Under the pieces are notes generated by a model. The model saw only the letters and a list, made by a program, of their open reading frames with translations, had not been told where the DNA came from and ran no database searches. Positions 1 through 40,462 of a DNA stretch of 40,462 nucleotides are shown here, in pieces. Position 1 is the stretch's first letter. Each line of letters begins with the position of its first letter. The DNA is from Myxococcales bacterium (GTDB lineage Bacteria > Myxococcota > UBA727 > GCA-2721815). Position numbers and translations under genes: made by a program. The stretch is from positions 1 through 40,462 of the forward strand of contig PBLQ01000036.1 in NCBI GenBank assembly GCA_002721815.1, read 5' to 3'.

Positions 1-3000
1 CAACAGCCAGCCAACGTAAATTCAACCGCTGCGGATCAGGTGGGGTTTCTTCGAGTTCCACCTCGGCCACCATGGCAATCATTTGTCCCGCGATCATCCC
101 AAACTGAGCCATGTCAATGCGCAATCGGTTCGCAGTGACACCATCAAAGCTCCATCGGTTGGCACCCACCGCCGCTTCAAAACCCTGCTCTGATGCCACT
201 GTCTCCCAGGTGACACCGTCTTCACTCAGTTGAAGGGTGAAGTCCTTTGGAAAAAGATGCTCGTAATCTTGCGTGGCCAACAGGGTCACGGCACCCACTT
301 CTGTGGTCGCGGCCCATTCGATGTTAATGCTTTGGGTACCAGCTTCAACCGCCATTTCTGTGGCCCAAGATGTGGAAGCATCGCCATCAAATAAGTTTAC
401 GGACTGCCAAGCAGAAGAATACGTGCTGGTCACCGTGGCAGTGGTGATCTCAATGACACTCCCATCGCCTAACGGTGGTTGTGCCACCAACGTGGTCACG
501 TCGCTGGGTGGTGCAACATCCTGGGTTTGCCCGCTGACCACATTGGACAAAGCGGAGGCGTTCCCACGTTCATCAACTGTTTTCAATGCAAAGTAATAAA
601 CGGTATCGTCGCTTAAGGCAGACACCGTCATGTTTTGAGAAACACCATATCCAGCGGGCACGGGTTCCCCCGTGATCTCAAAGGCTGACGCCCAGTTGTC
701 TGAGGTGATGCTCGCAGTACTGTACCGAAGGTCAAAATGGTCTGCTAATCCAGTAATGCCATCATCACCTGTGGAGTTCCATTGAAGGGTGATTTCGCCG
801 ATACCCGCATGGGTCACGCTGAGCGAAGTGATGACACTTGGTGCAACGTCTGCTGTGGATGCCATCACCACATTGCTGATGGGCGAAACATTGCCGGATT
901 CATCGATGGCCTTGATCGCCAAATAATAATCCTGCTCGTAAGTCAAAGCCGAAACGGTAGTCTGTTCATTTTGCCCTGCCGTTTTTGGCGTGAGGCCGTA
1001 TACAAATGCCGTGGCATTTTCAAAGTTCGAATCGTCGATAAGGGAAGTGCTGTAGCGAATATCGTAGGAAGCCGCGCCTCCATTGTTGCCGCTGTCTCCC
1101 ACGGAGGTCCAGGTGATATTGATGGTGCCGTTAATGTTACCAGTGGTGGCACTCAAATCTGAGATGGCTGCCGGTGCCACTTCGTCCAAGGATTCTCCAG
1201 TGGCAATATTTGAGATTTCTGACACGTTCCCTCTGTCGTCCGTGCTCTTGATGGCGAAGAAATAAACGGTATCGGTTTGAAGGCCAGCAATGCTCACTTC
1301 ATCGGTTTGACCAGATTCACTGGGCACAGGAGGACCGGTCACCACATTCGCTTGGGCCCAATTTCCGTCGTTAAGTGTGCTGTCTTGATACCGGATCTCG
1401 TAGGAGGACGCTTGACCCTCATTTTCAGATGCGCCCGGTGCGGACCAGCTCAAACGCACCGAGTCCCCACTCAATGCAGTGACGGTTAAATCGGTAACGG
1501 CGGCTGGTGGTGATTCATGGGTGGCCACACAAGCCACATTCGAAATATCTGAAATGTTCCCCACAGTGTCCGTGGTTTTGATGGCAAAACAATGCTCTGT
1601 TTCAAGGGCCAAAGAGGAAAGATATGCAGAACTGGGAAGTCCGCCCATGCCCACCCCCGGCGGGTTCTCCACCACCGTGGCGCTGGCCCAATCGAAAGCG
1701 TCGGCGGAAGTGGCTGCGTATCGAATATCCAATGATGCCGGTATCCCATCGAAATCGTTTTCTCCCGCCGCAGTCCATGTGAGTTGAATGGTACCGCTGA
1801 TCGAAGAACGGGCAGCAACCAAATCATCGATGGCCCCTGGGGGAACGGTGTCTTCGGTGTGACCTGTCACCACATTGGAGAGCGGGGACAGCAAGCCTTT
1901 GTCATCTTCGATCTTCATGGCGAAATAATAGGACGTGGCGCCCTGTAGGTTTGCCACCACTGCACTTTCTGGCGTTCCGGCACCCGCAGGTGTACCTAAA
2001 CCAGTGTGTGGCGTCGCGTCGGCCCAGGTCTCTTCGGTGATGGGCGTCGTGGCATAACGTAAATGGGTCACTGCAGCCGTTCCAGCATCGCCGTTATCGC
2101 CACTGGCTGTCCAAGCCAGATTAATGGTGGTGAGCTCGATCTCTCCCACAGTGAGATTGTCCACTGCCGCGGGGGCTTGCCACCCTGTATCCGCGCAAGC
2201 AATGTTTGAGACCTGTCCCATGAGACCTTTGTCATCGATGGCCCGCATGGCCACACACACGTAGGACTCTATGTCCAAAGCCAAAGACCGGGTCTCACTT
2301 TCACCAGCCGCTAAGGGCGCACTCGTGTTTTCCCACAAAATCTGATTCGTAAATTCAGCTGCGGTGAAGGCCCCGCCCACGTGGTATCTTATTTCGTAAG
2401 CGGTTGCTGTGCCCGATGTTCCGTTGTCTCCGGGCGCTGTCCAAGCTAAATTGAGTTCCCCGGGAACGTCCCCCGTGATGGCACTCAGGTCCATGACCTG
2501 AGCCGGTGGATCGCCATCGTCGGTCACAAATGTAACGGCATTACTGGTCACCACGTGGTTCCGATCGTCATGGCATGAAACCTGGACGGTGTAACCTGCG
2601 TTACTCTGCAAATCGATAATGGTACGGCTTTCCATGGCGCCTCCGGGCAACGGGTCCATAAAAACCTGACTGGGCAGCTGAACCGCACCTTGCGACAGCT
2701 GCATTTCGCAAAAAGATAAAGTTCCCTCGGCACCATCATCCCCACTGGCAGTCCACGTGAAAGTGGCGGTGTTCACCCCAGCGGTAACGAGCGTAAAATC
2801 ATCGATGGCTTGCGGTGGCACACCCGCCGTGAATGCGCTCAAGCTCTCACTCAACCCGCTGGTGTTCGGTTGATTATCAAAAGCGCGAATGGCCACATGG
2901 TACTCGGTTTCCAGTTGTAAATCAGGTAACACACGTCTGAACTCTACGGCCGACAATGGAACCATGGTGGCGTCTTCCAAGTTGGAATCGCTGACGGCCT

Positions 3001-6000
3001 CCGTATGGACGTACAATTCATAACCACTCGCCTCACCCTCGAGACCATCATCACCGGAGCCTTCGAAAGAGACCTCGAGCACCTCGCCGTGTGTATCATC
3101 ATCGATCAAATCCAAACTCAAACCGGTAACCTCACTTGGTGGTACCACGTCCCAAGATGTAGCGAAGACCACGTTCGATAACAGTGAGGAATTGGTATGT
3201 TCATCCAGAGTTTTTATGGCGTAATAACGCGACTCTTCGTTATCCAATCCCGTATGGCGAAAGTTTTGAACGGTGGTGGCAGGCAAAGGCGCGGGGGAAT
3301 TCGCAATAATGAATGCTGAGCTAAAGTTGTACGGAGTTATGGGACTGGCAGACCAACGGATTTCGTACAAGGACGCCTGCCCCATTCGCCCATCATCACC
3401 GGGCGCCGTCCAAGATAAATCCACAAAACCTGGCCCGCCTTCTGCAACCAAATCAACGATGGCGGCGGGTGGAATGGCCGGGGTATTCACCATCGCCACA
3501 TTAGAGGACAGAGACCAGTTCCCCACATCATCCACAGTCTTCAATGCAAAATAATAGGTTCGTTCACCCATCAACGAAGAAAAGCGGTAAGACTCGATAC
3601 GACCCGCTAAGTCAGGAGAGCCTTCCATGAGGATGGCAGCAGTCCCGAAATTGCTTTCGGTAATGGTCTCTTCGGCGTACCGCAAATCATAACGAGTGGC
3701 CTGGCCCAGGTGCGCATCATCGCCTGGTGCGGTAAACTGGACCACCACCTCGAACCCATTGTCAGCCGGGGCAAAAACTTCGAACCCGGCCAATACCGCG
3801 TACTGATTCTGAAACTCCTCGGTCACTTCATTGACCACCAGTTTGACGTACCGGGCATCTTCCGCTTCAAACAAAATTTCTGCTGGCCCGTCTGGTCTGG
3901 GAAAAGCGGTACGGTCAGCCACCGGCATGTAATCCTCACCGTCCACGCTGATCTCAATATGAAACGCCTTAGGGAAGAGTTCTAAAAATCCGGAATAAGG
4001 GGTCATGCGAACGCCTGCCACTTTGATGGGTTCAAGGGTATCCAACGTAAATACCACTTCTGCGGGCGTCACTTGATTCACCAAAGCCGTTGAAGCCCAT
4101 GCCGTATTGGCAGAACCGTCGATGAGATTACCCACCGACCAGTCACCGGGGTAATCACCATTACTGGTGGCTTGCAAAACAGGAAGATTGCCGCCTTGAA
4201 GGGCTTCAACATAAGCAGACAAGTCATTTACGGCTGCAGGCGGTTCGTGATCATCGGGATTACCCGTGGTAAACTCCAGGACATTGGAAAGCACGGAGGT
4301 CTGCTGGGTGTCGTCAATGGTCCGAATGGCAAAAAAGTATCTGGTTTGCGGTAAGAGACCTTCAACGGTAATGGTTTCGGCAGTTCCGGCCACAGCGGGC
4401 GGCGCAATCATGATTGGCGTACCATTTGAGAAGGTTCCCGAGTGCATCAAAGAGGTGGACATTCGCAAATCGTACGCCTGGGCCTGTCCCACATGATGGT
4501 CATCACCCGGTGCGGTCCATCCTAAAACGGCGGACGTTTCTTGAACTTGAATGGCTCGTAAATCAGTGACACCAGCTGGCGGCAGACCCAGTGTGGTGAG
4601 TGATGCAACGTTCGACACCGGCGAACGGTTCCCCGCCTCATCTTCTACCACTAAGGCAAAATAATACGTGTGCTCAGGCAGCAGGTCCTCAATACTCGCC
4701 GTTTCAAGGGAACCAGACACAGCCGGTGCCGCCACGTCGGTGTACCGGTCTGCTTCTAAAAAGTTTTCGGAATTGATTGGCGATTGGCTGTAACGAACAT
4801 CATAAACCGTGGCTTGGCCATCGAAACCGTCATCACCGCTGGCGGACCACGACAACTGGGCAGCGTTATCGGCGCCAGTTCCCTCATAGAAACCTATCTC
4901 CGGTAGGACGGCGTAGTACAAACCATTTTCGTGAAACCTCGGTTCGGTCACACGAAATCGAATCATGGTCGCGGACAAGGCGGGAAAGTTCCAAATGCCC
5001 CAGGTTCCGGCTTCGGGCGAGTACCCGCTTTCTGAAACCACAGTTTCCCAAACATTGCCATCCTCGCTGCTTTCCACGTCAAAGGATGCTGGGAAATAAT
5101 GAATGAAACCGTCTCCGTGGTAAATACGCACCTGCCCCACTTCAACTGAGCCACCAAACGAATACAGCAAATCGTGCTCCATGCGTTCCGTCAAAATGGG
5201 GGCTGACCAAGCGGTATTGGTATCGTCATCGATGGACGCTTCACCATTCCACTCCGCACCGTAGTCACCTGAAGTCGCAATCACCGTGGTGGGTAACTCC
5301 AAACCGGAATCAAGATAAGCGGACAAGTTCAACACACCGGCAGGGTCGATACCGTCGGTGGGAGTTGCGCTTAAACGGTCTGTGGGTGGAGATGTCACGC
5401 CACGTAAACTAAAGGAAACCAACTCGACGAAATACAAACTGTCATTTTGTAAGTTGGTCAGTCGATGACTGGTTTCTGATGCGGAAACATCTGCACTGGA
5501 AAAGTTGTTAGGGTCGGTGCCGTAATAGACGCGGTAACCACCAATATTTTCGTCCTCTAAGGCCGTCCAAGTCACCTGAATATCACTTTCAACCCCTGCG
5601 ATAATGGCAAACCCTTCTGGCGTTTCTGGCGCAGGCGAAGCCAACTCACTCATGGCATTGAGAAGGTTCAAGCGACCACCCGTCACACTCGAGGAGGCAA
5701 ACGCTTCTACGGGGTCTACATTTTCAAGCAAGCCGGTCATGACATCCCGGTATGCGGTATTTGGGGGCAGCGCGGACCATAAAACAGCGGCGGCGCCCGC
5801 GACATGGGGCGCTGCCATGGAGGTACCTGAAATCGACGCGTAAGCGCTGTTTGGAAAGGTCGCCAGAATACCACTGCCCGGTGCAAACAGGTCTACAGTC
5901 GTCTGACCGTAGTTTGAAAAATACGAGCGCGTATCAGTACCGGTGGAAGAGCCGACGGACAAAATGTTATCGATGTCGTAGCCCATGGGATAATAGATGT

Positions 6001-7003
6001 ACTGATCGGTATTCCTCGAATTGTTACCTGCGGCTGCGACAAAAATGGAACCATTCTCTTTGGCCGTGTTGATCTCACCGTATAAGAGCGCCGAATAAGG
6101 TCCACCTCCCCAGGAGTTGTTTGTAATGGGAACGCCCATGTCGTTGGCGTAACGCACGGACATCGCGGCGCCATAGGAAGAACCGAATCCATTGGCGGCC
6201 AGGAATTTAAGGCCCATCATTTTTACATTGGGGGCTACGCCAGCCACACCGATTTGATTGTGAGACGCACCGATAATCCCAGCACAATGGGTGCCATGGT
6301 AGTGGTCATCATAGGGGTCCGCATCATTGTTGACAAAATCGTACCCGTATATGTCGTCCACGTAGCCATTTCCGTCGTCGTCCACCCCGTTGTCCGGGAT
6401 TTCTCCCTCGTTGGTCCACATGGCATCGACCAAGTCTGGATGCGTGTAATCAATACCAGTATCTATCACCGCCACCACCAAATGGGCGGGGTTGGTTGTC
6501 ATGTGATCCCAGGCCTCAGGCGCATCAATCTTTGCGGGTCCCCATTGGTCGTCCCACATGGGGTCGTCGGGCGTCCCAATGGCTGAAACTTGTAAATTGG
6601 GTTCCACAAAGGCAACGTCTTCAGAATCACGAAGCGTTTCAAAGATGTCGTCTAAGTTGGCCTCTTCCTCGAACACCAAACGCCGGACACCATCGTCTGC
6701 CATTCCTTCGGGCGATGCGGATTCCGCACTTAACAGCCCTTCTGTTTCGAGCAGCGCAATGAGACCCGTTTCATCCGCATGGTCAGCTAGGCGGACCACC
6801 AGTTCGTGTGGAATCCGATCTTCTTCAGCGTAATCTTCGAGATACTCATACGGCGCATTCACACCCGGTATTTTTGTGAGTGTCCCCGGTTCGTAGTTCC
6901 GATGTTGGATGGGCCCCGGCAGCACTGCATCGCTGCATGCAGACAACAAAAGAAGGGAGGTACCCAAGAGGACCTGAGACTGTTTTAAGCTGAGACCAAA
7001 CAC
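1..7003 (-). CDS. S8 subtilisin-like protease lipoprotein with 13 FN3 and 3 discoidin-like domains (3' end cut by window)
   Basis: The frame is open from its start to the window edge, so at least 2334 residues are encoded and the C-terminus is missing. A signal peptide ends in a lipobox (LLSAC, Cys about residue 23), predicting a lipoprotein. An I9-like propeptide (about 40-125) precedes an S8 peptidase domain with the full catalytic set: Asp181 (VIDTGID), His236 (HGTHCAG), Asn327 (AAAGNN) and Ser395 (SGTSMAAPH). One FN3 domain follows (from about 458), then an F5/8C (discoidin)-like domain (about 555-710), two FN3, a second discoidin-like domain (about 922-1078), ten FN3 of about 110 residues each with the signature WTAPGDDG, and a third discoidin-like domain (about 2178-2328). 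Such modules usually bind carbohydrates or surfaces, so I infer an extracellular degradative enzyme. The start is GTG at 7003; a TTG at 7039 is possible. The nucleotide copies have diverged from each other. Confidence 0.9.
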   Translation of the reverse strand, partial: MFGLSLKQSQVLLGTSLLLLSACSDAVLPGPIQHRNYEPGTLTKIPGVNAPYEYLEDYAEEDRIPHELVVRLADHADETGLIALLETEGLLSAESASPEGMADDGVRRLVFEEEANLDDIFETLRDSEDVAFVEPNLQVSAIGTPDDPMWDDQWGPAKIDAPEAWDHMTTNPAHLVVAVIDTGIDYTHPDLVDAMWTNEGEIPDNGVDDDGNGYVDDIYGYDFVNNDADPYDDHYHGTHCAGIIGASHNQIGVAGVAPNVKMMGLKFLAANGFGSSYGAAMSVRYANDMGVPITNNSWGGGPYSALLYGEINTAKENGSIFVAAAGNNSRNTDQYIYYPMGYDIDNILSVGSSTGTDTRSYFSNYGQTTVDLFAPGSGILATFPNSAYASISGTSMAAPHVAGAAAVLWSALPPNTAYRDVMTGLLENVDPVEAFASSSVTGGRLNLLNAMSELASPAPETPEGFAIIAGVESDIQVTWTALEDENIGGYRVYYGTDPNNFSSADVSASETSHRLTNLQNDSLYFVELVSFSLRGVTSPPTDRLSATPTDGIDPAGVLNLSAYLDSGLELPTTVIATSGDYGAEWNGEASIDDDTNTAWSAPILTERMEHDLLYSFGGSVEVGQVRIYHGDGFIHYFPASFDVESSEDGNVWETVVSESGYSPEAGTWGIWNFPALSATMIRFRVTEPRFHENGLYYAVLPEIGFYEGTGADNAAQLSWSASGDDGFDGQATVYDVRYSQSPINSENFLEADRYTDVAAPAVSGSLETASIEDLLPEHTYYFALVVEDEAGNRSPVSNVASLTTLGLPPAGVTDLRAIQVQETSAVLGWTAPGDDHHVGQAQAYDLRMSTSLMHSGTFSNGTPIMIAPPAVAGTAETITVEGLLPQTRYFFAIRTIDDTQQTSVLSNVLEFTTGNPDDHEPPAAVNDLSAYVEALQGGNLPVLQATSNGDYPGDWSVGNLIDGSANTAWASTALVNQVTPAEVVFTLDTLEPIKVAGVRMTPYSGFLELFPKAFHIEISVDGEDYMPVADRTAFPRPDGPAEILFEAEDARYVKLVVNEVTEEFQNQYAVLAGFEVFAPADNGFEVVVQFTAPGDDAHLGQATRYDLRYAEETITESNFGTAAILMEGSPDLAGRIESYRFSSLMGERTYYFALKTVDDVGNWSLSSNVAMVNTPAIPPAAIVDLVAEGGPGFVDLSWTAPGDDGRMGQASLYEIRWSASPITPYNFSSAFIIANSPAPLPATTVQNFRHTGLDNEESRYYAIKTLDEHTNSSLLSNVVFATSWDVVPPSEVTGLSLDLIDDDTHGEVLEVSFEGSGDDGLEGEASGYELYVHTEAVSDSNLEDATMVPLSAVEFRRVLPDLQLETEYHVAIRAFDNQPNTSGLSESLSAFTAGVPPQAIDDFTLVTAGVNTATFTWTASGDDGAEGTLSFCEMQLSQGAVQLPSQVFMDPLPGGAMESRTIIDLQSNAGYTVQVSCHDDRNHVVTSNAVTFVTDDGDPPAQVMDLSAITGDVPGELNLAWTAPGDNGTSGTATAYEIRYHVGGAFTAAEFTNQILWENTSAPLAAGESETRSLALDIESYVCVAMRAIDDKGLMGQVSNIACADTGWQAPAAVDNLTVGEIELTTINLAWTASGDNGDAGTAAVTHLRYATTPITEETWADATPHTGLGTPAGAGTPESAVVANLQGATSYYFAMKIEDDKGLLSPLSNVVTGHTEDTVPPGAIDDLVAARSSISGTIQLTWTAAGENDFDGIPASLDIRYAATSADAFDWASATVVENPPGVGMGGLPSSAYLSSLALETEHCFAIKTTDTVGNISDISNVACVATHESPPAAVTDLTVTALSGDSVRLSWSAPGASENEGQASSYEIRYQDSTLNDGNWAQANVVTGPPVPSESGQTDEVSIAGLQTDTVYFFAIKSTDDRGNVSEISNIATGESLDEVAPAAISDLSATTGNINGTINITWTSVGDSGNNGGAASYDIRYSTSLIDDSNFENATAFVYGLTPKTAGQNEQTTVSALTYEQDYYLAIKAIDESGNVSPISNVVMASTADVAPSVITSLSVTHAGIGEITLQWNSTGDDGITGLADHFDLRYSTASITSDNWASAFEITGEPVPAGYGVSQNMTVSALSDDTVYYFALKTVDERGNASALSNVVSGQTQDVAPPSDVTTLVAQPPLGDGSVIEITTATVTSTYSSAWQSVNLFDGDASTSWATEMAVEAGTQSINIEWAATTEVGAVTLLATQDYEHLFPKDFTLQLSEDGVTWETVASEQGFEAAVGANRWSFDGVTANRLRIDMAQFGMIAGQMIAMVAEVELEETPPDPQRLNLRWLAV

Positions 7004-7070
7004 ACTTAAAGTGTAGCAAGTCGAATCGTCTGCCAGCAACTTCAGGGCGCCTCTAACTGCCTAAAAACGC

Positions 7071-7098
7071 TTAATTTGTGACCTGTATCACGAGAATT
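7071..7098. promoter_or_regulatory. CRP/FNR-like palindromic operator
   Basis: The sequence reads TGTGA, six bases, TCACG (7077-7092), flanked on both sides by AATT, giving a near-symmetric 28-base palindrome. This matches the CRP consensus half-sites TGTGA/TCACA at 9 of 10 positions with the canonical six-base spacer. It lies in the 121-base gap after the metallophosphoesterase gene, centred about 80 bases upstream of the protease GTG start. Regulation of the protease by a CRP/FNR-family factor is inferred. No regulator gene of that family is in the window. Confidence 0.45.
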
Positions 7099-7124
7099 GA
7101 CGCTTTGGAGGCCCCAATTCAGAT

Positions 7125-8264
7125 CTAGAAACGGATCAGATCTGTTTTGATCCCCTGTTCCAGGTGGATATGAACCACCGCCGCCATGCCTTGGCTGAGT
7201 CGCCCGTTGTTCAAATCCCACGGCATGCCGCTGCTCGCACCCACATTGACATAAAAATTTTCCACATGTGATTTCATTGGAAAGGTGAACTTCGAGGCTT
7301 TATCCATGGAGGTTTTAGCGTTGGCGCCCGCTTCGAGAATGTGAGAGAACAAACCCAGGCGAACATTATGCTTGGAGATGAGTTCAGCCAAGCGTTCGTC
7401 CCCGACATTGCCACCACCCGCAGCATAATCTAAGTCGTAGCGCCCCTCACCTCGAGGTGGTCCATGGGCCGCCAGCGCATAGAACTCACCCATATTTTTT
7501 GAATCTGTCATCAGCTCATCAAGCAACTCAATGTGTTTGTCACGATAGATGCAGGCTCCGGGCTGAGAGAAATCTTTGTTGTGATACCCCGGTACCACAA
7601 ACAGGTGCAGCTTGCCCCATTTGAGATGGTGGTGCCACATCATGTTAAAAATATTGGGATGTTCTGGAGAGACCCGCATAAAGTTGCGATTAAAGCCGTT
7701 GACGGGGTCGACGTTACCAGGAAAAACCAACATGGGGATGTCAAAGTTGCTCGCTAAAAGGTCGAACACCCCTTTTAAGTCATCGAACTGATCGGCAAGG
7801 TCACCGTTGACGATGACAAAATCAACGCCCTGTTTCGCAAAAATTTCAGCAGCTTTTTTCAGATTCTTTTGTGTCGGTTCGGTGGCATCTTTAATGGCAC
7901 CCAACACACCGATACGCCATTCTTTTCGGTCACTGTCGCCTTCTTTTTCCAAAAGTGCACCGTGAATCCAAAACTGATGCGCCCCCACCTTTACAGCGTG
8001 CGGCTGCTCGAGGGTGTAGTTAGGCACCGGGCATTCGAATTCATATTTGCCGGCCACATCCTCCCAGCTCTTGGGTGGACCGAACAAATCAGCCTCTAAG
8101 GCCTCTTGGCGTTTGGCTTCAGCTTTTGCTTTTTCCGCAGCTTCTTGGGCTGCTTTTTCTTCGGCCAGTCGCTGTGCTTCTGCCCTTTCCTGTTCAGCAT
8201 TGTGTGCACAACCTGCGAGTAAATTACCCACCAGAAACAAATGAATAGCCCAACCGAATCTCAT
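7125..8264 (-). CDS. Lipoprotein with diverged calcineurin-like metallophosphoesterase domain
   Basis: The protein has 379 residues from the ATG at 8264, chosen because AGGAG sits seven bases upstream and the signal peptide then begins cleanly; a longer frame starts at 8285. The lipobox LLAGC puts the acylated cysteine at residue 19. Residues 24-60 form an Ala/Glu/Lys-rich coiled coil. The rest resembles a calcineurin-like phosphoesterase: GDLAD (154-158) matches the GDxxD motif, GNVD (183-186) the GNH[DE] motif, and AAHGPP contains His267. The first metal-binding motif DxH is not visible (GAIKD at 122-126), and the usual GHxH reads SHIL (307-310). The domain may therefore bind metal incompletely or act on an unusual substrate; the substrate is unknown. 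The next gene upstream, ending at 8325, points the same way. Confidence 0.75.
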   Translation of the reverse strand: MRFGWAIHLFLVGNLLAGCAHNAEQERAEAQRLAEEKAAQEAAEKAKAEAKRQEALEADLFGPPKSWEDVAGKYEFECPVPNYTLEQPHAVKVGAHQFWIHGALLEKEGDSDRKEWRIGVLGAIKDATEPTQKNLKKAAEIFAKQGVDFVIVNGDLADQFDDLKGVFDLLASNFDIPMLVFPGNVDPVNGFNRNFMRVSPEHPNIFNMMWHHHLKWGKLHLFVVPGYHNKDFSQPGACIYRDKHIELLDELMTDSKNMGEFYALAAHGPPRGEGRYDLDYAAGGGNVGDERLAELISKHNVRLGLFSHILEAGANAKTSMDKASKFTFPMKSHVENFYVNVGASSGMPWDLNNGRLSQGMAAVVHIHLEQGIKTDLIRF

Positions 8265-8324
8265 ACCCGCACTCCTGCGTTCCATCTAGATGACATCTGT
8301 TTGTAGTTTAAATTGCCGTTGTTT

Positions 8325-8813
8325 TCAATCGCCGAACAGGGACTTCACGAGACGCCACAAGAACCCATTGTTTTGGCAAGAACAACTGGATGATCCTCCC
8401 AAATTCAGTTCGGCAGCACTGCTTTGTAGGACACTTCGACGGTTATTTTGTTCTGCGGCACTGGCAGCCTGGGCAGCAGCCACCGCATCCGCGCGGGCCT
8501 GTTGTTGCTCGGGCGAAAGGGTCCACGACCTCGGTTGCATCACGCTGGCCTCGGCCCGCCATGGATTATTTGCGGAGGACAAAGGCTTGGGACAAGTGGA
8601 TTCACAAAAATTCGATCTCGGCGCACTCGCCTGATTCGGTTTGACCCAACCTCGACCCTCTTCCAATAAACGGGTTTCATGGGTCACCCGTGAAATGCGC
8701 ACCAAACGTCCATCCACCGTCTGCTCATATCGATGTAAGGTGGGCCACCCGTACAACAATACAAAAGTACTGCCCAGGGTTCCCATAACGATGAGTAGTT
8801 CACGTGTCTTCAT
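8325..8813 (-). CDS. Small membrane-anchored protein of unknown function
   Basis: The protein has 162 residues from the ATG at 8813, preceded by a G-rich SD-like stretch (GGGGGAAC); the frame extends to 8915, but the added residues do not look like protein and the chosen start opens directly on a hydrophobic segment. One transmembrane helix or uncleaved signal anchor spans about residues 6-22. A Gln/Ala-rich, probably helical segment (about 100-125) follows, then a Ser/Cys cluster (SSSCSC). Cysteines in the middle (NFCESTCPKP) could form disulfides in the periplasm. I recognise no family. A promoter-like sequence lies about 90 bases upstream, so the gene may be transcribed separately from thiG and lead into the metallophosphoesterase gene. 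Confidence 0.6.
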   Translation of the reverse strand: MKTRELLIVMGTLGSTFVLLYGWPTLHRYEQTVDGRLVRISRVTHETRLLEEGRGWVKPNQASAPRSNFCESTCPKPLSSANNPWRAEASVMQPRSWTLSPEQQQARADAVAAAQAASAAEQNNRRSVLQSSAAELNLGGSSSCSCQNNGFLWRLVKSLFGD

Positions 8814-8905
8814 GTTCCCCCAAAAAAACCTTTCGAAGAGACTTGCCTCACTGGCAAACCTCGATCGTCCGCGTGTGCGCGCCACTGAGGGTGCAATCCT
8901 CCCCG

Positions 8906-8935
8906 ATTGTACCATTCAGCGGTCTTTCCGCCCAA
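8906..8935 (-). promoter_or_regulatory. Candidate sigma-70 promoter for the gene starting at 8813
   Basis: On the minus strand TTGGGC (8935-8930) and TACAAT (8911-8906) are separated by 18 bases. The -10 box matches the consensus at five of six positions. The implied leader of about 85 bases contains a small perfect hairpin (TTGCC, five bases, GGCAA). This lies in the 232-base gap between thiG and the small membrane protein, where no gene is visible. It is a sequence match only. Confidence 0.4.
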
Positions 8936-9045
8936 TTTTGCGTCTCGAGGCGCCTTGGGGCGCAACCGCCTTTTGGCACCGACCCGAACGCTCACGCGCT
9001 AAGACAAGCGCCTCTGATTCATCAAGCTACTAATTAATTTAATAA

Positions 9046-9852
9046 TTATGAAGTAATTAAACCATCAATAGGGCTGGAAGCTGTTGCGTAAAGCCGTTGG
9101 GGCATCCGACCGGCCAAATAGGCGGCGCGTCCAGCCTCAACACCCGATTTCATGGCTGAAGCCATGAGTTCAGGGTTTTTGGCCCCAGCAATGGCCGTAT
9201 TCATCAAAATACCTGCCACACCCATCTCCATGGCCTTGGCAGCATCTGAGGCTGTGCCGACACCCGCATCCACAATCACCGGTACGCCGGCATCTTGCTG
9301 GACCTGCTCCAGAATGATCTGGAGGTTAAAGGGATTGCGAATGCCCAATCCCGACCCGATGGGTGCCGCCAAAGGCATGACCGCGGTGGCGCCCACATCG
9401 ACCAATTTGAGGCATGAAACGGGATCGTCTGTGATGTAGGGCAAACAAACAAATCCTTCTTTCACCAATGCTTCGGTGGCCGCGATGGTAGCAGTAACAT
9501 CAGGGAACAATGTTTTTGGATCGCCAATGACTTCGACCTTCACCAGGCGTCCACGTTCCTCACCCAGCAGTTCCCTTGCAAGTCGCGCCGTTCGTAGACA
9601 ATCTTCAACGGTGTAACATCCCGCGGTGTTCGGTAGAATATGCATGTCGTCAGGAATCACATCCCAGAGGCTCTGTTCACCGGGCTGAGGCGGTTTTACA
9701 CGACGAATGGCGACGGTTACCATGTTCGCGCCAGAAGTGAGTAAGCACTCTCTCGTTTGCTCCAGCGTCTCATATTTTCCCGTCCCAACGATCAAACGAC
9801 TCGAAAGAGATACAGGGCCTAGTTGTAGAAAATCATTTGATGTCTGCGTCAT
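9046..9852 (-). CDS. thiG: Thiazole synthase ThiG
   Basis: ThiG makes the thiazole phosphate ring of thiamine from 1-deoxy-D-xylulose 5-phosphate, a glycine- or tyrosine-derived imine, and sulfur delivered by ThiS thiocarboxylate. The 268-residue length is typical. Family landmarks are the N-terminal [11 protein letters not shown], the Schiff-base lysine in KVEVIGD (Lys105), the phosphate-binding loop around [20 protein letters not shown] and [11 protein letters not shown] near the end. The ATG at 9852 is preferred over a TTG at 9867 because GGAGG lies five bases before it. It follows thiS by one base, so translational coupling is likely. ThiE, ThiC, ThiH and ThiO are not in the window and must be encoded elsewhere if the pathway is complete. 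Confidence 0.95.
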
Positions 9853-9853
9853 T

Positions 9854-10066
9854 TCAACCTCCACCAATCAAAGTCACCACTTCCACTTTGTCGTTGCTTT
9901 TTAAGTGGGTCTTGTCATGTTCTTGCTTCGGCACCACCAATCCATTCACTTCGACTGCGACGCGTTGCGCTGACCATCCAAGGTGTTCGATGACCTGCGC
10001 AACGGTGATCTGTCCCGCCGGCTCAGTGTCGAAATTGTGATGGTTGCCATTGATCCACAAGTCCAT
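9854..10066 (-). CDS. thiS: Sulfur carrier protein ThiS
   Basis: This is a 70-residue ubiquitin-fold sulfur carrier whose C-terminal Gly-Gly is adenylated and converted to the thiocarboxylate used by ThiG. The protein ends in LIGGG and carries the family pattern [13 protein letters not shown]. The start at 10066 is supported by GGAGG four bases upstream and by family length; a longer frame reaching 10141 adds a non-homologous extension. The gene is divergent from mrp, leaving 114 bases for both promoters. No convincing TPP riboswitch is present in that gap. Confidence 0.92.
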
Positions 10067-10180
10067 GATGCCTCCGCTCCCTGGACTAGCGCCCTGCTCA
10101 GAAAAGAACAAGATGCCCCCTTGTAGGAAACCTTGGAACACACTAAATCCTTAAGCACTTTCACTAGATGGAGTCTTGAA

Positions 10181-11386
10181 ATGGTATTGGGTTTTTCGAA
10201 GAAGATAGACATCAGCGATGCGGGCATCGCACAAATCAAGTCAGCACTATCAGAACTGCAAGAGCCTAATTTTAATAGGACATTAGGTGATTTGGGCATG
10301 ATTGGCGCCGTTGAAGCCAAGGACAAAGCGCTACACATCCAGTTGAAGCTTCCCACCCCTGCCCTCCTAGGCCTCGATGCACTCAAAGCCCAAATAGAAG
10401 CGAGTGTTCAAGCGGTTGAAAAAGATTGTCCGGTCGAATTCACATTGGAGTCCCATGTGCGTTCTGCTGTTGGAAATGCTTTTAGCGCACAGGCCATTCC
10501 TGGGGTGAAGAACATCATTTTGGTCGCATCTGGCAAAGGGGGCGTGGGCAAAAGTACGGTGGCCAGTAATTTGGCGGTCGGTTTGGCAGAAATGGGTGCC
10601 CAAGTGGGCCTATTGGACGCGGACATGTACGGCCCCTCTGCCCCTACCATGTTTGGTGTGCCCCCCGAAACCCGACCCGCTTCCATGCCTGGTCCAAACC
10701 CAGAGCGCCCCGTCATGGTGCCTCTATCCCGCTTTGGCATCAAGCTCATCAGTATTGGCTTTTTGGTAGACACTGCAACACCAATGATATGGCGCGGTCC
10801 CATGTTGGCCTCTGCTGCCATGCAGTTATTCAAAGAAGTTCACTGGGAAGAACTGGATTATTTGGTGGTGGATCTTCCACCGGGCACCGGAGATATTCAA
10901 CTCACCATTGCCCAGCAAGTGGCCGTGGCTGGCGCCGTTATCGTTTCCACGCCCCAAGACGTCGCTTTGGCCGACGTGGTGCGCGCAAAAGCGATGTTCG
11001 ATAAAGTGAACATCCCTGCTTTGGGCGTGGTTGAAAACATGAGCTATTTCATTTGCGATTCATGCGACAAAAAGCACGAGATTTTTACTTCCGGGGGCGC
11101 TGAAAAAGCGGCTGGTGTTTTAAACCTGCCCTACTTGGGGCATATACCCATCGAAGGAGAGGTTCGCGCTGGCGGTGACGAGGGCGCACCGGTGGTCATC
11201 CGTAACCCAGACCAACACAGTTCCCAAGCACTGAGAGACATATCGCGACGCGTTGCCACGCAGCTCGCAGTCCGTGCCCAAAGCCTCAAGGGAGACGTGA
11301 CCATTAAAGGCCCAAAACTCAAGGTGACTGGCGGGGTGGACACCAAAGACGCGACCCCGAAAAAAGGCTTGCCCATTATCAATTGA
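10181..11386 (+). CDS. mrp: Mrp/ApbC-family iron-sulfur cluster carrier ATPase
   Basis: The 401-residue protein has an N-terminal MIP18/DUF59-like domain (about 10-90) and a P-loop ATPase domain. The deviant Walker A is GKGGVGKST (118-126), followed by LLDADMYGPSAPTMFG and VVDLPPGTGD. A CxxC motif (Cys292, Cys295) is the expected cluster-bridging site at the dimer interface. Family members bind and transfer [4Fe-4S] clusters in the cytoplasm. Possible client enzymes nearby include MoaA. The ATG at 10181 is preferred because TGGAG lies seven bases before it; the frame extends to 10133. The Lys-rich tail after about residue 360 is longer than in short family members. The gene converges on the repeat protein gene, with only 26 bases between them. 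Confidence 0.93.
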   Translation: MVLGFSKKIDISDAGIAQIKSALSELQEPNFNRTLGDLGMIGAVEAKDKALHIQLKLPTPALLGLDALKAQIEASVQAVEKDCPVEFTLESHVRSAVGNAFSAQAIPGVKNIILVASGKGGVGKSTVASNLAVGLAEMGAQVGLLDADMYGPSAPTMFGVPPETRPASMPGPNPERPVMVPLSRFGIKLISIGFLVDTATPMIWRGPMLASAAMQLFKEVHWEELDYLVVDLPPGTGDIQLTIAQQVAVAGAVIVSTPQDVALADVVRAKAMFDKVNIPALGVVENMSYFICDSCDKKHEIFTSGGAEKAAGVLNLPYLGHIPIEGEVRAGGDEGAPVVIRNPDQHSSQALRDISRRVATQLAVRAQSLKGDVTIKGPKLKVTGGVDTKDATPKKGLPIIN

Positions 11387-11412
11387 TGCATCCCCGAATC
11401 CGGACAAAAGAC

Positions 11413-13458
11413 TTACTTCGTACGCTCTCGGATTTTTGACAGGATATCATCTGTGGCAATTCCATTTTTGTGTGCCACCAATAACCCCCAAGGCACCTTG
11501 TGAAATGGCAGGGTGGGATCCAACGTTTCTGGTTCACCTTCGGCTGGGTCGGGGACAACCTCACTTTGGGGCTGTGATGTCCCATCAAACAGGCCCATCA
11601 ATTCTTGGTCCATATTGTCCGGATCGCCCACATCGCTCGATATCTCATCGTTCACGCGAACACGCGCAGTGGCAGTTTCGAAGAGTTCGTCCGCCTCATC
11701 TAAGGGAATTTCCTCTGCAAAGTCTTCCATCTCTTCAGACATCAAGAGATCTTTCAGCTCCTCTTCCATGTTGGACATTTGGCTTGAAGCAGGTGGCGTA
11801 CTCTCTTCGGTTAGTCCCATTGTGATATTGGTGACGTCCTCTTCCTCTTCTTCTAAGAGTGCGGAAAGTGCATCATCCATATCCCCCACATTGGCACCAG
11901 CGGGCGGTGTATTGTCGTCGGCAAAACTGGCAGAAAAATCCTCAGCGTCATCTTCTGCCAAAATATCAGACAAGGCTTCGTCCATATCGCCCACATCTGC
12001 CCCCGCGGGCGGCGTGTTGTCATCAGCAAAACTGGCAGCGAAATCCTCTGCATCATCATCCAAGAGCATATCCGACAATGCGTCATCCATATCACCGATA
12101 TTGGCCCCCGCAGGCGGCGTATTGTCATCAGCAAAACTGGCAGCGAAATCCTCAGCGTCATCTTCTGCAAGGATATCCGACAATGCTTCATCCATATCAC
12201 CTACGTTGGATCCTGCGGGCGGTGTATCATCATCAAAGCTCGCGGCGAAATCCTCAGCATCATCTTCTTCGAGCATATCCGACAATGCGTCATCCATATC
12301 ACCTACATTGGATCCTGCGGGCGGTGTATCATCATCAAAGCTCGCAGCGAAGTCCTCAGCATCATCTTCTTCGAGCATATCCGACAATGCGTCATCCATA
12401 TCACCCACGTGGTTACCCGCAGGTGGTGTGTCATCGTCATCAAAGCTGGCGGCAAAATCCTCGGCATCATCCTCCATGAGGATATCCGAGAGGGCCTGAT
12501 CCATATCGTCGAGGTTGGTTCCAGCAGGAGGGGTCGCCCCATCGAATGCATGATCGATGGTCTCTGTATCCTCATCTTCAGCCAAAAGTTCAGAAAGCTC
12601 TTGCTCCATGTTTATCATTTCGGCCCGGGTGGGTTCGAAATCATCATCACTTAAAGCTTCTATGACAGGCTCATTTTCCTGGCTCACCAAGATATCGGAA
12701 AGGTCATCATCTTCGATGTCTTCTTCGGACAGCTCGATGGCTATCTCCCCATCGTCAGCCTCCACGAATTCTATATCGTCGTCGATACCAATATCCAGTT
12801 CGAGTTCTATGTCATCTTGCCCTTCCAAGTCCTCGTCAACCAACAGATCTGACAAACCCGAGTCCATTGACACGATATCTGTATTACTGTCGGGGTCCTC
12901 GTCGAACGCTTCTAGGATGAGCAGGTCATCATCACCATCTAAATCGTCATTTGGAGCTGTAGGAGGCACAGAGGAGGTGTCACCATTGTTTGGTAAGGGC
13001 GGTGGTAAAGGCTCAGTGGATGCTTGGGGATAGAACTTTTCGATGGCATCTTCGATTTCTGAGGGGACCGCCAAAAACAAGTTTATTCTTTTACCCGTAT
13101 GGTGCCTGAGTTGATTTCTCGCATCGATGTTTAGAGGGTCAGCAGTGGCCACAAACAAAGATCCAGAAGAGGATGCAATGGTTGGAAAAACTTTGAGTTC
13201 ACGCGCCATGGCGGCAGGGACCTCATTGACTGCACTCCCCAAAGAGCTGTTCCCATGTAAATCCATGAACTCAACTCCCAGATGTTGGGACAAAGTCCAA
13301 AAAAACTGGCGCTCTGAAATGAAGCCTTCTGCCACCAAAATTTCGCCCAGCTTACGTGGCGGGTTTTCTGCTTCTTGCAATTGCAAAGCACGGCTGAGTT
13401 GGCTTTGATCCAACAACCCTTTTTCAATTAAGATCTCACCGATGCGCTTCGCTGGCAT
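11413..13458 (-). CDS. MshEN/GspE N-terminal domain protein with about ten acidic repeats
   Basis: The protein has 681 residues. Residues 5-28 and 35-58 are two copies of the MshEN-type helical motif (RIGEILIEKGLL and KLGEILVAEGFI), followed to about 145 by a GspE N-terminal-like fold. MshEN domains of secretion and pilus ATPases often bind c-di-GMP, but the ATPase domain is absent here. Residues 150-285 are very acidic. From about 285 to 625 a 34-35 residue unit repeats about ten times, each carrying M-[DE]-x-[AE]-L-S-D-[IML]-L, then an acidic stretch, FAASF and TPPAG. Two further LSD[LI]L motifs precede the array. The C-terminal 40 residues are again folded-looking. SD AGGGAG precedes the ATG by six bases. 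The likely role is a cytoplasmic scaffold or c-di-GMP-responsive adaptor, which is inference. Confidence 0.75.
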   Translation of the reverse strand: MPAKRIGEILIEKGLLDQSQLSRALQLQEAENPPRKLGEILVAEGFISERQFFWTLSQHLGVEFMDLHGNSSLGSAVNEVPAAMARELKVFPTIASSSGSLFVATADPLNIDARNQLRHHTGKRINLFLAVPSEIEDAIEKFYPQASTEPLPPPLPNNGDTSSVPPTAPNDDLDGDDDLLILEAFDEDPDSNTDIVSMDSGLSDLLVDEDLEGQDDIELELDIGIDDDIEFVEADDGEIAIELSEEDIEDDDLSDILVSQENEPVIEALSDDDFEPTRAEMINMEQELSELLAEDEDTETIDHAFDGATPPAGTNLDDMDQALSDILMEDDAEDFAASFDDDDTPPAGNHVGDMDDALSDMLEEDDAEDFAASFDDDTPPAGSNVGDMDDALSDMLEEDDAEDFAASFDDDTPPAGSNVGDMDEALSDILAEDDAEDFAASFADDNTPPAGANIGDMDDALSDMLLDDDAEDFAASFADDNTPPAGADVGDMDEALSDILAEDDAEDFSASFADDNTPPAGANVGDMDDALSALLEEEEEDVTNITMGLTEESTPPASSQMSNMEEELKDLLMSEEMEDFAEEIPLDEADELFETATARVRVNDEISSDVGDPDNMDQELMGLFDGTSQPQSEVVPDPAEGEPETLDPTLPFHKVPWGLLVAHKNGIATDDILSKIRERTK
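11862..12516 (-). repeat. Tandem in-frame 102/105-base repeats inside the MshEN protein gene
   Basis: The best-preserved units encode GDMDDALSDMLEEDDAEDF and FAASF...TPPAG. Conserved DNA landmarks (plus-strand sequence reading TCATCCATATC or close to it) recur near 11870, 11973, 12081, 12186, 12288, 12390 and 12495, so spacing alternates between 102 and 105 bases. The units around 12186-12390 are nearly identical, indicating recent duplication or gene conversion. More degenerate units flank the array on both sides. Confidence 0.9.
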
Positions 13459-13532
13459 GCGTCACTCCCTACGACAAAATTATCGCCAAGAAGGAGCGAT
13501 CGCAATTTTATATCGTCAAAATGACCTTGATC

Positions 13533-14339
13533 TTAGAATCCACCCTGGATCCAAGGCCGAATCTCAACTCCAGGTATGTCTGGAGGCCGAAATGCCTCTT
13601 TAGCGATGGTAGGTTCATGTACGCTGCCTTCCTCCAAGTGGAACCTAATGGGGCCTTGGTCCTCCATCGCTATTTGCCATTTCATCTTTGTTGGATAGGT
13701 GATCTCTTTTTCAGTTTTGAACTCTTCATATTCGAGCGTCCACAATAATGTCTCCCCCCAGGATACTTTAACCTGCTGAATCATTTTATTCGCATTTAAA
13801 GTCACCTGCCATTTACGCCCCTTTTGATCCAATAAGAACAACACATGAATTTTTAGTTTTACATTGGTAAGGGCTTCTTGAATTTCCCATTGGTGCTGGG
13901 GAAGGAGCCCCCACCATAACCAAATAAAATCTTCAATATCTAAAGATTCCAATCCAAAAATAGTTTGAAGAAAATATTTGGGACGGCTCGTATATAGAAC
14001 GGGACCGCCCTCGCTAATGAGGTCCAACCAAGAACCATTCTCACCGTCAACCACCAAGAGATGGGTGGGCTGACCAAAAAATGATCGCACCGCCCAGTGT
14101 ACGCGGTCAGGGCTTTGAATGACCACGTCGCTTTGCACGTTCACGGGGAAAAAACCTAACGTGGGTCCGATCACTTTAACTTGTCCCACAAACTGTGCAT
14201 CAGGCACCCGGGCTTTTTCTACGGACGCCAACAAATCCTCGCCGGCAGAAGTAGAAATTGATTTGAGTTCTCCGGTGGTGACACAACCGGCAAGAAGCAG
14301 TAAAAAACCAATTATTGCGGTTAACGAATATCGACCCAT
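13533..14339 (-). CDS. LolB-like outer-membrane lipoprotein
   Basis: The protein has 268 residues with a clear lipoprotein signal (LLLLAGC, Cys19). The remainder is rich in beta-strand patterns such as FVGQVKVIGP, VNVQSDVVIQSPD, HLLVVDGENGSWLD and YPTKMKWQIAMED. These fit a LolB/LppX-type half-barrel that binds acyl chains, and the length is close to LolB plus a short extension. The gene follows the TPR lipoprotein gene by three bases, so the two are very likely co-transcribed; a TPR protein next to a LolB-like lipoprotein is a familiar arrangement in deltaproteobacterial genomes. Transfer of lipoproteins to the outer membrane is the natural guess, but the assignment rests on pattern, not alignment. 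DUF4292 is an alternative label. Confidence 0.6.
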   Translation of the reverse strand: MGRYSLTAIIGFLLLLAGCVTTGELKSISTSAGEDLLASVEKARVPDAQFVGQVKVIGPTLGFFPVNVQSDVVIQSPDRVHWAVRSFFGQPTHLLVVDGENGSWLDLISEGGPVLYTSRPKYFLQTIFGLESLDIEDFIWLWWGLLPQHQWEIQEALTNVKLKIHVLFLLDQKGRKWQVTLNANKMIQQVKVSWGETLLWTLEYEEFKTEKEITYPTKMKWQIAMEDQGPIRFHLEEGSVHEPTIAKEAFRPPDIPGVEIRPWIQGGF

Positions 14340-14342
14340 GAT

Positions 14343-16178
14343 TTAGGTACCACCTTTGATTTCCAGCATTAACGCATCTCTTAGTTTTTCTATACGCCGT
14401 TGGAGACGTTTTGAAAAAGTGAAAACGTCGCGAACCCGCTCGAGCGTGGCCAAGGCCTTTTCGGGCTGTGATGCACTCTGATAGGCCTTTGCCAAATGAA
14501 AGGCAATTTCCGCTTCACGAGGCATCAGGTAGTGCGCTCGTGATAGCGCCCACAAGGCCTTATCAATTTGACCATCCCGGTAAAATGCCCAACCCAAGGT
14601 GTCCAACAAGGCTCCGTTGAGCGGATCCCCCAACAACGCCCTCTGTGAGGCCTCAATGGCTTCTTCTAACCGGCTGTTATTTTCGGCCAGGGTGTAAGCC
14701 CAAAGATTCAACAAATAGGGCTCCATCCGAGACGCTTGCCGTAACAACCCCTCAATGACGTCCAAAGCATCAGATGCATATCCGTTTTCTAAAAACCAAA
14801 AGCCCACTGCCCAAGTCTTGGCATGATTGCCCTCATGGAGCATCTCGTCAGCCAATGCCAAGGCAGCGTCAGCTCCACTGTAATGCGCTTTCGCCTCTAT
14901 TTGCGCGATGTAAAACTCCATATCCGGTTCATGTTCCAACACAAAAAGATGAAACACCCGTTCCATTTGTCTTTGATTGACCTCAGGTGAAGGGCCTGCC
15001 GCTAATCGCAGCCACAAACGAATCAAAGTACCATCCATCTTTTTGTCCGTCAGGCGTTTCAACAACAAGCTATTTGCTTTCCCGAACCGCTTTGCTTGGA
15101 TCAGGTTCTCAACACAATTTTGTAGCTTTTTTGATTCGATATCTGCATGGCAGAATTTTTTGATTTTTGCCTCTGGCGAGATGGAGGCCAGACCGTCTTG
15201 CTCCATTGCCTTTTGAATCGCTTTGGGAATGCGGCGCAGTCCAAAATATACCCTGGCACGATCTTCCAAGCCCAATAAAAACCAAGGCCACCAAATGGCA
15301 GTGTCCGTTTTGATAGAGGAATGCTCAAACAGTTGAGGGCTGAGTGCAGCCGCTTTTTGTTCCTCTCCGTGCAGTAATCGTGTGAGTATCCATCGGTGCG
15401 CGTTACGGGTACTGGGTTGTTCGATGTAAAGACCTTTCGCTGCTTCTTCGACACCTTTTGTATCCTGAAAGACCATAGCATATCGCCAAGCCAAGCTCAG
15501 GACCTCTACATCGGCAGGGTTTAAATTCTGGGCCTGTGTGAAATAGCGATCTCCCATCTCCCATTGACCTGCCTCAAATAAACTTTCTGCCATAATGTAT
15601 GCTGCTTGCTGCGGCCCTCTCTGCGTTAACAACACCCCTTCATGAAATTGTGTCAACAGCTCTGTGTCCACTGGTGATTCAACCAAGATGGTGAGTGCCT
15701 GTGAAACGCACGAATGAGGCAATTGGTCGCGCCCCATCATTTCCCTTAAAATGGATTTGGCTTCAGAACTGCTTCCCATTTTACTGAGCATAAAGGCGCG
15801 CCAACAGGCAAAAATCGGTTGCCGTTTTTTGCCCGAGGCCTTTTGATTCCATTGTAGTGCCTTCTCCCAAGCCCCCGAGGCCCACAGAAGTTCGGATAAA
15901 CGATGCATCAGATAGGGAGAATCTGGATCGTGTACCAAGGCCTCTTTGATTTGCGCTATGGCCTCGGGCAACGCGCCGTGCTCTTGAAGCAGTTCTGCCC
16001 GCAGGAACGAAGCGTATGCTTCGCCTGAACTGCGGTCAGACTCGATGGCTGCTCCCAACACCCGAGGTGGTACCTGGGACACAGGGGCGAAACCCGGCTT
16101 TGTTGAAACATGTCCACAGGCCCCATTAGAAAGACCAGCCATTAGGATGAACAGGTTTAAATAAAGCTTAGTTCGCAT
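14343..16178 (-). CDS. Tetratricopeptide-repeat protein, probable lipoprotein
   Basis: The protein has 611 residues. The N-terminus has a hydrophobic signal sequence ending at NGACG; Cys20 could be lipidated, but Asn at -3 makes the lipobox non-canonical. Several TPR units are clear at the N-terminus (ALPEAIAQIKEALVHDPDSPYLMHRLSELLW) and C-terminus (RLEEAIEASQRALLGDPLNGALLDTLGWAFYRDGQIDKALWALSRAHYLMPREAEIAFHLAKAY is represented only in part here), with irregular helical repeats between. TPR proteins are protein-binding scaffolds; in this position it probably works in the periplasm with the LolB-like lipoprotein encoded three bases downstream. A terminator separates it from the propeller gene upstream. 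Confidence 0.75.
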   Translation of the reverse strand: MRTKLYLNLFILMAGLSNGACGHVSTKPGFAPVSQVPPRVLGAAIESDRSSGEAYASFLRAELLQEHGALPEAIAQIKEALVHDPDSPYLMHRLSELLWASGAWEKALQWNQKASGKKRQPIFACWRAFMLSKMGSSSEAKSILREMMGRDQLPHSCVSQALTILVESPVDTELLTQFHEGVLLTQRGPQQAAYIMAESLFEAGQWEMGDRYFTQAQNLNPADVEVLSLAWRYAMVFQDTKGVEEAAKGLYIEQPSTRNAHRWILTRLLHGEEQKAAALSPQLFEHSSIKTDTAIWWPWFLLGLEDRARVYFGLRRIPKAIQKAMEQDGLASISPEAKIKKFCHADIESKKLQNCVENLIQAKRFGKANSLLLKRLTDKKMDGTLIRLWLRLAAGPSPEVNQRQMERVFHLFVLEHEPDMEFYIAQIEAKAHYSGADAALALADEMLHEGNHAKTWAVGFWFLENGYASDALDVIEGLLRQASRMEPYLLNLWAYTLAENNSRLEEAIEASQRALLGDPLNGALLDTLGWAFYRDGQIDKALWALSRAHYLMPREAEIAFHLAKAYQSASQPEKALATLERVRDVFTFSKRLQRRIEKLRDALMLEIKGGT

Positions 16179-16212
16179 CTTGATTTTGGTTTACAACGGC
16201 AATTTTGCTGGA

Positions 16213-16246
16213 AACAAAAAAACCGCCCAGAGGCGGCTTTTGTTGG
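16213..16246 (-). terminator. Rho-independent terminator after the propeller lipoprotein gene
   Basis: On the minus strand AAAAGCCGCC, a four-base loop and GGCGG are followed by seven T residues. The core stem CCGCC/GGCGG (16223-16227 and 16232-16236) is perfect, and A-rich and T-rich flanks can extend it. It lies 15-50 bases after the stop of the beta-propeller gene and just before the TPR gene. The TPR gene therefore needs its own promoter or depends on readthrough. Confidence 0.85.
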
Positions 16247-16261
16247 AACTCCAGAAGGTCC

Positions 16262-17482
16262 TTATTCAGGATATTTGTTAATTTTAAAGGAGTATAAGAA
16301 GGTGTCTCCCGACGCCACGTAAAAGGTGTCTCCATCAAATACGGAGTCCGCTTCGATTTTGTTATCGGTCTTATACTTCCAATAAACGGAGCCATCGGAA
16401 GTGCGCAACAGGTAAGCGTGGCCATCACCTTCCCCGGCGCCTACGAGAACCAAATTCTTATGAACGGCGGGAATCGCGAGAATGGGACCTTGAAGCGCCG
16501 TGCTCCATTTTTGCTCTCCTGTTTTGGCATCGATGGCGTACAGATTCTTGTCGCGAGAACCGCAATACAAAATACCTTTGTCATCTAACACCGGGGAAGA
16601 GTTGATTTCATCACCCGTTTTGACTTTCCAGACCACGGACTGGTCGGACATTTTGATTCCGTAGATGTTCCCATCGTTGGCGCCAAAGATGAGTTTACCA
16701 TCATACTCGGCGACACTGGAGGTGACGCCTAAGCCTTGTTTGGCACCATCGGTGGCGAAGCGCCATTGGTACTCCCCAGTTTTGGAGTCGATGGCGTAAA
16801 CATAACCGTCGAGGTTACCGATCACGATGAGCCCAGAAGAGGTCAACAGTGGCCGCGAGTAGGCAAAACCCTTCCCAGGCTTGACGACTGGCTTGGGCGC
16901 TGCCGCAGGCGCTGCTGCAGCCCCGGCGGGAGCGGACCCTTCAGCAGTGGCAGCGGGTGCTTCAGCGGCTTGCTCCGCCTTGGCTTCGGGTGCGGTTGCA
17001 GCCGGCTGGTCTTTGGTTGGATAGGTCCATTGGAGTTCCGACGTGATGAGGTCAAGCGCGTAAATGTGACCGTCATAAGAACCGAAAACCACATTCTTAC
17101 CCACAATGATGGGGTCGCCTTTAATCCTGTCGAAAGTGGGGTAGCGCCAGATTTGACGGCCGTCTTTATCTACGGCGTAAAAGTTGTGATTGGTGGAACC
17201 GAAAACGATAACATTTTCGTAAATAGCGGGAGCGGAAATCACGGGCTTTCGAGCCTGGAATTTCCACCGATAACGACCGTTTTTCTTTGTGACGGCATGA
17301 ACCTCACCAGACTCCGTACCAAAAACCACAAAATCGTCGGTCAAAGCCGGAGAACTGTAACACGCGGAATCAGAAGGGTACTTCCAATTGAGCTGAACGT
17401 TCTGCTCACAGCCCCCAAAAAGGGTTGCAGCCCCGACTGCAAAAACCAAAATCATCATGTTTGTCAACGATTTGCGCACCAT
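16262..17482 (-). CDS. BamB-like PQQ-type beta-propeller lipoprotein
   Basis: The protein has 406 residues from the ATG at 17482, where GGGAG lies five bases upstream; the frame continues to 17518 without a better start. The lipobox LFGGC places the lipidated cysteine at residue 25. The body is a chain of PQQ-like blades recognisable as pairs of strands with GxxY/FAxDxxTGxxxW patterns, for example GYVYAIDSKTGEYQW and KNLYAIDAKTGEQKW. About seven or eight blades fit. BamB, the closest functional analogue, is an outer-membrane assembly lipoprotein, but no Bam partner adjoins it, so this remains a structural label. An Ala/Pro/Glu-rich linker of about 40 residues interrupts the propeller after the third or fourth blade, which is unusual. 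Confidence 0.85.
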   Translation of the reverse strand: MVRKSLTNMMILVFAVGAATLFGGCEQNVQLNWKYPSDSACYSSPALTDDFVVFGTESGEVHAVTKKNGRYRWKFQARKPVISAPAIYENVIVFGSTNHNFYAVDKDGRQIWRYPTFDRIKGDPIIVGKNVVFGSYDGHIYALDLITSELQWTYPTKDQPAATAPEAKAEQAAEAPAATAEGSAPAGAAAAPAAAPKPVVKPGKGFAYSRPLLTSSGLIVIGNLDGYVYAIDSKTGEYQWRFATDGAKQGLGVTSSVAEYDGKLIFGANDGNIYGIKMSDQSVVWKVKTGDEINSSPVLDDKGILYCGSRDKNLYAIDAKTGEQKWSTALQGPILAIPAVHKNLVLVGAGEGDGHAYLLRTSDGSVYWKYKTDNKIEADSVFDGDTFYVASGDTFLYSFKINKYPE

Positions 17483-17607
17483 ATGCACTCCCACTGTTAG
17501 CTGATCCCAAACCCTCATGAGAGGATCGTTTGGTAAGACAAGGCTGTTCTCTTACAACTCCGAGCTGAAATCAAGCTTAACCGCATGTTTTATTTACTTT
17601 AGTGACC

Positions 17608-17625
17608 AAAAAGGGCGTTGAACCC
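17608..17625 (-). terminator. Weak candidate terminator after mreB
   Basis: On the minus strand GGGT, five bases and GCCC are followed by five T residues, starting nine bases after the mreB stop. The stem is only four pairs and includes one G-T pair. Its position is right, but the hairpin is weak. Confidence 0.35.
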
Positions 17626-17633
17626 AAAAAACC

Positions 17634-18671
17634 CTAAAGAAGCAAGCCCCTGTATTGGTCTATGTCATCCAAAATGAAGCCCACACCGTCCACCACCGCG
17701 TGAAGGGGATTGTGGGCCACAGCCACTGGGAGACCGCATTCCTCAGACAAAAGCTGATCAAGGCCCTTAATCATCGCCCCTCCACCGCAAAGAACAATGC
17801 CGCGGTCGATGATGTCCGCGGACAGTTCGGGCGGGGTTTGCTCAAGCGTGGCTTTGACTGCCGTGACCACCTGTTTCACGTTGTCTTTCAAGGCTTCCCG
17901 GATTTCGATGCTGGTGACCGTGACCGAACGGGGAACCCCGGTGAGCAAATCTCGGCCTTTCACAGCAATTTCAACCTCTTCGGCCAGTGGATAAGCGGAC
18001 CCAATTTTCATTTTAATCAGTTCTGCGGTGCGCTCCCCAATGAGAATATTATGCCTTTGGCGCGAATAGTTCACAATGGCTTCGTCCAGTTTGTCCCCAG
18101 CCATTCTCAGCGTTTGGGAAGCCACCAAGCCCCCCAAAGAAATCACCGCCACATCGGTGGTACCGCCCCCGATATCAACGATCATGGACCCCCTTGGGTC
18201 TTTCACAGGCAGGCCCGAGCCAACTGCCGCAGCCATGGGCTGCTCGATAAGGTGAACTTCACGAACGCCGGAAGCCATCGCGGCTTCTCGAACCGCTTTT
18301 TGCTCAATCGAAGTAATCTTGGCAGGCACGGAAATGATGAGCCGCGACCGAACCAGTTGCCGGCGCCGGTTGGCTTTCATGATGAAGGTTTTAATCATGG
18401 CTTCCGTAATGGTGAAATCGGCAATCACCCCGTCCCGCATGGGCCGAATGGCCACAATATGACCCGGGGTTTTGCCCAGCATTTCTTTGGCCTCGCGACC
18501 CACTGCCAAAACCTTATTCCGGTTGTTGCCCTTCTGAATCGCCACCACACTTGGCTCATTGGCGACCACGCCCCTGCCTTTCACATGCACCAATGTGTTC
18601 GCCGTGCCCAGGTCGATGGCCAGGTCGGTGCTGAAAGATTGTAAAACGGAAGCAATCAAAGGGGCGCTCAT
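17634..18671 (-). CDS. mreB: Rod shape-determining protein MreB
   Basis: MreB is the bacterial actin that forms membrane-associated filaments and guides lateral peptidoglycan synthesis. The 345-residue length is standard. Actin-fold landmarks are present: phosphate-1 IDLGTANTLV, the phosphate-2 loop DIGGGTTDVAVISLGG and the adenosine motif GIVLCGGGAMIKGLD. Conserved MreB segments GVIADF, SVPAKITSIEQ and IEQPMAAAVG are also seen. mreC, mreD, mrdA and mrdB are not adjacent, unlike the usual mre operon. The 105-base gap to pyrD upstream and the weak hairpin downstream suggest a small transcription unit. Presence implies a rod-shaped or elongated cell. Confidence 0.97.
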   Translation of the reverse strand: MSAPLIASVLQSFSTDLAIDLGTANTLVHVKGRGVVANEPSVVAIQKGNNRNKVLAVGREAKEMLGKTPGHIVAIRPMRDGVIADFTITEAMIKTFIMKANRRRQLVRSRLIISVPAKITSIEQKAVREAAMASGVREVHLIEQPMAAAVGSGLPVKDPRGSMIVDIGGGTTDVAVISLGGLVASQTLRMAGDKLDEAIVNYSRQRHNILIGERTAELIKMKIGSAYPLAEEVEIAVKGRDLLTGVPRSVTVTSIEIREALKDNVKQVVTAVKATLEQTPPELSADIIDRGIVLCGGGAMIKGLDQLLSEECGLPVAVAHNPLHAVVDGVGFILDDIDQYRGLLL

Positions 18672-18776
18672 GGTTGGAGTTATCTCGCGAAGGTCGCAGT
18701 TAAGCCATTTTCTTCGACAAAAATCAACGTCTACCGCATTACCGAGCGATTTTTTAATTGAGACGACAGTTCCAGT

Positions 18777-19868
18777 TTAAGAGGTCAAACGCTTTGTTTC
18801 CGTGACCAATGCCTCACAAAGCTGCGCTGCAAAGGTAGGGCCACCGTAGATGAACCCCGTATACGCCTGGACCAACTCAGCCCCTGCGGCCCTTTTCTCC
18901 ACCGCTTGCTCACCATTCATGACGCCACCTACCCCAATAAAATCAATGGGAGAATCACGGAAGTGTTGAACTATCTCTTTAAGTTTTTTGGTGGACGCAT
19001 CAAAGAGCGGTGCGCCGGACATGCCACCATCTCCATACCTCTCGGCATTTGGGATACCGTCACGAGAGATGGTTGTATTGCTGATGATGGCCCCTTGGAA
19101 ACCTGCATCCACCGCCGTTTCTAAACTTCGCACACAATCTGCAGTTTGTAGGTCTGGCGACATCTTAACCAGCAGTGGAACGGGAGTTCCTTTTTGGTTT
19201 TCTTCTTGGAGTGCTTCCAAAATAATTTTGAGTCTCGTGGCCTGTTGAAGGGTGCGAAGATTTTTGGTGTTGGGACTGGACACATTCACCACCAAGAAAT
19301 CAGCAAAGTCGCGCACCGTTTTAAAACCCATCAAGTAATCATTCATGGCGTCTTCAATGGGGGTCTTGGCATTTTTTCCAATGTTGATGCCTAAGGGGAT
19401 GCTGAGCTTCCCTGTCTCCCTCACACGAGCAATCCGGCGCACCAAGGCATCCGCCCCTTGGTTGTTGAAGCCCATTCGATTGATCACTGCCTGAGATTCT
19501 GGCAAGCGAAACAGCCTGGGCTTTGGATTACCCGGTTGTGGACGCGGGGTCACAGTGCCTACTTCCACGAACCCAAACCCCAAGGCTTGAAAAGCCAAAA
19601 TGGCCTCCCCATCTTTATCGAGCCCAGCCGCCAGGCCCACAGGGTTTGGAAAATGCAGCCCCCATTTTTTCGTGGTCAAGCTTGGATGTCGGGTCCACTG
19701 AGGCAGGATGGGTTGGTGGGCCCCACATTTTTGCCAAAGCTTCAGTCCCGCGAAGGCCAAGTGATGGGCTTGCTCCGGATTAAATTGAAACAAACCACGT
19801 CGACACGCCTGCCAAAGGTGGGAGTCCACCTTGAGTGGGGGATTGGTAGTTGAGGCCGGATGATTCAT
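18777..19868 (-). CDS. pyrD: Dihydroorotate dehydrogenase (quinone), class 2
   Basis: PyrD oxidises dihydroorotate to orotate in pyrimidine synthesis, using FMN and passing electrons to membrane quinones. The 363 residues include the N-terminal helical extension typical of membrane-associated class 2 enzymes (about 15-60). Core motifs are NPVGLAAGLDKDG, RMGFNNQGAD, NVSSPNTKNLR (carrying the class 2 catalytic serine), KMSPDL and the FMN phosphate site IGVGGVMNGEQA. No clear SD precedes the ATG at 19868, but no better start was found. The upstream neighbour ends 68 bases before it. Confidence 0.95.
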   Translation of the reverse strand: MNHPASTTNPPLKVDSHLWQACRRGLFQFNPEQAHHLAFAGLKLWQKCGAHQPILPQWTRHPSLTTKKWGLHFPNPVGLAAGLDKDGEAILAFQALGFGFVEVGTVTPRPQPGNPKPRLFRLPESQAVINRMGFNNQGADALVRRIARVRETGKLSIPLGINIGKNAKTPIEDAMNDYLMGFKTVRDFADFLVVNVSSPNTKNLRTLQQATRLKIILEALQEENQKGTPVPLLVKMSPDLQTADCVRSLETAVDAGFQGAIISNTTISRDGIPNAERYGDGGMSGAPLFDASTKKLKEIVQHFRDSPIDFIGVGGVMNGEQAVEKRAAGAELVQAYTGFIYGGPTFAAQLCEALVTETKRLTS

Positions 19869-19936
19869 GGAGTTGCGGGCATCCCTTCAGAGTCTGGAAT
19901 GCTCCTAAAAGAATTCTCTGCAACGGGCAAGCGCCC

Positions 19937-20176
19937 TTATTTTTTTTCGGGAACCAAGCCCATTTCAGCCATCTTGGACTCTAGTCGCTGCAACTGGTCC
20001 TTTTTATAGAGCTTTAACCGCTGAAGGGTTCGCTGCTCCACAGACTCCCCGGGCGTGAGAAACCGTTGTTTTTGATAAGCTTTTACTTTTTTCTTTACGT
20101 CTTGATATTCTTTAAAGAGACCGCGGTGCTGGTTCATTATCGCACCGATGCCGCTCGTTGCTGACTTCTGACTCAT
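19937..20176 (-). CDS. Small helical protein, DUF465/YdcH-like
   Basis: This 79-residue protein is highly charged and predicted to be two helices joined by a turn (FLTPGESVEQ). The second helix carries RLKLYKKDQLQRLESKM. The pattern of a linker with T-x-x-E followed by L-K-x-x-K-L-x-x-K-D is like DUF465 (YdcH) proteins, whose function is poorly known; Myxococcota-type small coiled-coil proteins are the alternative. The start is set at the ATG at 20176 because an upstream in-frame TTG (20206) has no support. It lies 87 bases downstream of the Omp85 gene and may be the last gene of that run. Confidence 0.5.
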   Translation of the reverse strand: MSQKSATSGIGAIMNQHRGLFKEYQDVKKKVKAYQKQRFLTPGESVEQRTLQRLKLYKKDQLQRLESKMAEMGLVPEKK

Positions 20177-20263
20177 TCCATTTACCCCTACATGATCCCA
20201 TCCCAAGTTGGATGCTCTATAGTTTGTAACATTGATCCCGGTAAAGATCCGCTGAACCGCTGG

Positions 20264-23200
20264 TTAGAAATAACCAATGGCGAAATGAAGCCGCAATCGA
20301 TCGGTTGGCTCAAATGCAATGCGCCGACGCCCATCGAGCAATGGTGTGGCCAAATCTACCACAAATGGTCCAATTGGCGTTTGAATTCGGACACCTACCC
20401 CCATCCCCGCCGCGGTAAATGCCCCGCTCAACTGGTCAGGATCCAAGGCCAATGCCCCCATATCGAGAAACATGCCCCCTTCCAGGGCCGGCAAAAGGGG
20501 AAAACGGAATTCCGTCCTCGATACCCAGAAAACCTGCCCACCCAAGGAAATCTTGGTGTTGGCCTGTTCTTGGTCGTTGAGCGGGTATTTCTCCGAAGCG
20601 GGCCAATGAACATCATCTACCGGGAGAATTTGGTCTTCATTGTAGCCACGAATGGTTTTGGTTCCCCCTAGGAAAAACCTCTTGTAGAGAGGCACATAGC
20701 CATCTTCAGCAAAACCATGAATCACCCCCCCCTTAAAGTTCTGGGCCAAAGTGACCCCAGGCGCCAAAGGCAAAAAGACGGAAGCGGTCGAGGTGACCTT
20801 ACTGTAAAACGACTTCACGGGTACTGCCTCTGCTGAGATACCACCCGGCCCTGCCAACCCACTGTCGAGCAAACCGCTCCCGCTCGTCAGTTCAGCCCCG
20901 GCGGATAACAAAAATCCCTGAGAGGGTTTGAGCGGATCATTACGGCGATCGAACAGGGTCAACAAACGCAAGGTCCCCAAACCGATGGTTCCGGCTTCTT
21001 GTTTTTGGGTAAGACCAATGCTTTCCTCGCCACAGCTCTGTCCCAACTGCCGACCTTCCACGGCACAATCAAAATAGGTGGCCTCCAACTCCACTTGCGG
21101 CCTCAAATGAAGCCCCTGCAATGGCCGTAACTGGAGCCCTGTCAAAATAGCCGTCTTATTCATTGTGAAGGCCCACCGAATATCTCGGAGGGTGTTCCAA
21201 TCCACATGGGCCCCGGCATCGAATGGCCAGTTGGGGATACGCGGGTAGTTCAAGGCAAAGATAGCTTGGCCCTCAGACAAAGCCAGTGGGTTGTCTAACT
21301 CCGTGGTCTCAAATCGTTGCAGCAACGTGTCCACGCGGTCAGGATCATAAAGAAAACCCATGGGGTAAAAAACCGCAGGGTAGTTCAATTGCAAACGGCC
21401 CTTTAACGCCAGTCCACGACCTGCAATGTTTCGATAAGTGAAATTAGTAAACGTTCGAGGACCGTCTTCTAAGGACGCCCCCAAACCTGCTTCGAGCGTC
21501 ACCTGTGGCCGCTCGGTCACAGTAACAAAAACATCGCGTACCTCTGGTGCTCTTTCGATATCGTCCACGGTAATCTCCACGGCGGAGAATACCCCCAGGC
21601 GTAACAGGTTCATTCGCGATGTTTCTATCTGGGAACGCTTCAAAGGCTGACCGGGTGCCATCACGAGCTGCTCCAAAATAACATTTTTCTGTGTCACTTT
21701 GTGACCTTGGATTTGAAGGTCACCCACCCGAACCATGGGGCCAGGTGACACGTCAAAATAAACATCCATCAGTTTTTCTGTCTCAATGATTTCAAGGCGC
21801 TCTGCCACCTTTACCCATGGGTAACCATTCTCTTCGTAGATGCGTAGAAGTCGCAAGCGGCTGTCCTCAACCGCGAAGCCATCTAAGGGTTGCCCTGGAA
21901 TCATTTTCGTTTTCTGCAAAAAAGTATCGATGGCAAACGGTGGTGGTGGGCGCACACTAATGGTGCCAACGCGCATCTGGGGTCCCTCTTGTAAATGAAA
22001 GATAACCTGAGCCCGCGATTCATTGCCCATGGGACGAACATCCGGACTGCCCACACGGATAAAGACATAACCTTCTTGCCGGTATAACTTTTCCAAAAAC
22101 ATGCGTGCTGCTCGTAAACCTTTTGGCGTGAGCACCGGTCCTTGGGTCACCAAAAAAGAGTCCTCCCCTTCGTCCACCTTCCCAGAGGGTCCTGAGATCG
22201 CACCGGCAAACTGAGAGGGTCTAAATTGCTCGGCGAGTCGCTCACCCTCGTTGGTCTCTTCAAAAACCTGCCAAACTGACGCCGTCAGGTCCTGATGCTT
22301 TTTAGCCACCGCACCGCGTATTTTTACGTCAGCAATTTGTACCTGAGTTCCCTCTTGGAGTTGCACCACCAACAAGCGCTCCGCCCTGTCTCGCCAGTGC
22401 CCCATGGCAGGAACATCTCTGAGCTGAGCGCGTGCTTGCCAAAAGCCCTGCTCGCGGTAGAAATCTTCAATTTTTGTGGTGATTTCTTTGAGGTGGCGTT
22501 CTGAAACTCCTTTGACATCTGACAAAGCAACCACGTTCTGCTTTAAATAACCCGCCGTGAATGCATGTTGCCCCATGTACAACAACAAGTATTTTGGTCC
22601 CTTTCGAATGCGATAGGTCACCTGTGTTTCATCGTTGACGGTTTTTTCGCCGCGCGTGGCCGACGCGATATTTTTAACATCGTAGGTGACTTGAGCAGCC
22701 AAGAACCCTTGCGCCCAAATGCGATTTTCCAATTCTTCTTTGGCTTGATTGAGATTGGATTGAACCAAGGCGGCCCCTGATTTCAGTTTTATATAACTGG
22801 CCAACTTGGCTCGGGGTTCTGGCAATTCTCCCTCAAAATCAATATGCGTTATGACGCTGCGATGTCCTTTTTTGACGCCTAATAAGAGGGTGCGTCCCAC
22901 CCGTTCTGTCTGGTCCCAATAGGCCTTGATTTCAGCGTCCGCATAGCCCAACTCTTCCAAGATATTTGCGACTTGAATGTTCACCGATGCGAGTGTTTTT
23001 TCCGAGACGGGATCACCGGGTCGAATGTTCAGCCGATTGCGAATCAACCTTTCCTCAGCACTGACCAACCCCTGAAATCTAATTTCCTCCAGGTAGGCAC
23101 TTGGACTCAAACGTACTTGCAACACCAGCCCTGTGCCCGAAGCAGATGGGCGTTTGAAGATTTCCACATTTCGGTAATACCCTCGAGCCATGACCCTTTT

Positions 23201-23413
23201 CAGACTTTGTCTGACCTTGTCGCTGTTAATGGCTTCTCCCTGAGTAATCCCTAACAACGCCCGTACTAATTCTTCTTCGCGATCATTGCGGGTCCCGATG
23301 ATTTCAATGGTCGTCACTGTATCGTCAGATGAGGCGGAAGATTCTTGGGCGGCCAGATTCGCTGTCCATAAGGACCAACCCAAGCTCACCACAACTGCCC
23401 AACGCAATAACAA
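20264..23413 (-). CDS. Omp85-family outer-membrane assembly protein with seven POTRA domains (BamA/TamA-like)
   Basis: The protein has about 1049 residues, with a signal peptide ending near ANLAAQ. Seven POTRA-like units follow one another (about 35-107, 108-186, 187-274, 275-357, 358-480, 481-560 and 561-637), the fifth with an insertion. The last 400 residues form a 16-strand-type barrel with the conserved RFFLGG plus IRGY motif of strand L6 and a final aromatic residue (IGYF). BamA inserts outer-membrane proteins; TamA works with TamB. The tamB gene lies directly upstream, favouring TamA, but E. coli TamA has three POTRA domains and BamA five, so the class is unresolved. A TTG start at 23413 is chosen because AGGAG lies five bases before it; a GTG at 23419 overlaps that SD. 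Confidence 0.9.
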   Translation of the reverse strand: MLLRWAVVVSLGWSLWTANLAAQESSASSDDTVTTIEIIGTRNDREEELVRALLGITQGEAINSDKVRQSLKRVMARGYYRNVEIFKRPSASGTGLVLQVRLSPSAYLEEIRFQGLVSAEERLIRNRLNIRPGDPVSEKTLASVNIQVANILEELGYADAEIKAYWDQTERVGRTLLLGVKKGHRSVITHIDFEGELPEPRAKLASYIKLKSGAALVQSNLNQAKEELENRIWAQGFLAAQVTYDVKNIASATRGEKTVNDETQVTYRIRKGPKYLLLYMGQHAFTAGYLKQNVVALSDVKGVSERHLKEITTKIEDFYREQGFWQARAQLRDVPAMGHWRDRAERLLVVQLQEGTQVQIADVKIRGAVAKKHQDLTASVWQVFEETNEGERLAEQFRPSQFAGAISGPSGKVDEGEDSFLVTQGPVLTPKGLRAARMFLEKLYRQEGYVFIRVGSPDVRPMGNESRAQVIFHLQEGPQMRVGTISVRPPPPFAIDTFLQKTKMIPGQPLDGFAVEDSRLRLLRIYEENGYPWVKVAERLEIIETEKLMDVYFDVSPGPMVRVGDLQIQGHKVTQKNVILEQLVMAPGQPLKRSQIETSRMNLLRLGVFSAVEITVDDIERAPEVRDVFVTVTERPQVTLEAGLGASLEDGPRTFTNFTYRNIAGRGLALKGRLQLNYPAVFYPMGFLYDPDRVDTLLQRFETTELDNPLALSEGQAIFALNYPRIPNWPFDAGAHVDWNTLRDIRWAFTMNKTAILTGLQLRPLQGLHLRPQVELEATYFDCAVEGRQLGQSCGEESIGLTQKQEAGTIGLGTLRLLTLFDRRNDPLKPSQGFLLSAGAELTSGSGLLDSGLAGPGGISAEAVPVKSFYSKVTSTASVFLPLAPGVTLAQNFKGGVIHGFAEDGYVPLYKRFFLGGTKTIRGYNEDQILPVDDVHWPASEKYPLNDQEQANTKISLGGQVFWVSRTEFRFPLLPALEGGMFLDMGALALDPDQLSGAFTAAGMGVGVRIQTPIGPFVVDLATPLLDGRRRIAFEPTDRLRLHFAIGYF

Positions 23414-23542
23414 CTGCACTCCTGCGAATTAGTGAGCAACCAGGGTGCCACGGACACCTTGTACCGCCAACCCATTTGACGAGCGGTTGTTCACAGATGC
23501 AATTTTGTCGTTATTTTGCCAAGAAACTCAAGAAAGTACGGC

Positions 23543-26500
23543 CTAAAACTCCCAGCGGTACCACATATCTGCACCCGCATCGCCGATACTAGATTCACCC
23601 GAAGAGTCCCATACCAGCCGCCAGCGCAGTTTTCCCTTTAAACGCTGTTCTAACTCCATCTTTTGCTCGGTATCACCTTCGCCGTCCTCTAAAAGGGTGC
23701 TTTGAATGCGTAAACGCATCCCTTCGAACAGCTCTACCCCCATCACCACCGCTGGAACGTTGCTCCCGTCCTTTTCTGAAAAAGCAGTGGTCAACCGCAA
23801 TTCATCCAATGACAGCGCGTCAGTGTCCGCGATGCTCGCGGGGATTAACCTTTTGAGCTCTTTGTCCAGACCGGTGTACGCAGAGACCATCTCTAAGCCT
23901 GCAGCCCCTGCGGTCCCTGCCGCATCCTTCAGTTCCCGTTGCGTAAATCCCAAAGTGACCAAGCTTAAAACATCAATTTCTGATAGTTTGGGTTTGCTGT
24001 CGAACTTAATGCGCAAGTCCTCCAATGGCCCCATCATAAAAGCGGTCACATCAAAATCCTTGATTCGGGTTTCAGCTTCGATGTCCAGCCGAGGCGCAAT
24101 CCGATAGGTTTCCGCAAAATCAATATTCCCACGAAGCAGCCTGTATCGGTTGCCCCTGACATTGGCTTGCCCTTCTATGGCCTGGACCACGCCTCGCAGA
24201 CCAATCCGTTCTTCTGTCCCGGTAATGAACAAATCCGCTTTCAACTCTGCATTGAGCAAATTGTTTTGTACAAACACCTTTTTGTCCGCCAAAATATGCA
24301 CGTCCAGTTTGAGGTCTTCCTCTTCTTTTTGATAACTTTGTATTTTCTTCAATCGCGTTTTAAACTCCGGCAAAAACTCTTCGCTGCCGAGGTTGTCAGC
24401 GTACCGCGCCTCTTGAATTTTAATTTCTCCGGTTAAGGTGGGTTTTTGGGAAACCCCAACCAGTCGCAATCGCCCGTCGGATTTGGAGGCCAACCAGGAT
24501 GGATAGCGACCTTCCCAGTTGTTGTAGTTGATGACAACGTCATAGAAGGTGGGCCGCACACCTCGGTGCTGCACCGTCCCAGAAAGGGCAACTGGCGCCC
24601 CATTGGCCCGGGCAGTGACTTGACCAATGGCTACTTCCTTCCCCCTAAAAATAATGCCGCCCGATACATCTTGGAAAGCGTCCGGAAAAAAAGACAGTTT
24701 GATTACGCTTTTCTCCAAGTCACCTTTGCCCGTCACACGAGGTTTTGATGTTGCACCGGTCAGGCCCAAATTAAATTTGAACCGTCCGGAGAATTGATCG
24801 ACCTTGGGAATATGCGCTTGGAACAGCTCTGGATTGAGCACACCTTGCGTTCGCATCTCAATCCGTTGAGAGTTGATGAATCCTTTCAAATCGACCTTCT
24901 CATCATTGTCGCTGGCAAAAGCGGCCTTGTCCGCGTGCAATGTTTTCCCCACTGTCCTTAAGGCCACAGCACCCTTGGAACGGTAGACTTGGTCTCCTTT
25001 TTTGAGCCGGAGTCCCGGAATAGAAATATTGCCTTTGGTGCTCTCGATGTTTTTGATGTTCCCCGTCCAAGAAGCATTTAAACCATTGGAAGACATTTCC
25101 CACTTATCGGGCAGCCACGCCGCCGGCCAGATTTCTTTGTCGAGCCGGCCATCTTTGACGCTGATCGTGGCATCAAAATCGAAGGGCCGTTTCAAGCCGA
25201 GCCGGGTATGCATGTGTCCTTGCTTACGCCAGAGCCCGCCTTTGAAGTCCATAACCTTATCTTCCACTTGAACGGCCCAGTTGAGTCCCCCAAACCGCAT
25301 GGGGCCCAAACCCGCCCCCTTCCATCGCGCCTGTCCCTTGACGGTGGGATTGCTGGCATCGCCTTGTAACGTGCCCCGAAAACCGAGTTCGCCAAAAAGC
25401 CCGTAGGGCAATTCATCGTTGATATCCAACTGTGCCACACGCAAGCCCGCCATTTCGATTTGACCATCAATGGTTCCTTCTTTTCGTTTAATCTTTAAAT
25501 GCGTTTTTACAGCACCACTGGCCATACTGCCTTGGAACTGCTTAAGCCTGAACTGCTCTTTGTCTAAAACGAAGCTTGTGTTCCATCGCCCCAGCTTTTG
25601 TTTGAGCAAACGCGTCCCCTGAGTGCTGCTGAATTGTCCTTTTCCCACCAAGGAACGGGTTTGGCCGCCTGCGATGTTCCCTGACAGTTGGGTGTTACCG
25701 CTAATGGCGCCGCTCAGTGGCAGTGATTTGATGACGTCCATGACCCCTGATTTGGGATTTTTTGGGATGATATTTTGTAAGTCCCCCACGAAGCCTCGCG
25801 CCACTTTGAAATCGGTTTTTAAAAGAAGGGGTGCGCGTTTGCTTTTTTTTCTGGATTTGAAATGCAGAGAAAAGTCGCCACGCAACTGGGTGCGGCCTTT
25901 TAGGATCGAAGCATTACGAAGTTGAAGTTTTTTGCCAATATAACTGACCTTCGATTTAACTTTACCAATACTGTATTTCTCAAAGTTAAAATTTTCGATT
26001 TCAGCATCACCACGTATTTTGATGTCTTTATAAGGCCCCTTCACCAAGGTTCTCACCTTGCCTTGCCCACTAAAATCCAACCCGGCAATCTTATTGTCAA
26101 TCGTATTGAAATTGAACTGGGGCGCAAAGGCTTCGATTTCTAACCCGGCCTCGCCATTAAAGTACAGCCTCGCATCGGCGCGTATCCGAGATAAACCATC
26201 GTCAAAAATGGCATCTTTCAAGTCAAAGAAAGCTGCCGACATCTCCACGTTGCTCTGCAACGGAAGTTGGGGCACGTACAAAACGGGGGTTGCAGGATCA
26301 GCAGTTTTGGCATCGCTCGAAAAAACTTTAAAATCTTTAATGAGCCCTACGCTTTGCCCTTTAAAGGTAAACTCGGGTAGCACTTGCCCTTCCCCAAAAG
26401 TATGAATGTTCGCCGACAATTCAACCCAAGGGGACGAAATGCCCACGTCACTGAGCACTTGGTACAAGGAGATGTTTTCACCCACGGTATCCAAAGAGAA

Positions 26501-27562
26501 TTGAAACGGTGGTTTGAGGTTGACCTGTCCAAACAGAGAAAGCGTTGTTCCTCCAGCTTGGATTTGTCCTCTGGAAATATAAATGCTTTCTAAATCACCA
26601 TGGTAATCGATATCGAGCGTCCCTATTTTTCGGTTATCAATTTCCAGTGCCTTCACCAAGGCTTTACCCTTGAGCTGTGGTGGCGCATTGGCTTCCCCCA
26701 ACCATGTCAGCTCAATGTCTGCTTTGCCTGCAATGGGCGCCACCATGGGTGGTTGCGCGAAGAAACTGTCCAAATCTACCGAAGTTTGGATGGTGAGTTG
26801 GTAGTTAGGCACCCAAGCAGGCAAAAAAGCTAACGTTCCTGAAACCTGGACGGTGCCTTCGTCACCCTGCACCTCGAAACCCTTCAAATGGATTTGATCG
26901 GGATGAATCCAGTTAGAAGCATCCATCTCTAAGAGCCCTTTTTTCCCCTCGTAGTAAAAGACCCCATCTGGATTTTTCCAGGTTAACGTATCAAAAACGA
27001 TATCCCCTTCTAGATGTTCTCCATCACCTTCCAAGGACAGATGGATGCCATCGATATGCCAGCTGGTTTGGGAGGCCTCACCGACGCGAAGCTCGCCGGC
27101 ACCATCTTCAATTATCAAGCGCTGCGTTTGCAAGACTGGGATATCCTCTAATATGGCAGGGTCGATTGTGGCTGCATCAAACTGGATGTTTTTCATCCCA
27201 GTTTTGGGCAAAGCCAGAACCGCTTTGGGCGCTTGGAGTTTAATGCTTTCGAAAACCCACGCCTTAGAGAACAGCGACGCGAAAAATGAAAAGTCACCTT
27301 CAAGTGCCCCCGCGCTTAAAATAAGGCTACCGTCCTTACCGTGAATAGAAGGCGAAGAAACAGAAAACTTACCAGCCCATGGTTCGATCATCACTCTAGA
27401 AGTCACGATTTCCCAGCCCGTTTTTTCTTCTAATTTTTGGATGTTCGTATCAAAAAGCCAGGCCCACAGGATGGGTTGGTGTAAACCCACGCCTAGGAGG
27501 GCTAAAGCGCCCATGAAAATGATGCGTCCTCGCCAGGACTGTATTTTCGATTGCGCTTTCAT
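23543..27562 (-). CDS. tamB: TamB-like translocation and assembly module / lipid-bridge protein
   Basis: The protein has 1339 residues. An N-terminal membrane anchor (about residues 14-36) is followed by a very long repetitive beta-strand region typical of AsmA/TamB-type bridge proteins, in which a hydrophobic groove spans the periplasm. The C-terminal third matches the DUF490/TamB domain, with LRGVVQAIEGQANVRGNRYRLL, RLDIEAETRI and LSLVTLGFTQREL (each within the last 300 residues). TamB works with TamA in inserting outer-membrane proteins and, with YhdP-type proteins, in moving phospholipids to the outer membrane. The gene lies 12 bases after the DUF493 gene and 129 bases before the Omp85 gene, with the tamB-tamA order reversed relative to E. 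coli. Confidence 0.92.
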   Translation of the reverse strand: MKAQSKIQSWRGRIIFMGALALLGVGLHQPILWAWLFDTNIQKLEEKTGWEIVTSRVMIEPWAGKFSVSSPSIHGKDGSLILSAGALEGDFSFFASLFSKAWVFESIKLQAPKAVLALPKTGMKNIQFDAATIDPAILEDIPVLQTQRLIIEDGAGELRVGEASQTSWHIDGIHLSLEGDGEHLEGDIVFDTLTWKNPDGVFYYEGKKGLLEMDASNWIHPDQIHLKGFEVQGDEGTVQVSGTLAFLPAWVPNYQLTIQTSVDLDSFFAQPPMVAPIAGKADIELTWLGEANAPPQLKGKALVKALEIDNRKIGTLDIDYHGDLESIYISRGQIQAGGTTLSLFGQVNLKPPFQFSLDTVGENISLYQVLSDVGISSPWVELSANIHTFGEGQVLPEFTFKGQSVGLIKDFKVFSSDAKTADPATPVLYVPQLPLQSNVEMSAAFFDLKDAIFDDGLSRIRADARLYFNGEAGLEIEAFAPQFNFNTIDNKIAGLDFSGQGKVRTLVKGPYKDIKIRGDAEIENFNFEKYSIGKVKSKVSYIGKKLQLRNASILKGRTQLRGDFSLHFKSRKKSKRAPLLLKTDFKVARGFVGDLQNIIPKNPKSGVMDVIKSLPLSGAISGNTQLSGNIAGGQTRSLVGKGQFSSTQGTRLLKQKLGRWNTSFVLDKEQFRLKQFQGSMASGAVKTHLKIKRKEGTIDGQIEMAGLRVAQLDINDELPYGLFGELGFRGTLQGDASNPTVKGQARWKGAGLGPMRFGGLNWAVQVEDKVMDFKGGLWRKQGHMHTRLGLKRPFDFDATISVKDGRLDKEIWPAAWLPDKWEMSSNGLNASWTGNIKNIESTKGNISIPGLRLKKGDQVYRSKGAVALRTVGKTLHADKAAFASDNDEKVDLKGFINSQRIEMRTQGVLNPELFQAHIPKVDQFSGRFKFNLGLTGATSKPRVTGKGDLEKSVIKLSFFPDAFQDVSGGIIFRGKEVAIGQVTARANGAPVALSGTVQHRGVRPTFYDVVINYNNWEGRYPSWLASKSDGRLRLVGVSQKPTLTGEIKIQEARYADNLGSEEFLPEFKTRLKKIQSYQKEEEDLKLDVHILADKKVFVQNNLLNAELKADLFITGTEERIGLRGVVQAIEGQANVRGNRYRLLRGNIDFAETYRIAPRLDIEAETRIKDFDVTAFMMGPLEDLRIKFDSKPKLSEIDVLSLVTLGFTQRELKDAAGTAGAAGLEMVSAYTGLDKELKRLIPASIADTDALSLDELRLTTAFSEKDGSNVPAVVMGVELFEGMRLRIQSTLLEDGEGDTEQKMELEQRLKGKLRWRLVWDSSGESSIGDAGADMWYRWEF

Positions 27563-27574
27563 GGCCCCTTCAGG

Positions 27575-27913
27575 TCAAAGAACGAATTTGATGTTGGGTA
27601 ACTTCTCACAAGCATCATACACGTCATAAATGGTTTGGCTGTCTGTGACGTGCAAAGTGAGGGTTAACGACGTGTATTTTTTTTGACTCGAGGGCTTGAT
27701 AGCAGAACTCACGACTTGAATGGCCGCTCCACGATGGGCCTCAATGGCTTTGATCACTGTGTCTTCAAAATCATCGCTGGCCACCCCAATAATCTTGAAA
27801 GAAAAATCACAGGGGAACTTCACCAAATCTTCAAATTGTTTTTTTTTCATGCCACTGCCCAAGGACCACCCCATGAGTTTGCCTGCTTCATCCCCGTTGT
27901 CATTTTCACTCAT
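27575..27913 (-). CDS. DUF493 (YbeD-like) small regulatory-fold protein
   Basis: The protein has 112 residues. From about residue 25 it matches the YbeD family, whose ACT-like ferredoxin fold is shared with allosteric regulatory domains: KFPCDFSFKIIGVASDDFE, a helix, then VSSAIKPSSQKKYTSLTLTLHVTDSQ and YDACEKLPNIKFVL. The first 20 residues are an extra charged tail, so a later start is possible. The ATG at 27913 is preceded by an in-frame GTG. It lies 27 bases after moaA and 12 before tamB. The molecular role of the family is unclear. Confidence 0.85.
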   Translation of the reverse strand: MSENDNGDEAGKLMGWSLGSGMKKKQFEDLVKFPCDFSFKIIGVASDDFEDTVIKAIEAHRGAAIQVVSSAIKPSSQKKYTSLTLTLHVTDSQTIYDVYDACEKLPNIKFVL

Positions 27914-27940
27914 CACGCACCCATCAAAGCAAGTGTAACT

Positions 27941-28978
27941 TCAACCGCCCACTTGCGCCATGGAAAATGGCACGCGCTGACGTCCCACCGCTGGATGAAA
28001 AGAGCTCTTCTGCATCACCACACTGCGGATTTTGTCTTTGAGATCAGTAATTGGCAACTTTTTATCCAACATCGCCTTCAACGGCACCCCTTGGGGCTCA
28101 TACAAACAACCCCGTAACATCCCGTCAGCTGACAACCGCAAACGGTTGCAATCCTCGCAAAATGGCTCGGTATCCGATGCGATCATCCCGAAGGAAAATC
28201 CTGTGTTGGGCAGCTCAAAAATCGCGGCTGGATCAGCAGGGTTGGCCCGGCCCAGAGCAGTAACCGGCTGGTCTTTCTCTATGCGTTTCAACAGGTCTTG
28301 TTGGGACAAAAAGGTTTTTTGAACATGGGCAGGTGCGGATCCAGTGTCCATCAGTTCGATAAACCGAACTTGCACATCGTGCTTTTTTGCAAAACGTAAA
28401 AAGTCAAAAACCTCATCGTCATTCAAGCCCTTTTGGAGAACCATATTGATTTTTATGGTGAGAAAATAACCCTTCGCCGTTTCAAGGGAGTTGAGGACTT
28501 CTTTGAGCGAGCCCGGCCCCATGAGCGCGCCGTAGCGCTCTGGCCTGAGCGTGTCTAAATGAAAGGTCAACTGCGTGAGACCAGCAGCTTGCAGCGCTGC
28601 TTCCCGCCCCTTTAACTTGTCCCCATTGGTGGTTAAAGCTAAAGCTGCCTCCGGAAGCGCCTCATGCCAAGCAGCTAAAATATCTGGTAGGTCTTGACGC
28701 AGCAACGGCTCTCCGCCCGTGAACCTAATTTTCTCGATGGGCAGCCAATTAAAGCCTTGGGCCAGCAGGGAATGTCCTGCCGCATCCAACCACTTTGACT
28801 TGGGCATGAACGCCTTGGTCGCGCCCGGCATACAGTAGGGACAGCGGTAATGACATTGCTCTAAGACACTAATTCTTAGCGTATATGTGTCGAGAACATC
28901 GCCCGTGGATGGCTTCGTTCGCCTTTGCCCGATCTGAAAGAGCTGAGACGAATTGGGGTTTTTGAATTGCTGGTACAT
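27941..28978 (-). CDS. moaA: GTP 3',8-cyclase MoaA
   Basis: MoaA is a radical SAM enzyme that converts GTP to 3',8-cyclo-7,8-dihydro-GTP, the first step of molybdenum cofactor synthesis. The 345 residues carry the radical-SAM CX3CX2C motif (Cys42, Cys46, Cys49), the SAM-binding GGEPLL, and the C-terminal second cluster motif CEDCNRLRLS with the third cysteine in LRGCL. The protein ends in GG, the MoaA tail that reaches into the active site. No other moa, mog or moe gene is in the window. It sits 82 bases after secG. A terminator between them is not evident, so it may be read from the glycolytic operon. Confidence 0.96.
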   Translation of the reverse strand: MYQQFKNPNSSQLFQIGQRRTKPSTGDVLDTYTLRISVLEQCHYRCPYCMPGATKAFMPKSKWLDAAGHSLLAQGFNWLPIEKIRFTGGEPLLRQDLPDILAAWHEALPEAALALTTNGDKLKGREAALQAAGLTQLTFHLDTLRPERYGALMGPGSLKEVLNSLETAKGYFLTIKINMVLQKGLNDDEVFDFLRFAKKHDVQVRFIELMDTGSAPAHVQKTFLSQQDLLKRIEKDQPVTALGRANPADPAAIFELPNTGFSFGMIASDTEPFCEDCNRLRLSADGMLRGCLYEPQGVPLKAMLDKKLPITDLKDKIRSVVMQKSSFHPAVGRQRVPFSMAQVGG

Positions 28979-29060
28979 TTCAATCCAATAATTAGAGGTT
29001 TGGATCGTGAAACGAAAGGGAATCCACTTTAAAAACGCAGCAACGCACCGTTAAGCTTGG

Positions 29061-29543
29061 TTAAGGGGCTTTCGCTGGCTCAGGCGTGGCAGCGGGTTTC
29101 GCAGCTGGTTCGGCAGCTGGAGCCGGGGCCGCCGCAGGCTGAGCGGCTGCAGGTTCCTGAGCTTGAGCGGGTGCAGCCTCTTGGGCTTCCACTGCTGGCA
29201 CTTTGGCCTCTTCTTCATTTGCCGGCCCGGTGGCCGCTTCAGCTTGATCTTCTTCGGCATCTTGTGCCGCAGCGGCTTCTTCTTGCCACTCTTGAGCGTC
29301 AAAGGCCGATCCTTCTCGAGAAGAGAAGTAAACCAGAGCAAAATTAGTCACCATGAAAGACACGGCGCAACCCGCGGTGAGTTTCGCCAGAAAAGTATTC
29401 GCCCCTTGTCCGCCGAAGACCGTGGTGCCACCCGCGCCACCCAGCGCGGCACTCACGCCTCCCTTGTTGCCAGGCTGCAGCAGCACCACAGCAATCAGGA
29501 GGATAGAAACGAAAACGTGGATAATAACAACGAAAGTCAACAT
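29061..29543 (-). CDS. secG: Protein translocase subunit SecG with long Ala/Pro/Glu-rich tail
   Basis: SecG is the small subunit of the SecYEG channel. The start is the ATG at 29543, supported by AGGTG eight bases upstream; the frame continues to 29573. The protein has 160 residues. The first 75 are a normal SecG: a transmembrane helix (about 1-21), the conserved loop LLQPGNKGGVSAALGG and TTVFGGQGANTFL, and a second helix (about 52-72). The remaining 85 residues are a low-complexity Ala/Pro/Glu/Gln tail, roughly doubling the usual size, which should lie in the periplasm by SecG topology. Placement after tpiA is a common gap-pgk-tpiA-secG arrangement. Confidence 0.93.
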   Translation of the reverse strand: MLTFVVIIHVFVSILLIAVVLLQPGNKGGVSAALGGAGGTTVFGGQGANTFLAKLTAGCAVSFMVTNFALVYFSSREGSAFDAQEWQEEAAAAQDAEEDQAEAATGPANEEEAKVPAVEAQEAAPAQAQEPAAAQPAAAPAPAAEPAAKPAATPEPAKAP

Positions 29544-29612
29544 GGAAATTTCACCTGCCAAAGATCGCCCCATCGGGCATCAAAATAAGAGAATAGGCTT
29601 TTAGTACGGGTT

Positions 29613-29635
29613 TTTAAGGGCTGCAACCCCTTAAA
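29613..29635. repeat. Perfect inverted repeat between tpiA and secG
   Basis: TTTAAGGG and CCCTTAAA (eight-base arms) flank a seven-base loop in the 101-base gap between the tpiA stop and the secG start. The minus-strand transcript would form a hairpin, with pairing possibly extended into the loop. No T-tract follows on the minus strand, so a simple Rho-independent terminator is not indicated. It could attenuate or stabilise the mRNA between genes expressed at different levels. Confidence 0.6.
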
Positions 29636-29644
29636 GGGCCTAAA

Positions 29645-30412
29645 TTAGGCAAGCTCAAATGCCGCCGCCGCAATGCCCAAAAATGTGTCCGCCTGCAGGG
29701 AGGCCCCTCCGACCAACGCACCATCAACGTCCTTTTCACTTAATAATTCCAGGGCGTTAGATGGTTTGACGGAGCCACCATACTGGAGGCGCACCCGCTC
29801 TGCCACATCTTCACCAAAGGCGCCTGCCAGCCATGATCGGAGTTGAGCATGCACTTCTTGGGCCTGCGCCGCTGATGCCGTTTTCCCGGTCCCAATGGCC
29901 CAAACGGGCTCATAGGCCACCACCAAGCGATGGGCTTCATCGGGTTGGACCGCCGCAGTGATGGGATCCATTTGATTTTTGAGCACATCCCAAATCTGTC
30001 CTGCTTCCCGCTCTTGCAGGCTTTCACCAATACAGGCGATGGGCACGAGATTGTTGTCCAGACACGCGCGTACCTTTTGCCCCACTGCGGCACTGGTCTC
30101 GCCAAAGTACTGGCGCCGTTCTGAATGACCCACGATGGCATAACCCACGTTCAGTTCGGATAAATGATGACAGGCCCATTCACCGGTAAATGCGCCCTTG
30201 TCTTGGTGATGCACATTCTGAGCAGCCAAACCCAAGGCAGACCCCTGTAAAACCTGAGCAGCAGCGGCGAGCAAAGGGGTCACCGGAGCGATGGCCAGTT
30301 CCACACTGCTGTAAGTAGAAGCCTCCGCAGCCATGGCTCTTAAAACCGCTTGGGTTTCCACCAACCCGTGATTGAGTTTCCAATTGCCACAAATAAATGG
30401 TTTTCGAGTCAC
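29645..30412 (-). CDS. tpiA: Triosephosphate isomerase
   Basis: The enzyme interconverts dihydroxyacetone phosphate and glyceraldehyde 3-phosphate. The 255-residue protein contains the active-site lysine in CGNWKLN, the histidine in GHSERR, the catalytic glutamate in AYEPVWAIGTG and the phosphate-binding loops YGGSVKP and GALVGGASL. Pgk ends 11 bases upstream, so the two are tightly coupled. Confidence 0.97.
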   Translation of the reverse strand: MTRKPFICGNWKLNHGLVETQAVLRAMAAEASTYSSVELAIAPVTPLLAAAAQVLQGSALGLAAQNVHHQDKGAFTGEWACHHLSELNVGYAIVGHSERRQYFGETSAAVGQKVRACLDNNLVPIACIGESLQEREAGQIWDVLKNQMDPITAAVQPDEAHRLVVAYEPVWAIGTGKTASAAQAQEVHAQLRSWLAGAFGEDVAERVRLQYGGSVKPSNALELLSEKDVDGALVGGASLQADTFLGIAAAAFELA

Positions 30413-30423
30413 AATAAATCCCC

Positions 30424-31620
30424 TTATGCGTTGCGGTTAAACCCTAAGATTTCCAGTCCAGGAAGGGTACCGGTTTCTAAAAACTCCAACCCAGCGCCAC
30501 CGCCGGTGGAGACGTGACCTATTTTGTCTTGCGCCCCGCCCTTCTTCAACGCAGCGACGGAGTCTCCACCGCCTACAACCGTAAATGCAGCGCTGTTGGC
30601 AACAGCATCCATCACCGCCATGGTCCCGTGGGAAAAAACATCCCATTCGAAAACACCCATGGGGCCATTCCAAAAAACGGTTCCAGCATTGTTCAATGCG
30701 TCCTGGTAATTTTTTTGTGTTTGAGGGCCAATGTCTAATCCCATTTCGTTGGCCTCAAAGCCATTGATACCCACCACCCGGTGTGGCGCGTTTTCATCAA
30801 AAGATTCTGCCGCTACGTGATCCACTGGCAACAACAACTGAACCCCTCGTGCGGCAGCGGTTTCCAAAATATTTTTCGCCACGTCGAGCAAATCATCTTC
30901 TACCCGGCTTGAGCCCACTTGTTGTCCTTGGGCACGCAAAAAGGTGTACGCCATGGCACCGCCGATCATCAGCACATCCACTTTCTGAATAAGACGCTTG
31001 AGCACACCCAGTTTGTCACTGACTTTGGCACCACCCAGAACCGCAACAAACGGTGTTTGAGGTTTACGAGTGATGCGAGACAAGGCTTGCACTTCCTTCG
31101 TCATCAACAGTCCTGCAAAACTGTCTTCCACAAATGGGACCAATCCAGTTACGGATGCATGAGAACGGTGGGCTGCTCCGAAGGCGTCACCAACATAGAC
31201 ATCTATTTGCTGGGCCAGTTGTCGTGCAAAACCCTCGTCACCCTTTTCTTCGCCAGAATGGAATCTCAAATTTTCCAATAATAGGATTTGACCATTCTTG
31301 AGCTGGCCTGTGACATGGGCAATGCCATCGCCCACACAATCTTCAGCAAAAACAATTTCGTTACCTAATAACTGTTGTAAACGAACAGCGACGGGTTCTA
31401 GCGAAAATTGTTTACGAACCTTCCCTTTGGGGCGCCCCAAATGACTGGCCACCACCAGTTTTGCATTGCGCTCCAAAAGATATCGCAGCGTAGGAAGTGC
31501 TTGAACGATTCGCTCATCATCTGCAACTTCTCCGGCTGGTGTTAAAGGTACATTGAAATCCACACGGCAAAAAACTCGCTTGCCTTCCCACTCGATGGAC
31601 GATTCACTTAAGGTACGCAT
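30424..31620 (-). CDS. pgk: Phosphoglycerate kinase
   Basis: The enzyme transfers phosphate from 1,3-bisphosphoglycerate to ADP. The 398 residues include the signature RVDFNVPL, the substrate-binding ASHLGRPKG, ENLRFHSGEEKG, the hinge region and the nucleotide site VGGGDSVAAL with STGGGAGLEFLE near the end. The ATG at 31620 is used; an in-frame TTG at 31635 would add five residues, and AGGG lies eight bases before the chosen start. It follows gap by 63 bases and precedes tpiA by 11. Confidence 0.97.
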   Translation of the reverse strand: MRTLSESSIEWEGKRVFCRVDFNVPLTPAGEVADDERIVQALPTLRYLLERNAKLVVASHLGRPKGKVRKQFSLEPVAVRLQQLLGNEIVFAEDCVGDGIAHVTGQLKNGQILLLENLRFHSGEEKGDEGFARQLAQQIDVYVGDAFGAAHRSHASVTGLVPFVEDSFAGLLMTKEVQALSRITRKPQTPFVAVLGGAKVSDKLGVLKRLIQKVDVLMIGGAMAYTFLRAQGQQVGSSRVEDDLLDVAKNILETAAARGVQLLLPVDHVAAESFDENAPHRVVGINGFEANEMGLDIGPQTQKNYQDALNNAGTVFWNGPMGVFEWDVFSHGTMAVMDAVANSAAFTVVGGGDSVAALKKGGAQDKIGHVSTGGGAGLEFLETGTLPGLEILGFNRNA

Positions 31621-31683
31621 GACAGAGGCCCTCAACGCTTGGTAATTGATGTCAGGGGCATCTAATGTGCTGGAATGAAGAGA

Positions 31684-32700
31684 TCAACCGGCTTTGGCCA
31701 AGAGACCCAAAAGATCAACCGCCCGGTTCGTGAATCCCCACTCATTGTCGTACCAAGCAAGCACTTTCGCGGTTTTGCCACCGATCACTTTGGTGCTCAG
31801 AGCATCCACAATGCTCGAGCAACGGGTCCCCACATAGTCCGTGGAAACCAAAGGTGCCTCAGAATAACCCAAAATGCCTTCCAATGGGCCTGCAGCTGCC
31901 TGCGAAAATACGCTGTTAATGGCTTCCGCGGTGGTCTCTTTCTCTAGATTGATCACAAGATCCACCAAGCTGACACAGGGGGTCGGAACCCGAATGGCCA
32001 TGCCATCTAAACGGCCCGCCATTTCAGGCAATACCAGCGCCAAAGCCTTAGCAGCCCCGGTGGTGGTGGGAATCATAGAAACACCCGCAGCCCTCGCCCG
32101 CCGAAGGTCCTTGTGGGGCAGATCCAAAATCCGCTGGTCATTGGTGTAGGCGTGTACTGTGGTCATCAATCCATGCGCAATCCCAAAATTCTGGTGCAGC
32201 AAGGACGCCAACGGGGCCAAGCAGTTGGTGGTGCAAGATGCCGTGGAAATCACTTGCATGTCAGAAGTAATATCGCTGTCATTGATACCAAAACAAACCG
32301 TGGCGTCGGGTGCTTTACCTTTGGCGGGCGCAGAGATTAAAACTTTTTGGGCGCCAGCGGCCAAATGCTGGGCCGCCAAATCACGGTCGAGAAATCGGCC
32401 AGTGGCCTCTAAAACCACGGAAACCCCTGAATCGCCCCATGGCAATTTAGATGGATCAGCCTCACCGTGCACCGCAATTGATTGGCCATCTACCAGCAAT
32501 GCGCCATTATTGATGGACACGTCCGCCTCGAACTTTCCGTGCACCGAATCGTACTGCAGCAGATGCGCCAAGGTGGCCGCATCGGTCAAATCATTAATGG
32601 CCACGACTTGGGGAACCTCTTGTCCCGCCTTTTGACGCTCATAAAGAATTCTGAAGGCTGCCCTGCCAATTCTTCCAAAACCGTTAATGGCAATTTGCAT
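31684..32700 (-). CDS. gap: Glyceraldehyde-3-phosphate dehydrogenase, type I
   Basis: The enzyme oxidises and phosphorylates glyceraldehyde 3-phosphate. The 338 residues carry the NAD-binding GFGRIGR, the Asp of INDLTD that favours NAD over NADP, the catalytic cysteine in SCTTNCLAP and the conserved WYDNEWGF near the C-terminus. GGGTGG lies about six bases before the ATG. It is the first gene of the gap-pgk-tpiA-secG run. The 148-base divergent gap to the TPR-AIM24 gene must hold both promoters, but no strong -35/-10 pair was evident on either strand. Confidence 0.97.
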   Translation of the reverse strand: MQIAINGFGRIGRAAFRILYERQKAGQEVPQVVAINDLTDAATLAHLLQYDSVHGKFEADVSINNGALLVDGQSIAVHGEADPSKLPWGDSGVSVVLEATGRFLDRDLAAQHLAAGAQKVLISAPAKGKAPDATVCFGINDSDITSDMQVISTASCTTNCLAPLASLLHQNFGIAHGLMTTVHAYTNDQRILDLPHKDLRRARAAGVSMIPTTTGAAKALALVLPEMAGRLDGMAIRVPTPCVSLVDLVINLEKETTAEAINSVFSQAAAGPLEGILGYSEAPLVSTDYVGTRCSSIVDALSTKVIGGKTAKVLAWYDNEWGFTNRAVDLLGLLAKAG

Positions 32701-32848
32701 ATCGGTCCACCCGTCCCATAAAGTTGTTATTCATCAAGGCCTTAAACAAACCATAAGGGAAGATTATTCGCAAAATTCTGACCTTTTATGCCTTGATTTA
32801 GGCTTTCATTTCCCTGGCGCAAATGGCATACGAGCCTTGGAGGTTTGC

Positions 32849-34216
32849 ATGGCCACTGGAACAGATTCCACCTATCATCCGAGCAAGGTGCCAATTGACA
32901 TTGAAGAGACGGTCACATCAGCCGAAACTTTAATGAAAGCAGGGCATTGGGGGCAGGCCATCGAGCTGCTCACCTTAAATCTCGAAAAAGACGCCGAACA
33001 CGCCCAATCATTAAACACCATGGGCTTGTGTTTTTATCGCCTCAAAAATTACGACGAAGCCATGGCCACCTTCGATCGGCTCGTGGAGATTGCCCCCCAA
33101 CAATTCGCATTTCAACTGAACAAAAGCTTGGTGCTGCTCAAAGTCGACCGGCTGGAAGAAGCCAAGGCCATTTTGCACCAAGTGCTTGACCAAGATCCGG
33201 AACACCAACGCGCCAACGCGATCATGGGCTTGGTATTGGAACAAATGGGCGAATACCCGCAGGCCATGTCTCACTATGAAAAAGGGCACGAAGAAAACCG
33301 TCTCAATTACCTCCGGGAGATTTCTTTAAGGCCGCCCGCAATTGATGCAGGGCCAGAGGCATCCGATGCCGAAGACAACGAAGATTCGCCACCACCGGAA
33401 TTGCCGGCGGAAGATCTTGCATCGAAAGTTGCATCAGAGGCCGACCAGTTCGAAGACCCCGACAAGACAGCACCCGAACTCGATGCCCCCCTTGCCACTG
33501 AGCCAGCGGCCCATGCAGAGAATCAGGCATTACATGGTGACCCTGAAATTTTGTCGAATACACCGGCCCCCGTCAACGTACCCAAGTGGGCAACATCGCT
33601 GCGCGCATTACAAACAGACCACCCCTGTCCCACGGACTTGACCCAAACCCAACGGCTGGCCAAAGACATTCTATTGTTTCCGGTGCAACAAGAAGCATAC
33701 GTTCGTCTCGCCACCACCAGTGCCCTCATTGGTGCTTTAAGGTCCCAAAAAGTCATGCGGCAACATGCAGATGAAGAATCCAACGTTCGGCTGGGTGGAC
33801 AAGCACCACTCACGCGCCTTTTGGGTAACGGGGCAGCTTTGTTGTTCACGGGTGATTCGGTGAGCAACTTGATTCACCTCCAAGACGAAACCCTTCATCT
33901 CATGGAAGACACCTTGCTCGCTTTTTCATCGGGCTTGTCTTGGCGCAACCATGCCTTGTCTGGGCCCAACTTTGAGATCGATATGGTTGCCCTAAGCGGA
34001 ACCGGACTGGCCTCCGTGGCCACTTCTCGAGACTTGTTACCCGTTGAAGTCACGCCTAAAAACCCTGTCCAAGCCCATGCTTCGCAAGTGGTCGCCTGGA
34101 CAGGAGAAGTGGTTCCCACCCTGTCTCCATTTTCCATTGAACCCGAAGAAGACGCTGCCGCCATGCTTTTCGAAGGCACCGGTTGTGTTTGGATATTGGC
34201 CGACTTGGCCAAGTAA
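32849..34216 (+). CDS. TPR-AIM24 fusion protein
   Basis: The protein has 455 residues from the ATG at 32849, where GGAGG lies five bases upstream; the frame extends to 32687 over the gap promoter region. Residues 20-145 are three or more TPR units (HWGQAIELLTLNLEKD, NYDEAMATFDRLVEIAPQ, EYPQAMSHYEKGHEEN). A 100-residue acidic, Pro/Ala-rich linker follows. The last 200 residues match the AIM24 (formerly DUF124/TIGR00266) beta-prism fold: GNGAALLFTGDSV, TLLAFSSGLSW, ALSGTGLASVATSRDLLPVEV and VVAWTGEVVPTLSP. AIM24 is named for a yeast mitochondrial protein; its bacterial function is unknown. There is no signal peptide, so it is cytoplasmic. Two envelope genes follow closely on the same strand. 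Confidence 0.8.
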   Translation: MATGTDSTYHPSKVPIDIEETVTSAETLMKAGHWGQAIELLTLNLEKDAEHAQSLNTMGLCFYRLKNYDEAMATFDRLVEIAPQQFAFQLNKSLVLLKVDRLEEAKAILHQVLDQDPEHQRANAIMGLVLEQMGEYPQAMSHYEKGHEENRLNYLREISLRPPAIDAGPEASDAEDNEDSPPPELPAEDLASKVASEADQFEDPDKTAPELDAPLATEPAAHAENQALHGDPEILSNTPAPVNVPKWATSLRALQTDHPCPTDLTQTQRLAKDILLFPVQQEAYVRLATTSALIGALRSQKVMRQHADEESNVRLGGQAPLTRLLGNGAALLFTGDSVSNLIHLQDETLHLMEDTLLAFSSGLSWRNHALSGPNFEIDMVALSGTGLASVATSRDLLPVEVTPKNPVQAHASQVVAWTGEVVPTLSPFSIEPEEDAAAMLFEGTGCVWILADLAK

Positions 34217-34243
34217 CTCACTTATCCCCGAGGATGTATTTTC

Positions 34244-34945
34244 ATGTTGAATCTGCGACCCCATCTCATCTTATTGGCCATGGCTCTCTTATCTTCCACG
34301 ACTGCTTGGAGTGAAGAGGCCCAAGACACCACATCTGAAACAACGCCCACTGAAGCACCAGCAACCACTGCAGAGGACGCGCCAGCCGAAGACAATGCCG
34401 CTGATGCAACCACGCCAGAACAACCCGCTAATGATGAAGCGGCCGAAAGTGAAACTTCGGGTGAAGCGCAAGAAGCATCCACTGAAAACGCTGAGACGGC
34501 ACCCGCAACGGAACCAGCGCCAGCCGAGGCATCCCCCGAACCTGAAACACCCCCCGAGCCCGCTGCTGCACCAGCACCACCGCCTGCCCCAGAGATGGAT
34601 GAACCTTCAGCCTCAGAAAGTGCAACCATTGCCTGGGTTTTCGCTGGGGTCACCTTGGCGAGTCTTGCCGGCGGGGCCTACGCCGGAATGGAAGCCCAAA
34701 CGCAATTTGATTGCCTGTCGGACATCATCAGCTGCAATGAAGATCGGGATACGCCCATTGAAAACGAAGATTATCTCAAGGCCAAGGCAGATTTAGACCG
34801 CTTGGTGCTGTTAGCAGATATGGGATATCTCACCGCGGTGGTCACCACCACTGTCACCATTGCAGCTGTGGTCAAAGCCATGGGCGGCGGCGAACCAGAT
34901 GAAGCTGGCACTGCCACCTCAATGTTGTCCCTGCCTCAGGAGTAA
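34244..34945 (+). CDS. Secreted Pro/Ala/Glu-rich protein with two C-terminal membrane segments
   Basis: The protein has 233 residues. A signal peptide ends near TTAWS (about residue 23). Residues 24-130 are a disordered acidic region of Glu, Pro, Ala and Thr. Two hydrophobic segments follow (about 128-150 and 186-212) that may form a helical hairpin, separated by a charged loop with two cysteines (FDC and SC) that could pair. I recognise no family. GAGG lies ten bases before the ATG. It follows the TPR-AIM24 gene by 27 bases and precedes the lipoprotein gene by seven, so the three are probably co-transcribed. Confidence 0.65.
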   Translation: MLNLRPHLILLAMALLSSTTAWSEEAQDTTSETTPTEAPATTAEDAPAEDNAADATTPEQPANDEAAESETSGEAQEASTENAETAPATEPAPAEASPEPETPPEPAAAPAPPPAPEMDEPSASESATIAWVFAGVTLASLAGGAYAGMEAQTQFDCLSDIISCNEDRDTPIENEDYLKAKADLDRLVLLADMGYLTAVVTTTVTIAAVVKAMGGGEPDEAGTATSMLSLPQE

Positions 34946-34952
34946 TTCAAAT

Positions 34953-35594
34953 ATGAAACGTATGACGCACCCTCTTTTTACTGTTCTTCTGGGCTTGGCC
35001 TCCTCCACTGTTTTTTGGGCCGGCTGCACCTTTTTGATCGACACCGAATCTCTGCTCACCGAATGCGTGTCTGAAACCGATTGTGCCGAAGGGTTTTACT
35101 GCGACGAGGGCGCATGCTTGCCCGGTGAAGCACCGCCCCCCTTCATCACCGAAGAACCCAACCTTCCAGATTTCAGCTCCGATGGAGGCTCCCCTGGAGG
35201 CCCGCCTCCCCAGGTGAATATGGACGGCGGGATGCCAATGCCGGCCTCAGGTGATGCAGGCATTTCAGTTCCAGCCCCAGCCACCACCGATGCAGGCGCA
35301 ATGGCCGTGGAACCCACGACAAGTGACGCTGGTTCAAGCAGTCCCGTCATTAACACCGATGCAGGAAACGATACTGATTCATCCGACGACGGGTCCACAA
35401 CCACCACAGACGCTGGAGATTCTTCCAACGATGCATCAACCCACCATGGCGATGCGGGCACGGTCCAAGACTCTCCCGTTGCCATTTCGGATGCCGGAGT
35501 CTCCGATGACACGAGCCCCACTGCAACGGATGCAGGCCAAGCAGACGAGACTGCAACAACCGATAACGCCCAATCAGATGGTGGTGCAAACTAA
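34953..35594 (+). CDS. Lipoprotein with cysteine-rich head and DAG-repeat tail
   Basis: The protein has 213 residues from the ATG at 34953, after AGGAG; the frame extends to 34860 inside the previous gene without support. The signal sequence ends in WAGC. A short Cys-rich head (ECVSETDC and FYCDEGAC) resembles the small C-x-C modules of Myxococcota surface lipoproteins. The remaining 140 residues are low-complexity Ser/Thr/Asp/Ala, with the tripeptide DAG repeated eight times. No enzymatic motif is seen. Function is unknown; a surface stalk or spacer is plausible. Confidence 0.7.
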   Translation: MKRMTHPLFTVLLGLASSTVFWAGCTFLIDTESLLTECVSETDCAEGFYCDEGACLPGEAPPPFITEEPNLPDFSSDGGSPGGPPPQVNMDGGMPMPASGDAGISVPAPATTDAGAMAVEPTTSDAGSSSPVINTDAGNDTDSSDDGSTTTTDAGDSSNDASTHHGDAGTVQDSPVAISDAGVSDDTSPTATDAGQADETATTDNAQSDGGAN

Positions 35595-35614
35595 CCAACT
35601 GCGTCGGGCATCAT

Positions 35615-37003
35615 TCAAAGTGTTGGAATAAACTTACCAGGATTCAAGAGCAGCTTAGGGTCAAAAACCTTTTTGATCTCACGTTGTAAGGACAAAACCT
35701 TAGGGCTTTGCTCCCACGCCAAATACTTTTGCTTAGCGATGCCCACCCCATGTTCGCCCGTGATGGTTCCACCCATTTTCAATGTGGCAGCGAATATCTC
35801 GTCGATGGACTTTAACACTTGAGGCATTTCGCTTTCTTCGTCAAAAAGGACCTGCACGTGGAGATTACCATCTCCCGCGTGACCGAATGCACATGTTCCA
35901 AGCCCATTGGCTTCCCCGATGCGACCTATTTCGGCCACCATTTCAGGAATCTTGGAACGAGGCACCACCACATCTTCTGAAATTTTTCTTTTCTTTATTT
36001 TTCGAGTGGCCTCAGACAGCAAACGTCGGGTTTGCCAAATATCCCGTCTTTGGCGCTCATCTTTAGCCAATAAAGTATCTAAGGGAGCAGCTTTGTTCAT
36101 GGCATCCAAGGCCCGCAACAGATGGTTCAATGCTTCTTCATCCGAAGTTCCGTCTGTTTCGACGATCAATGCGGCAGCCGCCAGCGCCGGAAAGGTATAG
36201 GGCGCCCCGTGATTGGCCACTGCCTGAATGCTGTCCCGATCCAAATATTCCAACGTGCGAGGAATAACGCCATTTTTAAAAACCTCAGCCACCCCTTGAG
36301 CAGCGTCTTGGGCCGAGCCAAAAACCACAATGGCCGTTTGGACTGCGGGCGTGTTGGGAATTAACTTGAAGGTGATGTTGGTGATCACACCCAACGTGCC
36401 TTCACTGCCACACATCAGCGACGTTAAATCGTACCCAGCGACGCCTTTAACGGTCTGTTTTCCGGTTTCAATAATCTCTCCGTGGGGCAAAACCACCCTT
36501 AAACCCAAACAATAATCTTTGGTGACCCCGTATTTCAATGCGCGTGGTCCGCCAGCATTTTCAGCAACATTCCCGCCCAGCGTGCACCACTGCAACGATG
36601 CAGGGTCAGGGGGATAAAATAAACCGTGCCCCTCCACTTCTTTTTGAAAGCTTTCAAGAATCACACCCGGTTGGGCTTTCGCTATCATGTTCTCAGTGTC
36701 GATTTGGTCGATTTGATTTAACCGATCGAGTCCCAAGACAATACCCCCATGTAAGGGGACACAGCCACCAGACTGGCCAGAGCCGGCCCCACGAGGCGTT
36801 ACCGGAACACCGTGTTCATAGGCCAACGCCATAACTTGAGCCACCTGAGCTTCGTTGGCCGGCCTAACCCAAGCATCGGGAAGGGAAGGTTTTAGATTCG
36901 GTGTTTCATCCACGGCGACCGTCGAGAGTCGCTCTAGATCAGTCACGACAAAGTTGTCACCGACAATATCTGTCATTTTGATGAGGAACTGATCTTTCAG
37001 CAA
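35615..37003 (-). CDS. glcD: GlcD-type FAD-linked oxidase (glycolate/D-lactate dehydrogenase family)
   Basis: The protein has 462 residues. An FAD-binding PCMH domain (about 40-220) contains RGAGSGQSGGCVP, PPDPAS, TLGGNVAENAGGPRALKYG and GSEGTLGVIT; a C-terminal FAD-oxidase domain contains FGHAGDGNLH, TGEHGVG and LLNPGK. Such enzymes oxidise 2-hydroxy acids such as glycolate or D-lactate and feed electrons to the respiratory chain. The substrate cannot be told from sequence alone. No GlcE or GlcF neighbour is present. The start is a TTG at 37003 with GAGGCAGG upstream; it gives the usual N-terminal pattern LKDQFLIKMTDIVG, whereas the ATG at 36976 would cut into it and lacks an SD. Confidence 0.88.
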   Translation of the reverse strand: MLKDQFLIKMTDIVGDNFVVTDLERLSTVAVDETPNLKPSLPDAWVRPANEAQVAQVMALAYEHGVPVTPRGAGSGQSGGCVPLHGGIVLGLDRLNQIDQIDTENMIAKAQPGVILESFQKEVEGHGLFYPPDPASLQWCTLGGNVAENAGGPRALKYGVTKDYCLGLRVVLPHGEIIETGKQTVKGVAGYDLTSLMCGSEGTLGVITNITFKLIPNTPAVQTAIVVFGSAQDAAQGVAEVFKNGVIPRTLEYLDRDSIQAVANHGAPYTFPALAAAALIVETDGTSDEEALNHLLRALDAMNKAAPLDTLLAKDERQRRDIWQTRRLLSEATRKIKKRKISEDVVVPRSKIPEMVAEIGRIGEANGLGTCAFGHAGDGNLHVQVLFDEESEMPQVLKSIDEIFAATLKMGGTITGEHGVGIAKQKYLAWEQSPKVLSLQREIKKVFDPKLLLNPGKFIPTL

Positions 37004-37029
37004 AATTAAACCTGCCTCTTCCGTGTTTT

Positions 37030-37896
37030 TTAGTCGCCGTCTTTTTGCGATTGCAAAGCAGCTTCATTCCATTCGGTGAGTTGGAGTTTGGCTTTATCGG
37101 CGTACAGCGTTGTCCCCTCAGCCACGGTCTTCATCATTTTGACCGCACGCTCGTGATCATCACATTGGTCCAAGGCAAGCGCCAAATGATAACGAGTAAA
37201 GTCGATATCACCGGGACGTAAATACTCTTTTTCAGCCAGCGCATCTTCCAAACACTTGAGTGCTTTTTGAGGCTCCTCACGGGCCAAGTAAACAACACCC
37301 AGAGTGCGCAGCGTGAACTGTTTGTCAGCCGGCGCCGCCAAGTCGAATGCGCGTTCTCCGTAGTCTTTTGCTAAGTCCAAATCCACACCTAACCCGGTGA
37401 GCGTAAAAGCGTAGTTATTGTACCAAAGGGCTTGGTCAGCGGCAGGTAATTTTCCTGGATCCACGGCATCCAGCGCCGTGCGTGCTTCAACCATATCACC
37501 GCGTTCACAAAAAATGGCAGCGGGAACCAGTTTGGCCGCTTCGTCACCCGGGTGTGCTGCCATGTGGCGTTCGAGCGCCTGTGAGGCATCATGAAAATCT
37601 CCACAAGCGAAAAGACTGGCCACGAGCAGCCGACTTGCTTGCGTGTCATCGGGTTCTAACTTCAAAACTTGTTCGCACACCCGAGCCGCCTCGCGATGGT
37701 CGTTGTGCTTGTGAGCACTCACAGCCTCTTGGAACAAAATACGAGCGAGCTGGGCACGTTTTTTGGGCGGCAATTTACTCGGTTGTGCCTGCCATGCTTT
37801 TTTGATGTTTCGATTGCGGATGAGCCACGACCCTCCCACTGTCGGGAAGTAAAGTAACAAGCCAGCACCGGCTAATATGGCAACAAGTTCAAGCAA
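37030..37896 (-). CDS. TPR-repeat membrane-anchored protein
   Basis: The protein has 288 residues. It begins with one hydrophobic helix (about 3-20) followed by basic residues, so the repeats should be cytoplasmic by the positive-inside rule. Four or five TPR-like units follow (AARVCEQVLKLEPDD, DASQALERHMAAHPGD, GVVYLAREEPQKALKCLEDAL). Length and layout resemble small TPR scaffold proteins; no specific partner is known. The start is a TTG at 37896 with AAGG six bases upstream. The stop of the upstream SurA-DsbA gene is 12 bases away and the GlcD start 26 bases downstream, so all three may be one operon. Confidence 0.75.
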   Translation of the reverse strand: MLELVAILAGAGLLLYFPTVGGSWLIRNRNIKKAWQAQPSKLPPKKRAQLARILFQEAVSAHKHNDHREAARVCEQVLKLEPDDTQASRLLVASLFACGDFHDASQALERHMAAHPGDEAAKLVPAAIFCERGDMVEARTALDAVDPGKLPAADQALWYNNYAFTLTGLGVDLDLAKDYGERAFDLAAPADKQFTLRTLGVVYLAREEPQKALKCLEDALAEKEYLRPGDIDFTRYHLALALDQCDDHERAVKMMKTVAEGTTLYADKAKLQLTEWNEAALQSQKDGD

Positions 37897-37908
37897 AGCC
37901 TTTGTTTC

Positions 37909-39012
37909 CTATTTTGGCTCGAGACGATCAATGTGCTCGATGATGGCACCCGCAGTACGGTCACCACGATATTCTGCGCCGTTAATGTAAAGGGTGGGCG
38001 TCCCCCGAACCCCCATGCGACGCCCCTCTGCCACATCAAATTCCACCACCTCACGCATTCCATCGCTGTTCACGCAAGCCTCCATTTGATCGCGATCCAA
38101 CCCTTGGGCTTCTGCGAGCAACCATAACCCCTTCCGAGACAAGTCGGCCGCCTGAGTGAAGAGCGCATCATGAAACGCTTGGAAACCGTTCTGGTGATGG
38201 GCACACGTTGCAAAAACGGCAGCGTCAAAAGCGTTGGGGTGAAAACTGAGGGGAAAATGACGGAAGACGGCACGGACCTTTTTTGCACGGGCTTGCAGGA
38301 CTTCGTTGATAATTTCAGCCATTTTTGTGCAGTAGGGACACTCAAAATCCGAAAAGATTGTAATCACCACTGGTGCTTTTGCCATGCCCAAGGTGGGAGC
38401 TCCCGGTGGATTGGAAAACGCAATGGCTGGCGGTGCAACACTGGGCATGGTCTTCTTTATCACTGCGCCTTCGTACAATGCCCCTAAGGTAGCCTCTAAA
38501 TGCTCCTGAACCAATTTTTGAGAAAGATAGGTCACGACTTCTTCCCGAATGTCTTCCAACGGCGGAACACCATTGGGGACCTCATCCTTATAAAACTGTT
38601 CCACCTGTTCATCGGTGGGTTTTTGCGCCTCGGCCTGGATGTTTTCTAGCCATTCGCCCAAAGAAAGAGACGCTTTGCGAGCGGCTGCTTCAATGAGCGC
38701 TATTCTGACCCGCTTTTCGAGCGCATCCGACCGCAAGCCATGCATGGTCTCGCAATAAGTACGCCACGTTTGGGTAGCGTCAGCGTCTAAGTCTTCATTG
38801 ATATCTTTTCCGGTGATCACCTCACCGTTCACTTCGGCCAAGACTTCATCGTCTTCAAACTTTAAAAAAGTATCTTCACAGGTGGTGCTAAAGCGCGCGT
38901 TGGGCGCTTGAGGCGTTGTGGCGTTTTCATTCTGTGTCCCATGCGCACAGCCCAACATCACAACGTGAACCAGCGTCATCAGCAACCAAGTGGATTTAAG
39001 AAATTGAGACAT
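37909..39012 (-). CDS. SurA-like/DsbA-family thioredoxin-fold fusion lipoprotein
   Basis: The protein has 367 residues with a lipobox VMLGC (Cys22). Residues 55-190 resemble the helical N-domain of SurA/PpiD-type chaperones (VLAEVNGEVITGKDI, then charged helices to about VQEHLEATL), without a parvulin domain. Residues 205-365 form a DsbA-like thioredoxin fold with the redox site CPYC (Cys225, Cys228) after SDFE, an intervening helical insertion and the cis-Pro loop RGTPTLYING. The predicted role is periplasmic disulfide formation or reduction coupled to holding of unfolded clients. Such fusions occur in deltaproteobacterial lineages. The lipid anchor would keep it at a membrane. Confidence 0.85.
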   Translation of the reverse strand: MSQFLKSTWLLMTLVHVVMLGCAHGTQNENATTPQAPNARFSTTCEDTFLKFEDDEVLAEVNGEVITGKDINEDLDADATQTWRTYCETMHGLRSDALEKRVRIALIEAAARKASLSLGEWLENIQAEAQKPTDEQVEQFYKDEVPNGVPPLEDIREEVVTYLSQKLVQEHLEATLGALYEGAVIKKTMPSVAPPAIAFSNPPGAPTLGMAKAPVVITIFSDFECPYCTKMAEIINEVLQARAKKVRAVFRHFPLSFHPNAFDAAVFATCAHHQNGFQAFHDALFTQAADLSRKGLWLLAEAQGLDRDQMEACVNSDGMREVVEFDVAEGRRMGVRGTPTLYINGAEYRGDRTAGAIIEHIDRLEPK

Positions 39013-39173
39013 GTTGTACTTCCAATAAAAAACAATAGTGTTCTACTTTGGATTGCCGGCTGATCAAAGGGGTTTCTTTTTTGTTTTTAGGCGCTTACCC
39101 AGGCCGCGATGGAGCCTATCCCCGCCAAAAAGCTGTGGAAATCCGCAAACCCAGGAAAACGGGGCAGAAATTA

Positions 39174-39203
39174 TTGAAATCACGTAAAAAAACTGGGTAT
39201 CAA
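39174..39203 (+). promoter_or_regulatory. Weak candidate promoter for the receiver-DUF4388 gene
   Basis: TTGAAA (39174-39179) and TATCAA (39198-39203) are 18 bases apart, about 50 bases before the ATG at 39251. The 238-base divergent gap has no convincing gene. Both boxes match the sigma-70 consensus at about four of six positions, so this is a weak assignment. Confidence 0.3.
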
Positions 39204-39250
39204 CGTCTTTTAAGGTACACTGAGGCAAATTCAAGCGTTTGGGAAGAACC

Positions 39251-40462
39251 ATGGCCGACCACACCATCTTACTCGTAGATTCAGACACAGATTCCAGAAA
39301 AAACCTGGAAGCAACCATCTCGGCGCAGTTTAAGGTGATTTCGGTGGGCTCGCCCGTAGCAGCCCTGAAAGCGCTCAAAATTCAAAAAGTCGCCCTCATC
39401 ATCAGTGAAACATCCTTTGGCCCCAAAACAAAACCGTTTGAATTCATTGAAAGCTTAAAAAGCGATGACAAAACAGCCGAAATCCCCATCATCGTGGTTT
39501 CTGGGCAGGCCGAACCAGAAGACCGCATCAAAAGCCTCAGCATGGGGGTCGCCCACCACCTCCAAAAACCCGTGGCCCCTGAAGCCTTGCTTGCATTGAG
39601 CTCCGCCACCATCAACAAAGGAAGCGCACAAGGGAAAGCCAGCAACGTGATTCCCACCGAAGGTGACATCACCCCAGGGAGCTTTCTTCAAATCCTCTCT
39701 CAGAGCCACCGGGTCAAGTGGAGTGGCCTCTTCAACATCGCCAGTGGGGATCTCGATGGCATCGTCTCGTTTTTTAATGGGGAGATTATTCACGCCGGTT
39801 GGGGGACTCATGAAGGACTGCCAGCGCTGAATCGGATTGCACTTATCAGCGAGGGCACATTCACGACCGCCGGACTGTCAGAAGACACACCCAATAGCAT
39901 CTCTGCCAGCGCCGAAACAATTTTGGGAAATTTATCGGTGCGGCAAACCAACTGGGATCGCCTCCAAAAGAACTGCCCGCCCATGGACACCGTCTTTACA
40001 TTCAAAGGCGAAGCCCCTGCGATGGCGGCGTTGGTAGAAGTGACCGAACTTTTCAATGGCTCTAATTCGCTGGAAGATGTTTTAGCGCGGGCGACGCTCG
40101 ACCCGCTCGGCCTCCTCGATCGCGTGCTTCACTGGCTTCGGTCGGGGGAATTAGCGCCCTTAGAAGACGCCGAGGGTGAATCTCAAGAAGATACCATCGT
40201 CGATGCAGCCTCTCTATTGAAAGGCAAAAAAGACAAGTCTGAAGAGGAAGAAGAAGAGGAAGAAGAGGAAGAGGAAGAAGAAGAAGAGGAAGAAGAGGAG
40301 GAAGAGGAAGAAGAGGTCACTTCTAAAAAAGATATAGTGAATGAAACTACAACTAAGGCAATAATATCAAATAATAAAAGAGCTTCCAAATTAAGATCTG
40401 CGAGAGGTTCAAATATACCTGCGAAGAAAGACCGTTTTACCATCCAAGTAATATCCAAAAAA
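39251..40462 (+). CDS. Receiver-DUF4388 signalling protein with poly-Glu tract (3' end cut by window)
   Basis: At least 404 residues are encoded and the C-terminus is missing. Residues 1-125 form a response-regulator receiver fold (ILLVDSD, then IPIIVVSGQ and LQKPV with the conserved lysine). The residue at the end of strand beta-3, normally the phosphorylated Asp, is Glu53 (LIISETSF), so the domain is likely not phosphorylated and may mimic the phosphorylated state. Residues 140-300 match DUF4388 (PatA N-terminal), with GLFNIASGDLDGIVSFFNGEIIHAGWG in outline. Then come an acidic segment, 25 consecutive Glu, and a basic, AT-rich tail that ends at the window edge on FTIQVIS, which may be the first strand of a SPOR domain. 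The SD is weak (GGAAG). Confidence 0.85.
   Translation, partial: MADHTILLVDSDTDSRKNLEATISAQFKVISVGSPVAALKALKIQKVALIISETSFGPKTKPFEFIESLKSDDKTAEIPIIVVSGQAEPEDRIKSLSMGVAHHLQKPVAPEALLALSSATINKGSAQGKASNVIPTEGDITPGSFLQILSQSHRVKWSGLFNIASGDLDGIVSFFNGEIIHAGWGTHEGLPALNRIALISEGTFTTAGLSEDTPNSISASAETILGNLSVRQTNWDRLQKNCPPMDTVFTFKGEAPAMAALVEVTELFNGSNSLEDVLARATLDPLGLLDRVLHWLRSGELAPLEDAEGESQEDTIVDAASLLKGKKDKSEEEEEEEEEEEEEEEEEEEEEEEEEVTSKKDIVNETTTKAIISNNKRASKLRSARGSNIPAKKDRFTIQVISKK
40241..40315 (+). repeat. (GAA/GAG)n tract encoding 25 consecutive Glu
   Basis: Seventy-five bases of mixed GAA and GAG codons encode an unbroken run of 25 glutamates inside the receiver-DUF4388 gene. The tract is purine-only on the plus strand, so it could expand or contract by slippage. 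Composition changes sharply immediately after it. Confidence 0.95.

Follow-up and report, generated by a model that had tools for sequence, protein, structure and literature searches.

Receptors of the second messenger c-di-GMP usually target a single partner or enzyme. The described proteins closest to the one studied here are those with an MshEN/GSPII domain (PF05157, NF053729), such as MshE (5htl) and PilF GSPII-B (8pdk), with which it has the fold, two motifs of 24 residues and most ligand contacts in common, and from which it differs in lacking an ATPase, in having His in place of a motif II Gln and in carrying an acidic repeat arm instead. Fusions of MshEN to non-ATPase regions and an abundance of MshEN genes, up to 22 in Myxococcus xanthus, are described by Wang et al. 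2016, and a repeat-array scaffold of the present kind was not found in the accessible portion of that paper (PMC5013675).

The protein is encoded on contig PBLQ01000036.1 of a Myxococcales bacterium, within a stretch of 40,462 nucleotides called the window below. Its genome encodes seven MshEN proteins according to a Pfam search, that is, six besides the studied one, and MshEN proteins that lack an ATPase are common in the phylum. An earlier note on this DNA, made from the sequence alone, had proposed a previously undescribed system, which is an overstatement because ATPase-less MshEN proteins are known and, according to PMC5013675, MshEN genes are abundant. Two of the other MshEN proteins of the genome were inspected by eye. 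One (L241, 11-2299) has a kinase-like N-terminus, an acidic linker (..DTPPSYEVDDFEATSAPGG..), an MshEN domain (the only part assigned by Pfam) and receiver-like parts, and the other (L240, 438-1391) is a 317-aa MshEN protein with a GAF-like C-terminal half and no ATPase.

An MshEN head and its putative c-di-GMP contacts

The gene and the parts of its product are as follows, and an AGGGAG sequence precedes the ATG of the open reading frame.

11413..13458, minus strand: whole gene, 681 aa, comprising MshEN head, acidic repeat arm and C-terminal hairpin
13018..13458, minus strand: MshEN head, aa 1-147 (PF05157, E 1.8e-16; NF053729; Foldseek 5htl)
13375..13446, minus strand: c-di-GMP motif I, aa 5-28, RIGEILIEKGLLDQSQLSRALQLQ, R-I-G...L...L..Q (alignment with MshE 5htl; motif as given in PMC5013675)
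13282..13353, minus strand: c-di-GMP motif II, aa 36-59, KLGEILVAEGFISERQFFWTLSQH, K-L-G...F...L..H (alignment with MshE)
12544..13008, minus strand: acidic linker, aa 151-305, with three dispersed motif copies (motif search; pLDDT mostly <50)
11800..12534, minus strand: tandem array, aa 309-553, seven units of 34-37 aa each, with motif copies 4-10
11419..11490, minus strand: C-terminal helical hairpin, aa 657-680, GLLVAHKNGIATDDILSKIRER (helices 657-664 and 669-680, pLDDT ~75)

The head scored 53.9 bits against the NCBIfam model NF053729 'c-di-GMP_motif' (cut-off 38). In an AlphaFold2 model, computed with 21 syntenic relatives in the alignment, the head (pLDDT mostly 91-97) adopts the two-subdomain MshEN fold, and its best PDB match in Foldseek is MshE with c-di-GMP (5htl, TM 0.83 on target), the other top matches being PilF GSPII domains, several of them c-di-GMP-bound. 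Beyond the head, Pfam and NCBIfam returned neither an ATPase family nor any other known domain, so that the C-terminal Walker A/B ATPase of PilB/GspE was not found. These results bear out the earlier description of the head as MshEN without the ATPase.

The head was aligned to MshE 5htl, with contact residues taken from PMC5013675. Motif I is complete (R5, I6, G7, L21, L25, Q28), with Ile replacing the first Leu of RLGxx..xxG..xxxxLxxxLxxQ. Motif II is incomplete, as three of its six contact positions are changed relative to MshE (R38K, L54F, Q61H) and L39, G40 and L58 are kept. Both ligand-contacting glycines are retained, and the spacer between the motifs is 7 aa rather than 5, a length also seen in aligned PilB chains. 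The structural comparison proposed in the earlier note thus yielded 5htl as the best match with most contact residues kept, and the head is for this reason not one that lacks the ligand contacts of MshEN domains, an outcome that would have counted against the earlier proposal.

The changes in motif II raise the question of whether the head senses a ligand at all. Its role could instead be to interact with proteins, like its counterparts in XpsE or PilF GSPII-A, which would make the whole protein a ligand-independent scaffold. The altered contacts and the 7-aa spacer fit such a reading, as does position 61, which is Gln in 21 of 21 aligned relatives and His only here; in PilF GSPII-A both glutamines are replaced, by His and Arg, motif II is degenerate, and c-di-GMP is not bound (PMC12002112). 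Nevertheless, we regard a ligand-blind head as unlikely, given the complete motif I, the two glycines and the score above the NF053729 cut-off, and given that Lys and large hydrophobic residues are tolerated elsewhere. PilF GSPII-B has Lys/Leu at the first motif positions and still binds with a KD of 6 nM, and its single Q-to-E mutants retain binding at 460-950 nM, including Q218E, at the glutamine equivalent to the changed one of motif II, with a KD of 460 nM (PMC11731258). Together, the complete motif I and the PilF variants tolerating changes like those of motif II make binding plausible and probably weakened; judged from sequence and model, c-di-GMP binding by the head is probable, and the Gln-to-His change is likely to reduce its affinity. 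Because six GGDEF proteins are encoded in the same genome, c-di-GMP itself is likely present.

Twelve motif copies in an acidic arm

The arm is strongly acidic, with 172 Asp/Glu against 4 Lys/Arg in residues 151-650, and is predicted to be mostly disordered (pLDDT mostly <50). The prediction places short helices on several copies of a motif, M-[DE]-x-x-L-S-[DE]-h-L. This motif occurs 12 times, seven times inside the tandem array and five times outside it.

12841..12867, minus strand: copy 1, MDSGLSDLL, outside the array (motif L at aa 202)
12688..12714, minus strand: copy 2, EDDDLSDIL, outside the array (aa 253)
12583..12609, minus strand: copy 3, MEQELSELL, outside the FAASF units, followed by TPPAG (aa 288)
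12478..12504, minus strand: copy 4, MDQALSDIL (aa 323)
12373..12399, minus strand: copy 5, MDDALSDML (aa 358)
12271..12297, minus strand: copy 6, MDDALSDML (aa 392)
12169..12195, minus strand: copy 7, MDEALSDIL (aa 426)
12064..12090, minus strand: copy 8, MDDALSDML (aa 461)
11959..11985, minus strand: copy 9, MDEALSDIL (aa 496)
11854..11880, minus strand: copy 10, MDDALSALL (aa 531)
11743..11769, minus strand: copy 11, MEEELKDLL, outside the array (aa 568)
11587..11613, minus strand: copy 12, MDQELMGLF, outside the array (aa 620)

At the DNA level, Tandem Repeats Finder reported a period of 105 bp with 6.1 copies and 82% match, corresponding to a unit of ~35 aa, DMDDALSDMLEEDDAEDFAASFDDDTPPAGSNVG and variants (for example MDDALSDMLEEDDAEDFAASF). 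FAASF (once FSASF) follows six motif copies, and TPPAG or TPPAS follows eight. The repetition noticed earlier, about ten copies plus two outlying ones, therefore stands with 12 copies, but five rather than two lie outside the array, and FAASF and TPPAG, said to follow each copy, do so only in the numbers given, as the outlying copies lack FAASF.

When the arm was shuffled 5000 times, LSDhL-like motifs occurred with a mean of 0.05 and a maximum of 2, compared to 11 matched in the real arm. Outside the array, 5 strict copies were observed against 0.005 expected by shuffling, in surroundings that are unrelated, and this recurrence outside the tandem units is how a short docking motif would behave. 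A comparison of six array units gave a pooled pS of 0.61, at which silent sites are near saturation, and a pN of 0.09, that is, a ratio of 0.15. Because silent sites are nearly saturated and the residues are kept, the units are old and their protein sequence is under purifying selection. Gene conversion by itself does not explain the likeness between units, as it would have erased the silent differences too. The ratio was 0.21 for MDxALSDxL, 0.10 for EDDAEDFAASF and 0.19 for TPPAG, so that constraint is spread about evenly over the unit and does not point to the LSDIL helix in particular as the binding site. Repetition beyond chance, predicted disorder and selection, the attributes of a multivalent short-linear-motif scaffold, are thus all found in the arm.

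The motif was then sought among 146 genomes including its own, a set in which the class is represented by 16 genomes and the same family by none. In a profile search, the exact repeat unit was absent from every other protein of its own genome and of the 145 others, and the whole protein, used as query against genome contigs, returned no relative. In the arms of syntenic relatives, a profile of the 12 copies scored no higher than shuffles (combined p 0.38). Relaxing the pattern to h-x-[DE]-[LI]-[LF] gave a nominal enrichment over all relatives, which was not significant when one per family was counted (p ~0.14), and same-composition control patterns were partly enriched alike; in the nearest relative by head (L155, of genome G017) the search gave SIASALSDSV with p 0.11. 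At this depth, which includes no genome of the same family, the motif is confined to the studied protein, an outcome that the earlier note had named as speaking against its multivalent docking scaffold. That proposal hence gains from the disorder, the helices, the selection and the copies outside the array, and loses by the absence of the motif from the syntenic relatives and the 145 genomes.

What the relatives share is the head and a disordered arm, the arm sequences being entirely different and total protein lengths ranging from ~310 to 1200 aa. Several arms are Pro/Ala-rich rather than acidic, and some carry unrelated low-complexity repeats specific to their lineage, namely SPPGDEPVDNSPIREALSVN x4, PAAEAEPAVEA, EAVEEMEAVEEI and PAWAPP (L059, L063, L161, L062). 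Such a pattern is what would be expected if the arm bridged head and C-terminal hairpin as a charged, extended spacer or brush in which length, charge and disorder mattered and the repeats had only built up length. A mere spacer would not be expected to show a pN/pS of 0.15 among units, with the hydrophobic M, L, I and F positions included in the constraint, nor to have motif copies outside the array, and we consider this explanation rather unlikely. Docking-like helices also occur in other arms: Myxococcaceae-like relatives (L149, L159, L163-L195) keep one acidic helix, DxL[DE]D[LI]LG, while the Pro-rich remainder of the arm drifts, and three f8 relatives have [MI]x[DE]LLSRVGL in common. These two cases suggest that docking-like helices may be common to the arms of the family, and that the studied lineage may have multiplied its own version.

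A further reading takes the motif as mimicry of the pilus ATPase PilB, in which an acidic helix, for example MDDIINEFEED, comes after MshEN. Head and acidic amphipathic helix would then imitate the N-terminal half of PilB and compete for a PilB partner. The linkers between MshEN and ATPase in PilB proteins of the phylum (L002, L021, L220, L226-L239) carry a conserved [MLIVY][DE][DE][IVL][MIL]xx[FL][DE][DE] that resembles MDDALSDMLEED by eye, but profile tests in both directions were not significant (p ~0.2) and the locus is no pilus locus, which makes a decoy very improbable. An origin of the motif from a PilB linker was rejected on the same profile tests despite the look-alike.

A conserved TPR, LolB-fold lipoprotein and MshEN locus

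The neighbours of the gene in the window are listed below.

10133..11386, plus strand: Mrp/NUBPL-type ATPase, convergent neighbour
13533..14339, minus strand: LolB-fold lipoprotein, 268 aa, upstream neighbour (profile of syntenic relatives, E 3e-11; AF2 pLDDT 83.7; Foldseek LolB 9tpm)
14343..16178, minus strand: TPR lipoprotein, 611 aa (Pfam TPR; its relatives are syntenic with an MshEN pair)
16262..17518, minus strand: BamB-like PQQ-propeller lipoprotein, on the same strand as the MshEN gene

The 268-aa lipoprotein had no Pfam match, and the best Foldseek match of its predicted structure was LolB 9tpm, followed by other LolA/LolB structures. Further upstream, the BamB-like propeller and MreB are encoded on the same strand, and beyond them comes the gene for a BamA-type Omp85 protein. 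The propeller bears an Ala/Pro-rich insert, EAPAATAEGSAPAGAAAAPAAAPKP. An open reading frame of 1339 aa (23543-27562) adjoins the BamA-type Omp85 gene, and its size and place suggest TamB.

Syntenic loci in other genomes were reached via the upstream TPR gene. In relatives the order is (TPR), LolB-fold lipoprotein, short MshEN (~270 aa) and second MshEN, with the TPR lipoprotein often preceding. Twelve or more families of the phylum have the lipoprotein with the MshEN pair, or else the pair itself (examples are L057, L058, L062, L063, L149, L159 and L193-L216). In one example (L058, on contig JACOUT010000007.1, shared with L148), the locus is followed by Mrp, ThiS and ThiG, as in the window.

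The studied gene follows those for the TPR protein and the LolB-fold lipoprotein on their downstream side, which is the position of the second MshEN, and in a tree of heads it falls within the second-MshEN clade (support 84/95), its nearest single row being a non-locus protein of G017 (support 98/76). With the second MshEN proteins (L057, L062, L063, L149) it shares gene position, head clade and a long disordered arm; it differs from them in its unique repeat unit and motif and in the short MshEN gene, which is missing from the locus and for which the genome gave no match. Its predicted C-terminal hairpin resembles by eye their short helical element, LIRLLIxKGxIxExEFLEEL, and is not detected by the profile of that element. 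In the literature searched, we found no description of a TPR/LolB-like/MshEN operon or of MshEN scaffolds. The combination of a LolB-fold lipoprotein with an MshEN pair raises the possibility that the locus links c-di-GMP to the handling of outer-membrane lipoproteins.

A putative c-di-GMP-tuned adaptor

Building on the head fold (from sequence and model), the repeats and the selection on them, the predicted disorder and the synteny, we tentatively favour, with somewhat less than even confidence, a joint reading in which the protein is its lineage's version of the second MshEN of the conserved locus and a cytoplasmic, c-di-GMP-tuned envelope adaptor with a multivalent docking arm. The ATPase-less head would respond to c-di-GMP or to a protein partner and would lead into the strongly negative, mostly disordered arm with its twelve amphipathic acidic helices (MDxALSDIL). 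Each helix copy may dock one molecule of one common putative partner, so that a single sensor could collect many partner molecules, or sequester them, close to envelope machinery, and c-di-GMP would shift the place at which the head binds and with it the place where the loaded arm is held. Against this reading stand the exact motif, which is not conserved in relatives, the looser pattern, which is not significant with one relative per family, the even constraint over the repeat unit, the second glutamine contact, which is lost only here, and the missing short MshEN gene.

A bolder form of the adaptor reading, which we hold to be doubtful, is a second-messenger-gated scaffold, in which the c-di-GMP head would control twelve near-identical docking helices collecting a single envelope-biogenesis partner, within a phylum-wide locus linking c-di-GMP to LolB-like lipoprotein handling. 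The many MshEN proteins of the phylum are mostly unexplained. The conserved link between the MshEN pair and the LolB-fold lipoprotein points to a putative input of c-di-GMP into outer-membrane assembly, one not described in the literature searched. A receptor with a dozen copies of one docking helix would turn a small-molecule signal into the collection of many partner molecules.
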